A stretch of 64,000 bases of DNA from Thermodesulfobacterium sp. TA1. GTDB lineage: Bacteria > Desulfobacterota > Thermodesulfobacteria > Thermodesulfobacteriales > Thermodesulfobacteriaceae. Numbering within the stretch: the stretch's first letter is position 1; every line of letters starts with the position of its first letter. The notes below the pieces were generated by a model. The model was not told the origin of the DNA and searched no databases. It saw nothing but the letters and a program-made list of their open reading frames with translations. Below, one piece after another: positions 1 through 64,000 of this stretch. The translations under genes and the position numbers were made by a program. The stretch spans positions 310,001 to 374,000 of the forward strand of contig NZ_CP043908.1 in NCBI RefSeq assembly GCF_008630935.1, in the 5' to 3' direction.

Positions 1-2
1 AG

Positions 3-1298
3 GTAGGAATTAAACCGGTTCCTTTAAAAAAGGGGACCTTGGTGGTGGTAAAAGACCTCTTCTTTAATCTACCTGCCAGAAAAGCTTTTTTAAAGTCTCC
101 TCGCACAGAAACCCTTAAGGTATTAGAGGTATTTAAAGGCCTTTGTCTTTCTCATCCAGAACTTAAGTTTGAACTTAAAATCCAAGATGAAAAAGAAAAG
201 GTGCTTTTTTCTTGGGAAGGAGGTTCATTAATAGGTCTTTTGCAAAAAATTACAGGAATTGAGCAAAAACATTTTCAAGAGATTAGGTTAGAAAACCCAC
301 CTTATGTGGTAGAACTAACTCTTACCGATACCTCCTATACCCTTCCTCATACGAGATACCTTTGGGTTTTTGTTAACCAAAGATGGATAAAGGATGAAAA
401 GTTGGTTAAGATGCTTATCAATGCCTTCAAACCTTTTTATGGTAATCTTGGTTTCCCGGCAGGGGTGGTTTCGATAAAGGTTCCTTATCATTTGGTGGAT
501 GTAAACGTCCACCCTGCTAAATGGGAAGTAAGGTTTAAGGATGAAAGAGCCTTGCACCATCTTTTAGCTTTAGCTTTAGAAAAAATTTTTGCGGAAAAAA
601 AGACCTTTTACCGCCCTACTTTTTCGGAAGAGGGTTTAAAAGTAAAAGAGGACCTCCCTTTAGATTATACAGAATGCTCAAAAACAATCTTCTATCCAAG
701 AAAAGAAGGTTCTACTTTTCGGGAGCTCAACTTATCTACCTTTAGATCCAGGGATTTTAAATACTTAGGTACCTTTCAGCAGACCTATTTTTTGGTAGAA
801 AAGGAAGATAAACTTTACTTGATAGACCAGCATGCCCTCTCAGAAAGATTGATTTTTGAAGAACTAAGGGAAAAATATAAAAAAGGGGGTTCACAGAGCT
901 GCCTTTTCTCCTTACCTTTAAGGTTAAGTCCCGATGGGTTTGTTAACTTTCAAAACCAGCGTAAGGTATTAGAAGAAATAGGGTTTGGTTTTGAGGTTTC
1001 AGAAGAGAAGGTTTTTTTAACAAAAGTGCCTACAGTTTTTAAGGAGGATGTAAGGGAGCTTTTAGAAGAACTCTTAGAGGGAGGTTTTTTAGACCCTAAG
1101 GTTTTACTTAAGGAGGTTTTAGCAGGTTATGCCTGTAGGCTTGCCAGAAAAAAAGGGGATTTTCTTTCTGAAAACGAAGTCTATGAGTTATTAGAAGTTT
1201 TTTTTGAAAAAAAGGTTCAGACATGCCCTCATGGGCGACCGCTTTACTGGGTAATCGAAGCTTATGAAATAGAAAAAAGGTTAAGACGTAAGGTATGA
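3..1298 (+). CDS. mutL: DNA mismatch repair protein MutL, 5' end outside the window
   Basis: This is the MutL ATPase/endonuclease that couples mismatch recognition by MutS to strand incision. The reading frame is open to the first base, so the N-terminal GHKL ATPase motifs lie upstream. What remains begins in the ATPase/transducer region with DLFFNLPARKAFLK, a MutL hallmark. The C-terminal endonuclease motifs are visible: DQHALSERLIFE (about 825-860) fits the metal-binding DQHA(X)2E(X)4E motif, an ACR motif follows near 1130, and CPHGRP is at 1224-1241. It therefore looks like a nicking-competent MutL, as in bacteria without MutH (family knowledge). The linker between the halves is short. The stop overlaps the miaA start by 4 bp, which suggests translational coupling. 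A TTG at 39 is only an internal codon. Confidence 0.95.
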   Translation, partial: VGIKPVPLKKGTLVVVKDLFFNLPARKAFLKSPRTETLKVLEVFKGLCLSHPELKFELKIQDEKEKVLFSWEGGSLIGLLQKITGIEQKHFQEIRLENPPYVVELTLTDTSYTLPHTRYLWVFVNQRWIKDEKLVKMLINAFKPFYGNLGFPAGVVSIKVPYHLVDVNVHPAKWEVRFKDERALHHLLALALEKIFAEKKTFYRPTFSEEGLKVKEDLPLDYTECSKTIFYPRKEGSTFRELNLSTFRSRDFKYLGTFQQTYFLVEKEDKLYLIDQHALSERLIFEELREKYKKGGSQSCLFSLPLRLSPDGFVNFQNQRKVLEEIGFGFEVSEEKVFLTKVPTVFKEDVRELLEELLEGGFLDPKVLLKEVLAGYACRLARKKGDFLSENEVYELLEVFFEKKVQTCPHGRPLYWVIEAYEIEKRLRRKV

Positions 1299-2215
1299 AG
1301 CCTCAAGGTTTGGTAATTTTAGGTCCCACTGGGGTAGGTAAGTCTGAGGTGGCTTTGTTTTTAGCTAAGCATTTAGAAGGGGAAATTATAAACTTTGACT
1401 CCCTTCAATTTTATAAAGATTTAAACATAGGTACAGCAAAACCTACTGAACAGGAAAAGAAAGAGGTCCCTCATCATCTTTACGATATTTTAAACTTAGA
1501 AGAGGAATTTAACGCTGCTAAGTTTGTAGAGTTAGCCGACCAAACCATCGCCGAGGTTTTAGGAAGAAATAAACTTCCTATTTTAGTTGGAGGCACGGGG
1601 CTTTATCTTAGGGCTTTAGAATATGGTTTGTTTCCTTTAGAGATACCAGAAGAGATAAGAGCAAAGGTAATGAAAAGAGCAGAAAAAGATTTAGAGGGAT
1701 TATATCAAGAGCTAAAGAACCTTGACCCAGAATATGCAGACAAGATTTCTTGTAGAGATAAAGTAAGGATTACAAGAGCAATGGAGGTTATCTATACTAC
1801 CGGAAAACCTTTTTCTTTTTTTCATAAAGAACACCCTTTTTTCAAAAAAAAACGATATAATTTTTTTAAAATCGGTTTGATTTTATCAAGAAAAGAACTT
1901 TATCAAAGGATAAATCAACGGGTTCTTAAGATGATAGAGGTAGGTTGGATAGAGGAGGTAAAGAGGCTTTTATCAAAAGGTTTTGGACCTTATTTAAAGG
2001 TTTTTAAGGCTATAGGTTATGGATATTTAGTAAGATATTTAGAAGGGGAACTTAGCTTAGATGAAGCTATAGCTCTTATTCAAAGAGATACCAGGCGGTA
2101 TGCTAAGAGACAGATTACTTGGTTTAAAAAAGAACCGGATGTATTTTGGTTTTCTCCAGAAGAAAAAGAAAGGATTCTAATTTGGGTAAGGGAGAGGCTA
2201 TCATGGAAAGCATGA
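1295..2215 (+). CDS. miaA: tRNA dimethylallyltransferase MiaA
   Basis: MiaA transfers a dimethylallyl group to N6 of A37 in tRNAs that read UNN codons. The 306-residue length is normal. The Walker A loop GPTGVGKS is at residues 10-17, and DSLQFYKDLNIGTAKP follows, the family's DS(M/L)Q substrate-binding segment. The C-terminal TRRYAKRQITWF motif is typical of the tRNA-binding part. It starts inside the mutL stop (ATGA overlap). Its end overlaps the yicC start by 13 bp, so mutL-miaA-yicC form one transcription unit. mutL-miaA neighbourhood is common in bacteria. Confidence 0.96.
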   Translation: MKPQGLVILGPTGVGKSEVALFLAKHLEGEIINFDSLQFYKDLNIGTAKPTEQEKKEVPHHLYDILNLEEEFNAAKFVELADQTIAEVLGRNKLPILVGGTGLYLRALEYGLFPLEIPEEIRAKVMKRAEKDLEGLYQELKNLDPEYADKISCRDKVRITRAMEVIYTTGKPFSFFHKEHPFFKKKRYNFFKIGLILSRKELYQRINQRVLKMIEVGWIEEVKRLLSKGFGPYLKVFKAIGYGYLVRYLEGELSLDEAIALIQRDTRRYAKRQITWFKKEPDVFWFSPEEKERILIWVRERLSWKA

Positions 2216-3084
2216 CAGGTTTTGGTAAAGCAAGTTTTCAAATAGAAGGACTTAAGGTTACCGTTTATATAAAAAGTGTAAACTCTAAGTATTTAGACCT
2301 TTCTCTAAAACTCCCTAAAAGATATACTTTTTTAGAAGAAAGGATACGAAAAACGGTGGTAGAACGTCTTTCTCGAGGAAAGGTGGAAATACAGATAAAA
2401 CATACAGGACTTCCGTTAGAAGGAAGAGAGGTTTTTTTAGACCTGCAGACAGCGTTAAACCTTAAAGAGGCTTTAGAAAATCTAAGGAAAACTTTGGGAT
2501 TTTCAGAAGGATTAACTTTTTCCGATTTTTTAAGGTTTAGAGAATATCTTATGTTAGAAGACAAAGAAGAGGAACTTGATAAACTTTGGGAAGAGGTCTA
2601 TCCACCCCTTAAAGAAGCTTTAGAACAACTTAAAACCGCGAGGTTAAAAGAAGGTGCCTATTTAAAAGAGGTGTTAAAATCTCATTTAGAATGCTTAAAA
2701 AAAGAGGTAGATAAGATAGAAGTCTTGATGCCTCAAGTGACCAAAGAAAACCTCGAAAAGTTAAAAAATCGACTACAAAAACTGGCAGAAGAGGTTAAGA
2801 TTAAAGAGTTAGACGAAAACCGGTTTTATCAGGAAATGGTTTATCTTCTTGATAAAATGGATTTTACTGAAGAACTAAATCGTTTAAAGGTCCATCTTAA
2901 GCATTTTGAAGAAACTTTAGAAGAAGATTTTCCGGGGAAAAAACTGGATTTTTTATGCCAAGAGATGTTTAGAGAGGTTAATACTTTGTCTAACAAGGCT
3001 CAGTCTTCTGAGGTATCTTTAATAGCAGTAAGAATAAAAGATTTGATAGAAAAATTAAGAGAACAGGTGCAAAACATAGCCTAA
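2203..3084 (+). CDS. yicC: YicC family endoribonuclease
   Basis: YicC/YloC proteins are endoribonucleases implicated in RNA turnover (family knowledge). The start is the ATG at 2203, giving MESMTGFGKA, which matches the family's invariant SMTGFG beginning. It is preceded by GGAGAGG at 2191-2197. A longer frame from 2146 would lack this fit. The protein is 293 residues, mostly charged helices in the middle. The C-terminal half carries the conserved ExNRL and EVNTLSNKAQ-type motifs (here TEELNRLKVHLKHF and EVNTLSNKAQ). It overlaps the end of miaA. Confidence 0.93.
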   Translation: MESMTGFGKASFQIEGLKVTVYIKSVNSKYLDLSLKLPKRYTFLEERIRKTVVERLSRGKVEIQIKHTGLPLEGREVFLDLQTALNLKEALENLRKTLGFSEGLTFSDFLRFREYLMLEDKEEELDKLWEEVYPPLKEALEQLKTARLKEGAYLKEVLKSHLECLKKEVDKIEVLMPQVTKENLEKLKNRLQKLAEEVKIKELDENRFYQEMVYLLDKMDFTEELNRLKVHLKHFEETLEEDFPGKKLDFLCQEMFREVNTLSNKAQSSEVSLIAVRIKDLIEKLREQVQNIA

Positions 3085-3100
3085 AAACAGGAGGTTAAGG

Positions 3101-3973
3101 TTGTTAGAAAGACTTAAGGTTTATTCAGACCTTTTAAAGTTTGAACATACCGTTTTTGCCCTTCCTTTTGGTTTGGCAAGTTTGTTTTTGCTTTATCAAG
3201 AGTTTCCACCGTTTAGGAAAATAGTTTTTATTTTGGTAGCGATGATAGCAGCCAGAACCCTTGGTATGGCTTTAAACCGTTTGATAGACAAACCCTTTGA
3301 TGAAAAAAACCCCAGAACCAAAGTCTGGCCCCATGCAAGTGGGCTGGTAAAGGACTGGGAGATAAAACTTCTTATATTTTTTAGTGGTACGGTTTTTGTG
3401 ATAAGTTGTTATGCTATCAACTTTTTGGCTTTAGTCTTAAGCCCGGTGGTAATTTTTTTTCTATGGTTTTATCCCTATGCTAAAAGGATAACCTATTTTC
3501 CTCATTTGGTCTTAGGGGTGGTTTATTTTCTTATTCCAATAGCCATAGACGTTGCTTTAAATGAGAAGATTTCTCAACTTGCGATTCTGTTAGGGATAGC
3601 GATGGGTTCTTGGGTATCAGGTTTTGACGTGCTTTACAGCCTTCAAGACTATGAGTTTGATAAAAAAATAGGGCTTAAATCTATTCCAGTAAGGTTTGGA
3701 ATACCTAAAGCCTTACGTATAGCAAGACTTTTTCACGTGATTACTTTTTTGGCTTTGGTTTTTGTAGGGTTGGTCTATCCTAAAATTACTTGGGTTTACT
3801 ATTTAGGGCTTTTTTTGATAACCCTGTTTTTGGTATACGAACACAGGTTGATAACCGAAAAGGACCTTTCTAAGTTAAATAAAGCCTTTTTTACGGTAAA
3901 TGGGTTTATCAGTTTCGTGTTTTTACTGGTTGTTTTACTAAACGAATTGTACTTTAGTTTTTTTAGGTATTAG
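3101..3973 (+). CDS. UbiA-family polyprenyltransferase (possibly menaquinone pathway)
   Basis: This is an integral membrane prenyltransferase of the UbiA superfamily, 290 residues. Two Mg-diphosphate motifs are visible. NRLIDKPFDEKNPRTK has N59, D63 and D67. LQDYEFDKKIG has D183 and D187. Strong hydrophobic segments between them fit about eight to nine membrane helices. The start is TTG at 3101 with an AGGAGG ribosome site at 3089-3094. The YSLQDYEFDKKIGLKSIPVRFG-type second loop resembles the branch annotated as 4-hydroxybenzoate polyprenyltransferase or MqnP (futalosine menaquinone pathway). No mqn gene is nearby to decide. It abuts parA directly (stop then ATG). Confidence 0.85.
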   Translation: MLERLKVYSDLLKFEHTVFALPFGLASLFLLYQEFPPFRKIVFILVAMIAARTLGMALNRLIDKPFDEKNPRTKVWPHASGLVKDWEIKLLIFFSGTVFVISCYAINFLALVLSPVVIFFLWFYPYAKRITYFPHLVLGVVYFLIPIAIDVALNEKISQLAILLGIAMGSWVSGFDVLYSLQDYEFDKKIGLKSIPVRFGIPKALRIARLFHVITFLALVFVGLVYPKITWVYYLGLFLITLFLVYEHRLITEKDLSKLNKAFFTVNGFISFVFLLVVLLNELYFSFFRY

Positions 3974-4765
3974 ATGAAAACATTGGCTTTTATCAACCAA
4001 AAAGGCGGAGTGGGTAAAACTACGGTATGTGTTAACCTTGCCAGGGCTTTAAGCCTAAAAGGCTTTAAGGTTTTAGTAGTAGATTTTGACCCTCAGGCTA
4101 ATGCTTCAAGTGGTCTTGGGATTAGGGTTAAAAAAGAGCAAAGTATCTATCAAGCTATCGTGGAAGGAGACCCAACCCCTTTTATTAAACAGCCTTTCCC
4201 TGAACTTTATCTTTTGCCTTCTTCTATAGACCTTGTAGGCTTAGAAATAGAGTTAGTAGGCTATTCTAAAAGAGAATATGTGCTTAAAGAGTTGTTAGAA
4301 AAAGGAAATTATAACCATCAACCTATAAAAAGTTTTTTTGATTTTATTTTTATCGATTCTCCTCCTTCTCTTGGTTTGATTACCGTTAACATCCTTACTG
4401 CTTCAGAAGGTGTAGTTATACCTCTTCAGTGTGAATACTATGCCTTGGAAGGGCTTTCTTTATTGGTTAGAACGATAAAAGGAATTAAAAAAAGTTTAAA
4501 TCCGAACTTGGTGCTTTTTGGTTTGGTTTTGACGATGTATGACAGTAGGAACCGTCTTTCTCACGAGATAGCAGAAGAGGCAGAAAAGCATTTTAAGTGG
4601 ATTATTTTTAAGACCAAGATCCCTAGAAGTGTAAAAGTTAGCGAGGCTCAAAGTTTTGGAAAACCTGTGTTAGATTATGACAGACAAAATAGGGTATCTC
4701 TTGCCTTCCAAGATTTAGCCTTAGAATTTCTTAGTCGGATAAAAGAAAGAGAAGGTTTAGGATAA
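3974..4765 (+). CDS. parA: ParA/Soj-family ATPase
   Basis: This is a deviant Walker-type ATPase of the ParA/Soj family, used for chromosome or cargo positioning. The deviant Walker A KGGVGKTT occupies residues 10-17 and includes the signature lysine K10. The FDPQANASSGLG switch region and a Walker B-like FIFIDSPPSLG follow. Length (263 aa) is typical of chromosomal Soj. No parB and no obvious parS site were seen nearby. It may therefore be an orphan ParA, or its partner may lie elsewhere. It starts directly after the ubiA-like stop codon and is likely cotranscribed with it. Confidence 0.9.
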   Translation: MKTLAFINQKGGVGKTTVCVNLARALSLKGFKVLVVDFDPQANASSGLGIRVKKEQSIYQAIVEGDPTPFIKQPFPELYLLPSSIDLVGLEIELVGYSKREYVLKELLEKGNYNHQPIKSFFDFIFIDSPPSLGLITVNILTASEGVVIPLQCEYYALEGLSLLVRTIKGIKKSLNPNLVLFGLVLTMYDSRNRLSHEIAEEAEKHFKWIIFKTKIPRSVKVSEAQSFGKPVLDYDRQNRVSLAFQDLALEFLSRIKEREGLG

Positions 4766-4830
4766 GTTTTTGCTATTGAAGATTTCTAAGTTTGTGAAAT
4801 AATATAAAACAAACGAAATAAAGGTAAGTT

Positions 4831-5424
4831 ATGTCAAAAATAAACCTAAGTGAAACTGCCAGAAATTTAGCTCAACCCATTTTACTTCCAACAGTTAAAT
4901 TTCTTTCTGGACTTAACGTTCATCCCAACGTTATTACCCTTCTTTGTTTCTTTGGTTTTGTTTTAAGTTCTCTTTTTATAGCCTATGGAGAGTTTTTTAT
5001 CGCAGGGGTGTTGTTAATTCTCTTTGCCCCTCTTGATGCTTTAGATGGGGCTTTAGCCAGGTTTAGCAATAAGGTTTCCTCTTTTGGGGCTTTTTTAGAT
5101 TCTACCTTAGATAGATATGGTGAGATTTTTGTTTTTTTTAGCCTTTGTTATTATTTTATCGCTTATAATCAGCCTTATCAAGCACTTTTAAGTTTTTTAG
5201 GAATTACAGGGTCTTTGATGGTAAGTTATACACGAGCTAGAGCCGAAGGCGCAGGTTTCGAATGTAAAATCGGGATGTTTACACGGTTTGAAAGGATTGC
5301 TTTTTTAATCATAGCCCTGCTTTTTGACCTAATAACCTTATTTTTAGTGGTTATTTCAGTTTTTACGCATTTAACAGCTTTGCAAAGGATTTTATATGTG
5401 TATAAAAACCAAAAGAGGGGTTAA
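4831..5424 (+). CDS. CDP-alcohol phosphatidyltransferase family protein
   Basis: This is a membrane enzyme that moves a phosphatidyl group from CDP-diacylglycerol (or a similar CDP-linked lipid) to an alcohol. The complete catalytic signature is present: D69xxD72G73xxxR77, G86xxxD90xxxD94. It is followed by hydrophobic helices. At 197 aa it resembles the PgsA/inositol-phosphate-synthase size class. The motif does not fix the acceptor alcohol. A 65-nt gap separates it from parA and contains a weak promoter-like pair (TTGAAG and TAATAT at 4776 and 4800). hypC follows 2 nt after its stop. Confidence 0.88.
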   Translation: MSKINLSETARNLAQPILLPTVKFLSGLNVHPNVITLLCFFGFVLSSLFIAYGEFFIAGVLLILFAPLDALDGALARFSNKVSSFGAFLDSTLDRYGEIFVFFSLCYYFIAYNQPYQALLSFLGITGSLMVSYTRARAEGAGFECKIGMFTRFERIAFLIIALLFDLITLFLVVISVFTHLTALQRILYVYKNQKRG

Positions 5425-5426
5425 AG

Positions 5427-5666
5427 ATGTGTTTGGCCTATCCTTATAGGATTGTGGAAGTAAAAGACGAGTGGACAGCCATAGCCGAGGTGCAGGGGGT
5501 AAAAACCGAGGTTGCCCTACATCTTCTTCCAGAAAAAGTGAAAGAAGGAGATTGGGTGCTTGTGCATGTAGGTTTTGCCATCAAACGACTTAGTGAAGAA
5601 GAAGCCCAAGAAAGTTTGAGGTACTGGGATGAAATACTTAGGCTCACTCAACCAAACGTGGAATAG
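5427..5666 (+). CDS. hypC: Hydrogenase maturation chaperone HypC
   Basis: HypC carries the Fe(CN)2CO precursor with HypD and delivers it to the hydrogenase large subunit. The essential N-terminal Cys2 is present (MCLAYPYRI), and the 79-residue length is normal. It starts 2 nt after the phosphatidyltransferase stop. Its 3' end overlaps hypD by 38 bp, an unusually long overlap that implies translational coupling. The client hydrogenase hynAB lies just downstream on the opposite strand. hypA, hypB, hypE and hypF are not in the window. Confidence 0.95.
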   Translation: MCLAYPYRIVEVKDEWTAIAEVQGVKTEVALHLLPEKVKEGDWVLVHVGFAIKRLSEEEAQESLRYWDEILRLTQPNVE

Positions 5667-6756
5667 TTTTAAAGACCCTCAGAGGGTAAAGCTTTTAGCT
5701 GAGCTTATCAAAAAAGAAGTAGAGGCAATAGGAAGGCCTATAAACATCATGGAATTTTGCGGAGGCCATACTCACGTTATCTTAAAAAATGGGTTAGACG
5801 AACTATTAAAAGGCTATGTAAACTTTTTACACGGGCCTGGATGCCCTGTTTGTGTAACCGCTTTAGAAAGGGTAGATTTAGCCATAGAGTTGGCTAAGCT
5901 TCCAGGGGTCATCCTTTGCACTTATGGGGATTTGATGCGGGTACCTGGGTCAAAAAGAACCAGCCTTTTAAACTTAAGGGCTGAAGGCTATGATGTACGT
6001 CCGGTTTCTTCATGTTTAGAGGCTATCAAAATAGCTCAGGAATTTCCTGGGAAAAAGGTGGTGTTTTTTGCGATAGGTTTTGAGACCACTGCTCCCCATA
6101 CCGCAGTCCTTATTAAACAAGCCTATCAATTAGGAATTTCAAACCTTTGGGTGGTCTCAAACCATATCTTAGCGATAGAAGTGCTTGATTATCTTCTAAA
6201 AAGCGAAGAAAAACCTTTTATAGAGGCCTTTATCGGTCCAGGACATGTAAGCACCATCACCGGTACTAAAGTTTATCAACCGATAGTCCAGAAATACGGA
6301 ACCCCTATTGTGGTTTCAGGGTTTGAACCTTTAGACCTGCTTCAGGCGGTTTATTTAATAGCTAAACAAAAGAGAGAAGGGCGTTGTGAGGTAGAAATTC
6401 AGTATACCCGTTCGGTTGACCAACAAGGCAACCTTAAGGCCCAAGAGCTTTTAAAAGAGGTTTTTGTAATAAGGGACTTTTTCCCTTGGAGAGGATTGGG
6501 GGAGATACCTAACAGCGCCTATGCCATAGCCCCTAAATATGAAACTTTAGACGGAGAAAGGGTTTTTAAAATAGACCTTTCTATTTCTAAAGAACATCCT
6601 CAGTGTTTATGCGGAAAGGTTATAAAAGGGCTTAATAAACCTACTGATTGTAAACTTTTTGGTAAAGCCTGCACCCCTCAAAATCCTGTAGGTCCTTGTA
6701 TGGTCTCTTCAGAAGGTGCTTGCTTAGCTTATTTTAAGTACAGAAAGATTTCTTAG
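5629..6756 (+). CDS. hypD: Hydrogenase maturation protein HypD
   Basis: HypD is the [4Fe-4S] scaffold on which the NiFe-hydrogenase Fe(CN)2CO unit is assembled with HypC and HypE. It is 375 residues, the family length. Motifs seen are FCGGHTH (C44), GPGCPVC (C72, C75), and a cysteine-rich C-terminus (CLCGKV, CKLFGKAC, GPCMVSSEGAC) that binds the cluster. The ATG at 5629 lies inside hypC. The resulting MKYLGSL start aligns with the usual HypD beginning. A strong terminator follows within 100 nt. Confidence 0.96.
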   Translation: MKYLGSLNQTWNSFKDPQRVKLLAELIKKEVEAIGRPINIMEFCGGHTHVILKNGLDELLKGYVNFLHGPGCPVCVTALERVDLAIELAKLPGVILCTYGDLMRVPGSKRTSLLNLRAEGYDVRPVSSCLEAIKIAQEFPGKKVVFFAIGFETTAPHTAVLIKQAYQLGISNLWVVSNHILAIEVLDYLLKSEEKPFIEAFIGPGHVSTITGTKVYQPIVQKYGTPIVVSGFEPLDLLQAVYLIAKQKREGRCEVEIQYTRSVDQQGNLKAQELLKEVFVIRDFFPWRGLGEIPNSAYAIAPKYETLDGERVFKIDLSISKEHPQCLCGKVIKGLNKPTDCKLFGKACTPQNPVGPCMVSSEGACLAYFKYRKIS

Positions 6757-6795
6757 AAAGCTCTTACTTTAAAGGATTAAGAAGAAATGAATAAT

Positions 6796-6827
6796 AAAAA
6801 AGGGGCCTCAAACGAGGCCCCTTTTTT
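6796..6827. terminator. Bidirectional intrinsic terminator between hypD and hynB
   Basis: A perfect 8-bp G+C-rich stem, GGGGCCTC (6802-6809) with GAGGCCCC (6814-6821), has a 4-nt AAAC loop. It is flanked by six A on the left and six T on the right, so it works on both strands. It sits between the convergent hypD and hynB genes and should insulate the two hydrogenase-related units. Confidence 0.95.
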
Positions 6828-6845
6828 AGGCTAAAAGTTTTTATA

Positions 6846-8543
6846 TTAGAGGACCTTTACTCTTTTAATCTCTTTACCTTTTGCGTCTAACAGATGAACA
6901 GCACAGGCAATACAGGGGTCAAAGGAATGGATGGTTCTTAATACCTCAAGAGGTTTTTCAGGGTCGACTATCGGATTGTTGATCAAGCTTTCTTCATAAG
7001 GTCCTCTTTTACCTTTTTCACATCTTGGGCTCATGTTCCAGGTAGAAGGTACTACTGCTTGATAGTTTTTAATTTTCCCTTTTTCTATGACTACCCAGTG
7101 AGAAAGGGTACCTCTTGGGGCTTCGTGAAAACCTACGCCTTTGATTTCTTTAGCAGGAAATTCAACTTTATTCCAAATGGCATAGTCTCCTTTAGCGATG
7201 TTTTTCTCAAGGAGGTTAAGATGTTTCAAGGCAAGATCAGCCAACATGGCAGCCCTGATAGCTCTGGCTAAGTGTCTTCCCATCGTAGAGTGGAGGTCAT
7301 CAACCGTTAAGTTAACCCCTAAGGCTTTAGCCTTTTCTACTGCATAGTTTACCCATTTCATCGTTAGTTCATGTTTACAAGCAATACCCACCAATACTTG
7401 AGCCAAAGGCCCGACCTGCATAGGTTCTCCTTTAAAACGAGGAGCCTTAGACCAGCTGTATTTACCGTTAGGGTTAAAGTCAGTGTAATTAGGAACGGTT
7501 TCACCCTGCCAAGGATGTCTTGGTCCAGTATCTTTGTACCAAGAATAAGCAACACTTTCAGTGACGTTATCTCTGAAATAGGGATCATTAAAGCTTTTAA
7601 TCGGGGTGTAAGTAGCTAAGTTACCGTTAAAGATGGTTCCACCAGGAAGGTCAAACACCGTACCTTTGGTGTCAAGAGGAAGGTCAGGAACTGCTAAGTA
7701 ATTATCAACTCCTCTTCCAATCTTAAACCAATCTTTATAGAGACAACCGATGGCGATTACATCATTAAGGTAAACTTCTTGAATAAAGGTTTTTACCTTC
7801 ATAAGCAATTCGCGGGCAAAGTCTAATCTTTCTGCGTTAAGAGTGGCTAAGTTGTCAGGATTTATGGCTAAGGCTACTCCACCTACCACTAAAGTCTGAA
7901 TATGAGGAGTTTTAGCACCAAAGATGGCTACCACCTTATTAGCCTCAAATTGGTAGTCTAAGGCTGTAAGGTAATGGGCTACAGCAAGTAGGTTTACCTC
8001 AGGAGGAAGCTTCATCTGAGGATGTCCCCAATATCCGTTGGTAAAAGGTCCGATCTGCCCTCTTTCTACAAATTTTTTAAGGGTATCTTTTACCTTTTTA
8101 AAATAGGTAACAGAGTTTCCTTCCCATGGAGAGATGCTCTGAGCAAGTTCAGCGGTTTTTTTAGGGTCAGCCTGCAAAGCAGAAACGATGTCTACCCAAT
8201 CAAGGGCTGATAAGTGGTAAAAATGCACCATATGATCGTGTAAAGCATGGGCACAAAGTATGATATTCCTTACATACTGGGCGTTTAAGGGAATTTCCAT
8301 CCCTAAAGCGTTTTCCACAGCTCTAACAGAAGCCATAGCATGAACAGTGGTACATACTCCGCAAAATCTCTGGGTAAAAGCCCAGGCATCTCTTGGGTCT
8401 CTACCTTTAAGTATAACTTCTATACCTCTCCACATCTGACCAGAAGACCAGGCATTTACCACCTTTCCTCCGTCTACCTCTACGTCTATTCTTAAATGCC
8501 CTTCTATTCTAGTTATTGGGTCTATGGTAATCTTCTTAGCCAT
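6846..8543 (-). CDS. hynB: [NiFe] hydrogenase large subunit
   Basis: This is the catalytic subunit of a group 1-type periplasmic uptake [NiFe] hydrogenase. The proximal nickel motif RFCGVC gives C61 and C64 after the conserved RGIE. The distal motif DPCIACAVH gives C544 and C547. A 15-residue tail after His550 is the expected target of a maturation protease. No such protease gene is in the window. Length is 565 aa. The ATG at 8543 has an AAGGAGG site. It follows hynA with a 41-nt gap on the same transcript. The subunit has no signal of its own and would be co-exported with the Tat-signal-bearing small subunit. Confidence 0.97.
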   Translation of the reverse strand: MAKKITIDPITRIEGHLRIDVEVDGGKVVNAWSSGQMWRGIEVILKGRDPRDAWAFTQRFCGVCTTVHAMASVRAVENALGMEIPLNAQYVRNIILCAHALHDHMVHFYHLSALDWVDIVSALQADPKKTAELAQSISPWEGNSVTYFKKVKDTLKKFVERGQIGPFTNGYWGHPQMKLPPEVNLLAVAHYLTALDYQFEANKVVAIFGAKTPHIQTLVVGGVALAINPDNLATLNAERLDFARELLMKVKTFIQEVYLNDVIAIGCLYKDWFKIGRGVDNYLAVPDLPLDTKGTVFDLPGGTIFNGNLATYTPIKSFNDPYFRDNVTESVAYSWYKDTGPRHPWQGETVPNYTDFNPNGKYSWSKAPRFKGEPMQVGPLAQVLVGIACKHELTMKWVNYAVEKAKALGVNLTVDDLHSTMGRHLARAIRAAMLADLALKHLNLLEKNIAKGDYAIWNKVEFPAKEIKGVGFHEAPRGTLSHWVVIEKGKIKNYQAVVPSTWNMSPRCEKGKRGPYEESLINNPIVDPEKPLEVLRTIHSFDPCIACAVHLLDAKGKEIKRVKVL

Positions 8544-8584
8544 ACTTTAACCTCCTTATTTAGTCTATTTTATGTTCAGTTTGA

Positions 8585-9505
8585 TTATTCCATGATAGGC
8601 TTGTAAAATGGACTCATCTCATCCCAGAAGTTGGGCTCTACACAACCTATACATCCATGACCTGCTCCAACCGGCCAAGCACCTACATCACAGAACTTGA
8701 TAACACTACAGTTAGCATAGGTGATAGGACCTCTGCATCCAACTTTATAAAGACAATAACCTTGTTTGTGCCCTTCATCTCCAAAGGCCTCAGCAAAACG
8801 GCCTTCATCGAAATGTGGCCTTCTCTCACAATGATCGTGGATAAGTCTTCCATAAGCAAACTTAGGTCTTCTCATTTTATCAAGTTCAGGAAGTTTACCA
8901 AATGTAAGAATATAACTAATGGTAGCAAAGAAATTGTAAGGATTAGGAGGACAACCAGGAATGTTGATTACCTTTTCGTTACCGATTACCTCTGGAACAC
9001 CTACCGCTCCGGTTGGGTTAGGTTTAGCGGCTTGAACCCCACCAAAGGCAGCACAAGTCCCCATGTTGATTACTAATTTAGCATCTTTGGCTACTTCTTT
9101 TAAGATTTCGATAGCAGGTTTTCCGGCTATTTTACAGTAGATACCACCATCTTTGGTAGATACCGCACCTTCTACTACACAGATGTATTCTCCTTTATAA
9201 GTTTTAATGGTTTCATGAAGCACCTCTTCTGCTTGATGACCTGCTGCTGGCATTAAAGTTTCGTGATACTCAAGGTTAACTATATCAAGCAAAAATCTTG
9301 CTAAAGGTGGATGAGAAGACCTGAGAAGTGATTCAGTACATCCGGTGCATTCCATAAAATGAAGCCATACCACCGTGGGCTTAGGACCTTTTTTAAGGGC
9401 AGCCTCTACTTTTTCTACCATAGAAACAGGAAGACCCATAGTAGCGGTAACTACAGTACATATCTTTAAAAAATCCCTTCTACTAAGTTCTTTAAAGTTA
9501 AACAT
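8585..9505 (-). CDS. hynA: [NiFe] hydrogenase small subunit with Tat signal peptide
   Basis: This is the electron-transfer subunit with three Fe-S clusters. A twin-arginine signal SRRDFLK near the N-terminus is followed by a hydrophobic stretch ending around VEAALK. The proximal cluster motif ECTGC and later cysteine sets (HDHCERRPHF, YCLYKVGCRGP, CSVIKFCD, CIGC) are present. The start is placed at the ATG at 9505. The GGAGG at 9513-9517 is 7 nt upstream of it, but only 1 nt upstream of the alternative ATG at 9511. The mature protein ends at IME with no C-terminal membrane anchor, so a soluble periplasmic enzyme is likely, perhaps coupled to cytochrome c3 (inference). Confidence 0.95.
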   Translation of the reverse strand: MFNFKELSRRDFLKICTVVTATMGLPVSMVEKVEAALKKGPKPTVVWLHFMECTGCTESLLRSSHPPLARFLLDIVNLEYHETLMPAAGHQAEEVLHETIKTYKGEYICVVEGAVSTKDGGIYCKIAGKPAIEILKEVAKDAKLVINMGTCAAFGGVQAAKPNPTGAVGVPEVIGNEKVINIPGCPPNPYNFFATISYILTFGKLPELDKMRRPKFAYGRLIHDHCERRPHFDEGRFAEAFGDEGHKQGYCLYKVGCRGPITYANCSVIKFCDVGAWPVGAGHGCIGCVEPNFWDEMSPFYKPIME

Positions 9506-9525
9506 ACGCATACCTCCATTTTTTA

Positions 9526-9541
9526 ATATCTTATAAGATAT
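9526..9541. promoter_or_regulatory. Perfect 16-bp palindrome upstream of hynAB
   Basis: ATATCTTATAAGATAT is a perfect inverted repeat, 20 nt upstream of the preferred hynA start. It lies in the only sizeable gap (9506-9669) before the hydrogenase operon. It could be an operator or the core of a leader hairpin. The surrounding DNA is very A+T rich, so a chance palindrome is possible. The rest of this gap shows no ORF and no convincing terminator. Confidence 0.4.
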
Positions 9542-9669
9542 AAGAGTATATTAATTTGCGAAAAAAGTCAACTTTAACTTGCTAAGTTTTTTGATTAATA
9601 AGCAAGATAATTTAAATTTAACAAAAGTTTTTTAATAAAATTTTTAAGATTTCTTAAGTTTTTAAGTTT

Positions 9670-11619
9670 TTAAGTAATCCCTATTAAAGAGAGGTAGGTA
9701 AGATAAAATCGTTCAAACCATTCCAAATAGGCTCTTTTTTTATTTTTAGTAAACTTGGTATACCATTTAGAAAGGCTTAACTCCTCTGCTAAGGTACAAA
9801 AGATGTCAATGGCTTTTTCGCTTTCTAAAGGTTGGGGTAAGTTTTTAGCTTTAAGACTGTAAAGGGCTATGTTTTGGTAGATTTTTTTTATTTTTTCTTC
9901 ATAATCAGGTATATCTATTTGTTGATAAAGGGCTGGAATAAGGGTTTCTGACCAACCTCTATGAAATCTACAAAAACCAGCGTTAGAGATCTCAAGTTCT
10001 TTAATGGCTCTCTGATAAACTTGTTTAGCAAACTCCTCTGGAGAGGTAAAGGCGAGACAATAGTCTGTCCAGTATTTTCCGGTGATAAAGATGGGAATAA
10101 GAAAGCCTTTAGTCCAATAGAAGTTTGGGGTCATATAGCCTTGTTCTCCGTAAGGCTGATAAAGGGTTAAATTTTTAAAAGAAATCCCTATAGAAACTAT
10201 CCTCTCTTCGTAAAGAGTTTCTAAATGTGCTACTGCCTGTCTTAGTCCTTTTTCTGCGATAAGAGAAAGAATTTTATTTTTGTGGCTAACTAAACCTTCG
10301 ATAATCTCAAGGGCTAATTTTCCGTTAACCTCCCAGGCCTTAGGGTTTAGTTTGAAAGGGTCTAAACAAGGCGGTTCAGAAATCCCTACCTCTTCGCAGG
10401 TTAAAAGACCTTTTTGGACAGCCTCTAACAGAAACATAACGATATGTCCTGCTTCTATAGCGTCAAGCCCTTTTTGATCTATTAGGTCAACCAGGGTTGA
10501 GGCTAAATCTAAGTTAAAAACCCCTATTAAAGGGCCTATACCCTGAAAAGGTTCGTAGTCAACCTTTTTCCCTTTCCAGACTTTTTTACAGGCTACTGGA
10601 CAAGGTTCCCCGCAGGTTTTCCAGGTTTTAGCTTGTTCAAAGGTTAGTTCTTTAAAGGGTTCCCAATAATGAGAGATTATAAGCTCAGCTATTTTTTTAC
10701 GAAACTCTCTTTTAAGATAGATACTGTTAAAACAAAAGGTGGGCAACCATTCTTTATAATAGGGATAGTTAGCCCCAAAAGTGCCTCCTGCTCCGATCTT
10801 GGGGTCAAACCTATACTTTAAAGTAGCAGAATTAACGGCTGAAAGATAGTCTCTTGAGGTAATCCTTTGAAAAAATTCCTTAAATTTATTTAAATCTCCA
10901 AAAATCTCAGGGACCTTTACATTAACCGTCCCTCCTACTATCAGCCCTACTACCCCATGGGCTTGGGCTAATACTGAACCTGGACCTGCCCTTCCTGCAA
11001 AGTCTTCACTTCCTTGGATCAATTCCCTTTTTTCAGGGTTTACGTCTATTGATACCAAGGCCCCAAGTTTAGTAGAAAATGCCCCTTCTCCTACTAAGAC
11101 CGCTCTTGCTCGGTTTTTGACAAAAAAATCTGTATAGGTGTCTAATAAGTATTTGGTAAGAGCATAAGCCCCCTTGTACCCTTGATAATTAGCATAAACT
11201 TCGTAAAGTTTTTCTTTTTCTATGTATTCAAACCTTACCTTTATGCCTTCAGGACCTCCTTCTACAAAGATTAAAAGAGGCTTAGAACTTTTTCCAAAAA
11301 TAGCAAACCCATTTACTCCAGACCTGATAAACTTATAAGCTACACCTCCCATCTCTGAGACATGAAGTCCGAGGCTTTCCGGACTCCTAAAAACAGCTAC
11401 CAACCTATGGGATCCAAAGAGTTTGCCTCCAGCAAAAGGACCAGCCCCTAAAAACAGTACGTTAGTCCCTGAAAAAACCTCTTCTTTAAAGCTTTCTAAC
11501 TCCTCTAGATGGATTTTAACCCCTATGTCTACGGGCCCTAAATAAGGAGGTATAGGATATTCTTTGACCTTCCAGGTCTTGGTGTTTGCATCTATCCAGA
11601 GGACTTTATAATCATTCAT
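9670..11619 (-). CDS. Aldehyde:ferredoxin oxidoreductase family protein (tungsten/molybdopterin)
   Basis: This belongs to the AOR family, which oxidises aldehydes to acids (or reduces acids) with ferredoxin, using a bis-pterin tungsten site and one [4Fe-4S] cluster. It is 649 aa, slightly longer than typical. The pterin-binding segment FAGRAGPGSVLAQAHG is around residues 208-223. The cluster motif CGEPCPVACKK is present, and the downstream cysteine loop reads NAGFCRFHRGW. It starts 39 nt after the diguanylate cyclase stop and may share its transcript. hynA follows 164 nt downstream. The substrate cannot be read from sequence. Confidence 0.9.
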   Translation of the reverse strand: MNDYKVLWIDANTKTWKVKEYPIPPYLGPVDIGVKIHLEELESFKEEVFSGTNVLFLGAGPFAGGKLFGSHRLVAVFRSPESLGLHVSEMGGVAYKFIRSGVNGFAIFGKSSKPLLIFVEGGPEGIKVRFEYIEKEKLYEVYANYQGYKGAYALTKYLLDTYTDFFVKNRARAVLVGEGAFSTKLGALVSIDVNPEKRELIQGSEDFAGRAGPGSVLAQAHGVVGLIVGGTVNVKVPEIFGDLNKFKEFFQRITSRDYLSAVNSATLKYRFDPKIGAGGTFGANYPYYKEWLPTFCFNSIYLKREFRKKIAELIISHYWEPFKELTFEQAKTWKTCGEPCPVACKKVWKGKKVDYEPFQGIGPLIGVFNLDLASTLVDLIDQKGLDAIEAGHIVMFLLEAVQKGLLTCEEVGISEPPCLDPFKLNPKAWEVNGKLALEIIEGLVSHKNKILSLIAEKGLRQAVAHLETLYEERIVSIGISFKNLTLYQPYGEQGYMTPNFYWTKGFLIPIFITGKYWTDYCLAFTSPEEFAKQVYQRAIKELEISNAGFCRFHRGWSETLIPALYQQIDIPDYEEKIKKIYQNIALYSLKAKNLPQPLESEKAIDIFCTLAEELSLSKWYTKFTKNKKRAYLEWFERFYLTYLSLIGIT

Positions 11620-11658
11620 TTTAAAAACCTCTAATAAGTTTGGGTTGGTAAAAGAAAA

Positions 11659-12810
11659 CTAAAACGTTACGACGCAGTTTTTACCTTTGATTTTACCTTG
11701 ATATAAAGCTTTATCAAGTCTGTTTAAAATGGTTTCTAAGTCATCACCTTCATTATAAGAGGTAACCCCAAAAGAAGCGGTTATTTTAAGCTTGTTTTCG
11801 CCAAAGGTGTGGTTTGCGATAAGCTGTCTTAGGATTTCAGCCAGGGTCTTAGCACCTTCTAAGGGGGTTTCTGGACAAAGGAGGAGAAATTCCTCACCTC
11901 CCCATCTGCCAAAAACATCCTGATTTCTTATCCTTTGTTTTATCAATTCTGCAAATTCTTTTAAGACTCTATCTCCTTCTGTATGTCCGTAGATGTCGTT
12001 AATTTGTTTAAAGTCATCAAGGTCTATAAGAATTAAAGAAAACTGATAGTCTTTTTTGGCTTGTCTTTTTAAAATCTCCTGCTTTAACCTGTGAATTTCA
12101 TATCTTCGGTTATAAACTCTGGTAAGAGGGTCTATGATAGAAAGGTTGACCGCACGTGCCCAAAAGAAAATTATCAATACGTTGAAAATAAAAAGGATTA
12201 ATAAAATGAGATAAGGGGTAAGTATGGTTAAGTAAAATTTATGTTTAAGTGGTTCAAACTTTGCAAGCGGTATTCCTGTATAAAGAATACCTATAATTTT
12301 ACCTGAAGGGTCTTTGATAGGTTTATAGGCTGTAACGTATTTTTCCCCTAAGATGTCTGCAACACCATAGTATTCTTTCCCTTGAACTAAGACCCTTTGG
12401 GCCACAGGAAGACTTACCTTGGTTCCTATGATGCGGGCCCCAATTTCATCTCTTATGGTGGTGGTAACCCTGGTATCACCTAAAAAGATCGTAGCGGTAT
12501 TTCCGGTTATCCGTTCAAAAAAGTCTACCATCTCAAAGTTTTCATTGACTAAAAATATACCTTTATATAACTTGCCGTCCACTGCCTTCCATTCTCCAGG
12601 ATACTTTAGGTTTAATAAGTTTTCAAACATTTTTAGGTCTTTTTCAACGTGAGAAATGGCTACTTCTAAGACATTATGATAAGAACAACGAGCTGATATC
12701 CATCCTACTAAAAGGGCTAAAAGGATAGAAACACTGATCAAAATAAAAAATATCTGAGATTTAGAACTTAAAAACTTTTCTGAAATATAACCAGCGATAC
12801 GGTATTTCAT
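11659..12810 (-). CDS. Membrane diguanylate cyclase with extracytoplasmic Cache sensor
   Basis: This protein is predicted to make cyclic di-GMP. A first membrane helix lies at about residues 19-41. A periplasmic single-Cache-type domain follows, with segments such as GNTATIFLGDTRVTTTIRD and YEPIKD-like AYKPIKDPSGKIIG. A second helix is near residues 192-216. The C-terminal GGDEF domain has DPLTRVYNRR, LIDLDDFKQIND and an intact active loop GGEEF near residues 302-306. An inhibitory I-site RNQD lies five residues upstream of GGEEF. It is the first gene of the minus-strand unit that continues into AOR. The ligand is unknown. Confidence 0.93.
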   Translation of the reverse strand: MKYRIAGYISEKFLSSKSQIFFILISVSILLALLVGWISARCSYHNVLEVAISHVEKDLKMFENLLNLKYPGEWKAVDGKLYKGIFLVNENFEMVDFFERITGNTATIFLGDTRVTTTIRDEIGARIIGTKVSLPVAQRVLVQGKEYYGVADILGEKYVTAYKPIKDPSGKIIGILYTGIPLAKFEPLKHKFYLTILTPYLILLILFIFNVLIIFFWARAVNLSIIDPLTRVYNRRYEIHRLKQEILKRQAKKDYQFSLILIDLDDFKQINDIYGHTEGDRVLKEFAELIKQRIRNQDVFGRWGGEEFLLLCPETPLEGAKTLAEILRQLIANHTFGENKLKITASFGVTSYNEGDDLETILNRLDKALYQGKIKGKNCVVTF

Positions 12811-12844
12811 TAAAAAAAGCCTGTAGGTTTTTAATAAAAGTTAT

Positions 12845-12872
12845 GTTATAATTTAAACAAATTTTTGTCAAG
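12845..12872 (-). promoter_or_regulatory. Candidate sigma70-type promoter for the diguanylate cyclase
   Basis: On the minus strand, TTGACA (12867-12872) and TATAAC (12845-12850) are separated by 16 bp. They lie 35-62 nt upstream of the cyclase ATG. The region is the divergent gap between this gene and ftsK. Confidence 0.55.
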
Positions 12873-12912
12873 TGCTGATTTTATGTATAAAACTTGGTTA
12901 AAAGTTTAAAAA

Positions 12913-15027
12913 TTGATTTCAAAAAAGTTTTTTTTGGGATATCTTTTATTTTTAAGTTTTTGTCTTTTTTTGTTGGTAGCGGTCTATTCTTACAATCCTT
13001 ATGATCCAGGAATAGGGGTTTCAGGGGCAACAGAAGTAAACAACTTTGCCGGTCTTTTAGGGGCTTACGTAGCCTCTGTTTTTTATTTTCTCTTTGGGAT
13101 AGTTAGCCTTTTGATACCTCTTTTTTTAATCTTTGGTTTTTTCTTGAAATTGACGGGGGTTTCTGGTAAAAGGCTAATTTTAAGTTTTTCTTTGCTGGTA
13201 ATATCTCTTTGTATGTTGACTGGCTATACCTTAAGCCTATTAGGGGCTCAAAATTTCTTAGTTTTGGGTCGGTTCCCTTTAAACGGCGGGTTTTTAGGGG
13301 AGTTTTACTTTTATCTTAAATACTTGATAGGAGAACCTCTTTTTTTAATCCTAACTCTTGGCTTTTTGGTTCTCTCCTTTTTAATAGTGATAGGTTTTAA
13401 CTTGACATGGATTAAATCAAGGTTGCAGAAAGTTTTTCAGAGAAAGGAAAGCCAAAAATTTCAACCCAAACTTGAAGAAAAGAACGAAAATCTCTTGTTG
13501 TATGAGATAAACTCTCAAGAGTTAGACAAATTTGTAGGGTTGGAAAAAAAGTCTCTTATCAAAAAAAACAAAATGAAAGAAAAGTCTTGTAAAAAAGAAG
13601 AAAAGCTACAAGAAAAAGGGTTAGAAAAACAGCTTCCTCCACCTATAGACCTACTTAAAGAACCTCCTCTTTCTTCTTACAGGGTAAGGCCTGAAGAATT
13701 AAAAGAACGTGCCTTAATCTTGGTTTCCAAGCTTAAGGAGTTTGGGATAGAGGGAGAGGTGGTAGGAATTTCTCCAGGTCCGGTGATTACGGTGTTTGAG
13801 TTTAGGCCAGCCCCAGGGATTAAAATCAGTAAGATACAAAGCTTAGTAGATGACCTAGCTTTAGGACTTTCTGCTAAAAGTGTAAGGATTGTTGCGCCCA
13901 TCCCAGGAAAAAGCGTTATAGGTATAGAAATTTCCAATCCTAAGAGAGAATGGGTTTATCTTAAAGATATTTTGCAAAGTGAGGCTTTTATCAATTCTAA
14001 GTCTCCTCTGACTATCGCCTTAGGAAAAGACATTTCAGGAAACCCTGTGGTAGCAGACCTCAAAAAAATGCCTCACCTTTTGATAGCAGGAAGCACCGGG
14101 TCTGGTAAAAGCATTTTTTTACATAGCGTGATTTTAAGTCTTATTTACAAGTCTACCCCTGAGAACGTAAGATTTTTGATGATAGACCCTAAAAGAATAG
14201 AACTTTCGGTTTATGACGGTATTCCTTATTTGTTACATCCTGTAGTTTTAGAGCCTAAGATGGCTACTAAAGCCTTAAGATGGTTGGTTGGAGAGATGGA
14301 AAGAAGATATTCCCTTTTTGAAGAAGTAGGGGCAAGAAACCTTGAATCTTATAACGAACAGTTTGACGAAAAACTCCCCTATTTGGTGATGATAATCGAT
14401 GAATTAGCAGACCTTATGGTGGTATCTTCTAAAGAAGTAGAGACCTTACTTACCAGACTGGCTCAGATGGCAAGAGCAGCAGGCATTCATCTTTTAGTAG
14501 CCACCCAAAGACCTTCAGTAGACGTAATCACAGGATTAATCAAGGTCAACTTCCCAGCTAGGATTTCCTTTCAGGTTACTTCTAAGGTAGACTCAAGAAC
14601 TATCTTAGACACCCAAGGAGCAGAAAGACTTTTAGGGGCAGGAGATATGCTTTTCATGCCTCCAGGGTCCTCTTATCTTCAAAGAATTCATGGTCCTTAT
14701 GTTTCGGAAGAGGAAGTTAAACTTCTGGTAGACTATCTCAAATCTATGGGAGAACCTCAATATTTAGCCAACTTAGAAGACGTAGAAGATGAAGGGTTAG
14801 ATTTTTTTGAAGACGTGGAGTCTGAAGAAGAAGATAAACTCTATGAATCTGCCTTGAAAATTGCCTACCAATATGGTAAAATTTCTGTATCTATGCTTCA
14901 AAGGAAGCTTAAGATAGGATACAACCGAGCTGCAAGGTTGGTAGAACGTATGGAGGAGGAAGGGATTGTTGGTCCAAGTGATGGGGTTCGTCCTCGTCCT
15001 GTTATCGGTCCTCGTAAACCCCTTTAG
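12913..15027 (+). CDS. ftsK: DNA translocase FtsK/SpoIIIE
   Basis: FtsK is a septum-anchored motor that pumps chromosome ends during division. N-terminal membrane helices span about residues 1-175. A charged linker of only about 80 residues follows, then the alpha/beta motor domains with Walker A GSTGSGKS near residue 393 and Walker B-like MIIDELADLM. The C-terminal winged-helix gamma domain (YGKISVSMLQRKLKIGYNRA) reads KOPS-type polar sequences. The start is TTG at 12913 without a clear Shine-Dalgarno sequence. It is chosen because it precedes the first helix directly. Its last 62 bp overlap lolA in another frame. Confidence 0.93.
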   Translation: MISKKFFLGYLLFLSFCLFLLVAVYSYNPYDPGIGVSGATEVNNFAGLLGAYVASVFYFLFGIVSLLIPLFLIFGFFLKLTGVSGKRLILSFSLLVISLCMLTGYTLSLLGAQNFLVLGRFPLNGGFLGEFYFYLKYLIGEPLFLILTLGFLVLSFLIVIGFNLTWIKSRLQKVFQRKESQKFQPKLEEKNENLLLYEINSQELDKFVGLEKKSLIKKNKMKEKSCKKEEKLQEKGLEKQLPPPIDLLKEPPLSSYRVRPEELKERALILVSKLKEFGIEGEVVGISPGPVITVFEFRPAPGIKISKIQSLVDDLALGLSAKSVRIVAPIPGKSVIGIEISNPKREWVYLKDILQSEAFINSKSPLTIALGKDISGNPVVADLKKMPHLLIAGSTGSGKSIFLHSVILSLIYKSTPENVRFLMIDPKRIELSVYDGIPYLLHPVVLEPKMATKALRWLVGEMERRYSLFEEVGARNLESYNEQFDEKLPYLVMIIDELADLMVVSSKEVETLLTRLAQMARAAGIHLLVATQRPSVDVITGLIKVNFPARISFQVTSKVDSRTILDTQGAERLLGAGDMLFMPPGSSYLQRIHGPYVSEEEVKLLVDYLKSMGEPQYLANLEDVEDEGLDFFEDVESEEEDKLYESALKIAYQYGKISVSMLQRKLKIGYNRAARLVERMEEEGIVGPSDGVRPRPVIGPRKPL

Positions 15028-15622
15028 TCTTAAAGCACAGACTATAGACGAGGTTATAGACCACATCCAAGATTTTTACCAAAAAATACAGACCATCCAG
15101 GCTGATTTCATTCAGGAAACTTATTTTCCCCAAGGACCAAAAGAGATTTCTTCAGGAAAACTTTGGATTAAAAAGTCTGGGAAATTTCGCTGGGAATACC
15201 ATAACCCACAAAAGCTCTTTATCATTTCAGCTGGTAACACCATCTATTTTTATTATCCTGAGGCTAAGCAAGCTTTAGCCTATCCTTCAGGCACAACCCT
15301 TGGTTCTAAATTAGCCCTTGGTTTTATGACAGGAAGAGGTAACATCAAGACAGACCTTAAGGTTGAAAGTTTTCAAACTCTGGCTGATAATTTTTGGAAG
15401 ATAAACTTTTTAACAGTGGTTAACGACCCTAAAGTAAAAAGGATTTCCTTGGTGGTAAACCCTGAATCTGGAGAGGTTAAAGAGTTTAGCTTTGTCAATG
15501 CCTCGGGAGAGGTTATAAGAGTAATCCTTGAGAATTTAAAGTATAACCAGGCTTTAAAAGATAGCCTTTTTCATTTTTCACCTTCTAAGGAGGTAAAAAT
15601 TATCAACGCTCAAGCCCAATAA
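14966..15622 (+). CDS. lolA: Outer-membrane lipoprotein carrier protein LolA
   Basis: LolA ferries lipoproteins through the periplasm from LolCDE to the outer membrane. The N-terminus is a signal peptide (hydrophobic FVLVLLSVLV, likely cleavage after LKA). It is followed by the family fold beginning IQADFIQETYFPQG and SGKLWIKKSGKFRWEY. The start is a TTG at 14966 placed 5 nt after GGAGGAGGA, inside ftsK. The alternative ATG at 14981 would shorten the basic head. Length is 218 aa. It converges on dedA with 2 nt between the stops and no hairpin. Confidence 0.88.
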   Translation: MLVQVMGFVLVLLSVLVNPFSLKAQTIDEVIDHIQDFYQKIQTIQADFIQETYFPQGPKEISSGKLWIKKSGKFRWEYHNPQKLFIISAGNTIYFYYPEAKQALAYPSGTTLGSKLALGFMTGRGNIKTDLKVESFQTLADNFWKINFLTVVNDPKVKRISLVVNPESGEVKEFSFVNASGEVIRVILENLKYNQALKDSLFHFSPSKEVKIINAQAQ

Positions 15623-15624
15623 TT

Positions 15625-16242
15625 TTATTTTCTTTTTAACTTATACCATCCATAGACTACCAAAAGAAGGATACAAAAAAGGATTATCCCTACAGATCCA
15701 CGTTCTAAGTAGGTTTTTAAAAGGTCTTCGTTTTTTCCAAAAAAATAACCGCAAAAACCAAGAAAGCTACACCAGATAAACGCCCCCAAAAGGGTATAAA
15801 AAGAGAACAACAAAAGTCCCATTTTGGCAAACCCAGCTGGTATAGAGATTACATGCCTAAGTCCTGGGAGGAGTCTTCCGATGAAAGTACTGATATGACC
15901 ATGTTGGTGCCAAAATTTTTCCATCTTATAAAAGGAATATTCTGTTAGAAGAACATACTTTCCATAGCGTTTGACAAACCTTAAAAACATCGGACGTCCA
16001 AACTTAAGGGCTAAGAAGTAGTTAAAAAGAGCCCCAGCCAGACTTCCAAGCGTTCCTGCTATAATGACCCCCCATAAGGAAAGCTTGCCTTGGTAAGCAA
16101 GATAAGCGGCTGGGGGTATGATTACTTCGCTAGGAATAGGCACTAATGTAGACTCAAGAGCCATCAACACAAAAACACCTAAATAACTGCTTTTTTCAAA
16201 AAAAAGTAGAAAATACTGAATAAACTCTTTTATAAGTTCCAT
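15625..16242 (-). CDS. DedA-family membrane protein
   Basis: DedA/SNARE-associated proteins are integral membrane proteins, linked in other bacteria to undecaprenyl-phosphate or phosphatidylethanolamine flipping and to proton-motive-force homeostasis. This one has 205 residues and four to five hydrophobic segments. It shows an early E(S/A)xxxPIPSE-type loop (ALESTLVPIPSEVI) and the signature FIGRLLPGLRHVISIPAG. The start has a GGAGGA site 5-10 nt upstream. It appears monocistronic. Confidence 0.9.
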   Translation of the reverse strand: MELIKEFIQYFLLFFEKSSYLGVFVLMALESTLVPIPSEVIIPPAAYLAYQGKLSLWGVIIAGTLGSLAGALFNYFLALKFGRPMFLRFVKRYGKYVLLTEYSFYKMEKFWHQHGHISTFIGRLLPGLRHVISIPAGFAKMGLLLFSFYTLLGAFIWCSFLGFCGYFFGKNEDLLKTYLERGSVGIILFCILLLVVYGWYKLKRK

Positions 16243-16318
16243 AAAAATTCCTCCTAAAAGTTTGGACGGTTTTTGCTTTTAAAGGCAATATTTTTAGAAC
16301 GAACCCTAACAACATGTC

Positions 16319-16346
16319 TTGACAAACTCAAAAAGAATAATATATT
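16319..16346 (+). promoter_or_regulatory. Promoter of tRNA-Leu
   Basis: A consensus TTGACA (16319-16324) lies 16 bp before TATATT (16341-16346). Transcription would begin about 16353, just before the mature tRNA 5' end at 16359. The placement strongly favours a dedicated tRNA promoter. Confidence 0.75.
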
Positions 16347-16358
16347 AGTATTTAGCGC

Positions 16359-16445
16359 GCCGAGGTGGCGGAATTGGTAGACGCGCTGGCTTGAGGGGCT
16401 AGTGGACATCCGTCCGTGCGGGTTCGAGTCCCGCCCTCGGCACCA
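16359..16445 (+). tRNA. tRNA-Leu (anticodon GAG)
   Basis: The acceptor stem GCCGAGG (16359-16365) pairs with CCTCGGC (16435-16441), followed by discriminator A and an encoded CCA (16443-16445). The anticodon arm CTGGC/GCTAG has loop TTGAGGG, with GAG at 16393-16395, reading CUU/CUC. A long variable arm typical of class II tRNAs is present. The T arm is GCGGG-TTCGAGT-CCCGC. It ends 8 nt from the stop of the opposing permease gene. Confidence 0.97.
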
Positions 16446-16453
16446 TCGAATTT

Positions 16454-17302
16454 TCATTTTTCTTTCCTCTTTGGGTTTAGTACTTCTTGTAAAGTCTCGC
16501 CTAAAATAGTAAAAGCAAGAACAGTGATCAAAATAGCCATTCCTGGAAAAAAGGAAAGCCACCAAGCTACTTCTAAGGTTTCTTTGCCTTCTATTAGCAT
16601 GTTTCCCCAAGAAGGAATTGGGGGTTGAACCCCGATACCTAAAAAAGAAAGGGCTGATTCTATCAAGATGGCTTGTCCAAGCCCTAAAGAGGCTGAAACC
16701 AAGATAGGAGGAAAGGCGTTGGGTATAAGATGTCGAAACAATATCCGTAAGGTAGAGGCTCCGTAGGTTTTAGCTATCAATACAAAATCCCTCTCCTTTA
16801 AGGATAAAATTTCAGCCCTTACCAAACGGGCTACTCCCATCCAACTGGTAGCCCCTATTACCACCATAAGGGTAACGATAGAGGGTTCTAAATAGGCTAC
16901 CATAGCCAAAATCAAAAAAATGGTAGGAAAACAAAGCATGATGTCTATGAACCTACATACGATTAAATCAACCCAACCTCCTAAATAACCTGCTATCGCC
17001 CCTAAAAACACCCCTATACCTAAGGATATCCCTACAGCTACTAAGCTTACTTCTAAAGAGATTCGAGAGGCGTATATCATCCTACTTAACACATCCCTTC
17101 CTAAAAGGTCAGTGCCTAAGGGATGGGCCAAAGAAGGAGGCTGAAGGATAGCGTCTACGTTTATTTCAAAAGGGTCATAAGGGGTTAGGTAAGGGGCAAA
17201 AACCGCTAAAAATACAAGCAAAATTATAAACATTAAAGAGAAACTTCCTAACCGATGTTTTAGTAGTTTCTTTATAAAGTACATCTTAACGTTTTTCTCC
17301 AA
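16454..17302 (-). CDS. Peptide/nickel-type ABC transporter permease, DppC/OppC family
   Basis: This is the second permease of a peptide-type ABC importer, 282 aa. It shows the DppC-type N-terminus with a first helix, then the PYDPFEINVDAILQPPS and HPLGTDLLGRDVLSRMIYAS segments. The EAA loop reads EILSLKERDFVLIAKTYGAS. The C-terminus has ESALSFLGIGVQPPIPSWG. It overlaps the DppB-like gene by 17 bp. No binding protein or ATPase gene is adjacent, so substrate is undetermined. It is last in the tightly packed minus-strand unit. Confidence 0.92.
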   Translation of the reverse strand: MEKNVKMYFIKKLLKHRLGSFSLMFIILLVFLAVFAPYLTPYDPFEINVDAILQPPSLAHPLGTDLLGRDVLSRMIYASRISLEVSLVAVGISLGIGVFLGAIAGYLGGWVDLIVCRFIDIMLCFPTIFLILAMVAYLEPSIVTLMVVIGATSWMGVARLVRAEILSLKERDFVLIAKTYGASTLRILFRHLIPNAFPPILVSASLGLGQAILIESALSFLGIGVQPPIPSWGNMLIEGKETLEVAWWLSFFPGMAILITVLAFTILGETLQEVLNPKRKEK

Positions 17303-18272
17303 GCCTTATCCTTGGGTCTGCTAAGGCATATCCTATGTCAGCTAAGAAATTTCCTACTAATGTAAGCACCGCTACCAGAAAAAGATTAGCCATAATCACA
17401 GGATAATCTCTTGCCATCACCGCTTGCCACATAAGTTGTCCTACTCCAGGTATTCCGAAGACGGTTTCAAAGATTACACTTCCTCCTATAAGACCTGGTA
17501 AAGAAAGCCCCAAAAGAGTAATCATAGGTAAAAGGGCATTTCTTAAAGCGTGTTTATAGAGGATCTCCTTTTCTGGAAGGCCTTTAGCCCTGGCAAAAGT
17601 AATGTAATCAGCCCTTAGCACCTCTATCATAGAATTTCTTACATACCTTGAAAAACCGGCTATCCCCCCAAAGGTAGCTACAAATAGTGGACAAATAAGA
17701 TGTTTGGTCCAGTCCCAAACCTTTTCTAAAAAACTCATTTCTTCATAGCCTAAGGTTGAATGAAGCCCAGAAACAGGAAGCCATTGGAGTTTTACTCCAA
17801 AAATCATCATAAGAATGATGGCAAGCCAAAAGCTTGGCATGGCATAACCGATAAAAACCATCACCGTTAATATCCGGTCTGCTAAACTTCCAGCCTTTAC
17901 CGCCCCAAAAACCCCTAAGGGGATAGAAACCATCAGGATTAACATCAGCGAAATAAAGTTTAAAAGCAAGGTAATCGGAAGTCTTTCTTTGATTTTGTCC
18001 CAAACAGGCCTTTGGTCTGGAGAAAAGGAACGGCCAAAATCAAGCTTAGCTACCCCTTTTAACCATTGCCAATATTGAACATAGAGAGGTTTATCAAGTC
18101 CATACATCTTTACCAATCTTTCTCGGTATTCGGGGGTAATTTTAGGATTAAAATCCGTAAGAGGGCTTAATGGTCCTCCTGGGGCTAAGTGTATAACCGA
18201 AAAGCTGATGATAGTAATTCCAAATAGAGTTATTAAAAATATCAAAAATCTTTTTAACAGAAAAGAAAACAT
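17286..18272 (-). CDS. Peptide/nickel-type ABC transporter permease, DppB/OppB family
   Basis: This is the first permease of a peptide-type ABC importer, 328 aa. The N-terminus (ITIISFSVIHLAPGGPLSP) is the classic DppB start. YGLDKPLYVQYWQWL follows, and the EAA loop contains VLRADYITFARAKGL. It ends with the family's VGNFLADIGYALADPRIR. It starts 2 nt after tsaB stops and overlaps the DppC-like gene. The partner ATPases and the solute-binding protein must be elsewhere. Confidence 0.93.
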   Translation of the reverse strand: MFSFLLKRFLIFLITLFGITIISFSVIHLAPGGPLSPLTDFNPKITPEYRERLVKMYGLDKPLYVQYWQWLKGVAKLDFGRSFSPDQRPVWDKIKERLPITLLLNFISLMLILMVSIPLGVFGAVKAGSLADRILTVMVFIGYAMPSFWLAIILMMIFGVKLQWLPVSGLHSTLGYEEMSFLEKVWDWTKHLICPLFVATFGGIAGFSRYVRNSMIEVLRADYITFARAKGLPEKEILYKHALRNALLPMITLLGLSLPGLIGGSVIFETVFGIPGVGQLMWQAVMARDYPVIMANLFLVAVLTLVGNFLADIGYALADPRIRLGEKR

Positions 18273-18274
18273 GT

Positions 18275-18967
18275 TTATGACCTCTTTTTTCTTTCTGCTT
18301 CAGAAGGTTTTAGATAAAGAGGTAAAAGCTCTTCTGCTGTTTTGGTTTCAAAGTAGTTACTTTTGAGTTTTAGATAAACCAATTTGGCAAGGTTTTCGGT
18401 GGTAAGGCTTACAGGAAAAGGCCATTTTAAAAAATTTTTACCTAAGGTTTGTTTAAAATAATCCTCCCATTTTTCTATAGTCTCACTTACAAACCAAGCA
18501 GGCTCTTTTATCAGCTCAGGTATTTTCTTAAAAGGGATACAAGAAGGATTAATCTCAGCCTTTAACCGACCTTCTTCCCATCGATAAACCGCCAAAAAAA
18601 CCTCTTGGCTATAAGCGTCGATCAAAGAAACCACAGGTAGCTGGGTATTAAAGGTTTCTACTGCAAGGATTTCAAGGCTGATTAAGGGGATTATTGGTTT
18701 AGGAAACGCTAAACTCAAACCTTTTAACACAGATAGTCCTATCCTTAGACCTGTAAAACTTCCTGGACCAATGTCTACAGCATAGTAGTCTAAGGTTTTT
18801 AAGTCTAAGTTTAGATTTTTTTCAAAAAACTCTAAACACCTAAAGACAATCTGCGAATAAGATTGTTTCGAACTTAGGGTTACAGCACCTAAAAGTTTTT
18901 CTTTTAAAAGGGCTATTCCCCCAGATTTTCCTGCAGTTTCTATGGCTAAAACTAAGGGAGCTTCCAT
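18275..18967 (-). CDS. tsaB: tRNA t6A37 threonylcarbamoyl transfer protein TsaB
   Basis: TsaB (YeaZ) is the inactive ASKHA-fold partner of TsaD and TsaE in synthesis of t6A37 in ANN-decoding tRNAs. The N-terminus LAIETAGKSGGIAL and the DIGPGSFTGLRIGLSVLKGL motif identify it. At 230 aa it has normal length. Its first codons overlap the end of rseP by 16 bp. tsaC, which makes the threonylcarbamoyl-AMP precursor, lies in this window at 62331-62966. tsaD and tsaE are not here. Confidence 0.93.
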   Translation of the reverse strand: MEAPLVLAIETAGKSGGIALLKEKLLGAVTLSSKQSYSQIVFRCLEFFEKNLNLDLKTLDYYAVDIGPGSFTGLRIGLSVLKGLSLAFPKPIIPLISLEILAVETFNTQLPVVSLIDAYSQEVFLAVYRWEEGRLKAEINPSCIPFKKIPELIKEPAWFVSETIEKWEDYFKQTLGKNFLKWPFPVSLTTENLAKLVYLKLKSNYFETKTAEELLPLYLKPSEAERKKRS

Positions 18968-20031
18968 CCGCTAAGAAGTTTGAGGATGTCGTTATAAAAT
19001 ACAGCGATGCTTAGGGCGATGATGATAAAAAAACCGATTTTAAAGATAAGCTCTTGGGTTTTTAAAGAGAGAGGTTTTCTTCTAATGGCCTCTATACTAA
19101 AAATAACCAAATGTCCTCCGTCAAGCATAGGCAAAGGAAGAAGGTTGATAATACCTAAATTTACTGAAAGAAGAGCAGTAAAAGAAAGTAGAGGATAAAA
19201 CCCTAATTTTGCCGTATCTCCAGCCATTTTTCCTATAGTAATAGGACCTCCTAACGTAGAAAAAGGTAAGTCTCCTGTAAAAAGCTTAAAAAGGGCTATA
19301 AAGGTGAGGGTAGTTATGTCTATCACTTTTTCTATCGCAAGCTTAAAGGCCTCTATAAACCCGTGTTTTTGGTGAACTATCTCTTGGGTTGACTTAACCC
19401 CAATAAATGGCACATGAGTTTTTTTACCAAAGACATTATAACCTTCTTTGGTCTCAGGAACGAGTTTCACCTCTAAAACTTGAGAACCTCTTTTTATCTT
19501 TAACAAAACTTCGTTTACCGTTTCTTTGCTTTTAAGATAAAGCACAAGTTCATCAAAAGATTTTACCCTTTTTCCGTTTACTTCTATGATTTCATCCCCA
19601 GGAGCAAGACCTGCTTTTTCAGCAGGAGAGTCAGGTAAAACCTCTCCTATCTTAGTAGAAAGAAGGTAGGAACCAGAAACCCAAAATAAAAACCAGAAGA
19701 GAAGGACAGGCAAGATAAAATTAGCCAAAGGACCTGATACTACGATAAAGGCTTTTTGCCAAGTTTTTTTAAAGGCAAAAGCCTTGTCTTTTTCTACTAC
19801 CGAAGGTAAGGTTTCAGGATGTTCTCCGTAGAGTTTAACATACCCACCTAAGGGAAAAGCAGAAACCCTGTATTCTGTCTCTCCTTTTTTAAACCCCAAG
19901 ATTTTAGGGCCAAAACCTAAGGAAAAAACCTCAACTTTAACCCCCATAAGCTTAGCTGCTATAAAGTGTCCAAGCTCATGGACAAAAATAAGCACACCGA
20001 TAACCAAAAGGGCTATAATTACAGTTAGCAT
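18952..20031 (-). CDS. rseP: Site-2 intramembrane zinc metalloprotease RseP
   Basis: RseP cleaves transmembrane segments, classically anti-sigma factors and signal-peptide remnants. HELGH, the zinc motif, is at residues 18-22. FPLGGYVKLYGE follows. One PDZ domain spans about residues 115-190 (GEVLPDSPAEKAGLAPGDEI). The C-terminal third metal ligand motif LLPLPMLDGGHL is intact. The 359-residue length with a single PDZ fits the shorter bacterial S2P class. It lies 3 nt downstream of dxr, a common order (dxr-rseP). Confidence 0.96.
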   Translation of the reverse strand: MLTVIIALLVIGVLIFVHELGHFIAAKLMGVKVEVFSLGFGPKILGFKKGETEYRVSAFPLGGYVKLYGEHPETLPSVVEKDKAFAFKKTWQKAFIVVSGPLANFILPVLLFWFLFWVSGSYLLSTKIGEVLPDSPAEKAGLAPGDEIIEVNGKRVKSFDELVLYLKSKETVNEVLLKIKRGSQVLEVKLVPETKEGYNVFGKKTHVPFIGVKSTQEIVHQKHGFIEAFKLAIEKVIDITTLTFIALFKLFTGDLPFSTLGGPITIGKMAGDTAKLGFYPLLSFTALLSVNLGIINLLPLPMLDGGHLVIFSIEAIRRKPLSLKTQELIFKIGFFIIIALSIAVFYNDILKLLSGWKLP

Positions 20032-20034
20032 GTT

Positions 20035-21198
20035 TTATTTCCTTTTTATTAGTTTTTCAGTATAACGGCAAACCTCTTGGTGTAGGTTTAAAAGTTGGTG
20101 TAAATCTTCAGCAACAAAGGAACTTTCTGTTATTTTAAACCCATCAAGGGTTTTTGCAAGAAAATAAGGTATCTGATCAAAGGTAATCAGTTTCTGTAAA
20201 AAGGCCTCTACTACCACCTCATCTGCTGCTTCAAGAATAAGAGGATAAATACCCCCTTTTTCCCCTACTTCATAAGCCAGCTTGAGACATGGAAATTTCT
20301 CCAGGTCAGGGGCTTCAAAAATCAAACTACCAACCTCAGCAAGGGTTACCTTAGGTACAGAAAGTTCTACCCTTTCTGGGTAGTTTAAGGCATAAGAAAT
20401 GGCTATCTGCATATCAGGATAACTAAGGTGCATAAGTATGCTTCCGTCTATCAATTCTACTAAGCCATGGATTAAACTTTGAGGATGGATAAGCACATCG
20501 ATTTGGTCTAAAGGCATGTCAAAAAGCACCTTAGCTTCAAGCACTTCAAACCCCTTGTTCATAAGGGTAGCCGAATCAACCGATATCTTAGCCCCCATCT
20601 TCCAGTTAGGATGCTTTACCGCTATTTCAGGGGTTACCTTAGAAAACTCCTCCTTAGGTAAACGATAAAAGGGACCACCTGAAGCAGTAAGGATGATCTT
20701 TTTTACTTGGTCTTTTTTTTCTTTTAGCAAAAGCTGAAAAATCGAAGAATGTTCGCTGTCAACCGGTAAAAGCTCTGCATGGTTTTCCTTAGCAACTTTC
20801 TTTAAAATTTCTCCGGCAACGATAAGGCTTTCTTTGTTAGCTATAGCTACTCTTTTTCCAGCCTTTAAGGCATGATAGGTAGGCAAAAGGGCGCTTATAC
20901 CCGAGATACCTACCACTACTATGTCAACCTCTTTTAAGCTTACCAACGTTTTAAGTCCTTCTTCTCCTATCCAAACCTCAGCTTTATAATCAAGAGACTT
21001 TTTTAACTCCTCGGCACCAGAAGCCTTTTCTACCACCAAGTAAGGAACTTTAAAAGAACTTGCGATTTCAGCTAAGGCCTTTAGGTTGGCACGGCAGGAG
21101 ATTCCTAATAGTTTAAACTTTTCAGGATGGGATTGTACTATTTTTAGGGTAGAACTTCCTATCGATCCAGTAACTCCAAGAATTACTAAATTTTTCAT
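20035..21198 (-). CDS. dxr: 1-deoxy-D-xylulose 5-phosphate reductoisomerase
   Basis: Dxr catalyses the NADPH-dependent conversion of DXP to MEP, the committed step of the MEP isoprenoid pathway. The NADPH loop GVTGSIGSSTL is at residues 8-18. The catalytic/metal segment LLPVDSEHSSIFQ is near residues 144-156. KMGAKISVDSATLMNKGFE and the His-rich HPQSLIHGLVEL loop are present. Length 387 aa is normal. Isoprenoid output would also feed the UbiA-type prenyltransferase at 3101-3973. It lies 5 nt after secG. Confidence 0.97.
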   Translation of the reverse strand: MKNLVILGVTGSIGSSTLKIVQSHPEKFKLLGISCRANLKALAEIASSFKVPYLVVEKASGAEELKKSLDYKAEVWIGEEGLKTLVSLKEVDIVVVGISGISALLPTYHALKAGKRVAIANKESLIVAGEILKKVAKENHAELLPVDSEHSSIFQLLLKEKKDQVKKIILTASGGPFYRLPKEEFSKVTPEIAVKHPNWKMGAKISVDSATLMNKGFEVLEAKVLFDMPLDQIDVLIHPQSLIHGLVELIDGSILMHLSYPDMQIAISYALNYPERVELSVPKVTLAEVGSLIFEAPDLEKFPCLKLAYEVGEKGGIYPLILEAADEVVVEAFLQKLITFDQIPYFLAKTLDGFKITESSFVAEDLHQLLNLHQEVCRYTEKLIKRK

Positions 21199-21203
21199 TT
21201 TGT

Positions 21204-21569
21204 TTAGTTTTTAGACTTTTCTGGAGTAGAAGGAAAATTTTGCGGAGGCACAGGAATGCCTTGCGGAGCTGTTGGGGTAGGAATAGTAGGGTTTGAGGAT
21301 GGTTGGGTTTGGGTCTGGGGAACAGGAACCATGGGGATTTTGTTTTTGTTAGTATGGAGCTTAGTAAGTAGTATAGAGTTTAAAAAAAACACCAACACCA
21401 AAATCATCGTTACTTTGTTTAAAAAACTGGTTGGGCCTGCCCCACCAAAAATGGCTTCAGCTCCTCTAAAAACCGCACCATATTCTGAACCTTTGGTTAC
21501 GTTAATCAAAACGATCAACACGATAAGTATAGCGATTATTAACTGTAAAACCGTTAAAATGGTTTCCAT
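21204..21569 (-). CDS. secG: Protein translocase subunit SecG
   Basis: SecG is the small two-helix SecYEG subunit. Helices lie at about residues 4-24 and 50-70, separated by the conserved loop containing GSEYGAVF-GAEAIFGG-GPTSFL. A proline- and threonine-rich tail of about 45 residues follows, which is low complexity and probably disordered. Length is 121 aa. It heads the tightly spaced dxr-rseP-tsaB block and lies 44 nt after the HcyBio gene. Confidence 0.92.
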   Translation of the reverse strand: METILTVLQLIIAILIVLIVLINVTKGSEYGAVFRGAEAIFGGAGPTSFLNKVTMILVLVFFLNSILLTKLHTNKNKIPMVPVPQTQTQPSSNPTIPTPTAPQGIPVPPQNFPSTPEKSKN

Positions 21570-21613
21570 CTAAAGTCCTCCTTTTTAACGTCTCTTTTAA
21601 TGTTTAATTAAAA

Positions 21614-22804
21614 CTATCTCATCGGAAAAAGTTTAGCCCCTGGTAGAGGGTTAACCGGCTCTGTCAACAACATCTCTCCTTGTTTTATCCAGTTTTTAAG
21701 GATTTCGGCTATTTCCCTAGCTTTAGGAAGACTTGAAATAGGAAAGGTGGGGACTTCTTTACCTAAGACGGTAATTTTTCCGCTTTTTAGTTCTGCATAG
21801 CTTACGATACCATAGTTTCTTTTGACCCCATTAGGATAGTCGTAAGAGTAATCTATTATCTGAGTAAAAAGGTCTTCGTCTGAAAGCCCTGCCCATTCAG
21901 CTACCTGTTCATTAAGGATAGGTATAGGTATACCTATACCTACTGCTAAAGAGCATCCATACCCTATATGGCTTGTACCTATCAGCCATTCAGGAGACAT
22001 CTCTTTTAAGTTCCCTATGACCATAAGGGTAGCAGCAGGTTGCATCGGTGCTCCCTTAGGGGTTCGTTTTACTTCGGTTTTATGCTGGGTACCAGCCCAG
22101 ACTACATATCCCTTAGCACCCCCTAAGAAAATTCTCGTTCCTATACCGATGGTTTTTAGATATGGGTCTTTAAGCAACGGAGAAAGACAGCCTGCGGTAG
22201 CGTAGTTAGCATTACCAAGGTTAGGTTTTAAAACCCCCATATAGGTATAAAGAATTTTATCAGAAAGGTTGATGGCGCAATTATAATTTTGATAAGCATT
22301 TCTTGGATTGCAAAGCACCGCATCTACTAAGTCGTGAATGGTTATTTCTTTTTCAAAAGACTTTCGAGGATAACAATGGGTGCCATAACCTAAAGCCTTA
22401 AGATGTATTTTTTTACCTGCGACCAAATCATGGATGACATGCCCTCCACCATAGAGAAACTGTCCTGGAAAGACCTTGTTAAGAGGATCGTCTTCCCTGG
22501 TTTCAGTAGCTCCAATATAAACGTCTACCGCTGCAAGCCCGCCATAAGCAGGTACATCGTTTAACCATACCCTATAAGCTTTTATCGTAGGAGAGGTATG
22601 ACCAAAATTTAAGAAAGCTCCAGAAGAGCACATCGGAGAAAAAGTGCCGGTAGTTACTACGTCTACTTCTTTTGCCGCGGTAACAGGGCCTACTTCTTTA
22701 ACTAAGTTGACGAATTCTTCAGCCGTAAGAACTACTACTTCACCCTTTTCTATTTTACGATTTATTTCTTCTATCGTTTTTTTTACTTTAAATTCTCCTT
22801 CCAT
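21614..22804 (-). CDS. Homocysteine biosynthesis protein (L-aspartate semialdehyde sulfurtransferase, DUF39)
   Basis: This belongs to the HcyBio family (COG1900; MA1821 type), which in methanogens and many anaerobes inserts sulfur into aspartate semialdehyde to form homocysteine without O-acyl-homoserine. The protein has 396 aa. It shows the conserved cysteine loop GTFSPMCSSGAFLNFGH (Cys59) and a second conserved cysteine region YGTHCYPRKSFEKE. The archaeal protein carries C-terminal CBS domains that are absent here. A separate two-CBS protein lies immediately upstream on the same transcript (9-nt gap). The MA1822-type ferredoxin partner was not found in this window. Confidence 0.88.
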   Translation of the reverse strand: MEGEFKVKKTIEEINRKIEKGEVVVLTAEEFVNLVKEVGPVTAAKEVDVVTTGTFSPMCSSGAFLNFGHTSPTIKAYRVWLNDVPAYGGLAAVDVYIGATETREDDPLNKVFPGQFLYGGGHVIHDLVAGKKIHLKALGYGTHCYPRKSFEKEITIHDLVDAVLCNPRNAYQNYNCAINLSDKILYTYMGVLKPNLGNANYATAGCLSPLLKDPYLKTIGIGTRIFLGGAKGYVVWAGTQHKTEVKRTPKGAPMQPAATLMVIGNLKEMSPEWLIGTSHIGYGCSLAVGIGIPIPILNEQVAEWAGLSDEDLFTQIIDYSYDYPNGVKRNYGIVSYAELKSGKITVLGKEVPTFPISSLPKAREIAEILKNWIKQGEMLLTEPVNPLPGAKLFPMR

Positions 22805-22813
22805 AAATACCTC

Positions 22814-23413
22814 CTAATCTATAAGGGAAATGATTTTGTGTCCTGCTACCTCAAGCTCAGAGGCTATTTTATCTAAAGACATCTTTTCTAATCTTATAAA
22901 ATAGACCTTTTCTCCTTCAAAATTTATATCCATCCCAATAGAGATAACTTTACCACCGTTTTTTCGTATAGTTTCAAGCACCTCATCCAAGTTTCCGTTT
23001 TTAGGGATTACATCTAAACGAGAAGAGGCCCTTAAAATCCCCATCAACTCTATAAAAGATTCTAATATATCGGTAACGGTAATAATACCTACTAATTTAC
23101 CTTGGCTCACCACAGGGAGACCACCGATTTTATACTTATAAATTAACTTAGCTGCCTCGTCTATGTAAGTATCTGGGTCTACGGTAATAGGGGTAAGTAT
23201 CATTACCTCTTTAACAGGAAGGTTAAGTTTTTCTGGACTAAGATAGGCCCTTAACTCACTCTCTGTTACCAACCCTATTAACCTTTCTTTTTCCTTATCT
23301 ACCACAGGAAGATGCCTAATAGAATGTTTTTTCATCAGCTGAATTGCTTTTTCTACCGTATCTTCAGGAAAGGCTACTACCACATCGGTAATCATCCAGT
23401 TTTTAACTTTCAT
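22814..23413 (-). CDS. Tandem CBS domain protein with ACT-like C-terminus (AcuB-like)
   Basis: This is a 199-residue regulatory protein. Two CBS motifs cover residues 1-60 (VKNWMITDVVVAFPEDTVEKA, HLPVVDKEKERLIGLVTESEL) and 65-125 (VKEVMILTPITVDPDTYIDEA, GLPVVSQGKLVGIITVTDIL). Such pairs bind adenylates (family knowledge). The remaining 75 residues resemble the ACT-like tail of AcuB proteins. It precedes HcyBio by 9 nt. One reading is that it supplies in trans the CBS regulation that is fused in archaeal HcyBio; this is inference. Confidence 0.85.
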   Translation of the reverse strand: MKVKNWMITDVVVAFPEDTVEKAIQLMKKHSIRHLPVVDKEKERLIGLVTESELRAYLSPEKLNLPVKEVMILTPITVDPDTYIDEAAKLIYKYKIGGLPVVSQGKLVGIITVTDILESFIELMGILRASSRLDVIPKNGNLDEVLETIRKNGGKVISIGMDINFEGEKVYFIRLEKMSLDKIASELEVAGHKIISLID

Positions 23414-23443
23414 TTTTCCTTCCTATCATGAGGATTTATAAAA

Positions 23444-23471
23444 AGTATACCATAAAAATTTAAATAGCCAA
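23444..23471 (-). promoter_or_regulatory. Candidate promoter for the acuB-like/HcyBio/secG unit
   Basis: On the minus strand, TTGGCT (23466-23471) and TATACT (23444-23449) are spaced by 16 bp. They are about 30 nt upstream of the ATG at 23413, in the divergent gap with polA. Confidence 0.5.
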
Positions 23472-23564
23472 ACGGAAAGGGATATGTAACTTCTCTTCTC
23501 TATGTTTAATTTTTAACAAAATGATTTAAATTTAAGATACCTAACCAGGAGGTGTTAATAGAAA

Positions 23565-26168
23565 ATGTCAGAAAGAAAAGAAGCGGTGCTTATAGATGGT
23601 TCATCTTTTATCTATAGGGCTTATTTTGCAATTCCTGGTTATTTAGCTACTTCTAGAGGTCTACCCACTAAGGCTGTTTTTGGTGTAACCCAGATGATCT
23701 TTAAGCTTTTAAAAGAATGGAACCCTGAGTATATCGTTTGGTTTATGGATGAAAAAGAACCTACTTTCAGGCATGAGGTTTATGAAAGATATAAGGCTAC
23801 TCGTCCTAAAATGCCTGATGATTTAAAGATGCAGATTCCTTATATAAAAAAAATCATTCCTGCTTTAGGTATTCCTTTGGTTTCGGCTCCTGGATATGAA
23901 GCAGATGATCTAATAGCTTCTTTTGTAAAAAGTTTTGTCTTTGATACTTCTACAAGCCCTTTTTTGCTCAACCGGGTAATTATCGTAGCAGGAGATAAAG
24001 ACCTGTATACCCTTATTTCTGATAAGGTGGTTATCTATGACCCGATAAAAGAGACTTTTTTAGACCAAGGTAAGTTTTTAGAAAAATATGGTTTTCCTCC
24101 TGAGGTTTTTCCTGAATTTAGAGCATTGGTAGGAGATAGAAGCGATAACATCCCTGGGGTCCCTGGAATAGGAGAAAAAACCGCTAAGGATCTCTTTATT
24201 AGGTTTAAAAACCTAACAGGAGTTTACGAGAACCTCTCAAAGATTCCCTCTCAAAAACTAAGGGAAAATCTCTTAAAATATCGAGATCAGGTGTTTACTA
24301 ACCTAAACCTTCTTAAGCTTCACTCTGAAGCTCCTCTTCCTTCTAAAGATTTAGAGTTTTATCGTAAGAAAGAGCCGGATTTTTTTGCGCTTAAAAGTCT
24401 GTTTAAAGAATTAGAATTTAGAAAGCTTCTTTTCGAACTTTGTTTGCCAGAAGAAAATTCATATAAGTTGCCCACATTAAAAAAAGCCTCCCAAGATTTG
24501 ATAGAAAAGGTGAGAAAAGACTGTTGGGTGTCAGTTTTACCTGTAAACTTAGAAAGTGTGCTCTTTGCTAACTTAAACTCCTCAGAAATTTTTCTTGCCC
24601 TTTCTGAAGAGGAGGTTTATAGAGGTTCCTTAGAAGTAATTAAAAAGTTAGCCGAAAGACATAATAGATATGTAGTTTATGATTATAAGAATTGGTTAAA
24701 AACCTACCAAATATTTTTACCTCAGCCTTTAGACGTCAAGTTAGCTGGCTATCTTTTAAATCCAGGGCTAAAGTCCTATGAATTATCTGGTTTGTTTCAA
24801 GAGTATATAGATTTAAACTTAAACGGTTTAAAAGGAACACCTGAAGAATTATCAGGATTAAAAGCGGTTGGATTAAAAAGGTTAGGAGAAGATCTTTTAA
24901 AAAGGTTAGAGGAAGAAGGACTATCTTATTGGTTTTTTAAGGTAGAGGTGCCATTAAGCATAGTTTTAAGCGAGATGGAAAAAGCAGGTATCAAAATAGA
25001 CTTGGATTATGTAAAAACTTTAGTTCGGCAATATAGGGAAAGATTAAAAGACCTTGAAGAGGAGCTTTTTAGATTGGCAGGAAAAAGATTTAATCCTCGT
25101 TCAAGTAGAGAAGTAGGGGAGATTCTTTTCAACAAATTAAACCTTCCCTCGTTAAAAAAGACCCCAAAAAGTGCGGTCCCTTCTACAGATGCAGAGGTGC
25201 TTGAAGAGCTTGCTCCACTTCATCCTTTTGCTAAACTTCTTCTTCAGTATCGAACCCTTCAAAAAATATTGAGTACCTATCTAGAGGCCCTTTTAAAGTA
25301 TGCAAAGCCTTCTACATACCGTATCCATACCGAGTTTAATCAAACAGGGACAGCTACAGGAAGGATTAGTTCCCAAAACCCCAATTTACAAAACATTCCT
25401 ATTAAAGGCGAAGAAGGTTTAGCCATCCGAAGGGTTTTTATAGCAGAAGAGGGATGGTGGCTTTGTAGCTTAGACTATTCTCAGATAGAACTTAGAATTT
25501 TAGCCCATTTTTCTGAAGATGAAAACTTGATAAGGGCTTTTGAAGAGGGACAGGATATCCATACCTTTACTGCTAGCGAAGTTTTTGGGGTTTCTCAGGA
25601 TAAAGTAACTCCAGAGATGAGAAGGGTTAGTAAGGTCATCAATTTTGGTATTGCCTATGGGATGAGTCCCTATGGCCTAAGTAAAGAGCTTAAAATTTCG
25701 GTTAAAGAGGCAGAGGGTATTATAGAAAGATATTTTCAGAGATATCCTGGAGTGAAACGATACATAGAAGAAATCATAGAATTTGCTAAAACCTATGGTT
25801 ATGTAAAAACCTTAGCCGGTAGAAAACGTTATATACCTGAAGTTTTTAGCTCTGATAAGAACATAAGGGATTTGGGTTTCAGGATGGCAGTAAACACCCC
25901 AATCCAAGGTTCTGCCGCAGACCTTATCAAAGTAGCCATGGTAGCCCTTTATCAACTACTTAAACAAAAAAAGCTGAAAACTCAGATCCTTCTTCAGATC
26001 CACGATGAACTCCTTCTTGAGGTACCTGAAGAAGAGATAGAGGTGATTAAGGATTTAGCTCCCACGGTTATGGAAGCCCCTTTTGAGTTTTTAGGCCTTA
26101 ATCTAAGATTAAAAGTACCTATTAAGGTTAATTTTGCCTTTGGTAAGTCTTGGGCAGATTGTAAATGA
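23565..26168 (+). CDS. polA: DNA polymerase I, proofreading site apparently degenerate
   Basis: This is a family A polymerase for gap filling and Okazaki fragment processing, 867 aa. The 5'-nuclease domain occupies residues 1 to about 290 (DGSSFIYRAYFA, YEADDLIAS, GDKDLYTLI, GDRSDNIPGVPGIGEKTA). The middle domain (about 300-480) retains the exonuclease fold (LAGYLLNPGLKSYELSGLF) but lacks the DxE motif: the expected site reads VSVLPVNLES. The polymerase domain has motif A DYSQIELRIL near residue 636, motif B RRVSKVINFGIAYGMSPYG, and motif C IHDELL near residue 811. ATG at 23565 follows AGGAGG. It overlaps rluB by 4 bp. Confidence 0.96.
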   Translation: MSERKEAVLIDGSSFIYRAYFAIPGYLATSRGLPTKAVFGVTQMIFKLLKEWNPEYIVWFMDEKEPTFRHEVYERYKATRPKMPDDLKMQIPYIKKIIPALGIPLVSAPGYEADDLIASFVKSFVFDTSTSPFLLNRVIIVAGDKDLYTLISDKVVIYDPIKETFLDQGKFLEKYGFPPEVFPEFRALVGDRSDNIPGVPGIGEKTAKDLFIRFKNLTGVYENLSKIPSQKLRENLLKYRDQVFTNLNLLKLHSEAPLPSKDLEFYRKKEPDFFALKSLFKELEFRKLLFELCLPEENSYKLPTLKKASQDLIEKVRKDCWVSVLPVNLESVLFANLNSSEIFLALSEEEVYRGSLEVIKKLAERHNRYVVYDYKNWLKTYQIFLPQPLDVKLAGYLLNPGLKSYELSGLFQEYIDLNLNGLKGTPEELSGLKAVGLKRLGEDLLKRLEEEGLSYWFFKVEVPLSIVLSEMEKAGIKIDLDYVKTLVRQYRERLKDLEEELFRLAGKRFNPRSSREVGEILFNKLNLPSLKKTPKSAVPSTDAEVLEELAPLHPFAKLLLQYRTLQKILSTYLEALLKYAKPSTYRIHTEFNQTGTATGRISSQNPNLQNIPIKGEEGLAIRRVFIAEEGWWLCSLDYSQIELRILAHFSEDENLIRAFEEGQDIHTFTASEVFGVSQDKVTPEMRRVSKVINFGIAYGMSPYGLSKELKISVKEAEGIIERYFQRYPGVKRYIEEIIEFAKTYGYVKTLAGRKRYIPEVFSSDKNIRDLGFRMAVNTPIQGSAADLIKVAMVALYQLLKQKKLKTQILLQIHDELLLEVPEEEIEVIKDLAPTVMEAPFEFLGLNLRLKVPIKVNFAFGKSWADCK

Positions 26169-26899
26169 AGATGAAAATGCGTTTAGACAGATTTTTAGCT
26201 AACCTTGGGATAGGTTCAAGGAGAGAAGTAGTAAGTTTAATCAAAAAGGGTAAGGTAACGATAAACGGCCAAAAGGTAACAGCCACTGATTTTAAGGTCG
26301 ACCCTGAAAAGGACTTAATCCAAGTAGAAGGTGTTTATGTGCAGGTTAAGCCTCAAGGGTTTTACTATAAGTTTTATAAACCTAAAGGTTGTATAACCTC
26401 TAAAGCAGATAAAGACCTTACAGTAATGGAGTTTTTACCTAAGGACTTGCCTGGTTTAAATAGGATTTTTCCTGTGGGAAGGCTTGACAAAGATACTGAG
26501 GGGCTTTTGATTTTTACAGATGATGGGCTGCTTGCCCATCGTATTTTACATCCTAAATGGAAGCTTAGCAAAACCTACCAAGTTTTGATTGATAAAGAAA
26601 TAACAGAAGAGTCTTTAAAAAAGATAGAGGAAGGGGTTAATCTTTCCGACGGTAAGACTTTACCTTGCAAAGTCTTTTGTTTAGATAAAACTAGAAAGTT
26701 TCTGCAGATTGAAGTTATAGAAGGAAGGTATCATCTGATAAAAAGGATGTTTGGAAGGTTAGGATATAAAGTAGTAGGTTTAAAAAGGACAGCCATAGGA
26801 CCTATTGAGTTAGGAGATTTAAAACCTTCGGAAATAGTTCCTCTTTCTTTCGAAGAAATTCAAAGTTTAAAAAAGGCTTTAGGACTATTAACGGGTTAG
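26165..26899 (+). CDS. rluB: Pseudouridine synthase RluB/RsuA family
   Basis: This enzyme makes a pseudouridine in rRNA. An S4 RNA-binding domain occupies residues 1-65 (MRLDRFLANLGIGSRREV). It is followed by the catalytic domain with GRLDKDTEGLLIFTDDG, whose aspartate (near residue 107) is the nucleophile. RluB rather than RsuA is suggested by length (244 aa) and the KTYQV and GRYHLIKRMF motifs, but the exact target uridine cannot be fixed. It is coupled to polA (ATGA-type overlap) and converges with the siroheme-motif gene, overlapping it by 12 bp. Confidence 0.9.
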   Translation: MKMKMRLDRFLANLGIGSRREVVSLIKKGKVTINGQKVTATDFKVDPEKDLIQVEGVYVQVKPQGFYYKFYKPKGCITSKADKDLTVMEFLPKDLPGLNRIFPVGRLDKDTEGLLIFTDDGLLAHRILHPKWKLSKTYQVLIDKEITEESLKKIEEGVNLSDGKTLPCKVFCLDKTRKFLQIEVIEGRYHLIKRMFGRLGYKVVGLKRTAIGPIELGDLKPSEIVPLSFEEIQSLKKALGLLTG

Positions 26900-27550
26900 T
26901 ATAAGTTTTTTAGCTTTTTGCCAACCCAGTTTTTCTATAATAGTCCCTGTTCGCTCGCCTTTTTCGTTATATTCTTTATAAAAAGACAGCAATTTTTCTA
27001 AATACACAGGAATTTCTTCAGGTAATGCGTAGGTTAAAAAAGAAGCCAGTCTTGGATGCCTTCCCAGTTTGCCTCCCACATAGATTTTATAACCTTTAAA
27101 GGTTTCTTTTAACACTCCGTTAGGACAAGCCTTTATACATGCTCCACAGCCTACACATTTTTTCCTGTCTATGCGGATCTTTTGATCAACCCTTTTAAGA
27201 GCCTCTTCTTCACAAACATGCACGCACTCTTCACAAAAATTACATAACTTGCTATCCCATTTTACTTTTACAAATCCATGTAATCCAAAATCGGCGATGT
27301 ATAGTTGAGAACATCCATTAGGACAATCGGAAACAGAGACTTTAAGCCTATGATGAGGCCTTAAAGGTTGATTTTTTAACTTATTTTTTATGAATTCATC
27401 AAGCTGGGAATTTTTAACCACCTCTTCTAAGGCTGGTATCAAATCAAAAGAGCGATTAAGGGAGTTGGGACAACCTTTGGCTCCAAAACAAGTTTTGATT
27501 TCATATGCTATAGGAATAGCACCTGAAGATAATCTTTCTTCTGGTTTCAC
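26888..27550 (-). CDS. Siroheme-type nitrite/sulfite reductase half-domain with two [4Fe-4S] ferredoxin motifs
   Basis: This 220-residue protein has the coupled cluster/siroheme cysteine pattern C21-x5-C27 and C76-x3-C80. Two classical [4Fe-4S] motifs follow (C103, C106, C109, C113 and C132, C135, C138, C142). The pattern is that of the C-terminal half of sulfite/nitrite reductases such as AsrC or DsrAB. The start lies immediately before the first cysteine motif, so the usual N-terminal ferredoxin-like half-domain is missing. It may be a small sulfite reductase-like protein or a non-catalytic electron carrier. It follows the Hcp-type ferredoxin by 3 nt, in one operon. Confidence 0.8.
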   Translation of the reverse strand: MKPEERLSSGAIPIAYEIKTCFGAKGCPNSLNRSFDLIPALEEVVKNSQLDEFIKNKLKNQPLRPHHRLKVSVSDCPNGCSQLYIADFGLHGFVKVKWDSKLCNFCEECVHVCEEEALKRVDQKIRIDRKKCVGCGACIKACPNGVLKETFKGYKIYVGGKLGRHPRLASFLTYALPEEIPVYLEKLLSFYKEYNEKGERTGTIIEKLGWQKAKKLILTR

Positions 27551-27553
27551 CTT

Positions 27554-28222
27554 TTAAACCTCCTCGACGTTTTTAATTTTTCCGTCTATGGTTATGGTGT
27601 AAACTTTAAAAGGAAAATTTGTAGGTATCGTTTCTCTTATGTTTAAAAGCATTTTTACCAGAGCCCTGCAGCAGGGGACTTCCATGATGGCTATTTCTAA
27701 ACTTTTAGGCTGGGCTTTGGTAAAAATTTCTGTAAATTTTTCCAAGTATAATTCAGGAGGGTCGAACTTGGGACATCCTGTAAGGATTTTCTTTTCAGGT
27801 AAGAGTTGTGTATGAAGCATAGGATAGGCTACAGCCACACAGTCTGCGCAAACCAAAAGGTTTGCTCCTTTTAGAAAGGAGGTTGAAGGAGGAATTAATC
27901 TAAGTTTTACCGGCCAGTGAGAAAGGGAAGAGGCTATCTCCTGTTGGTTGTAAAGGTTTTCCTTAGGTAGGAATTCTTTTAGCTGATGAGAAGGGCATCC
28001 GCAAGGAAGGGAAGGGGAAGAAGCTATCTTTTTTTCTACGATTTTTATGGCACCGGTAGGGCATTCCCCTATACAAGCTCCGAGTCCGTCGCAAACCTCT
28101 TCAGAAACAAGTTTAGCCTTTCCGTCTATGATAGCTATAGCACCTTCATGACAGACAGATACACATTGACCACAACCGTTACAAAGCTCTTCTTCTATCT
28201 CGATAATCTTTCGAACCGCCAT
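27554..28222 (-). CDS. Hcp-associated type 4Fe-4S ferredoxin with large C-terminal domain
   Basis: The N-terminal dicluster ferredoxin domain has CNGCGQCVSVC. A second motif, CDGLGACIGECP, lacks one of the usual cysteines, a feature typical of this family. The 150-residue remainder includes CGCPSHQ, SHWPVKLRLIPPS, NLLVCADCVAVAY, TGCPKFD and MEVPCCRALV, which I recognise from ferredoxins found beside hybrid cluster protein or hydroxylamine reductase genes. The start could be ATG 28222 (used) or TTG 28228; GGAGG is at 28232-28236, so spacing is 9-10 or 4. An FNR/HcpR-like box sits about 70 nt upstream. Function is probably redox or nitrosative stress related (inference). Confidence 0.82.
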   Translation of the reverse strand: MAVRKIIEIEEELCNGCGQCVSVCHEGAIAIIDGKAKLVSEEVCDGLGACIGECPTGAIKIVEKKIASSPSLPCGCPSHQLKEFLPKENLYNQQEIASSLSHWPVKLRLIPPSTSFLKGANLLVCADCVAVAYPMLHTQLLPEKKILTGCPKFDPPELYLEKFTEIFTKAQPKSLEIAIMEVPCCRALVKMLLNIRETIPTNFPFKVYTITIDGKIKNVEEV

Positions 28223-28287
28223 TTTCAAAAAACCTCCTTTATTTTTTTAGATCAGCTTAAAAGATAACCTGGATGGTTAGAAAAACC

Positions 28288-28301
28288 TTGATTTAAGTCA
28301 A
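28288..28301. promoter_or_regulatory. FNR/HcpR-like operator for the ferredoxin/siroheme operon
   Basis: TTGATTTAAGTCAA fits the CRP/FNR-family palindrome TTGAY-N4-RTCAA. It is centred at 28294.5. A minus-strand TTATCT (28262-28267) could be the -10 element, which puts the box near -40, the position for a class II activator. It overlaps the uvrA stop codon. The regulator gene is not in the window. Confidence 0.55.
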
Positions 28302-31300
28302 ATTGAGGTAATTTTTTAGCACTTTAGCGGTTATGGTGTCTGCTTTTAAGAAGTCTTCTATAGGACCTTGGAAAAGTATTTCTCCTCCTTTTTCTCCGCC
28401 TTCTGGCCCCAATTCTATAATCCAGTCAGCCCATTTGATAAGCTCAAGGTTGTGCTCTATGACGATTACCGTATGTCCTTTTTCTATCAGCCCCTGTAAA
28501 AGTTTGGCCAGTTTCTCTACATCTTTTATGTGAAGCCCGGTGGTAGGCTCGTCAAGCAGATAAAGATTCCCTGGGTGGGAAGATTTGATAAATTCTTTGG
28601 CAAGCTTTATCCTTTGAGCCTCTCCTCCAGAGAGGGTTGGGCTTGGTTGCCCTAAGGTTAGGTAATCAAGACCGATGTCACAAAGGGTTTTTAGTTTATG
28701 ATGGATTGAGGGATAATGATTAAAAAATTCTACCGCTTCGGCAAAGTCCATCTCAAGCACTTCTGCAATATTTTTCCCTTTTAGCAGTATTTCTAAGGTT
28801 TCTGGATTATAGCGTTTCCCTCCACAGTATTCGCATTTTTGATAAACCGCAGGCAAAAACTTGATTTCAATTTTTTCATATCCTTGACCGTTACAATAAG
28901 GGCATTGTCCCTCCTTGGTGTTAAAAGAAAACCTACCTTCTTTATACCCTCTTTGTTTAGCCAACAAGGTGTTAGCAAAGGCCTTCCTTATGTCGGTAAA
29001 AACCCCTATGTAGGTAGCAGGGGTTGATTTTGGGGTGTTTCCTATAGGTTGAGGGTCTACCAAATAAACCCTTTTTATTTTTTCCCAGTTTTCTATGACT
29101 TTTACTCCGAAAAGTTTCTTTTTTTCTTTTTCTAAGAGGTTTTTAAGATTTTCGTAAAGGCAATCTACTACCAAGCTTGACTTGCCTGACCCTGAAACTC
29201 CTACAACTACGGTGAGGGCGTTTAAAGGGAAAGATACGGTAAGGTTTTTAAGGTTTCTTAAGGAGGCACCTTTAACGGTTAAAAATTCTACAGGTTTCCT
29301 CCTTAAACTTTTTAAGGTTTTTCTGTTCTGGTCTTTGATAGCCTCGGCGGTAGGCGAAGAAGCGTTTAAAAATTCTGAAGACCTTCCGGCAAAGGTAACC
29401 TTTCCGCCTCTTTTTCCGCCTTCTGGGCCCAAGTCCACCACAAAATCACTGGCTAAGATGGTCTCTTCGTCGTGCTCAACTACTATCACGGTGTTTCCTT
29501 TATCCCTCAATTTTTTAAGGACTCTTATCAATTTTTGAGTATCCTTAGGATGAAGTCCGATGGTTGGTTCATCAAGAATATAGGCTACACCTGTTAGGTT
29601 GTTTCCTATTTCTGCCGAAATCCTTACCCTTTTGGCTTCACCCGAAGACAAGGTGTCTGCAGACCTTCCCAAGGTAAGGTACCCTACCCCTAAGTCTATA
29701 AGATATTCAAGCCTTGATAAGGCCTCAGAAATAAGCTCCTCTGCTATCTTTTTTTCTATGCCTTCAAATTGAAGCCTTTGTAAGAAATCTTTCAGTTCAT
29801 ACAGACTAAGGTTAGCCACTTCAGGAAGAGAAAGTCCGTTTATTTTATAAAAAAATACCTCTTTACGGTATCTTGAACCCTGACAATTAGGACAGGTCTG
29901 CCCCTCCACCCTGCCAAGCCCACCGCAGGTGCTACAGGCACCTACTTTGGAATTAAAAGCAAAAAGCAGTGGGTCTGGTTCAGGAAGACTTATCATACAA
30001 GAGGGACAGGTCCTTTTTTGACTAAAAAGCACCTCCTTTTTATCGGTTTTTATCAAAATTTCTCCTTTTCCAATCTCAAGCCCTTGGTAAAAAGTCTTTT
30101 CTAACCAATCTCCCCTCCAATCTATATCCTGAGCTAATACCACCTCTATCGTATATTCCTTAAACCTTGAAAGCATTGGAATAGGAGGAATCTGGTAAAA
30201 TTCCCCGTTTATCCTTACCTTATGATAAAGGGAAGCAAGGAGTTTTTCAAAAAGGGTTTTGTATACCCCTTTACGATGTTTTACCAACGGGGCAAGCAGA
30301 GTTATTTTGTCAGGGTTTTCCTGTTTTAAAAACACTAAAGCCAGGTTAAAAAGTTCCTCAGGGTTGCGAGGTTTAAGCTCTCTTCCACACCGGGGACAAA
30401 AGGCCTTGCTAACCTTGGCATAAAGAAGCCTGAGGTAGGGTAATATCTCTGTCAAGGTGCCAACCGTTGACTTTGGGGAAAGTTCCCCTGACCTCTGTTC
30501 TAAAGCTACCGTAGGAGGAATACCTGAAATCAGGTCATAATCTATTTCTTCATGAAGTTTAAAAAACTGTTTCAGATAGGTTGGTAAGGTTTCTAAAAAC
30601 CTCCTCTGCCCTTCAGCAAATACCACATCAAAGGCAACGGTGGACTTGCCTGAACCTGAAACACCGGTAATTACGATAAACTGTTTCCTCGGTAGGTCTA
30701 AGTCTATGTTTTTTAGGTTGTGGTGTCTTATACCCCTTAGTTTAATAAGGTCTTCTTCGTAGTGATAGGTTTTTGGGTTTTCAGCCTTTTCTTTAAGGTT
30801 TAGTCCCTGCAGATAATCCTTTAAATAAATAGAGGTTGGGGTCTGAACTTTACGGTTTTGAAGAAATTCAGCGATGGTCCCTTGAAAAAGAAGTTCTCCT
30901 CCTTCTTCCCCTCCACCAGGACCGAGCTCTAACACCCAGTCAGAATTTAGGATAAGTTCAGGGTTATGTTCTACCACAACAACCGTGTGCCCTAAGCTTT
31001 TTAAATATTCTAAGGAAGAAATCAGGTTTTTAACGTCTTTAAGATGCAACCCCACCGTAGGTTCATCAAGAAGGACCAAGCACTTTTCTCCTTTTATTTT
31101 AGAAAGCAGTTCCGCTATCTTTAGTCTTTGTGCTTCTCCTCCTGATAGGGTAGAAAGGGGTTGCCCAAGCTTGAGATAACCTATCCCAAGGTTTTTTAAT
31201 ACAGTAAGGGTTTTTTTTAGAGGTTCATGCCCTCCAAAAAACTCTAAAGCCTGGTCTACCGTAAGGTCTAACATCTCGGCGATGTTTTTACCTCTCCATC

Positions 31301-33542
31301 TAACCTCTAAAACTTCTTCTTTAAACCTTGTTCCTTTACAAACTTCACAAGGAATGGTGAGGTCTGATAAAAATTGCATCTCTATTACTTCAAAACCAAG
31401 ACCTTTACACGCAGGGCATTGGGCATACTCAGAGTTAAAAGAAAAGAAAGTTTCGGGATATCCTAACCTTTTGGCGGTGTTAGTGCTGGCAAGAAGTTTT
31501 CGTAGATAAATCATGATGTCTAAATAGGTGGCTACTATCGAACGCGGAGAACGGGCTAAGGGCTCTTGGGTGAGATATAATACCTGGTCTATGTGGTTAG
31601 CTCCTTCTATTTTTTCGCAGGTCTTTAACGAGCTTTGGTTTTTTATGTCAAGAAGACCTTGGTAAATTATTTCTTCTAAAAGGGTAGACTTACCAGATCC
31701 AGACACTCCCACAATACAGATGATGGTTCTAAGTGGAATAGAAAAAGAAAACCCTTTAAGGTTATGTTTTTTAGCCCCATAAAATCTAATAAAACCTGAA
31801 GGGTTAAAGTCGTTTAAAGGAGGTTTTCTTCTTTGGGTAATTTCTTTTAAAGCCTCAGAGGTGGGGGTTTGTCGGGCAAAAATTTCCTTTGGAGGTCCAA
31901 AAAATAGGAGATGCCCTCCCTGTTGTCCTCCTTCTGGACCAAGGTCGATTAAAAGATCAGCTTGGGTTATAATTTCAGGGTCATGCTCTACCACTACCAC
32001 GGTATTTTTTTTAGAGACTAAACTTTCAAGTAGAAAGAGCACTTTTTGTGTGTCCTTGGGATGAAGTCCGGTAGTTGGTTCGTCTATTAAATAAAGGGTC
32101 TCTACCAAATTAGAGGAAAGCGCCCTGGTAAGAAGACATCTGCTAGTTTCACCCCCAGAAAGGGTTTTGCTTGCACGGTTAAGAGAAAGATAAGAAAGTC
32201 CTACTTCTTCAAGATAGGAAAGACGTCTTAATATTTCTTTAGCAAGCCTTTCTTCTGCAGGCTGAAGATTTTGTCCTAAAAAGTTTTTAATAAAATTGAC
32301 AGCCTCTTTAACCTCTAACCCATAAAAATCCCCTATGGTTAAGCCGTTAACCCTAAACGTTAAGGCTTGCGGGTTAAACCGAGTCCCTTTACATACAGGA
32401 CAAACCACCTCTCGTCTTAATTTAGAAAGAAGAATTCTTATGTGAGGTTTATAACGTTTACTTTCAAGCCAATCTATAAGTTCTTTAAGTCCATACCATT
32501 CTCCTTCTCCCCAAAAGATTTTTTGTTTAACCTCTTCAGGAAGGGATTTAAAAGGGAGGTTTAGGTTTATACTTTGGGACCTTAAAAATTCTATCAGGTC
32601 CAGTTTTACCTCAAACAAAAAAGGAAAATCAAGAATAGGTATAGCACCTTTAGTAACAGGTTTTTCTGGATGTTTTACCAAGGCATCAAAGTCTAAGACT
32701 AAAAGATTGCCAAATCCTTTACACTGAGGACAAGCCCCTAAGGAACTATTGAAAGAAAATAAGTTAGGGCTTTTCTCAGGAACCTTAAAGCCACATTTAG
32801 GACAGGCTTCTTCTTGGGTATACTCTATCTCTTCTCCATAAACACTTCTAACTTTTATCCAAGGAGCAAGCTTAAAAGCCATCTCAACCGAGGATGACAA
32901 GTCAGGTAGATCCTTTTCTGTAGGCTTTAATCGGTGAACTATCACGTCTATTTCTTCAGGAGCTTCTTCTAATTCGTCTATTTCACAAACCTTTCCGTCT
33001 AAAAACACCCTCGAAAACCCTGCAGAAAGCAAGCCATCTTTAAGATATTCAAAGTTTGTTTGGGTTTTTTGAGGTGCTGTCAGATAAATAGGGACTTGAT
33101 AAAATCTTTCGATGATTTCTTTAGCTATAGCTTGGGGTGTTTTAGGAAGAAGGTATTCTTTACAATTGGGGCAAAAAGGAACCCCACTATAGTAATAAAG
33201 CATTTTGGTGAAATGGCTAATTTCGGTAAGTGTAGCTACCGTTGAACGTGAGGTTTTGATGTAATTACCTTGAGGAAAGGCCAGAGCAGGCGGGATGTTT
33301 AAGATGGCTTTAACCTTAGGCCTAGGGAGTTTTTCAAAAAATTGCCTTACATAAGAAGAAAAGGTTTCTATATACCTTCTTTGACCTTCAGCAAAAAGGG
33401 TATCAAAAACTAAACTGGATTTGCCAGACCCAGAAACTCCGGTAACCGCTATTAAACGATAAAGAGGTAGCCTTAAATCAAAACCTTTAAGATTATTTTG
33501 AGAAACCTCAAGAAGTTCTATAAACCGTTCTTGCGATTTCAC
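28293..33542 (-). CDS. uvrA: Double-length UvrA (tandem excinuclease ABC subunit A)
   Basis: UvrA finds bulky DNA lesions and loads UvrB. Normal UvrA is about 940 residues with two ABC ATPase modules. This one has 1749 residues and four. Walker A GVSGSGKS loops sit near residues 35, 614, 961 and 1450. Signature loops are near 462 (LSGGETSR), 799 (LSGGEAQR), 1297 (LSSGEAKR) and 1637 (LSGGEAQR). Each half has its own UvrA zinc-finger cysteine sets and insertion regions. The N-terminal half is more divergent (ALAFPQGNYIKTSRSTVATLTE where the C-half has ALEQRSGELSPKSTVGTLTE). No stop, frameshift or linker repeat breaks the frame. dksA precedes it by 14 nt. Confidence 0.95.
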   Translation of the reverse strand: MKSQERFIELLEVSQNNLKGFDLRLPLYRLIAVTGVSGSGKSSLVFDTLFAEGQRRYIETFSSYVRQFFEKLPRPKVKAILNIPPALAFPQGNYIKTSRSTVATLTEISHFTKMLYYYSGVPFCPNCKEYLLPKTPQAIAKEIIERFYQVPIYLTAPQKTQTNFEYLKDGLLSAGFSRVFLDGKVCEIDELEEAPEEIDVIVHRLKPTEKDLPDLSSSVEMAFKLAPWIKVRSVYGEEIEYTQEEACPKCGFKVPEKSPNLFSFNSSLGACPQCKGFGNLLVLDFDALVKHPEKPVTKGAIPILDFPFLFEVKLDLIEFLRSQSINLNLPFKSLPEEVKQKIFWGEGEWYGLKELIDWLESKRYKPHIRILLSKLRREVVCPVCKGTRFNPQALTFRVNGLTIGDFYGLEVKEAVNFIKNFLGQNLQPAEERLAKEILRRLSYLEEVGLSYLSLNRASKTLSGGETSRCLLTRALSSNLVETLYLIDEPTTGLHPKDTQKVLFLLESLVSKKNTVVVVEHDPEIITQADLLIDLGPEGGQQGGHLLFFGPPKEIFARQTPTSEALKEITQRRKPPLNDFNPSGFIRFYGAKKHNLKGFSFSIPLRTIICIVGVSGSGKSTLLEEIIYQGLLDIKNQSSLKTCEKIEGANHIDQVLYLTQEPLARSPRSIVATYLDIMIYLRKLLASTNTAKRLGYPETFFSFNSEYAQCPACKGLGFEVIEMQFLSDLTIPCEVCKGTRFKEEVLEVRWRGKNIAEMLDLTVDQALEFFGGHEPLKKTLTVLKNLGIGYLKLGQPLSTLSGGEAQRLKIAELLSKIKGEKCLVLLDEPTVGLHLKDVKNLISSLEYLKSLGHTVVVVEHNPELILNSDWVLELGPGGGEEGGELLFQGTIAEFLQNRKVQTPTSIYLKDYLQGLNLKEKAENPKTYHYEEDLIKLRGIRHHNLKNIDLDLPRKQFIVITGVSGSGKSTVAFDVVFAEGQRRFLETLPTYLKQFFKLHEEIDYDLISGIPPTVALEQRSGELSPKSTVGTLTEILPYLRLLYAKVSKAFCPRCGRELKPRNPEELFNLALVFLKQENPDKITLLAPLVKHRKGVYKTLFEKLLASLYHKVRINGEFYQIPPIPMLSRFKEYTIEVVLAQDIDWRGDWLEKTFYQGLEIGKGEILIKTDKKEVLFSQKRTCPSCMISLPEPDPLLFAFNSKVGACSTCGGLGRVEGQTCPNCQGSRYRKEVFFYKINGLSLPEVANLSLYELKDFLQRLQFEGIEKKIAEELISEALSRLEYLIDLGVGYLTLGRSADTLSSGEAKRVRISAEIGNNLTGVAYILDEPTIGLHPKDTQKLIRVLKKLRDKGNTVIVVEHDEETILASDFVVDLGPEGGKRGGKVTFAGRSSEFLNASSPTAEAIKDQNRKTLKSLRRKPVEFLTVKGASLRNLKNLTVSFPLNALTVVVGVSGSGKSSLVVDCLYENLKNLLEKEKKKLFGVKVIENWEKIKRVYLVDPQPIGNTPKSTPATYIGVFTDIRKAFANTLLAKQRGYKEGRFSFNTKEGQCPYCNGQGYEKIEIKFLPAVYQKCEYCGGKRYNPETLEILLKGKNIAEVLEMDFAEAVEFFNHYPSIHHKLKTLCDIGLDYLTLGQPSPTLSGGEAQRIKLAKEFIKSSHPGNLYLLDEPTTGLHIKDVEKLAKLLQGLIEKGHTVIVIEHNLELIKWADWIIELGPEGGEKGGEILFQGPIEDFLKADTITAKVLKNYLNLT

Positions 33543-33556
33543 AAAGGTTGAATTTT

Positions 33557-33919
33557 CTACTCTCCTCTAATTTTTTCTATTCTTTCTTGTGCTTTTTTAC
33601 ATTCGATACAAAGAGTAGCCTCAGGTCTTGCTAATAGCCTTTTTTCGTCTATCTCATCTCCGCAGGCTTCGCATATACCATAAGTGCCCTCTTCTATTTT
33701 TTTTAAGGCTTTGTCTATTTTTTTCAGCAGTTTTTGTTCCCTATCCCTTAACCTTAGTTCAAAAGCTAGGTTGCTCTCACGGGTAGCCTGGTCTATAGCA
33801 TCTGCTAAAGGTTCATATTCTTCTACCAGTTCTTTTTTAGTTTCTAATACCTCTTTTAAAATCTCTTCTCTACGTTTTAGCAAAAGTTCTTTAAACATGG
33901 CTAATTTTTCTTTATCCAT
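33557..33919 (-). CDS. dksA: DksA/TraR-family zinc-finger transcription factor
   Basis: This is a 120-residue DksA-like protein that binds the RNA polymerase secondary channel and modulates stringent-response promoters in relatives. A long coiled-coil of charged helices covers residues 1-80 (with DAIDQATRES at its tip region). The C4 zinc finger CEACGDEIDEKRLLARPEATLC-IEC follows. An AGGAGG site precedes ATG 33919. The IS110 element begins roughly 70 nt upstream of the start, so its original promoter may be displaced or altered. Confidence 0.92.
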   Translation of the reverse strand: MDKEKLAMFKELLLKRREEILKEVLETKKELVEEYEPLADAIDQATRESNLAFELRLRDREQKLLKKIDKALKKIEEGTYGICEACGDEIDEKRLLARPEATLCIECKKAQERIEKIRGE

Positions 33920-33951
33920 TAAAACTCCTCCTGCAATTTTTATGTTAAGGT

Positions 33952-33979
33952 TTGTTTAACACATTTTGTTTTGTATAAT
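33952..33979 (+). promoter_or_regulatory. Candidate promoter reading into the IS110 left end
   Basis: TTGTTT (33952-33957) and a consensus TATAAT (33974-33979) are 16 bp apart. The predicted start, about 33986, coincides with the probable left end of the element. It could therefore express the structured leader RNA and the transposase. It seems to lie in the host flank. Confidence 0.45.
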
Positions 33980-33991
33980 AAAACAAAAGCT

Positions 33992-34157
33992 TATAAGTTA
34001 GAGAGGGACAGGGACTCCATTTTTGGTAGGCCTTTGAGCCTCTTAAGGAGTATGTCCCTCTGTCCCTCAACACCCGATAAGTTGGTTGGGCTACCAAAGC
34101 CCCAGCTACTCGGGAGGATGGTGTGAGGGACAAAAATCTTAAAAAGGAGGTAGCATC
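33992..34157 (+). ncRNA. Putative IS110 bridge RNA (two stem-loops)
   Basis: The leader upstream of the transposase is rich in paired segments. Stem 1: GGGAC (34011-34015) with GTCCC (34054-34058), and TCC (34016-34018) with GGA (34047-34049). Its loop has an inner AGGC/GCCT hairpin (34028-34031 and 34038-34041). Stem 2: TGTCCCTCAACACC (34061-34074) with GGTGTGAGGGACA (34120-34132), one bulged A, enclosing AGTTG/CAGCT (34080-34084, 34103-34107) and GGGCT/AGCCC (34088-34092, 34098-34102). Two consecutive guide-bearing loops 5' of the transposase is the layout of IS110-group bridge RNAs. Function is inferred by family. Confidence 0.7.
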
Positions 34158-35357
34158 ATGACCCATTACATCGGTGTTGACATTTCTAAAGATAACTTCC
34201 ACTTCTGCATCCTTAACCATGAAGCTAAAACCCTCTCCTCCGGCAAACTCTCTATGTCTCTTCAAGGCTTCTCTGATTTCTTTAACCTTCTCAAAACCCT
34301 CTCTGACCCTATCGTTGTTATGGAATCCTCTGGTAGGTTCCACATCCCCCTTTACTGCTTCCTCGTTGAAAAAGATATCCAAACCTTCATCCTTAACCCT
34401 AAAATCGTCCACAGATTCTTTGAATTTATCTCCGCTAACAACCCCTCTAAATACGACACAAAAGATGCCAAAATCCTTGCACTCTTCGCTCTTAATAACC
34501 CTGAATTCCTTAAATCCTATCCTGAAAACTCTGAACTCCGTAGTGCTTCTCGTCTTATCCAAAAACTTAAACATGAACTTGCTGAAGCTAAAACTCAAAT
34601 CAAATACGCCCTCACTGTTCTTTTCCCAGAAGCTGAAAAGCACTTTAATATTTACTCCCACTCCTTCCTTAACATACTCCTTAAATTCCCCTCTGCTAAA
34701 ACCCTTAAAAAAGCTAAACCAAATGAAATTTCCGAAATTATTAAATCCTCTGTTCCTAAAGGTAAAACCCCTTCCTTTTCTCCCGATGAAGTCATAAACC
34801 TTGCTAAAAACTCTATCGGGGTTGACAATCCTTATCTCTCTCAAACTCTTATCATCTACATCGAAAAACTCTTTTTCCTTGAGCCAAGAATAAAAAAGCT
34901 TGAAGAGATGCTTGTAGAGAAAATGGATGAAGACCAGCAAGAACAAATTAAGCTCATTTCCTCTATAAAAGGTATTTCCTCTAAACTTGCAAGTCTCTTT
35001 TTGGCTGAAATCAGAGACGTAAAAAGATTTTCTAATGCCAAAAAGCTCATAAAGTTTGCGGGCACAGACCCAGTAACAAAACAATCTGGTAAGTATAAAG
35101 CTAAGATGAGCATATCTAAGCAAGGGTCGAGCTTTCTCAGAAATGTTCTTTTCCAGATGGCGGTAGGTGTAGTAAAATGGAATTTTTACTTCAGATCCTA
35201 TTTTATACGTAAGAAGAAAAACTTTGGCAGTTATAAGAAAGCTATGATAGCAGTTGTAAACAAACTTATAAGAGTTATCTATGCAATTTGTAGAAAAAAA
35301 ACTTTCTTTAATCCTGCTTTTTCTAAGTTCCCTGTTCTGGAGGTCTCTCATGTTTAA
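34158..35357 (+). CDS. IS110-family transposase (DEDD recombinase)
   Basis: This 399-residue RNA-guided recombinase has the N-terminal RuvC-like DEDD domain: GVDISKD with the first Asp, VVMESSGRF with the Glu, and YDTKDAKILA with the paired Asp residues. A coiled middle region follows. The C-terminal Transposase_20 domain has ISSIKGISSKLASLFLAEI, FAGTDPVTKQSG and the KQGSSFLRNVL segment carrying the catalytic serine. AAGGAGG at 34144-34150 precedes the ATG. All key residues are present, so it looks active. Composition changes sharply near 34,870: the first 700 bases are C-rich and G-poor, the rest is like its neighbours. Confidence 0.96.
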   Translation: MTHYIGVDISKDNFHFCILNHEAKTLSSGKLSMSLQGFSDFFNLLKTLSDPIVVMESSGRFHIPLYCFLVEKDIQTFILNPKIVHRFFEFISANNPSKYDTKDAKILALFALNNPEFLKSYPENSELRSASRLIQKLKHELAEAKTQIKYALTVLFPEAEKHFNIYSHSFLNILLKFPSAKTLKKAKPNEISEIIKSSVPKGKTPSFSPDEVINLAKNSIGVDNPYLSQTLIIYIEKLFFLEPRIKKLEEMLVEKMDEDQQEQIKLISSIKGISSKLASLFLAEIRDVKRFSNAKKLIKFAGTDPVTKQSGKYKAKMSISKQGSSFLRNVLFQMAVGVVKWNFYFRSYFIRKKKNFGSYKKAMIAVVNKLIRVIYAICRKKTFFNPAFSKFPVLEVSHV

Positions 35358-35382
35358 TTCCTATTTTCTGATAGTTGACTCC

Positions 35383-35868
35383 TTAAACAGATTTTTCTAA
35401 AACTACCTCTCCACTTTTTCCTCCGGTTTTATAAACCAATCTAACATTGGTGATTTTTATGCGTTTGTCTAATGATTTACACATGTCATAAATCGTAAGA
35501 GCCGCTATGCTTACTGCGGTTAAAGCCTCCATTTCCACTCCCGTTTGTCCTACGGTTTTCACCATACCTTCGATTTCAATAGAAAATTTTTCAGGGATAA
35601 ACTTAAATTGTAGGTCTACTTTGGTAATCGGTAAAGGATGGCAAAGAGGGATAAGTTCTGAGGTTTTTTTTGCCGCTAAGATACCTGCTACTTTTGCACA
35701 AGCCAAAAAGTCTCCTTTAGGTATGTCTTGAGATAATACCTTGGGATAAACTTCTTCAGGAAAAACTACCTCAGCCTTAGCTATGGCTATCCTTTCGGTA
35801 TATGGTTTTTCACCAACATCTACCATGAAGAGATTACCTTTTTGGTCTAAGTGAGTAAAATCAGCCAT
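35383..35868 (-). CDS. moaC: Cyclic pyranopterin monophosphate synthase MoaC
   Basis: MoaC converts the MoaA product to cyclic pyranopterin monophosphate, the first stable intermediate of molybdopterin. That cofactor would serve the tungsten AOR in this window. At 161 aa it shows LIPLCHPLPITKVDLQF and the GQTGVEMEALTAVSIAALTIYDMCK block with conserved Lys and Asp residues. It begins on the last base of dnaJ. Its stop (35383-35385) lies only 3 nt from the inferred IS110 right end, so the insertion spared the coding sequence. Confidence 0.95.
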   Translation of the reverse strand: MADFTHLDQKGNLFMVDVGEKPYTERIAIAKAEVVFPEEVYPKVLSQDIPKGDFLACAKVAGILAAKKTSELIPLCHPLPITKVDLQFKFIPEKFSIEIEGMVKTVGQTGVEMEALTAVSIAALTIYDMCKSLDKRIKITNVRLVYKTGGKSGEVVLEKSV

Positions 35869-37013
35869 TATTTACTTCCAAAGATAAACCTTTTCCAGAA
35901 GCTTTCCTTTTTCTTTTTTTCTTGTTTTTGATAAGGTTCTAATCTGTTGGTGGAACGGTCGATATTTTCTTTTTCTGCAATTTGGTAAAGAAGGTTTTTA
36001 GTTTCTTCTTTAACTTTGTTAGGAAGCTCTACTTGTAGCTTAAGGATAAAGTCTCCTCTTTTTTTGGTTTTTGGGTCAGGGAGGCCTTTACCTTCTATCA
36101 CGATTTCATCCCCTGGTTGGGAACCAGGGGGAACCTTAACCGTTAATTTTTCATGGAAAAAAGGTACTTCTACTTCATCTCCTAAGATGGCAGAAATAAA
36201 ATTTACCTTTAAAATCCCTATAAGATTAGACTTTTCACGATAGAATAAAGGATGAGGTTTAACCTTTACTCTTATATAGAGATCACCTGGCCTACCACCA
36301 TAAAGCCCAGCCTCTCCTTCTCCATAAATCCGAAGGATGGTTCCATCCTCTACCCCGGCAGGAATAACCACTTTTATCTGCTTTTTTTTCCATGCTCTGC
36401 CTGAACCGTTACACCTTTTACAAGCCTCTACATAAGTTGAACCTTTTCCTCTGCAATCTGGGCAGGCATAGGCTATCCTAAAAAAACCTTCTGTATAAAC
36501 TACCTTACCCTTACCTTTACAGGTTTCACAGACCTTTATTCCCTTTTCTGGATTATAACCTAAGCCTCCACAATCATCGCATAGGTCAAGTTTTTCTATA
36601 TCAAGCGTAACCTCTTTTTCTGAAAAGAGGTCTTCTAAATCAACCGCTACTTCATAGGAAAGGTCAGCCCCATCTCTGGGTCTGGTATGACTTTTTTCTT
36701 CAAAGGTAAAACCAAAAAAGTCTTCAAAAATGTCAGAAAAAGTCTTAAAGATATCGTTTATGTCTTCAAACCTTCTATGTCCTGAAGAACTGAGCCCTGC
36801 ATAACCGTAGGTGTCATAAATAGCTCTTTTTTCTGGGTCAGAAAGAACCTCATAAGCCTCAGAAATTTCTTTAAACTTTTCTTCAGCCTCTTTGTTACCA
36901 GGATTTTTGTCTGGGTGATATTTAAGCGCAAGCCTTCTATAAGCCCGTTTTATCTCTTCTTGAGAGGCGTTTCTTGGAACCCCTAAAATTTCGTAAAAAT
37001 CTTTGTAAGACAT
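35868..37013 (-). CDS. dnaJ: Chaperone DnaJ
   Basis: DnaJ is the Hsp40 co-chaperone that stimulates DnaK. The J-domain covers residues 1-70 with the HPD motif (YHPDKNPG). A G/F region is weak, consisting of a short [16 protein letters not shown]-rich segment. Four CxxCxGxG zinc repeats follow ([32 protein letters not shown]). The C-terminal substrate-binding domains end with a basic, lysine-rich tail. Length is 381 aa. It lies 8 nt downstream of rpoZ. No dnaK or grpE is nearby. Confidence 0.96.
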
Positions 37014-37021
37014 TTCATCCT

Positions 37022-37288
37022 TTATTTAGAAGAGCCTCTTTGCTTTAAAATCTCGGCAAGCTCATAAGGTGAGGTAGTTTTTTCTTTTTTGCCAAGCTGT
37101 TTTATGTTTTCAAAATTAACCAACCCAGCGGCTATTTCCCTAAGCGATAATACTATTTCTTTGTTGTCAGCTTGTAAAAGCGGCTCAGCCCCTTCTTTTA
37201 GTTGTTTAACCCGCTCTATAGCTAAATGTACCAATTTAAACCTGCTTGGTACCTTTTTTAAACAATCTTCTATCGTAACTCTTGCCAT
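37022..37288 (-). CDS. rpoZ: RNA polymerase omega subunit
   Basis: An 88-residue protein beginning [20 protein letters not shown] matches the bacterial omega signature (TVEDCLxKVxNRFxLV). RAxQL-like ERVKQL and the [15 protein letters not shown] segment follow. Omega helps fold beta' and, with DksA and ppGpp, shapes the stringent response. dksA is in the same gene run. It sits 39 nt after the NifU-like gene. Confidence 0.9.
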
Positions 37289-37327
37289 ACCTTTTTCACC
37301 CCTTTTGAGATTAAGATGTATAAAAAA

Positions 37328-37552
37328 TTAAACTGCTACTACCTCGGTTACCTCAGGGACTTCTTTTTTAAGGTATCTTTCGATACCCATCTTTAGGGTC
37401 ATGGTAGACATAGGACAAGACCCACAAGCGCCTTTTAGCCTTACTTTAACTACTCCTTCTGGAGTAACCTCTACCAATTCTACATCTCCCCCATCAGCCT
37501 GCAACATAGGTCTTACCTTAGCCAAAGCTTGTTCTACGGCTTCTTTAATCAT
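37328..37552 (-). CDS. NifU C-terminal-domain Fe-S scaffold protein
   Basis: This 74-residue stand-alone NifU-like domain has [11 protein letters not shown] and the [16 protein letters not shown] motif, whose CxxC binds a transferable Fe-S cluster. Such short Nfu proteins deliver clusters to apo-proteins, which are plentiful here (IlvD, HypD, RlmN, the ferredoxin pair). It is the first gene of the minus-strand run and has a GGAGGA site before ATG 37552. Confidence 0.93.
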
Positions 37553-37601
37553 TTCTAAAATCCTCCTGAAAAAGTTTTTCTAAAATTTAATACATTTTTT
37601 C

Positions 37602-37629
37602 TTGACATCAAGATTTAATTTCATAAAAT
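37602..37629 (+). promoter_or_regulatory. Promoter of ilvD
   Basis: A consensus TTGACA (37602-37607) and TAAAAT (37624-37629) are 16 bp apart, 34 nt upstream of the ilvD ATG. They lie in the divergent gap with the NifU-like gene. Confidence 0.65.
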
Positions 37630-37662
37630 AACTTATATCGTTATTTAAAAGTGGAGGAAAAG

Positions 37663-39318
37663 ATGAGAAGCAACCGTATCAAAAAGGGTATAGAAAGAGC
37701 TCCTCATAGGTCTTTATTGAAAGCTTTAGGTTTTACTGAAGAAGAGCTAAACAAACCTCTTATAGGAATCGCTAATTCTTTTAATGAAATCATTCCAGGA
37801 CATATCCATCTCAGGCAGATAGTAGAAGCGGTTAAAGCAGGTGTAAGAGAAGCAGGAGGGGTGCCTGTTGAGTTTGGAGTGATAGGGGTTTGCGATGGGA
37901 TCGCGATGAACCATGAAGGAATGAAATATTCTCTCCCCAGCAGAGAAATTATAGCAGATTCTATAGAAATCATGGCTCATGCCCATGCTTTTGATGGGTT
38001 AGTTCTTGTTACCAGTTGTGATAAAATAACCCCTGGTATGATGATGGCTGCTTTTAGGATAAACATTCCTGCTATCATGATAGCAGGTGGTCCGATGCTT
38101 ACAGGGATTTATAAAGGGCATAAGGTTAATCTTATTTCCGTTTTTGAAGCTATTGGGAAGGTTCAAAAAAAAGAGATGACAGAAGAAGAACTTAAACAAC
38201 TTGAAAGCTGTGCTTGTCCTACCTGTGGTTCTTGTGCAGGTATGTTCACCGCTAACTCCATGAATTGTCTTTCTGAGGCTATAGGGATAGCTTTACCAGG
38301 TAACGGGACTATACCTGCGGTGTTTGCTGATCGTATCCGTTTAGCTAAAGAAACAGGAAAAAAAATCATAGAATTGGTAGAAAAAGGACTTACCCCCAGG
38401 AAACTTATTAACAAAAAATCTTTTGAAAATGCCATAGCGGTAGATATGGCCCTTGGGTGTTCTACCAACACAGTTTTACATCTTATGGCTATAGCAAAGG
38501 AGGCTAAAGTAGATTTAGATTTAAAGGTTTTTGATGAGATTTCTAAAAAAACGCCGGTTCTATCTAAGCTTATTCCAGCAGGGCACCACAGTGTAGTAGA
38601 TTTACATTTTGCCGGTGGTATTCCTGCGGTTTTAAAGGAGCTTTCTAAGTTAGGTATTATACATTTAGACGTAAAAAACGTTTCTGGAAAGCCCTTAAAA
38701 CAGCTTTTAAAGGATGTAGAGGTCCTGGATAGAGAAGTGATAAGGTCGGTAGAGAATCCCTATCAGAAAGAAGGTGGAATTGCTATTCTTTATGGTAATT
38801 TGGCCCCTGAAGGGGCGGTGGTAAAAACTAGTGCAGTTTTGCCGGAAATGTTAAAACACACCGGTCCTGCTAGAGTGTTTAATTCTGAAGAAGAGGCGTA
38901 TCAAGCCATTTTAGCAGGAAAAATCAAAAAAGGAGATGTAGTGGTTATAAGATATGAAGGTCCTAAGGGTGGACCTGGAATGAGAGAAATGCTTTCTCCT
39001 ACTTCAGCTATAGTAGGGATGGGGTTGGGTGGTTCTGTAGCCCTTATTACTGACGGTAGGTTTAGCGGAGGAACCCAAGGGGCTTGTATAGGCCATGTTT
39101 CCCCAGAGGCTGCCGAAGGAGGTCCTATTGCTTTGGTTAAGGATGGGGATTTGATAGAAATAGACATCCCTGAGAGAAGGCTTGAGCTTAAAGTTTCAGA
39201 AAAGGAGCTTGAAGAACGTAAGAAAAAATGGAAGCCACTTCAGAAAAAAGTAGAAGGAGTATTGAAAAAATATCAAAGTTTAGTACAATCAGGGGCAAAA
39301 GGAGCTATCTTAGAATGA
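37663..39318 (+). CDS. ilvD: Dihydroxy-acid dehydratase
   Basis: IlvD dehydrates dihydroxy-acids to 2-oxo acids in valine, leucine and isoleucine synthesis and needs an Fe-S cluster. It shows [35 protein letters not shown] and [19 protein letters not shown] with the cluster cysteines. [18 protein letters not shown] follows near the C-terminus. ATG 37663 is preferred over GTG 37651 because GGAGG (37653-37657) lies 5 nt before the ATG and overlaps the GTG. Predicted length is 551 aa. Its stop overlaps the mlaE start (ATGA). No other ilv gene is adjacent. Confidence 0.96.
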
Positions 39319-40082
39319 ACTTTTTACAGTATCTGGGAAAAAGATTTTTAAAAGTTGTTGAAGATGCCGGTGGAATTTTTCTCTTCTTTTTAAAAAGTCT
39401 GGTTTATTTTTTTATTCCTCCTTTTAGGTTTAGACTTTTGATTAAACATATGGAGTTTATAGGGGTTAAATCTTTTTGGGTGGTTTTTCTTACTGCTCTT
39501 TTTTCAGGGATGGTAACCGCTTATCAAGTAAACATTGCCCTTGCCAAAGTAGGTTCTCAAAGTATCTTAGGTGGAGCAGTAGCCTTAACCCTTACTCGAG
39601 AGTTAGGCCCTGTGCTTACCGCCATAGTAGTGGTAGCCAGAGCTGGTTCGGCTATCTGTGCAGAGCTTGGAAGTATGAGGATTACCGAACAGATTGATGC
39701 CCTTAAAATTATGGCGGTTAACCCTATTCAGTATCTTCTTAGCCCAAGGCTTTGGGCTTCTATCTTGGTTTTGCCTTTGCTTACCGCAATAGCCGATTTA
39801 ATCGGTATTTTAGGTGGATATGTGGTAGGGGTTTTTTTGGTAAAGATAGACCCTGGGCTTCTTACTGCCAGAATGGTTGATATGGTAGAGTTTAAAGACA
39901 TCATGAGTGGTATCATAAAGTCTATCTTTTTTGGGGCCTTTTTGGTAAGTGTATGCGGGTATAAGGGATATAATGTAAGAGGAGGAGCTGAAGGGGTTGG
40001 CAGGGCTACAACCGAAGCGGTGGTAGTTTCTACGGTAGGTATTCTGGTGATGGATTATATCTTAACCACTCTTTTCTTTTAG
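39315..40082 (+). CDS. mlaE: MlaE-type lipid ABC transporter permease
   Basis: This is the permease of the Mla phospholipid-transport ABC system that maintains outer-membrane asymmetry. The 255-residue product from ATG 39315 starts [13 protein letters not shown], as expected. A longer frame from 39228 would lie inside ilvD and is not credible. [44 protein letters not shown] and [17 protein letters not shown] are family hallmarks. It overlaps ilvD by 4 bp and is followed 8 nt later by mlaF. Confidence 0.94.
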
Positions 40083-40090
40083 AGGTATAG

Positions 40091-40819
40091 ATGATAGTCA
40101 TCAAAGGTCTTAAAAAAAGTTTTAACGGGTTTGAAGTTTTAAAAGGGGTAGACCTTACCATCCCTGAAAACAGCATCACCTTTATCATGGGACAAAGTGG
40201 AACCGGTAAAAGCGTTCTTTTAAAGCATATAGTAGGGTTGCTTAAACCTGATGCAGGAGAGATTTGGTTTGAAAATCAAGATATAACCAAGCTTTCTGAA
40301 AAAGAATTGCAAAAGGTCAGAAAAAACATAGGATTCTTGTTTCAAGAAGGGGCTTTGTTTGATTCTATGACGGTAGGCGAAAATGTGGCTTTCCCTTTAA
40401 AGGAACATTTTAAATTAAGTCCTAAAGAAATAGATACCCAAGTGGATGAGCTTTTAGAGGCAGTAGGACTTCTTACTTCAAAAAACAAATTTCCGTCTGA
40501 GCTTTCAGGAGGAATGAAAAAAAGAGCAGCTTTAGCCAGGACCCTTGCCTTAAAACCTAAAGTCATCCTTTTTGATGAGCCTACCACCGGACTTGACCCT
40601 ATTTTACAGGTTTCTATTTTACAACTGATAAAAGAAATAAAGGAAAAATATCAGCTTACCTGTGCGATTATAAGCCATGATGTAGCTTTAGCTTTAAAGT
40701 TTGCAGACTATATTGCTTTTTTACATCAAGGGGTTATCCTAAAAATGGGAACCCCCGAAGAGATAAAACAGGCAGAAGAAGAGTTTATTAAAACCTTTTT
40801 AATAAGCGCGTTGTTATAG
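40091..40819 (+). CDS. mlaF: MlaF-type lipid ABC transporter ATPase
   Basis: This is the cytoplasmic ATPase of the Mla system, 242 aa. Walker A GQSGTGKSVLLKHIVG is near residues 34-49. The Q-loop lies in GFLFQEGALFDSMTVGENVAFPL, the signature is LSGGMKKRAALAR, and Walker B is VILFDEPTTGLDP. The LSGGM signature with GALFDS is typical for MlaF. Located between mlaE and mlaD in the standard order. Confidence 0.95.
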   Translation: MIVIKGLKKSFNGFEVLKGVDLTIPENSITFIMGQSGTGKSVLLKHIVGLLKPDAGEIWFENQDITKLSEKELQKVRKNIGFLFQEGALFDSMTVGENVAFPLKEHFKLSPKEIDTQVDELLEAVGLLTSKNKFPSELSGGMKKRAALARTLALKPKVILFDEPTTGLDPILQVSILQLIKEIKEKYQLTCAIISHDVALALKFADYIAFLHQGVILKMGTPEEIKQAEEEFIKTFLISALL

Positions 40820-40837
40820 AAAAGAGGAGGTGAAGAC

Positions 40838-41854
40838 ATGACAACTAAAGGGTCTACAGAAATAAAGGTGGGTTTTTTTGTTTTAATAGGTATATTAGCC
40901 CTTTTTTATCTTACCTTTAAGCTTGGGGAGGAGTTTTTTACCCCTAAAGACAGTTATAAACTTTATGCAGTTTTTGAAAACGTTTCAGGGCTGGCTAAAG
41001 GAGCTAAAATAGAGATGGCTGGAGTAAACATAGGTAAGGTAGGGAATATAGAGCTTACCCCTGAAGGAAAGGCAAAGGTAGAACTTTTAATCTATAGTAA
41101 GTATAAAGTGCAAGATGACGCAGAGGCTTACATAAAAACTTACGGGGTTTTAGGGGATAAATTTGTAGAGATAAAACCAGGTTTTTCAAAAAACTATCTT
41201 GCACCCCAAAGCATGATAGCTAATACCCATAGTGCGATTTCGGTAGATGATTTGTTGGCTAACTTAGGACCTACAGTAGAAGGGTTGAAAGAACTTTTAG
41301 GTACTGAAGAAGGAAAACAAAATCTTAAAATTTTGGTGGCTAACATAAAAGAAGCCTCTGAAAGTTTTAAGGGTATTGCTTCTAAGATTGAAAAAGGACA
41401 GGGAACTTTGGGTAAACTGGTTACAGACGATAGCCTTTATGCCAATCTTAAGGATACGACAGAGCATTTAAAGTTAATCGCTAAACAGATAGAAAGTGGG
41501 CAAGGAACCCTTGGTAAATTGGTTAAAGACGACCAACTTTATAAAAGTCTTACCCAAACGGTAGCCAATTTAGAAAAGGTTTCAAAAAAATTGGAAAGAG
41601 GAGAGGGTACCTTAGGGAAACTAATGCATGATGAGAGCCTGTATAAAGATTTACAAGAAGTATCTCGAAATCTAAAAGATATAACCGCAAGGATAGAAAG
41701 GGGAGAAGGGACTTTAGGTAAACTTTTAAAAGATGATTCTCTTTATGTAGAAGCTAAAAAGACTTTAAAAAGCGTTAATAGAGCAGCGAAAGGAGTGGAA
41801 GAACAGGTTCCTATTAGTGTGTTGGGAACGGTAGCTGGGGCAGCGATGAAATAA
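40838..41854 (+). CDS. mlaD: MlaD-type MCE protein with four C-terminal 34-residue repeats
   Basis: This is the periplasmic, membrane-anchored lipid-binding subunit of the Mla system. One N-terminal helix lies at about residues 11-27. One MCE domain covers about 36-115 (YAVFENVSGLAKGAKIEMAGVNIGKV). A long helical tail carries four tandem repeats of exactly 34 residues with core G(Q/E)GTLGKL-x2-D(D/E)-x-LY, encoded at 41390-41797. It is 338 aa, roughly twice the length of E. coli MlaD. mlaB and mlaC are not adjacent. It converges on the siroheme-decarboxylase-like gene. Confidence 0.93.
   Translation: MTTKGSTEIKVGFFVLIGILALFYLTFKLGEEFFTPKDSYKLYAVFENVSGLAKGAKIEMAGVNIGKVGNIELTPEGKAKVELLIYSKYKVQDDAEAYIKTYGVLGDKFVEIKPGFSKNYLAPQSMIANTHSAISVDDLLANLGPTVEGLKELLGTEEGKQNLKILVANIKEASESFKGIASKIEKGQGTLGKLVTDDSLYANLKDTTEHLKLIAKQIESGQGTLGKLVKDDQLYKSLTQTVANLEKVSKKLERGEGTLGKLMHDESLYKDLQEVSRNLKDITARIERGEGTLGKLLKDDSLYVEAKKTLKSVNRAAKGVEEQVPISVLGTVAGAAMK
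41390..41797 (+). repeat. Four in-frame 102-bp repeats inside mlaD
   Basis: The units start at 41390, 41492, 41594 and 41696, each 102 bp (34 codons), with invariant GTLGKL followed by a D(D/E)xLY pair. The DNA copies have diverged, so this is an old protein-level duplication and not a recent tandem array. The repeats are predicted helical with a turn at GxGTLGKL. Confidence 0.9.
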
Positions 41855-41857
41855 GGA

Positions 41858-42319
41858 TTAAAGGTTAAAAACTGCCTTAGCTTTAAATTTCTTTATTGCA
41901 GGAAAAGTTTTGATTTCTATCAGATATTTTTGAGTTAAAGTGTTTATTAAATCTTGAAATTTACTTTCTGAAGGGGTAACTACGGTAAACCAAAAGTTTA
42001 GTCTATGTTCTCTAAGATAGGCATGGGTAACCTCTGGAAGTTCAGCGATTTCAAAGGCTATGTTTATTTTATCTTTAGGAATAGAGGCTGCACAAAGGCA
42101 GGTAAAATATCCTAATTTAACCGAGTTTACCGTGGCACCAAAATGTCTGATGATTCCCTTATTGTGTAAGTTTATTAAAACTTCTATGATTGTTTTTTCT
42201 GAAAGATTTAACTTTTGAGCCAAGCCTTGAAAAGGTCTTTCTTCTATCGGAAAGTCTTGTTGTAATAGGTTCAGCAAAGCCTTTTCTTGTTCTTGAGAAA
42301 TACAAAACTTTTTTTCCAT
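41858..42319 (-). CDS. Siroheme decarboxylase-like protein (AhbA/AhbB, Lrp/AsnC fold)
   Basis: This 153-residue protein combines an N-terminal winged helix with an AsnC-type ligand domain. Motifs diagnostic for the Ahb/NirDLGH family are present: NKGIIRHFGATVNSVKLGY and THAYLREHRLNFWFTV. Ahb enzymes decarboxylate siroheme to didecarboxysiroheme, the route to heme in sulfate reducers. The YLREHRLNFWFT form looks closer to AhbA than AhbB. The usual partner gene is not adjacent. It lies alone on the minus strand, divergent from fabZ. Confidence 0.83.
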   Translation of the reverse strand: MEKKFCISQEQEKALLNLLQQDFPIEERPFQGLAQKLNLSEKTIIEVLINLHNKGIIRHFGATVNSVKLGYFTCLCAASIPKDKINIAFEIAELPEVTHAYLREHRLNFWFTVVTPSESKFQDLINTLTQKYLIEIKTFPAIKKFKAKAVFNL

Positions 42320-42393
42320 TTAATTTTTTCCTTCTTTTAAGATTTGTTTTTCTATGATAATATAAAAACTAATTCTTACAACGGAGGATAGTG

Positions 42394-42834
42394 ATGGAAA
42401 TAAAGGCTAAAGAAATTTTTAGCTTCCTTCCTCATCGTTATCCGTTTTTACTAATAGATAAAATTTTAGAACTTGATAAGGAAGGAGAGTATATAAAGGT
42501 TTTGAAAAACGTAACCATTAATGAGCCTTTCTTCCAAGGCCATTTTCCTGGGAATCCTATAATGCCGGGAGTTTTAATTTTAGAGGCAATGGCTCAAGCG
42601 GCTGCTGCAGGACTTAAGGTGATTTTTCCGGAATACAAAGATAGGCTTTTTGTGTTTGCAGGGGCTGATAAGGTAAGATTTAGACATCCGGTATATCCAG
42701 GAGATACTTTAATCTTAGAAGCTAAAGGTTTTAAGAAAAAAGGTCATATTATTAAAACTTATGCCGTGGCTAAGGTGGGTGATAAGGTAGTAGCCGAGGC
42801 AGAGTTGATCGCAGGCTTAAAAGAGGAGGATTAA
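42394..42834 (+). CDS. fabZ: 3-hydroxyacyl-ACP dehydratase FabZ
   Basis: FabZ dehydrates 3-hydroxyacyl-ACP in fatty-acid synthesis and competes with LpxA for 3-hydroxyacyl-ACP. The active-site [19 protein letters not shown] (His and Glu) and the preceding [11 protein letters not shown] are intact. ATG 42394 is chosen over GTG 42391: GGAGG at 42383-42387 is 6 nt from the ATG. Length is 146 aa. It opens the lipid A cluster, with lpxA starting 5 nt after its stop. Confidence 0.96.
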
Positions 42835-42839
42835 ACATC

Positions 42840-43649
42840 ATGGCTAAAATCCATCCTACCGCTTATGTAGACCCTTCTTCGGAAATAGACGAAGGGGTAG
42901 AAATAGGCCCTAATGTTTATATTGGTCCTAAAGTTGTTATAGGAAAAGGGACGGTTATCAAGGCTAACTCTTATATAGAAAAAAACACCACAATAGGCGA
43001 GAATAACGTTATAGGTCCTTTGGCTGTTATAGGTACTGACCCTCAACATTTAGGTTATAAGGGCGAGGAAACCTTGGTAGAAATAGGAAATGGAAATGTT
43101 ATCAGGGAATTTGTTACCATCCATAGAGGAACTTTGTATGATGATGGTATTACCAGAATAGGAAATAATTGTCTTTTAATGGCTTATGTTCATATTGCCC
43201 ACGACTGCAAGATAGGGAATTATGTAGTGATGGCAAACGCTGCAACCTTAGGAGGGCATGTAAGGGTAGGTGATAGGGTGGTTATGGGTGGTTTTTCTGC
43301 GGTACATCAGTTTTGCAGGATAGGTTCTTATGCCTTTATAAGTGCTATGACAGGTATCGATAAAGATGTCCCTCCTTATGTAAAGATTTTTGGGGTGCCC
43401 GGTAAGATACAAGGAATAAATTTAGTAGGTTTAAGGAGGGCAGGGTTTACTAAAGAAGATATAAGAAAAATTTCTCAAGCCATAGGTTTTTTCCTTGACG
43501 CACCTGCTACTATTAAAGAAGTGGCACTCGAGTTAAAAGAGATTTTTAATGACGACCCAGTGGTTAAGGAGCTTATCCAATTTTTAGAGAACCCCTCGCG
43601 TCAAGGTATTATGCGGAGAAAACCTTTCGAAGGCGAAGAGGCCTTTTAA
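42840..43649 (+). CDS. lpxA: UDP-N-acetylglucosamine acyltransferase LpxA
   Basis: LpxA starts lipid A synthesis by acylating UDP-GlcNAc. The left-handed beta-helix is visible as hexapeptide repeats from residue 2 onward (IHPTAYVDPSSEIDEGVEIG). The catalytic His lies in LLMAYVHIAHDCKIG, and VVMANAATLGGHVRVGD and GGFSAVHQFCRIG follow. The C-terminal helical domain starts around residue 190. Length 269 aa is normal. lpxI starts 5 nt after it. Confidence 0.96.
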   Translation: MAKIHPTAYVDPSSEIDEGVEIGPNVYIGPKVVIGKGTVIKANSYIEKNTTIGENNVIGPLAVIGTDPQHLGYKGEETLVEIGNGNVIREFVTIHRGTLYDDGITRIGNNCLLMAYVHIAHDCKIGNYVVMANAATLGGHVRVGDRVVMGGFSAVHQFCRIGSYAFISAMTGIDKDVPPYVKIFGVPGKIQGINLVGLRRAGFTKEDIRKISQAIGFFLDAPATIKEVALELKEIFNDDPVVKELIQFLENPSRQGIMRRKPFEGEEAF

Positions 43650-43654
43650 GGCTT

Positions 43655-44479
43655 ATGGAAACCCGATCGATAGGTCTTATCTCAGGTGAAGGTGAGTTTC
43701 CTTTGATTTTAGCCCGCACTTTAAAAAAACAGGGATATGAAGTGGTAGCGGTTTGTTTTTCTAAAGAACAAAAGGGAAAGCTTGTTCCTTTGGTAGATAA
43801 AGTAGAAGAAATTGGGATAGGACAGTTGGGAAAACTTATTAGTGTTTTTCGAAAAGAACAGATAAGAGACTTGGTTTTCTTAGGAAAGATAGATAAAAGT
43901 AAAGCTTTAAAGATAGGAATACCAGACCTAAAGGCTTTTTTTTTGTGGAAGCGGCTTAAAAATAGAGAAGATAACGCCATATTAAAGGCTGTAGTGGAAG
44001 AGTTAGAAAAAGAAGGGTTTAAGGTAAGAGGTCCTGCAGAGTTCTTAGGAGAATTTTTGACCCCAGAAGGAGTTTTAAGTAAAAGGATCCCTAACGAAGA
44101 AGAATGGGAAGATATTAAATACGGTTTTTTTATAGCTAAAAAGATAGGGGCTTTAGATATAGGACAGTGTGTGGTGGTAAAAAACAAGATGACTGTAGCT
44201 GTGGAAGCTATGGAAGGCACAGACGCTACCATTTTAAGGGCTGGTAGCTTAAAAAAAGATACGGTCGTGGTTAAAGTGGCTAAACCCATACAGGACTTGA
44301 GGTTGGACCTTCCGGTAGTAGGGTTTAAGACTATAGAAAATCTTGTAAAAGCTAAAGCTAAAGTTTTAGCTTTAGAAGCAGAGAAAACCTTTTTTCTTCA
44401 GCAAGAAAAAGCCTTAGAACTTGCAGATAAACATGGGATAGTTATCATAGGCTATAGAGGAGAAAATGGAGAAACTTAG
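43655..44479 (+). CDS. lpxI: UDP-2,3-diacylglucosamine pyrophosphatase LpxI
   Basis: LpxI (DUF1009) hydrolyses UDP-2,3-diacylglucosamine to lipid X in bacteria that lack LpxH. The N-terminus IGLISGEGEFPLILARTLKKQGYEV is characteristic, and later VAVEAMEGTDATILRAG, VVVKVAKPIQDLRLDLPVVG and HGIVIIGYRG match the catalytic half. Length is 274 aa. It sits in the expected place between lpxA and lpxB. Its last 14 bp overlap the Gfo/Idh/MocA gene. Confidence 0.94.
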   Translation: METRSIGLISGEGEFPLILARTLKKQGYEVVAVCFSKEQKGKLVPLVDKVEEIGIGQLGKLISVFRKEQIRDLVFLGKIDKSKALKIGIPDLKAFFLWKRLKNREDNAILKAVVEELEKEGFKVRGPAEFLGEFLTPEGVLSKRIPNEEEWEDIKYGFFIAKKIGALDIGQCVVVKNKMTVAVEAMEGTDATILRAGSLKKDTVVVKVAKPIQDLRLDLPVVGFKTIENLVKAKAKVLALEAEKTFFLQQEKALELADKHGIVIIGYRGENGET

Positions 44480-45422
44480 GGTAGGAGTAATCGGTACAGG
44501 CCATTTAGGAAGGTTCCATGCAGAAAAACTTTCGCAAATAGAAAAGGCAGATTTAGTAGCTTTAGTAGACATAAACCCTAAAAAAGCTCAAGAAGTGGTT
44601 AAGAGATTAAGAGAAATAGGAAAAAGTCCTAATGTATTTTCTAACTATCAAGAGATCGTTCAGTTGGTAGATGCTGTAGCTATAGTTACTCCTACTTTTA
44701 CCCATTATGAAATAGCAAAATTCTTTATTGAAAAAGAAAAAGCGGTTTTTTTGGAAAAACCGATTACTAATGATTTGAAATTAGCAGAAGATTTGGTAAA
44801 TCTTGCTGAGAAAAAAAGAGTGCCTTTACAGATAGGTTATATAGAAAGGTTTCAAGGGGCGGTAAAAGAAGCGGTTTCCAAGGTAAAAAATCCGGTTTTT
44901 ATAGAAGCCCACAGGCTTTCTCCTTTTACTGAAAGGAATTTAGACATAGACGTGGTTTTAGACTTGATGATTCATGACTTAGATTTAGTGCTTATGTTAA
45001 AACCTGGTAGAAAGGTTGAGTTTATTCATGCGGTAGGGGCGCCTTTTTTTACCAACCTTCCAGATATAGTAAACGTTAGGTTGGTTTTCGATGACGGCGC
45101 TACTTGCAATCTTACCGCCAGCCGTTTGTCTTTAACCAGACAAAGGAAACTGCGTATATTTGAAAAAGGAACTTATTCAGTGATTGACACCCTTGAAAAA
45201 AGTTTCCTATATGTAAAGGTTAATCCTATCACCCGAGAATATATACAAGAAAAAAAGAGTTTTCCTGAAGATGACCCTTTAAGAGAGGAACTTGTTTCTT
45301 TTGTAGAAGGGGTGTTAGCTGGAAGGCCTCTTTCTCCTAATGGAAAAGACGGTTTGAAATCTTTAGAGTTAGCGTTTAAGATAAGAGACCAGGTAGACCA
45401 AAACCTTAGAAGGTTTCTATGA
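44466..45422 (+). CDS. Gfo/Idh/MocA-family NAD(P)-dependent oxidoreductase
   Basis: This 318-residue sugar-type dehydrogenase has the Rossmann motif GVIGTGHLGRFHAEKL and the family's EKPITNDL segment (catalytic Lys region). LDLMIHDLDLVLML contains the active-site H-D pair. It is embedded between lpxI and lpxB with overlaps of 14 and 4 bp, so its substrate may be a nucleotide-sugar or lipid A related sugar (context inference only). I recall similar placement in other Deltaproteobacteria-like genomes. A defined reaction is not assigned. Confidence 0.88.
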   Translation: MEKLRVGVIGTGHLGRFHAEKLSQIEKADLVALVDINPKKAQEVVKRLREIGKSPNVFSNYQEIVQLVDAVAIVTPTFTHYEIAKFFIEKEKAVFLEKPITNDLKLAEDLVNLAEKKRVPLQIGYIERFQGAVKEAVSKVKNPVFIEAHRLSPFTERNLDIDVVLDLMIHDLDLVLMLKPGRKVEFIHAVGAPFFTNLPDIVNVRLVFDDGATCNLTASRLSLTRQRKLRIFEKGTYSVIDTLEKSFLYVKVNPITREYIQEKKSFPEDDPLREELVSFVEGVLAGRPLSPNGKDGLKSLELAFKIRDQVDQNLRRFL

Positions 45423-46573
45423 CTTCAGAGGCTTCTTGTAGGATTTTTATCCTTACCGGGGAATTATCTGGAGATTTATATGGTTCTCTTTTAATCAAGA
45501 GGATAAAAGAGATCAATGCAGCTTTTCAGTTCGTAGGTGTAGGTGGACCTAAGATGAGAAGTCTTGGAATAGACATACTTTTTTCTGCTGAGCCTTTAGC
45601 TTTAGTAGGGCTTCCTAATCTATCTGAACTTAAAAAATACTGGTTTGTATACAAAAAAATAAAGGAATTTTTAGCCAAAAAATTAGTAGATGTGGTAGTT
45701 TTGGTAGATTTTCCTGGATTTAACCTAAAGATAGCTAAATTAGCTAAAGAAATGGGATATCCGGTTATCTATTATGTAGCCCCACAGGTTTGGGCTTGGC
45801 ATAAAAGTAGGATTAAAGTTTTAAAAAGGTATGTAGACAGGCTTTATGTGGTTTTGCCTTTTGAAAAGGAATTTTTTAGTTCTCAGGGGATACCTACTGT
45901 TTTTTTAGGCCATCCTATTTTAGACCTTATTAAGGTTAACCTATCTAAGGAGATGCTTTTTGAGATTTATGGTTTAGACTTAGAAAAACCTATCTTAAGT
46001 TTTTTTCCTGGAAGCAGAGAAAAGGAAATTCAAAGACATGTTCCCCTTTTCTTAAAGGTTTATCAAATAGTAAAAGAAAGAGTACCTGAAGTTCAGGGGA
46101 TAATGGTTAAGGCTTTGGGATTAAAGGATTCCTTTATTTGGGAAGGCGCAAGGAAAGAATTAAAAGTAATAGAAAATACTCAGTATGAGGTTTTAAAACA
46201 CTCAACAGCAGCCCTTTTGGCTTCAGGAACCATAACCTTAGAGGCTGCGGTTATCGGAACCCCTGCTGTAGTAACCTATTCTCTTCCTTCTTGGATGTTA
46301 ACCTTGGCTAAAAGGTTGGTTAAGGTGCCTTTTATCAGCCTTCCTAATCTTATATTGGGAAAAGAAGTTTATCAGGAAATAGTTGGGATTAAAGAGCAAG
46401 AAAAGGTAATAGCCCAATCTTTGATTGAACTTTTGAAAGACCAAGATAAACAGAAAAAAATAAAGGAAGATCTGTCGGTTTTAAAAAAAGAAATAGGTCC
46501 TCCTGGGGCTAGTTGGAGGATAGCTGAAGATATGGCAAGGTATTTGATATCTTTAAAACGAAGGGTTTCTTGA
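45419..46573 (+). CDS. lpxB: Lipid-A-disaccharide synthase LpxB
   Basis: LpxB joins lipid X to UDP-diacylglucosamine. It is 384 aa, of the GT19 family. The N-terminus FILTGELSGDLYGSLL and FVGVGGPKMRSLGI, the YYVAPQVWAWHKSRIK segment, and the C-terminal FFPGSREKEI and TLEAAVIGTPAVVTY motifs are diagnostic. It overlaps the oxidoreductase by 4 bp and ends the lipid A cluster. A promoter for the next gene overlaps its stop codon. Confidence 0.96.
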   Translation: MTSEASCRIFILTGELSGDLYGSLLIKRIKEINAAFQFVGVGGPKMRSLGIDILFSAEPLALVGLPNLSELKKYWFVYKKIKEFLAKKLVDVVVLVDFPGFNLKIAKLAKEMGYPVIYYVAPQVWAWHKSRIKVLKRYVDRLYVVLPFEKEFFSSQGIPTVFLGHPILDLIKVNLSKEMLFEIYGLDLEKPILSFFPGSREKEIQRHVPLFLKVYQIVKERVPEVQGIMVKALGLKDSFIWEGARKELKVIENTQYEVLKHSTAALLASGTITLEAAVIGTPAVVTYSLPSWMLTLAKRLVKVPFISLPNLILGKEVYQEIVGIKEQEKVIAQSLIELLKDQDKQKKIKEDLSVLKKEIGPPGASWRIAEDMARYLISLKRRVS

Positions 46574-46598
46574 CAAATTAGATAAGTTTTTATATTAT
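46570..46598 (+). promoter_or_regulatory. Promoter of the AICAR transformylase-like gene
   Basis: TTGACA (46570-46575) overlaps the lpxB stop and is 17 bp from TATTAT (46593-46598). The next start codon is 29 nt downstream of the -10 element. Confidence 0.65.
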
Positions 46599-46626
46599 TT
46601 ATTTTAATTTTTTTAGGGGGTAAACT

Positions 46627-47913
46627 ATGGCTGAGGATTTGAAAAAGATGTATCGTACGATAGTTACAGACCATTTTCCTTCTGAGATAAGGATAACTTT
46701 TGGGGACCAAACTTTAATATATAAAAAGAGAACCTGGGAGATAGAGGTTGAACCAGGGGTTTGGGAAAGGCGAGGTTTAAGATATGGAGAAAATCCAGAC
46801 CAAGAAGCGGCTCTTTATGAATTGGTAGCCGGTAATTTGGTGCTTGGAGAATGCGAGTTTATCCATCCTAACTTAGGGTTGGTTTCATCTTTAAAAGAAC
46901 AAGATTTTATTCAGTTTGGGAAACATCCTAGTAAGACCAATCTTACGGATATAGACAGTGGTTTAAACATCATTAGGTATCTTAACGAAAAACCTTGTTG
47001 TGTTATCATAAAGCATAATAATCCCTCTGGAGTAGCCTATGGCAGTAGTTTGGAGGAAGCCTTTTTAAGAGCCTTTAAAGCTGACCGAATTGCAGCTTTT
47101 GGTGGGGCGGTGGTGTTAAACAAACCGGTAGATAAGGCTTGTGCTGAGGCGATAGCTTCTCAGTATTTTGAAGTAGTGGTAGCACCAGAGTACGAAGATG
47201 GGGCAATAGAGGTTTTAAAGGCTAAGAAGTCTTTAAGGATTGTAAGGATAAAAAGGATGGATAAACTTCAGGATTACCGAAATTATAAGACAGTAGAGTT
47301 TAAAAGCCTGATAGATGGTGGTCTTATAGTGCAAGTTTCTCAGAGTAATAAGATTAACCGTCCTGAAGATTTAAAGCCTGCGGTAGTGGTAAAAGATGGT
47401 ATAGAATATAGATGCCTAAGGGAACCTGATGAGAGAGAGGTTAGAGACATGCTTTTTGGTTGGGCGGTAGAACTTGGGGTTACCTCTAACTCGGTGCTTT
47501 TCGTAAAAGATGAATGTACGGTAGCCATAGGAACTGGAGAACAAGATAGGGTAGGCTGTACTGAAATAGCTATTTTTAAGGCGTACACCAAGTTTGCCGA
47601 CCTTCTTTGTTATGAGAAATATGGTATTCCGTACAAACAATTAGAGTTAGAAGTTGATAAGGGTTTGCGTCCAAAAGAACAAAAAGAACAGATAGATGAA
47701 GAGACTAAACAAAAAAAGGCAGGTTTGATTGGGGCAGTCATGGTTTCAGACGGTTTTTTGCCGTTTAGGGATTCGGTAGATGTGGTAGCTAAACAAGGGG
47801 TTACTGCGATTTTACAACCAGGGGGTTCAGTAAGAGACTGGGAGGTTATAGAGGCTTGTAACGAATATCAGATTGCTATGAAATTTACAGGACAAAGGGC
47901 TTTCAGACACTAA
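46627..47913 (+). CDS. Stand-alone AICAR transformylase (PurH C-terminal domain)
   Basis: This enzyme formylates AICAR with 10-formyl-tetrahydrofolate in purine synthesis. Normal PurH is about 510-530 aa with an N-terminal IMP cyclohydrolase domain. This 428-residue protein has only the transformylase part: LRYGENPDQEA near residue 52, the catalytic Lys-His in CVIIKHNNPSGVAYG, ADRIAAFGGAVVLN, and the C-terminal LQPGGSVRDWEVI and FTGQRAFRH. The first 50 residues are unlike the cyclohydrolase. A separate cyclohydrolase would be needed elsewhere. It has its own promoter and a GGGGG-type ribosome site. Confidence 0.87.
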   Translation: MAEDLKKMYRTIVTDHFPSEIRITFGDQTLIYKKRTWEIEVEPGVWERRGLRYGENPDQEAALYELVAGNLVLGECEFIHPNLGLVSSLKEQDFIQFGKHPSKTNLTDIDSGLNIIRYLNEKPCCVIIKHNNPSGVAYGSSLEEAFLRAFKADRIAAFGGAVVLNKPVDKACAEAIASQYFEVVVAPEYEDGAIEVLKAKKSLRIVRIKRMDKLQDYRNYKTVEFKSLIDGGLIVQVSQSNKINRPEDLKPAVVVKDGIEYRCLREPDEREVRDMLFGWAVELGVTSNSVLFVKDECTVAIGTGEQDRVGCTEIAIFKAYTKFADLLCYEKYGIPYKQLELEVDKGLRPKEQKEQIDEETKQKKAGLIGAVMVSDGFLPFRDSVDVVAKQGVTAILQPGGSVRDWEVIEACNEYQIAMKFTGQRAFRH

Positions 47914-47983
47914 GTAAATTTTCTTTTTTGAGTTTTCAAGACTAATTTTACTAAGTAAAAAAGAAAAGGGGGAGGAATTTGTC

Positions 47984-48454
47984 ATGAACAAAATACCTTT
48001 TACACCTGAGGGTTTAGAAAAAATAAAAAAAGAGCTTGAGCACCTCATCAAAGTAGAGAGGAGAAAGGTAATTAAAGCCATAGAAGAGGCAAGGGCACAC
48101 GGAGACCTTTCAGAAAATGCTGAATATGAGGCAGCTAAGGAAAGACAGGCCCATATAGAAGGTAGGATACAAGAGCTTTCAGGGGTTTTGGCTAATGCTG
48201 AAGTGATCCCACCTTTAACTAAAACACCTGAAAGAGTACAGTTTGGGGTAAAGGTTAAACTTCTAAACTTAGATACTGACGAAATAGTGGTTTACAAGAT
48301 AGTAGGACCTTATGAAACCGAACCTTCAAAGGGTATCATCTCGGTAAACTCTCCTATAGCTAAAGCACTTATAGGAAAAGAGATAGGAGATGAGGTGCAG
48401 GTAAAAACTCCTTCTGGAATAAAAAATTTTGAAATTTTAGACATAGAAATTTAA
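47984..48454 (+). CDS. greA: Transcription elongation factor GreA
   Basis: GreA rescues backtracked RNA polymerase by stimulating transcript cleavage. The N-terminal coiled-coil contains the tip motif ARAHGDLSENAEYEAAKERQ with the acidic residues that reach the active site. The C-terminal FKBP-like domain ends with SPIAKALIGKEIGDEVQV. Length 156 aa is standard. GGGGGAGG lies before the ATG. Confidence 0.97.
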   Translation: MNKIPFTPEGLEKIKKELEHLIKVERRKVIKAIEEARAHGDLSENAEYEAAKERQAHIEGRIQELSGVLANAEVIPPLTKTPERVQFGVKVKLLNLDTDEIVVYKIVGPYETEPSKGIISVNSPIAKALIGKEIGDEVQVKTPSGIKNFEILDIEI

Positions 48455-48462
48455 GTTTTCTC

Positions 48463-48490
48463 TTGTATTTTGATGTAATACTAATAAAAT
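48463..48490 (+). promoter_or_regulatory. Candidate promoter for the aminotransferase-serA-rlmN unit
   Basis: TTGTAT (48463-48468) and TAAAAT (48485-48490), 16 bp apart, lie 31 nt before the aminotransferase ATG. Confidence 0.45.
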
Positions 48491-48520
48491 AGTGTTTAAA
48501 CAACTTTAAGGGAGGTTCAA

Positions 48521-49690
48521 ATGGATTTTTTGTCTAAAAAATATCTTTTTACCCCTGGGCCTGTTCCTGTTCCTCCTAAAGCTCTTTTAACGATGGCTCA
48601 GCCTATGACCCATCATAGGCTTCCAGAATTTTCTGAGATTTTAAAAGAGATAAGAGAAAATTTAAAATATCTTTTTCAAACCAAAAACAATGTTTACTTT
48701 TTTGCTTCTTCTGGAACCGGTGCGATGGAAGCAGCTATTTTAAACCTCTTTTCTCCAGGAGATAAGGTAGTGGTGGTTTCTGCAGGGAAGTTTGGACAGC
48801 GCTGGTTTGAGTTAGCTAAAACTTATGGACTTAATCCTATAGTAATAGAATTACCTTGGGGGAAAGCAGTAAGACCTGAACAAGTAGAAGAGGTTTTAAA
48901 CTCGCATCCTAATGTTAAAGGTGTTTTATTACAAGCCTGTGAAACTTCTACAGGGGTTAAACATCCTGTAAGAGAAATTGCCCAACTTACCAAAGATAGA
49001 GAAACGGTGATAGTGGTTGATGCTATTACTGGTTTAGGGGTTTTTGACCTTCCTATGGATGAGTGGGGACTTGATGTGGTAATCACTGGTTCTCAAAAAG
49101 CTTTAAGCCTTCCTCCAGGACTTTCTTTTATAGCTTTTTCTGATAAAGCCATAAGTTTTTCAGAAAGGTCAACCTTACCTAAATATTATTTTTCTTTACA
49201 AAAGGAAAAAAAAGCCTATGAAAAGGATACTACCTCTTTTACTCCAGCAGTAAGTCTTCTCTTGGGATTACAGGTAGTTTTACAGAGGATAAAAGAGATA
49301 GGTCTTAAAGAGCTTTTTACTCATTATCACGTACAGGCTACCGCTTGTAGAGAGGCGGTAAAAGCCTTAGGACTTAAAATTTTCCCAGAGGTGCCTTCTG
49401 AATCCTTAACGGTAATAGAGGTTCCAGAAGGGGTTAAAACAGGAGACCTAATAAACTTTCTTAAGAACAAACTGGGGATTATTTTTGCAGGAGGTCAGGA
49501 CCATTTAAAGGGAAAGATTATAAGAATAACCCATATGGGAGACCAGTCCTTATTTGACCTGCTTATAGCTATCTCTGCCTTAGAGGTAGGGCTAAATCTT
49601 TTTGGGTATCAGGTAGAATTAGGTGTTGGGGTTAAAGCATCTGAACAAGTTATTTTTGAACATTTAAGACAAAAATATTTTCAGGCTTAA
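48521..49690 (+). CDS. Class V aminotransferase (serine/alanine-glyoxylate type), probable serine-pathway transaminase
   Basis: This is a 389-residue PLP enzyme of the alanine-glyoxylate/serine-pyruvate aminotransferase family. FTPGPVPVPPKALL and MTHHRLPEFSEIL near the start, FFASSGTGAMEAAI, VVDAITGLGVFDLPMDEWGLD and the PLP-lysine segment VVITGSQKALSLPPG are visible. It lies 54 nt upstream of serA. It probably transaminates phosphohydroxypyruvate in place of a classical SerC, as proposed for similar pairs in thermophiles. The exact substrate is inference. Confidence 0.88.
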   Translation: MDFLSKKYLFTPGPVPVPPKALLTMAQPMTHHRLPEFSEILKEIRENLKYLFQTKNNVYFFASSGTGAMEAAILNLFSPGDKVVVVSAGKFGQRWFELAKTYGLNPIVIELPWGKAVRPEQVEEVLNSHPNVKGVLLQACETSTGVKHPVREIAQLTKDRETVIVVDAITGLGVFDLPMDEWGLDVVITGSQKALSLPPGLSFIAFSDKAISFSERSTLPKYYFSLQKEKKAYEKDTTSFTPAVSLLLGLQVVLQRIKEIGLKELFTHYHVQATACREAVKALGLKIFPEVPSESLTVIEVPEGVKTGDLINFLKNKLGIIFAGGQDHLKGKIIRITHMGDQSLFDLLIAISALEVGLNLFGYQVELGVGVKASEQVIFEHLRQKYFQA

Positions 49691-49744
49691 AACAAAAAGG
49701 TTTTTAATTTTAAAATTAAAGTTTTTAAAGGAGGAAAAAGAAAG

Positions 49745-51325
49745 ATGAAAGTTCTTATTTCAGACGCCCTTTCAGAAGAGGGTATAAAAGTTCTTGAAGA
49801 ACAAGGTTTAGAAGTTATTTATAAACCTGGGCTACCTTATGAAGAGCTTTTAAACCTTATTGCTGAGGTTGACGGGCTTATTATAAGAAGTGCTACTAAG
49901 GTAACTAGAGAGGTTTTAGATAAAGCTAAAAAGCTTAAGGTCATAGGTAGGGCAGGCACAGGGCTTGACAACGTAGACCTTCAGGCAGCCAATGAAAAGG
50001 GAGTAGTGGTAATGAATGTGCCTGGAGGCAACAGCTTGGCAGCAGCTGAACATGCTTTAGCCCTTCTTTTTGCTTTAGCAAGAAAGATCCCACAGGCAGT
50101 AGCTTCTATTAAAGCAGGAAAATGGGAGAAAAAAAAGTTTATAGGAATAGAGGTAAACAATAAAATCTTAGGCATCGTTGGTTTAGGAAGGATAGGTGGA
50201 ATCGTAGCAGAAAGGGCTTTAGGGCTTAAAATGAAGGTTATTGCCTATGACCCTTTTGTAACCCCTGAAGCTGCAGAAAAAAAAGGTATTGAGTTGGTCA
50301 GTTTAGAAGAGTTGTTCAAAAGAGCAGATTTTATTACTATTCACACCCCGTTGACCAAAGAAACCTATCATTTAGTGGATGATAAAGCCTTTGCTTTAAT
50401 GAAAGACGGTGTTTATCTTATTAACTGCGCCAGAGGTGGTATTGTAGACGAAGAAGCTTTGTATAGGGCTATGGTTTCTGGTAAGGTAGCCGGTGCAGCC
50501 CTTGATGTTTTTGAAAAAGAACCTGTAGACCCTAACCATCCTTTGTTGTCTTTAGAAAATTTTATAGGCACCCCTCATCTTGGGGCTTCTACTGTTGAAG
50601 CCCAAAAGGTAGTAGCTGTAGAGATAGCTAAACAGGTATCAGATTACTTGACAAAAGGCATAATTAGAAATGCGGTCAATGTGCCCTCGATTAGTCCAGA
50701 GGCTTTAAAGGTCATAGGCCCTCTCTTTACTCTTGCAGAAAAGATGGGTCTTTTAGCTTCTCAGATTACTGAGGGGGCTATTAAGGAAATAGAGATAAGC
50801 TATAAAGGTGAAATATCTAATTTAGACATAAGACCGGTTACCATAGCCCTGGTAAAAGGACTTCTTTATCCCTTTTTAAAAGAAGATGTCAATTATGTAA
50901 ATGCCCTTATCAGGGCTAAAGAGAGGGACATCAAAGTTATAGAATCTAAGATAGAGATGGCAGAAGACTTTACATCCCTTATAAGCCTTAAGGTAGTTCA
51001 TACCGAAGGAACTACCATCGTAGAAGGGACCCTTTTTGGTAAAAAAGAACCTCGTATAGTTAAGATAAACGGTTTTAGGTTAGACGCTTTACCTGAAGGC
51101 CACATGCTTTATATTTTTAATGAAGACAAGCCTGGGGTTATAGGACAGATTGGAACCATATTAGGTAAACACAACCTTAACATCGCGAGAATGTATGTAG
51201 GACAAGACCCGATGAAACAAACCAACGTTATTTTGCTTAGCTTAAACCAACCTCCCACCATAGAGGCTTTAGAAGAACTAAGAAAATTAAATACGGTTTA
51301 TTTGGTAAAACCTTTAGAATTGTAA
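49745..51325 (+). CDS. serA: D-3-phosphoglycerate dehydrogenase
   Basis: SerA oxidises 3-phosphoglycerate to phosphohydroxypyruvate, the first step of serine synthesis. It is the long 526-aa form. The N-terminal substrate and NAD domains show GRAGTGLDNVDL, LGIVGLGRIGGIVAERALG, NCARGGIVDEEAL and the catalytic His in GTPHLGASTVEAQ. An intervening allosteric domain and a C-terminal ACT domain (MLYIFNEDKPGVIGQIGTILG) follow. ACT domains give serine feedback control (family knowledge). rlmN follows after 3 nt. Confidence 0.96.
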   Translation: MKVLISDALSEEGIKVLEEQGLEVIYKPGLPYEELLNLIAEVDGLIIRSATKVTREVLDKAKKLKVIGRAGTGLDNVDLQAANEKGVVVMNVPGGNSLAAAEHALALLFALARKIPQAVASIKAGKWEKKKFIGIEVNNKILGIVGLGRIGGIVAERALGLKMKVIAYDPFVTPEAAEKKGIELVSLEELFKRADFITIHTPLTKETYHLVDDKAFALMKDGVYLINCARGGIVDEEALYRAMVSGKVAGAALDVFEKEPVDPNHPLLSLENFIGTPHLGASTVEAQKVVAVEIAKQVSDYLTKGIIRNAVNVPSISPEALKVIGPLFTLAEKMGLLASQITEGAIKEIEISYKGEISNLDIRPVTIALVKGLLYPFLKEDVNYVNALIRAKERDIKVIESKIEMAEDFTSLISLKVVHTEGTTIVEGTLFGKKEPRIVKINGFRLDALPEGHMLYIFNEDKPGVIGQIGTILGKHNLNIARMYVGQDPMKQTNVILLSLNQPPTIEALEELRKLNTVYLVKPLEL

Positions 51326-51328
51326 AAA

Positions 51329-52387
51329 ATGGAAAAATTAAACTTAAGAAATTATACCTTAGAAGAACTTGAAACTTTAATTTTAAGCCTTGATGAGCCT
51401 AAATATCGTGCAGAACAAATTTTTCATTGGATTACCTGTAGAGAGGCTACAGATTTTGATCAGATGACCAATCTCCCTAAGGGATTAAGGACAAAGCTTT
51501 CTACCCATTTTTCTTTAGAATTGCCAGAAGTAATAGAAAAAATCTCAGATACAGAAGGAACAACTAAATTTGCCTTAAGGCTAAGAGACGGAGAAATCAT
51601 CGAAACTGTGGTTATTCCTGAAAGGGATCATTATACTCTTTGTGTATCCACCCAGGTAGGCTGTGCGATGGGTTGTAAGTTTTGTCTTACTGCTAAAGGG
51701 GGTTTTAAAAGAAATTTAGAGGTGTATGAGATACTTGCTCAAGTAGTTATAGGACGTTTATATCTTAAAGAAAAAGGCAGTGTTTTACCTTTAAGAAATA
51801 TTGTGTTTATGGGAATGGGTGAGCCTTTAGCTAACTATGAAAACCTGATAAAGGTTTTAAAAATCCTGGCCCATCCTTTAGGGTTTAATTTTTCCAAAAA
51901 GAGGTTGACCATTTCTACGGTAGGGTTGGTAAAGGAAATCCGAAAATTAGCCATCGATTTCCCGACTGCTTTAGCGGTTTCTCTCCATGCTCCTAACGAT
52001 GAATTAAGAAAGAACCTTATTCCTGTAGCTAAAAAATATCTTCTTAAAGAGCTGTTAGAGGTTATCAAAACTTTCCCCAGAGTAAAAAACGGACGTACTA
52101 CTATAGAATATATTCTTTTAAAAGATGTAAACGATAGTCTTCAACATGCTAAGGAACTTGTAAAACTTTTTAAAGGACTTCCTATTAAGATTAACCTTAT
52201 TCCTTATAACCCTCATCCAGAACTTCCTTTTGAAAGGCCAGACGAAAAACAGGTAGAAAGGTTTCAACGGTTTTTATTAGACCATGCCATCCTTACTACC
52301 GTAAGAAAAAGTAAAGGCCTTGAGATTTCTGCAGCTTGTGGTCAGTTAAAAAGAAGACTATCGACTAATGCCATATACCTGCAATAG
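51329..52387 (+). CDS. rlmN: 23S rRNA/tRNA adenine C2-methyltransferase RlmN
   Basis: RlmN is a radical SAM enzyme that methylates A2503 of 23S rRNA and A37 of some tRNAs. The cluster motif CAMGCKFCLT is near residues 112-121. The SAM-binding FMGMGEPLANYEN is present, and the methyl-carrying C-terminal Cys lies in SAACGQL. Length is 352 aa. It ends the serine-pathway unit and overlaps the convergent amrS by 23 bp. Confidence 0.96.
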   Translation: MEKLNLRNYTLEELETLILSLDEPKYRAEQIFHWITCREATDFDQMTNLPKGLRTKLSTHFSLELPEVIEKISDTEGTTKFALRLRDGEIIETVVIPERDHYTLCVSTQVGCAMGCKFCLTAKGGFKRNLEVYEILAQVVIGRLYLKEKGSVLPLRNIVFMGMGEPLANYENLIKVLKILAHPLGFNFSKKRLTISTVGLVKEIRKLAIDFPTALAVSLHAPNDELRKNLIPVAKKYLLKELLEVIKTFPRVKNGRTTIEYILLKDVNDSLQHAKELVKLFKGLPIKINLIPYNPHPELPFERPDEKQVERFQRFLLDHAILTTVRKSKGLEISAACGQLKRRLSTNAIYLQ

Positions 52388-53381
52388 AAAATCCGCAGAC
52401 AGGGCAAAGTCCATCGTTTTGCAGGTTAATCCTTAAAGCTCGTAAACTTCTTCGTTCTATTAAAAGGGTTTGACATTTAGGACAATAGGTGTTTTCATAA
52501 GGATTGCCTGGAACATTACCTATGTATACATAGTTTAATCCTACTTCTTTTCCTATTTCATAGGCCCTTTGTAAGGTTTCTATAGGGGTAAAGTCCTTGT
52601 CAAGCATCTGGTATTGGGGATAAAACCTTGAGAGATGCCACGGGGTGTTTTCATCAAGTTCAGTTTTTATAAAGATAGCCATGTCTCTAAGTTCAGAAGG
52701 GTCGTCATTTTCTCCTGGTATGATAAGAGTAGTTATTTCTACCCAAATACCTTTTTTCTTTAGATACTTTAAATTATCAAGCACAGGTTGAAGTTTAGCC
52801 TTGCAAAGCTTGCGATAAAAATTTTCTCTAAAGGATTTTAGGTCTACGTTTATTCCGTGTAAGTAAGGACTGATATAGTCTATGGCTTCTTTGCTCATGT
52901 AACCGTTAGAAACAAACACGTTTTTAAGTCCATATTTAGAGGCTAATTTAGCACAGTCATAAGCAAACTCAAAGAAAACCGTAGGCTCTGTATAGGTATA
53001 AGATATACTTTTTGCTTCTTCTTTTAAAGCCCTTTCTACTACTTCCTTAGGGGAAGTTAATTTTCCGGCGATACCGTCGTAAAGATGAGGATATTGAGAA
53101 ATTTCAAAGTTTTGGCAAAAGGTACACCTAAAATTACACCCTACCGTAGCGATAGAGTAGCTCCAGCTTCTTGGTAAAAAATGATAAAGTGGTTTTTTTT
53201 CTATGGGGTCTAAATGTTGAGCTATTACTTTTCCGTAAACTAAAGAATAGAGTATGCCTTCTTCGTTTTTTCTAACCCCACAAAGACCTACACCGTTTTT
53301 AGGTATTATACATCGATGATTGCATAGATTACATTGGACTTTTTTTTCTGTTAAAGTTTTATAAAAAAGCGCTTGTCTCAT
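52365..53381 (-). CDS. amrS: AmmeMemoRadiSam-system radical SAM enzyme AmrS
   Basis: This is a 338-residue radical SAM protein of the AmrS (formerly PflA-like) family. The N-terminal CNLCNHRCIIPKNGVGLCGVR zinc-type cysteines come first. The cluster motif CNFRCTFCQNFEISQ follows, with SYTYTEPTVFFEFAYD and PGENDDPSELRDMA characteristic of the group. A C-terminal zinc ribbon (CPKCQTLL, CPVCG) closes the protein. The partner AmrA and AmrB genes, often adjacent or fused, are absent here. The biological substrate of the system is not established. Confidence 0.88.
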   Translation of the reverse strand: MRQALFYKTLTEKKVQCNLCNHRCIIPKNGVGLCGVRKNEEGILYSLVYGKVIAQHLDPIEKKPLYHFLPRSWSYSIATVGCNFRCTFCQNFEISQYPHLYDGIAGKLTSPKEVVERALKEEAKSISYTYTEPTVFFEFAYDCAKLASKYGLKNVFVSNGYMSKEAIDYISPYLHGINVDLKSFRENFYRKLCKAKLQPVLDNLKYLKKKGIWVEITTLIIPGENDDPSELRDMAIFIKTELDENTPWHLSRFYPQYQMLDKDFTPIETLQRAYEIGKEVGLNYVYIGNVPGNPYENTYCPKCQTLLIERRSLRALRINLQNDGLCPVCGFSIAGIWH

Positions 53382-53495
53382 TTTTAATCCCTTCTATATT
53401 AAAATAAAAATTTTTTTAGAAAATTCAATCTAAGAATTTTTTGATCGTTTAAAAAGAGTTTTCATTTTTTAAAAAAAGGTTAAAATGAAAAAGCT

Positions 53496-54896
53496 ATGAA
53501 GGGGATAGACACAAAGCCTTGGGGTGGAAGGTTTCAAGAAGAGGTTGATAAATTTTTTGAAGAGTTTTCTGAGTCTGTTTCTTTTGATCACGAATTAGCT
53601 CAGTATGAAATAAAGGCAAGCCTTGCATATGCCGAAGCTTTGAAAGAGGCAGGCGTGGTTTCAGAAGGAGAATTTCTTGCCATCCAAAAAGGTCTCCTTG
53701 AGATAGAGGAAGAACTTAAGTCCGGAAAGTTTGTTTTTCGTAAAGAATATGAAGACGTACATATGAACATAGAAAAGGCTTTATTTGAAAAAATAGGGGA
53801 GGTAGCTTACAAACTTCATACAGGAAGAAGTAGAAACGAGCAGGTGGTAACTGATTTTAGGCTTTATTTAGTTGACCGAGTAAAGGAATTAAAGGTTGAG
53901 CTGAAAGGTTTGATGGAGACCATCGTAGCCAAGGCAGAAGAGTATTATGGAATAGTAATGCCTGGATTTACCCATCTTCAGCATGCCCAACCGGTTCTTT
54001 TTTCTCATTGGATAATGGCTTATTATGAAATGATGAGGCTCCATTTTCAAAGGTTAGAAGACTACGAAAAGCGTCTCAAAATCTGCCCTCTTGGGAGTTC
54101 TGCTTTTGCTGGTTGTGCGTTTAGGATAGACCGAAAAAAGCTTTCTCAGAGGCTTGGATTTTTAGAGCCAACCAGAAATAGTGTTTTCGCGGTTAGTTCT
54201 CGAGATTTTGCTTTAGAGCTTCTTTTTATATTGAGCCTTATTATGGTAGACCTTTCTCGTTGGTGTGAGGAGATTATTCTTTGGATGAGTCCTGAGTTTT
54301 CTTTTATAGACCTCCCTGATAGGTTTTGCACCGGAAGTTCTCTTATGCCTCAAAAGAAAAACCCTGACGGAGCTGAGCTTATTCGTGGTAAGGCCTCCTC
54401 AGTAGAGGCAGCTTTTACCCAAGTTTGGGGATTGATGAAAGGACTTCCGTTGAGTTATAACCGAGACATGCAAGAAGATAAACCTCCGGTTTTTAGGGCT
54501 GTTAAGACTACCTGGCAATGTTTAAGGCTTATGTCTTTGATGGTTGCTGGGCTGGTTTTAAAAAAAGAAAACATAGAAAAACATCTTCCTCAAGGATATC
54601 TTTTGGCTACAGAATTGGCTGATTATTTAGTTTATAAAGGCATTCCTTTTAGAAAGGCTCATCATATAACCGGACAAATAGTTTACTATGCTGAAAAAGA
54701 AGGTAAAAACTTAGAAAATTTAACCCTTCATGAATTTAAACAGTTTTCTGATAAAATAGAAGAAGACGTTTATGAATGGCTTACCATAGAAAACGCCATA
54801 AAAAGAAGAGAAATCTGGGGTGGTACAGGGTTTAATGTAGTAAAGCAGGTTATAGAAGCCGCTAAAAAAGAACTTTCTGAAAGTTTACATGTTTAA
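53496..54896 (+). CDS. argH: Argininosuccinate lyase
   Basis: ArgH splits argininosuccinate into arginine and fumarate. The N-terminal PWGGRFQEEVDKFFEEFSES, the HTGRSRNEQVVTDFRLYL block, the TFTHLQHAQPV-type PGFTHLQHAQPVLFSHW and the catalytic serine loop GSSLMPQKKNPD are all present. Length 466 aa is normal. The upstream 114-nt divergent gap with amrS is very A+T rich and shows no confident promoter. No other arg gene is adjacent. It overlaps the universal stress gene by 8 bp. Confidence 0.96.
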   Translation: MKGIDTKPWGGRFQEEVDKFFEEFSESVSFDHELAQYEIKASLAYAEALKEAGVVSEGEFLAIQKGLLEIEEELKSGKFVFRKEYEDVHMNIEKALFEKIGEVAYKLHTGRSRNEQVVTDFRLYLVDRVKELKVELKGLMETIVAKAEEYYGIVMPGFTHLQHAQPVLFSHWIMAYYEMMRLHFQRLEDYEKRLKICPLGSSAFAGCAFRIDRKKLSQRLGFLEPTRNSVFAVSSRDFALELLFILSLIMVDLSRWCEEIILWMSPEFSFIDLPDRFCTGSSLMPQKKNPDGAELIRGKASSVEAAFTQVWGLMKGLPLSYNRDMQEDKPPVFRAVKTTWQCLRLMSLMVAGLVLKKENIEKHLPQGYLLATELADYLVYKGIPFRKAHHITGQIVYYAEKEGKNLENLTLHEFKQFSDKIEEDVYEWLTIENAIKRREIWGGTGFNVVKQVIEAAKKELSESLHV

Positions 54897-55851
54897 CGAA
54901 AAAAAAACGGAAGAAAAAAAAGACCTTTCCAAGATTATTCCTCATGTTTTATTATGTTATGACGGAAGCCCTTCAAGCTATCGTGCTTTATCTTATTTAA
55001 AACAGGTTTTTCATCAAACAGAGATAGACATAACTATCCTTAAGTTGATAGAACATCCGGATATAGGTTCTCTTCAGTGGGAGACTAGTCTTATTAAAAA
55101 GTTTAAAAAAGAAGAGGAAATAGAAAAAAGGGCTCGAGAGGTTTTTCTTAACGCAGAAAAAGAATTAAAAGAGGTAGCTAATTCTTTGGAAAAATACGTA
55201 AAAGGAAAGGTTTCATTTAAGGTGCAGTTTCGTGTAGGACATCTGGCGGATGATATTTTAAGAGTAGCTCGAGAAAATCTTTTTGATACGATAGTAGTGG
55301 GAAGAAGGGGGCTTTCTAAACTGAGTACTTATTTTATCGGAGGGGTAACCCATAGATTGCTTGAAAGATGTTGTATACCGGTGTGGCTAATCAGAGGAGA
55401 ACAATGGAATAAAAAGTTTTTAGTAGGGTTAGACCTTGGGGAAATGGGTTTAAAAGTGGTAGATTATGTAAGTTTTATCCTTTCTTTTCATCCAGAGGCT
55501 GAGATTACTTTCTTTCATATTTTTTATCCTTTTTCATCTAATCAAACTTTTGAAGGATCCTTTGTTGAGGCTTTAAAAAAAATAACCCATCCTGAATACC
55601 AAGATTTTTTAGTTAAAGCCAATAATCTTCTTGTAGAAAATGGTTTAGACAATAAAAGGGTAAAACTGGTCATGAAAAGAGGACTTTTTGGCCCGGCAGG
55701 AGAAATCATCAAGATGGCTAAAAAAGAAGGCTATTCTAATATAGTTCTTGGAAGAAGGGGAAGAGGAGGGCTAACCAAGTTATTCCTCGGTTCGGTAAGT
55801 CATAAGGTAGCTACCTATTTTGAAGACCGTGCGGTCTGGTTGGTTATATAA
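54889..55851 (+). CDS. Tandem universal stress protein (two UspA domains)
   Basis: A 320-residue protein with two UspA domains. Domain 1 covers about residues 15-165 and ends with the ATP-binding loop VVGRRGLSKLSTYFIGGVTH. Domain 2 covers about 170-320 and ends with VLGRRGRGGLTKLFLGSVSH. Both fit G-x2-G-x9-G(S/T/G), so nucleotide binding is plausible, more clearly in domain 2. A charged 15-residue head precedes domain 1. Role in stress physiology is general to the family; no specific partner is suggested by the neighbours. Confidence 0.9.
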   Translation: MFNEKKTEEKKDLSKIIPHVLLCYDGSPSSYRALSYLKQVFHQTEIDITILKLIEHPDIGSLQWETSLIKKFKKEEEIEKRAREVFLNAEKELKEVANSLEKYVKGKVSFKVQFRVGHLADDILRVARENLFDTIVVGRRGLSKLSTYFIGGVTHRLLERCCIPVWLIRGEQWNKKFLVGLDLGEMGLKVVDYVSFILSFHPEAEITFFHIFYPFSSNQTFEGSFVEALKKITHPEYQDFLVKANNLLVENGLDNKRVKLVMKRGLFGPAGEIIKMAKKEGYSNIVLGRRGRGGLTKLFLGSVSHKVATYFEDRAVWLVI

Positions 55852-55874
55852 ACTTCATATTATCGGGAAAACAT

Positions 55875-56063
55875 ATGAAATGTCCTGTCTGCAAAAAGAA
55901 AACAAACCTAAAGGATAATCCTTATCGCCCCTTTTGTTCTAAGGAATGTAAATTTGCAGACCTTTACAACTGGCTAAACGAGGAGTATAAAATAAAAGAG
56001 GAAATAGAATGGTTAGAAAAGAATCTACCTAAAAATGTAGATGAAGTAAAAAAGGAGGAATAA
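55875..56063 (+). CDS. yacG: YacG-family zinc-binding protein
   Basis: This is a 62-residue protein with CPVCKK and FCSKECKFADLYNWLNEEY. The C-x2-C, C-x3-C zinc site and the DLxxWL motif define YacG, which inhibits DNA gyrase in E. coli (family knowledge). The tail is acidic and basic mixed. It sits between the stress protein and the frameshifted TrxB-like gene, all closely spaced. Confidence 0.85.
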   Translation: MKCPVCKKKTNLKDNPYRPFCSKECKFADLYNWLNEEYKIKEEIEWLEKNLPKNVDEVKKEE

Positions 56064-56068
56064 AACTC

Positions 56069-56988
56069 ATGAGTTTAGCCTATGAATATGAGATAGCCGT
56101 TATCGGAATAGGCCCTGCTGAATACAGGCAGGGTTACATTCCGGCAGAAGGAAACATAAGGTAGTTTTATTGGGAAAGTTGGAAGAAAGTGCTCTTTGGC
56201 AGGCACATATAGAAAACTACTTTGGTTTTTCCGAAAAAATAGACGGAAAGGTTTTGCTTGAAGAAGGTTTGAAGGCTATAAAAAAGGTAGGCGTAGACCT
56301 AGTTTTTGAGGATTTAGTAGCTATAGAACCCTTAGAAATAGGTTTTAAGCTTACTACTGAAAAAGAAAAAACGATTACTGCTCTTTCTTTAGTGCTTGCA
56401 ATGGGAGTGAAAAGAAAAAAGAAGGTGTTTAAACAAGAAGAGAAGTTTGTAGGTAAAGGGCTCTCTTATTGTGCTGACTGTGATGCCTGGTTTTATAAAG
56501 GGAAAAAAGTTGTGGTTTTAGGAGATGGTAGTGCTGCCATCCACGGAGCTAAGATTTTAAAAAAATTTGCTGAAAAAGTTTATTTTTACGGTTTAAAGCC
56601 TTTTTCTGAAGGGGAACTTTCTGAATTAAGGACTGTGGGGATAGAAGTTTTAGAAAAAAAACCGGTAGAGATTGTAGGAGAGACAGAGGTAAAAGGAATT
56701 TTTTTAGAAGATGGGTCTCAAATAGAATTAGACGGAATATTTATAGAGATAGGCGCAAAAGGCCCTATAGAGCTTCTCGCCCCTATAGGTATTGAGCTTG
56801 ACCCAGAGACCTTTAGCTATGTCAAAGTAGATAGAAAAATGCAAACCAACATTAAAGGGGTTTTTGCCTGCGGAGACCTTACCGGTCCGCCTCTTCAGTT
56901 GGCTAAGGCAGTAGGAGAGGGATGCGTAGCAGGACTTTCTGCCTCAGATTACGTGAAAGAAGTATTAAAGAAAACTAAGGAGGGATAA
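56069..56988 (+). pseudogene. Thioredoxin reductase-like flavoprotein with a single-base frameshift
   Basis: Translation from ATG 56069 (GGAGG at 56054-56058) gives YEIAVIGIGPA, the start of an FAD-binding domain, but hits a stop at 56162. Shifting frame after 56119 restores a perfect continuation: GIQAGLHSGRRKHKVVLLGK and then the rest of the protein to 56988. One missing G in the GPAG codon explains this. The restored product is 306 aa with redox CADC, the NADPH loop VVVLGDGSAA and the FAD motif FACGDLTGPPLQLAKAVGEG. Either the gene is recently broken or the base is a sequencing error. The downstream part alone cannot bind FAD. Confidence 0.88.
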
Positions 56989-56990
56989 AA

Positions 56991-58097
56991 ATTATTTGGT
57001 ATAAAAAATTAGAAATCTCTTTAGAAAATCTAAAAAAGAACCTAAAAGCTTTAAAAGGGCTTTTACCCGAAGGGACTAAAGTCCTTCCTGTTATCAAAAA
57101 TGATGCCTATGGGCATGGGCTTATAGAAGTGGCTAAAACCCTTGCTAAAGAAGGTGTTTGGGGTTTCGGGCTTTCTGAACCTCAAGAGGCTTATTTTTTA
57201 AGAAAGGCAGGTTTTAAACACCCCTTACTTCTCCTTTCTGGATTTGAAAAGGACTGGTTAGAAGAAATGTTTCGCCTTGAGATAACCCCGGTGGTTACTA
57301 ATTTTAAGGCCTTAGAATGGCTTGAGGAATTAGGTAAAAAAAACGAAAAAAAAATTAGTTTTCATCTCAAAGTAGATACGGGAATGCATCGTTTTGGAAT
57401 AAGTAAAGAAGAGTTAACGAAGACGATAGATAAGATTAAAAACAGCAGTTTTTTACATTTAGAAGGGATTATGACTCATCTTGCTTGTTCTGAAAAACCA
57501 GACTCAGAACTTACCCAATCGCAACTTTCTAATTTTAAAAAGGCTTTAGAGATTTTACATCAGGCAAACCTTGTTCCTTCTTATGTGCATTTTGCAAACT
57601 CAGGAGGGATTATTTTTTCATCTGAAAAGGGAAATTTAGTAAGGCCAGGAATTAGTCTTTATGGAGGGTATCCAGACCTTTCCGCTAAGGAGAAGATTAA
57701 ATTATATCCTGTGATGACTTTAAGGTCACGTATCGTTGAGTTAAAAAAACTTCGAAAAGGAGATTATGCAGGCTATGGTCCTACGTTTAAGGCAGAAAGG
57801 AATACCCTTTTAGGTATAGTACCGGTAGGCTACGGAGATGGATATTTAAGAAGTCTTGGAAATAAAGGTTTTGCCTTTTTTAGAGACAGAAGGGTGCAGG
57901 TAGTAGGTACAGTTTCTATGAAAGCCCTTTATGTTGACTTAACTGAGATTGAGTCTCCTCAAATAGGAGAAGAGATTATACTTCTTGGTGGAGACAACCG
58001 AGAGGTTCCTGCTGAGGAACTGGCTATGCTTGGAGGAACTATTTGTTATGAGCTTCTTTGTGGTTTAGGAAGGGCTATACCAAGAGAATATCGATAA
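56991..58097 (+). CDS. alr: Alanine racemase, apparent AUU start codon
   Basis: Alr makes D-alanine for peptidoglycan. The PLP lysine motif PVIKNDAYGHG lies upstream of the first in-frame ATG/GTG/TTG (GTG 57129), so that start is impossible. The frame stays open back to the preceding stop. The only sensible start is ATT at 56991, placed 7 nt after GGAGG (56979-56983). This gives IIWYKKLEISLENLKKNLK, matching the usual N-terminus, and a normal 368 aa. Other motifs are the GTVSMKALYVDLT segment in the region of the catalytic Tyr and the RPGISLYGGYP loop. The next ATT (56994) is also possible. Confidence 0.88.
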   Translation: MIWYKKLEISLENLKKNLKALKGLLPEGTKVLPVIKNDAYGHGLIEVAKTLAKEGVWGFGLSEPQEAYFLRKAGFKHPLLLLSGFEKDWLEEMFRLEITPVVTNFKALEWLEELGKKNEKKISFHLKVDTGMHRFGISKEELTKTIDKIKNSSFLHLEGIMTHLACSEKPDSELTQSQLSNFKKALEILHQANLVPSYVHFANSGGIIFSSEKGNLVRPGISLYGGYPDLSAKEKIKLYPVMTLRSRIVELKKLRKGDYAGYGPTFKAERNTLLGIVPVGYGDGYLRSLGNKGFAFFRDRRVQVVGTVSMKALYVDLTEIESPQIGEEIILLGGDNREVPAEELAMLGGTICYELLCGLGRAIPREYR

Positions 58098-58107
58098 GGA
58101 CAGGCTT

Positions 58108-58416
58108 ATGTTTAACATAGGTTTTTCAGAGTTAGTAGTTCTTTTTTTGGTGGCACTTATTGTGCTTGGACCTGAAAGACTACCAGAACTGGGGAAATTT
58201 TTGGCAAAACTTTCTATAGAGCTTAGAAAAAGTATAGAAGAGATAAAGAGAGAGCTTGAGGTTGACGAGGTAGGAAAAGAGATAATAGAGGCTAAAAAGG
58301 AAATAGAAACCTTAAAAGAAGAGGCAACCTCTGTTATAGATGTACCTATAAAAGAAATTTACGAAGATCCTTTAAAAGGCCTTACGAAAAAGGATGAGCA
58401 AGATAAACCTTCCTAA
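58108..58416 (+). CDS. tatB: Twin-arginine translocase subunit TatB/TatA
   Basis: A 102-residue Tat component with one N-terminal helix followed by an amphipathic and charged helical tail. The start MFNIGFSELVVLFLVALIVLG-PERLPEL is of TatB type (FxIGFSEL, GPERLP). TatA-like function cannot be excluded because single TatA/B proteins occur. It overlaps tatC by 23 bp. The machinery would export the hydrogenase small subunit HynA, which carries an SRRDFLK signal. Confidence 0.9.
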   Translation: MFNIGFSELVVLFLVALIVLGPERLPELGKFLAKLSIELRKSIEEIKRELEVDEVGKEIIEAKKEIETLKEEATSVIDVPIKEIYEDPLKGLTKKDEQDKPS

Positions 58417-59104
58417 AATTTTTGCGGTAGATGTTTTAGCTAAAATAAGAAGAGAGATAATCTTTTATGGTTTAACTTTTTTATTGCTGTGGTTTGGTTT
58501 TTTTTTGGCTTTACCATATTTGTTCCCTTATTTACTTTTTCCTTATTTTAAAGTAATCGAAGGTCAGCCTTTAGTATTTACTTCTTTAGAAGAGGCTCTT
58601 TTTGTGTTGTTAAGAGCTTCTTTTTATTTAGCCCTTATCGTAATCTTACCTTTTTTTCTGCTAAAGCTTTGGAAGGTAATTTCTTCAGAGTTTTACGAAC
58701 CAGAAAAGGTATTTTTTAAAAAAGTTTTTTTTCTTTCTTTAGGTCTTGCTTTATTGGGGCTTGCGGTAGGATATTTGGTTTTTATCCCCTTTATTATAAA
58801 AATTTTTTTATTTTTTGGTAGCAATTTTGAGGCTAATCTTAAGATAAATTATTTTTTATTTTTTGTTTTAAGGGTGCTTCTTTTTTCGGTAGTTTTTTTT
58901 CAACTTCCTTTGCTTTTTGCTTTACTTATTAAAGAAGGAATCATAACCAAGGAGTTTTATCAAAGACGTAGACTTTATTTTTTAGGTTTTTGTTATGGGT
59001 TATCTTTGCTTATTGCACCTACCGATTTTTTTTCTCAGGTCTTGTTAACTTTAATTTTTTTCTTATTTTTTAAACTATCCTTTTTGTTAGCTAAGATTTT
59101 TTAA
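58394..59104 (+). CDS. tatC: Twin-arginine translocase subunit TatC
   Basis: TatC is the Tat signal receptor, with six membrane helices expected and a hydrophobic profile here that fits. Recognisable segments are the first cytoplasmic loop ending in FYEPEKVFFKKVFFLSLGLALLG-type sequence, FQLPLLFALLIKEGIITKEF, and LIAPTDFFSQVLLT. The 236-aa protein is phenylalanine-rich and somewhat divergent at its N-terminus, where the usual LxELRxRL reads VDVLAKIRREI. It is translationally coupled to tatB. Confidence 0.88.
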   Translation: MSKINLPKIFAVDVLAKIRREIIFYGLTFLLLWFGFFLALPYLFPYLLFPYFKVIEGQPLVFTSLEEALFVLLRASFYLALIVILPFFLLKLWKVISSEFYEPEKVFFKKVFFLSLGLALLGLAVGYLVFIPFIIKIFLFFGSNFEANLKINYFLFFVLRVLLFSVVFFQLPLLFALLIKEGIITKEFYQRRRLYFLGFCYGLSLLIAPTDFFSQVLLTLIFFLFFKLSFLLAKIF

Positions 59105-59118
59105 AAACGGAGGGATTT

Positions 59119-60441
59119 ATGGGAAGAAAAAAGAAAAAAGAACAAGATGGGTTAGAAAAAGTTGAATTAGAAGAAAAAGAGTTAAACGAAGAAAGTTTAG
59201 AAGGTTATAAGTATGTAATAATTATAGGAGACGGGATGGGAGATTTTCCGGTAAAGGAGCTAGACTGGAAAACCCCCCTTGAGGTAGCCATTACTCCTGG
59301 AATGGATTTTATAGCTTCTTATGGGATGATAGGGTATTGTCAAACCGTTCCACCTGGAATGCATCCTGGTTCAGATGTAGCCATCATGGGGCTTTTAGGT
59401 TATCCTCCAGAGGAAAAGTATACAGGAAGAGGACCTATTGAAGCAGCCAGCCGTGGTATTATTCTTAAACCAGAAGACGTAGCCTATAGATGTAATCTCG
59501 TAACCCTTAAGCTTGAAGGAGATGAGCTTATCATGGAAGACTATTCTGCAGGGCATATTTCTACAGAAGAGGCTATAGAGTTGATTGAGGCAATCAACCG
59601 CAACCTATCTAACGAAAAGATAGAAATCGTCCCTGGTGTAAGTTATAGGCATATTTTAATTTGGAGAGGTGGCTCTGGAGGTCTTCATACCTATCCACCA
59701 CATGACCTTTTAGGCAAAAACGTATGGTTTGCGTTTAATTCATATGACGAAGAACCGTTTTTGAAAGACTATATTTTAAAAGCCATAGAGATTTTAGAAA
59801 AACATCCTATAAATCAAAGAAGAAAGCTAGAAAATCTGCTCCCTGCTAATTCCATCTGGCCTTGGGGACAGGGTAGAACTCCTTCTTTAGAGCCGTTTGA
59901 GGAAAAATGGCAATTGAAAGGGGCGGTTATTTCAGCGGTAGATTTGATAAAAGGATTGGCTGTGCTTTCAGGTATGACAATTATAAATGTTCCAGGGGCT
60001 ACAGGATATTTGGATACCAATTATGAAGGTAAAGTAGATTATGCCATAGAGGCATTAAAAGAACATGATTTTATAGTGATACATGTTGAGGCTCCTGATG
60101 AGGTTTCCCATGAAGGTTCTCTTGAAAAGAAGATTAAAGCCATTAATGAGTTTGACCGAAGGGTTGTGCGTTATTTTATGGAAAGGATTATAGAGATTAC
60201 AGACAAATATAGAATACTTGTTTGTTGTGATCACCTAACCCCTATTTCTATCAGGACTCATTCATCAAAACCTGTGCCTTTTGCTATTTTTGATTCTGTA
60301 AAGGATAAAGAAAAGAAAAAAGAGGTGAAATTTTGTGAAAAAGAGGCCTATCGTTCGCCTAATTATATTAAAAGTGGACCAGAACTCCTTGAAGTGTTGC
60401 TTCAGAGGAAGCCACACTTAGTTTATCAAAAAGAGGAATAA
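59119..60441 (+). CDS. apgM: Cofactor-independent phosphoglycerate mutase, archaeal type
   Basis: ApgM interconverts 3- and 2-phosphoglycerate without 2,3-BPG, using two metal ions. After a highly charged 30-residue head, the alkaline-phosphatase-like core begins with IIGDGMGDFPVKEL. The phosphorylated serine lies in HPGSDVAIMGLLGYPP, the YTGRGPIEAASRG block follows, and later metal ligands occur in VEAPDEVSHEG and CCDHLTPISIRTHSSKPVP. Length is 440 aa. GGAGGG precedes the ATG. nadB starts 3 nt after its stop. Confidence 0.94.
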   Translation: MGRKKKKEQDGLEKVELEEKELNEESLEGYKYVIIIGDGMGDFPVKELDWKTPLEVAITPGMDFIASYGMIGYCQTVPPGMHPGSDVAIMGLLGYPPEEKYTGRGPIEAASRGIILKPEDVAYRCNLVTLKLEGDELIMEDYSAGHISTEEAIELIEAINRNLSNEKIEIVPGVSYRHILIWRGGSGGLHTYPPHDLLGKNVWFAFNSYDEEPFLKDYILKAIEILEKHPINQRRKLENLLPANSIWPWGQGRTPSLEPFEEKWQLKGAVISAVDLIKGLAVLSGMTIINVPGATGYLDTNYEGKVDYAIEALKEHDFIVIHVEAPDEVSHEGSLEKKIKAINEFDRRVVRYFMERIIEITDKYRILVCCDHLTPISIRTHSSKPVPFAIFDSVKDKEKKKEVKFCEKEAYRSPNYIKSGPELLEVLLQRKPHLVYQKEE

Positions 60442-60444
60442 AGG

Positions 60445-62040
60445 ATGGAAGTTAAAAAAACCGATATTTTGATAGTAGGCACTGGTATTGCCGGATTAAG
60501 CTTAGGTTTAAAATTGAAGGATTTAGGACATATTACTGTGCTTGCTAAAAAACGGGTTTTTGAGACCGCAACCTCTCTCGCTCAGGGTGGGATTGCCTGC
60601 GTGATGGGAGAAGATGACAGCTTTGCCCTTCATATTCAAGATACCATGATAGCAGGTGACGGCATATGCAAAAGGGAAACAGTAGAACTGGTAGTTAGGT
60701 CTGCTCCAGAAAGGATAAAAGACCTAATCAACTGGGGTGTTTGTTTTGACCGAGACCCAGAAAATCCTCAAAAATATCATCTTACTTTAGAAGGGGGTCA
60801 TTCAAGGAGACGTATTCTTCATGTAGGAGATTATACCGGAAGGGCTATAGAAAAAACCTTGCTGGAAAGGGTTTTTGAGGAAACCAATATCGAGATATTG
60901 GAAAACCATTTTGTGGTAAAGCTTCTTACTGAGGATGAAGAGAGAGGTTCTAAAGTAATAGGTGGATTAGTGCTTGACCTTAACCAATCTAAACCTTTGA
61001 TGATATTGGCTAAAGTAATAGTGCTTTGCACCGGAGGGGTAGGTAAGGTTTATCTCTATACTAGCAATCCTGATACTTCAACCGGAGATGGTATCGCTAT
61101 AGCCTATTCTTTAGGATGTAGGATAGCCAACATGGAGTTTATTCAATTTCATCCTACCTGTCTTTATCATCCTAAGGCCAAAAATTTTCTTATTTCAGAG
61201 GCTTTAAGGGGTGAAGGTGCAGTCCTTCTTAATGCTGAAGGAAAAAGGTTTATGCACAAATATGATCCTGTAAGAAAAGAGTTAGCTCCAAGAGATGTGG
61301 TTACCCGAGCCATAGACATGGAATTAAAAAAGACCGGAGCGGAGTGTGTTTATCTCGATATTACTCATTTACCTTCAGATTATATTAAAAAAAGATTTCC
61401 TTATATCTACGAAACCTGTTTGAAATATGGAATAGATATTACCTCTCAACCTATTCCTGTAGTGCCTGCTGCCCATTACCTTTGTGGAGGAATTTACACC
61501 AATCTTTGGGGACAGACTGATATACCTAATCTATTTGCTATAGGAGAATGTGCTTATACAGGCCTTCACGGAGCTAACAGATTAGCCTCTAATTCTCTTT
61601 TAGAAGGAATTTGTTTTGCACATCAGGCAAGTCTTAAAATAAGAGAACTTTGGCCTAATCTAAAAGAAAGTGCCCTTAATGTACCTAAAATTAAAGACCC
61701 CGTCATCAAAGAAATTAAAGAAGAGATGGTTTTTGTTTCCCATAACTGGGATTTGATAAGAAAAGTGATGTGGGATTTTGTAGGTATAGTAAGAAGCTTA
61801 AAAATGTTAGAATTTGCTAAAAAAAGACTTGAGTTTATCCAAAAGGAATTAGAGGAAAACTGGGGAGGTCTTTATTTAGACCTTGATGTAATGGAGTTGA
61901 AAAACCTATGTACCGTAGCTGAGATTATCGTAAAATCTGCCCAAAGACGTTTGGAATCGCGTGGCACACACTATTTGATAGACTATCCAGAAAAAAGGGT
62001 AGAATATTTGAAAGAAACAGTCTTTACAAAAGATGAATAA
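60445..62040 (+). CDS. nadB: L-aspartate oxidase
   Basis: NadB oxidises aspartate to iminoaspartate for NAD synthesis, with fumarate or oxygen as acceptor. It is 531 aa. The FAD motif VGTGIAGLSLGLKL, the TSLAQGGIACVMGEDDS loop, HTGDYTGR-type LHVGDYTGRAIEKTL and the active-site HPTCLYHP and GEGAVLLNAEGKRF are present. The C-terminus has the FAD-capping FAIGECAYTGLHGANRLASNSLLEG. nadA and nadC are not in the window. Confidence 0.96.
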   Translation: MEVKKTDILIVGTGIAGLSLGLKLKDLGHITVLAKKRVFETATSLAQGGIACVMGEDDSFALHIQDTMIAGDGICKRETVELVVRSAPERIKDLINWGVCFDRDPENPQKYHLTLEGGHSRRRILHVGDYTGRAIEKTLLERVFEETNIEILENHFVVKLLTEDEERGSKVIGGLVLDLNQSKPLMILAKVIVLCTGGVGKVYLYTSNPDTSTGDGIAIAYSLGCRIANMEFIQFHPTCLYHPKAKNFLISEALRGEGAVLLNAEGKRFMHKYDPVRKELAPRDVVTRAIDMELKKTGAECVYLDITHLPSDYIKKRFPYIYETCLKYGIDITSQPIPVVPAAHYLCGGIYTNLWGQTDIPNLFAIGECAYTGLHGANRLASNSLLEGICFAHQASLKIRELWPNLKESALNVPKIKDPVIKEIKEEMVFVSHNWDLIRKVMWDFVGIVRSLKMLEFAKKRLEFIQKELEENWGGLYLDLDVMELKNLCTVAEIIVKSAQRRLESRGTHYLIDYPEKRVEYLKETVFTKDE

Positions 62041-62068
62041 AAAATTTAAAAAACCGGTGAAAATTAGC

Positions 62069-62096
62069 TTTACAAAATGAAAAATTTTGATAAGAT
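62069..62096 (+). promoter_or_regulatory. Candidate promoter for the small zinc-ribbon gene
   Basis: TTTACA (62069-62074) and TAAGAT (62091-62096) are 16 bp apart, 31 nt before the GTG start at 62128. Confidence 0.45.
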
Positions 62097-62127
62097 TAAT
62101 TAAAAATTGAACTCTTAGGAGGTTAGG

Positions 62128-62328
62128 GTGAAGGTTATTTTTGACCCAGATATCCCAGAGGATTTTAAAGAGGATATTATAAAGGCGATAGAAGAGGAAA
62201 ATATAGCAGACCTTTGTAAGGTCTGCGGTGGAGATACTCTTTATGTAGCTTTTTTAGAGGGCGTGTTAGATGTAAAATGTTATGAATGCGGCCATTCATA
62301 TATAGAAATAGAACTTGCTGAGGAGTAA
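62128..62328 (+). CDS. Small zinc-ribbon protein of unknown function
   Basis: This 66-residue acidic protein starts at GTG 62128, 6 nt after AGGAGGTTAG. It contains CKVCGG and, 20 residues later, CYECGH, a compact C-x2-C / C-x2-C metal-binding ribbon with His next to the last Cys. It has its own candidate promoter. I do not recognise the family. It converges with tsaC, with only 2 nt between the stops. A real gene is supported by the ribosome site, the paired cysteines and codon use like its neighbours. Confidence 0.72.
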   Translation: MKVIFDPDIPEDFKEDIIKAIEEENIADLCKVCGGDTLYVAFLEGVLDVKCYECGHSYIEIELAEE

Positions 62329-62330
62329 TT

Positions 62331-62966
62331 TTATAGAAAAAAAGTCAATATATCTTTAAAAGGTATAGCTCCTGTTCTTATCAGAGAAAGTTGATTGTTT
62401 ACCACAGAAACTACAGTAGAGGGAGCGTTAGTTTCTAAATATCCATAGTCTACTATAAAATCCAATCCTGAAAGTTGATCCATAACTTCTTCAGGAGAAG
62501 AACAGGCAGGTTGGTTTGAAAGGTTGGCGCTAGTTCCGGTAATAGGTTTGCCAAAGGCTTTAATGATGGCTTTTACTATTGGAGAAGAAGAAAGCCTTAT
62601 ACCGATAGTTCCTGTTCCAGCGGTTAAATAAGGAGAAAGATTTTTTTTAGCAGGGAAAACTATGGTTAAAGGTCCTGGCCAGAATTTTTCTATAAGTTTT
62701 TCTGCTATAGGTGGAATTTCTTCGACCAAAAAGTACAGTTGTTCTATATCTTCTATTAAAAGAAGAATAGGTTTTTTTTGCGGTCTTTTCTTTATCAAAA
62801 AAAGCTTTTCTAATGCTTTTTGGGAAAAGGGGTCTGCAGCCAATCCATAAAGGGTTTCTGTAGGTATTACACCTACATTATGCTTTTCTAAAAATATAGC
62901 TACCCTTTGGGCTATATCTTCTAAATTAGAAAGGTCTTTTTCAAGTTTAAGAAGCTGAGGAGGCAT
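62331..62966 (-). CDS. tsaC: L-threonylcarbamoyladenylate synthase TsaC/Sua5
   Basis: TsaC makes threonylcarbamoyl-AMP from threonine, bicarbonate and ATP for tRNA t6A37; TsaB of the same pathway is at 18275-18967. The GVIPTETLYGLAAD motif, the FLIKKRPQKKPILLL segment (KxR), FWPGPLTIVF, GIRLSSSP and the TSANLSNQPA loop are present. The length of 211 aa indicates the short TsaC form without the Sua5 domain. Its start overlaps the zinc-ribbon coiled-coil gene by 20 bp. Confidence 0.94.
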   Translation of the reverse strand: MPPQLLKLEKDLSNLEDIAQRVAIFLEKHNVGVIPTETLYGLAADPFSQKALEKLFLIKKRPQKKPILLLIEDIEQLYFLVEEIPPIAEKLIEKFWPGPLTIVFPAKKNLSPYLTAGTGTIGIRLSSSPIVKAIIKAFGKPITGTSANLSNQPACSSPEEVMDQLSGLDFIVDYGYLETNAPSTVVSVVNNQLSLIRTGAIPFKDILTFFL

Positions 62967-63714
62967 TTTTCTCTTTTAGCACGGGTTCAGCACTTTCTTC
63001 AGGAAAATAAAATTTTTTATAAAAAATAAGTCTTTTACAATGAGGACATTCATAATATCTATTGTCTCTTTGGATCTCGTTGTAGAGTTGCGGAGGAATA
63101 GCCATATAGCAACCTTCACATACATAGTTGTCAACAGGTGCTATCCCTAATCCTCCTTTTCTTTCCCTTAAAAGTTCATATTTTTTAAGAAGTCTTGACG
63201 GAATTTTTTTACTTAAACTTATCCGTTTTTCTAAGAGTTTTTCTTTATCTTGATTTAGTTGGCTACAGTAATCATCAAACTTTTGCTTTTCTTGGTTAAA
63301 AATATCTTCTACTTTAGTAAATTCTTCTTCAAGTTTGGCTTTTTCTTGCTCAAGCTTTTCTATTTCCTCCATCAGCTTTAAGAGTTCCTCTTCTTTTTGC
63401 TTGTTAGCTTTTTTAATTTCTTCTATTTCTCTTAAAAGCAGTTGGTATTCCCTAGTACCCCTTATCTGGACCAACCGTGCTTGAGTGCTTTTAAGTCTTT
63501 GGTATTCTTGTTTTAACTCTTCTTCAAAAAGATTTTTTTGTCTATTTTTTTCGTCTAAGAGGCTTTTAAGGTTTTCTATCTTGTTTAGTAACTGGTCTTT
63601 TTCTTTTTGAACTTTCTGAAGGCTTTGAGGAACCTCTTGAACAGCTTTTTCTATCTTAAGTATTTCTAAGTCTAAATTTTGAAGCTCTATCAATCGTAAG
63701 ATTTCTTCTTGCAT
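62947..63714 (-). CDS. Coiled-coil zinc-ribbon protein (CT398-like)
   Basis: A 255-residue protein with a long antiparallel coiled-coil (about residues 5-180, very rich in Glu, Lys, Leu and Gln) and a C-terminal zinc ribbon CEGCYMAIPPQ ... CPHCKRLIFY. The TRLVQIRGTREYQLLLREIE-like segment (LVQIRGTREYQ) is typical of the CT398/zf-RING_7 family, whose role is poorly defined. It sits between a Nif3-family gene (25-bp overlap) and tsaC (20-bp overlap), an arrangement I have seen described for this family as nif3-linked (recalled, not checked). Confidence 0.85.
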   Translation of the reverse strand: MQEEILRLIELQNLDLEILKIEKAVQEVPQSLQKVQKEKDQLLNKIENLKSLLDEKNRQKNLFEEELKQEYQRLKSTQARLVQIRGTREYQLLLREIEEIKKANKQKEEELLKLMEEIEKLEQEKAKLEEEFTKVEDIFNQEKQKFDDYCSQLNQDKEKLLEKRISLSKKIPSRLLKKYELLRERKGGLGIAPVDNYVCEGCYMAIPPQLYNEIQRDNRYYECPHCKRLIFYKKFYFPEESAEPVLKEKNASSAS

Positions 63715-64000
63715 TTAACCTCCTCCGACAATATTTTATATGGACTTGGTTCCTTAAAGATTTCTATTTTGAGGTTAGTTTGTGAGGTGTTTATAAACTT
63801 AACAAGAACTTCTTTTAACCAATCAAGCACCAAACTTTCTGCTACTCCATGGTCGACTATGATAAAATTAAAACCCTCTTCCAACGAATCCTTAGCTGTA
63901 TGATATTTTACATCTGAGGTTATCAGGGTGTTAATCCCTAAGGTTTTAAGCTCATCCTTTAAAAAGGCTCCAGAACCTCCACATACCCCAAAAGCCTTAA
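63690..64000 (-). CDS. Nif3-like dinuclear metal centre protein, C-terminal part only
   Basis: The frame is open to the window edge on the minus strand, so the N-terminus is missing. The visible part reads FGVCGGSGAFLKDELKTLG, then LITSDVKYHTAKDSLEEGF and FIIVDHGVAESLVL. These are the C-terminal Nif3/YbgI motifs CGGSG, the (D/G)xxxYH metal ligand and the D(H/A)G histidine. The function of Nif3 proteins is unclear (metal-dependent hydrolase-like). The tail overlaps the coiled-coil gene by 25 bp. Confidence 0.85.
   Translation of the reverse strand, partial: KAFGVCGGSGAFLKDELKTLGINTLITSDVKYHTAKDSLEEGFNFIIVDHGVAESLVLDWLKEVLVKFINTSQTNLKIEIFKEPSPYKILSEEVKCKKKSYD

Follow-up and report, generated by a model that had tools for sequence, protein, structure and literature searches.

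The window analyzed in this study, a stretch of 64,000 nucleotides (bases 310001-374000) of the single-contig, 1.83 Mb genome of Thermodesulfobacterium sp. TA1, contains the alanine racemase gene alr on the forward strand at window positions 56991-58097. The gene codes for a protein of 368 amino acids that matches PF01168 and PF00842 over their full length, scores 354 bits against TIGR00492 (cut-off, 168 bits), and resembles solved alanine racemases in sequence. The PLP lysine lies in the active-site region VIKNDAYGHG (57087-57119, forward strand; Lys codon at 57096), and the presence of this motif together with the two full-length domains identifies the product as an alanine racemase. Only one match to alr was found in the whole genome, so the gene is single copy, and the nearest named relative found was Thermodesulfobacterium hveragerdense, whose Alr is 80% identical. 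Upstream on the same strand, a trxB-like gene (56069-56988), whose frame is broken near 56120, ends 2 nt before the putative AUU start codon of alr (56991-56993, forward strand). The Shine-Dalgarno sequence of alr, AAGGAGGG (56977-56984, forward strand), stands 6 nt before this AUU. A second ATT follows as codon 2 (56994-56996, forward strand); it is a less likely alternative start.

The alr frame is interrupted by TAA at 56976-56978 and then continues with the codons GGA GGG ATA AAA ATT ATT TGG TAT AAA AAA. This frame contains no ATG, GTG, TTG, or CTG from the stop at 56976 up to the codon of the catalytic lysine (57096), and the only start-like codons in this interval are ATA at 56985, ATT at 56991 and 56994, and ATC at 57015 and 57093. 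The first canonical codon in the frame is the GTG at 57129, 11 residues beyond the catalytic lysine. The earlier note on this DNA had claimed that the PLP-lysine motif precedes the first in-frame ATG, GTG, or TTG, and that only start-like codons of the ATT/ATC type stand before it; both statements were borne out, with ATA added to the list. It had also placed the ATT at 56991 at 7 nt behind a strong Shine-Dalgarno sequence, of which the strong Shine-Dalgarno sequence stood and the spacing was corrected to 6 nt. Translation from 56991 gave the expected N-terminus, with matches that begin at profile position 1 of PF01168 and at position 5 of TIGR00492, while translation from the GTG at 57129 missed the first 39 positions of PF01168 and scored 51 bits less. 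The only nearby canonical codon in another frame, TTG at 56996, opens just 2 codons. The ATT at 56994 is not a conserved codon; codon 2 in most relatives is TTT, TTC, ATC, CGC, CAC, or TAT, and only in two genomes (G003 and G006) is the start an ATT directly before TGG, one codon later than elsewhere. The original observation is confirmed, and the sequence indicates that the AUU at 56991 is almost certainly an authentic near-cognate start of alr.

The gene was sought in 60 relatives and in 41 genomes of the order, and 36 order members had a readable N-terminus. The start site in 34 of these 36 was ATT (29 genomes), ATC (4), or ATA (1), behind a Shine-Dalgarno sequence. In families f1 and f3, 27 of the 35 genomes lack any canonical codon from the in-frame stop up to the ATT, ATC, or ATA, so that the start is forced, and in 10 genomes of these families no canonical codon occurs from the in-frame stop all the way to the catalytic lysine. 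The other eight f1 and f3 genomes carry a canonical codon somewhere upstream of the start site; three of them are ambiguous (G016, G018, and G040), having ATG or TTG close to the start, and in five more the canonical codons lie farther upstream. In G006, a single codon separates the ATT from the in-frame stop. One exception, G014, carries an ATG two codons before the aligned start position, which shows that the weak start is not indispensable. The other, G030 of family f2, has its ATG further upstream. Among the readable alr genes fetched from other families of the phylum, most have ATG at a plausible place, and one (G056) has TTG only. The site combines the lack of a usable canonical codon, a Shine-Dalgarno sequence at initiation distance, and conservation across species, as expected of a conserved AUU-class start.

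In the Alr tree (midpoint root), families f1 and f3 formed one group with support of 100/99, separate from G030 and the outgroups. From an informal reading of this tree, the AUU most plausibly arose on the stem of f1 and f3 and was later replaced by AUC about four times, by AUA once, and by AUG once. A pattern found in 34 of 36 order members is explained neither by chance nor by a base error in the TA1 genome. The comparison of this codon in related genomes, which the earlier note had proposed, returned ATT and not ATG, and with it a base error at 56991 is excluded. A sequencing or assembly error, with ATG as the true codon or with an indel that hides an upstream start, is practically negligible as an explanation: the one-base difference that breaks the adjoining trxB-like gene makes an error in this stretch conceivable, but ATT, ATC, or ATA stands at the same place in 34 relatives, including separately assembled complete genomes.

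The codon choice at the site also differs from that of ordinary isoleucine. ATT was used in 29 of 34 sequences at the alr start, versus 7/34, 11/33, 12/33, 8/29, and 9/33 at five conserved internal Ile columns. The Ile usage of the individual genes predicts 12.4 ATT codons at the start, and none of 200,000 simulations reached 29; the alr sequences are related, so the matched Ile columns are a better control than the simulation. The excess of ATT over the internal columns indicates that the codon behaves as a start rather than as an ordinary isoleucine.

The duplex between the alr Shine-Dalgarno sequence and the 16S tail was calculated at -13.2 kcal/mol, which ranks it in the top 13% by strength among 248 starts with a median of -8.1 kcal/mol, and the values at the same site in relatives ranged from -8.4 to -15.9 kcal/mol. 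The 16S tail found in the TA1 genome, GGATCACCTCCTTT, is standard. A special initiator tRNA was considered and rejected, as only one initiator-like tRNA was found, with anticodon CAU.

These components bear on whether start choice is relaxed throughout the clade, through an altered IF3 or a special initiator tRNA, which would make alr one of many AUU genes. The IF3 of the clade is full length, and most genomes of genera g1, g2, and g6 carry Ser at the position of E. coli Arg99. Changes at R99 of E. coli IF3 loosen discrimination, and the Ser residue is the point in favor of this explanation. However, Arg is kept in G012, family f3, and genera g3-g5, whose alr also starts with AUU or AUC, so Ser at this position is not the cause of the AUU start; the sole initiator-like tRNA with its CAU anticodon argues in the same direction. 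In addition, about 69% of the TA1 genome was compared stop to stop with about 68% of that of G013, giving 870 non-overlapping homologous pairs with at least 50% identity, and the pairs whose conserved sequence reached furthest in front of any canonical codon were checked visually. Among these 870 pairs from two species, alr was the only gene needing a non-canonical start, and a clade-wide relaxation of start choice is accordingly very improbable. The screen recovered the frameshift arrangement of prfB (release factor 2; L124 around 11456; G000:C1 about 201456), which served as its positive control. The screen also flagged a multihaem cytochrome gene containing a TGA in frame, a tRNA that had been translated as if coding, and likely shadow frames or extensions in front of a normal start. 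The TGA of the cytochrome gene (TPG*QDFIT; L125 around 6146-6148; G000:C1 about 216146) is at the same place in TA1 and G013, and with flanks conserved on both sides it is a candidate selenocysteine codon.

The trxB-like gene precedes alr in most g1 genomes and in g2 and g6, with its stop 1-21 nt before the start. In TA1 and most of the genus it ends 1-2 nt before the ATT, which is the arrangement expected if ribosomes finishing the trxB-like gene re-initiated at the AUU by translational coupling, so that a good start codon would be unneeded. However, in G003, G006, G008, genera g3-g5, and family f3 another gene, often divergent, lies upstream of alr, and ATT or ATC is kept. Since AUU or AUC persists through changes of the upstream gene, coupling does not explain the alr start. 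Every alr site also has its own Shine-Dalgarno sequence, and the trxB-like frame is broken in TA1. Taken together, coupling is a highly unlikely explanation. The break itself is a one-base shift relative to relatives near 56120, in the region of the FAD-binding motif, and may be either a real mutation or a sequencing error; the frame is intact in G013, G001, and others, and the copy in G007 has an internal stop. A frameshift fusion of alr to the upstream gene was rejected, because that gene is different or divergent in many relatives.

That an AUU became fixed in the gene of a core cell-wall enzyme and has persisted in 34 species of two families is a sign that weak initiation was selected. We consider that the near-cognate start has been kept by selection in the order and that it most likely acts as a translational attenuator of Alr synthesis, a reading to which we assign a probability of about 0.72 on the sequence evidence. 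AUU is read by initiator tRNA with a third-base mismatch, and IF3 destabilises such complexes. On the proposed mechanism, alr of TA1 and of nearly the whole order would be translated from an AUU that a Shine-Dalgarno sequence about 5-10 nt upstream positions and that the ordinary initiator tRNA with anticodon CAU decodes. The weak codon would have been fixed in the ancestor of the two families and then maintained by selection. IF3 would destabilise the AUU initiation complexes, holding Alr output to a small fraction of the AUG rate, and a shortage of IF3 relative to 30S subunits should raise this output. The combination of a strong Shine-Dalgarno sequence and a weak codon fits strong recruitment with weak initiation. 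A low Alr rate, its sensitivity to IF3, and a benefit to the cell are what we infer: the AUU start most likely keeps Alr synthesis low, is probably IF3-sensitive, and likely has a regulatory role.

The closest alternative is that alr does start at AUU but that the codon just fixes Alr at a constant low level, without regulation through the IF3 level in vivo; we regard this as a serious possibility, somewhat short of even odds. The same alr sequence evidence agrees with it, the AUU start of S. aureus cvfC1 shows no medium dependence (PMC13009471), and infC is not AUU-started in the clade, so that nothing suggests wide swings of IF3. However, a weaker Shine-Dalgarno sequence, GUG, or UUG could also give a low level, yet the Shine-Dalgarno sequence of alr is strong and its codon has been kept in the class that IF3 discriminates against. 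The earlier note's suggestion that initiation-factor levels may tune cell-wall precursor synthesis is plausible and follows from the known IF3 biology of infC and sigR, but the sequence would look the same under plain low expression. The infC gene starts with ATG in TA1 and with GTG or TTG in relatives, varying by genus (infC at L060 1471-1995; loci L037-L066); an AUU-class infC start is absent in TA1 and no AUU start of infC was found in the clade. Without an AUU start of infC, the feedback loop of E. coli is missing in the clade. The case for an infC-type loop is weaker for it, the AUU start of alr is untouched, and the analogy to infC drawn in the earlier note needs correcting on this point. 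It is doubtful that alr is a dedicated sensor gene through which the balance between IF3 and free 30S subunits sets wall precursor synthesis where the AUU control of infC is absent. If this sensor reading were true, wall growth would be coupled to the state of the ribosomes; more generally, if the start is IF3-sensitive, peptidoglycan precursor supply would be linked to translation initiation.

The alr start joins the known near-cognate starts of infC, pcnB, ccpN, and sigR as a real, conserved, and rare case, and it lies outside the usual examples of infC and regulators. A search of the open-access literature turned up no publication that describes an AUU start for alr. In E. coli pcnB, the AUU start limits expression of the enzyme; pcnB is likewise an AUU-started enzyme gene, but it codes for poly(A) polymerase, whose function is unrelated. 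The infC gene of E. coli also has an AUU-class start of the IF3-discriminated kind behind a Shine-Dalgarno sequence (cited in PMC5472188). However, there IF3 controls its own gene, whereas alr codes for a cell-wall enzyme and infC in the clade starts with ATG, GTG, or TTG. Similarly, S. aureus cvfC1 (AUU) and ccpN (AUA; also in B. subtilis) have conserved near-cognate starts with strong Shine-Dalgarno sequences, and in S. aureus such AUU and AUA starts yield about 10% of the activity of an AUG (PMC13009471). Those genes code for a regulator or small protein of Firmicutes and were mapped experimentally, whereas alr codes for a core enzyme in an unrelated order and is known from sequence. In Streptomyces, sigR has a conserved non-canonical start outside infC, a GTC that IF3 represses, as demonstrated by experiment (PMC5472188); it differs from alr in its codon, in coding for a sigma factor, and in this experimental proof of IF3 control. 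Like alr, Borrelia burgdorferi pncA (BBE22) codes for a metabolic enzyme and has an AUU start that annotation overlooked, with loss of needed N-terminal residues (PMC13398362), but it is described as one plasmid gene in one species, whereas alr is order-wide, chromosomal, and single-copy. Gene callers restricted to ATG, GTG, and TTG would remove the catalytic lysine from Alr.

Searches of four alr loci gave no Rfam family, and the RNA folds around the alr start had no structure common to all species. In TA1 and its closest relatives, though not in all species, the predicted fold of 56977-57055 pairs the alr Shine-Dalgarno sequence with UCUC(C)UUU in the first codons of alr.
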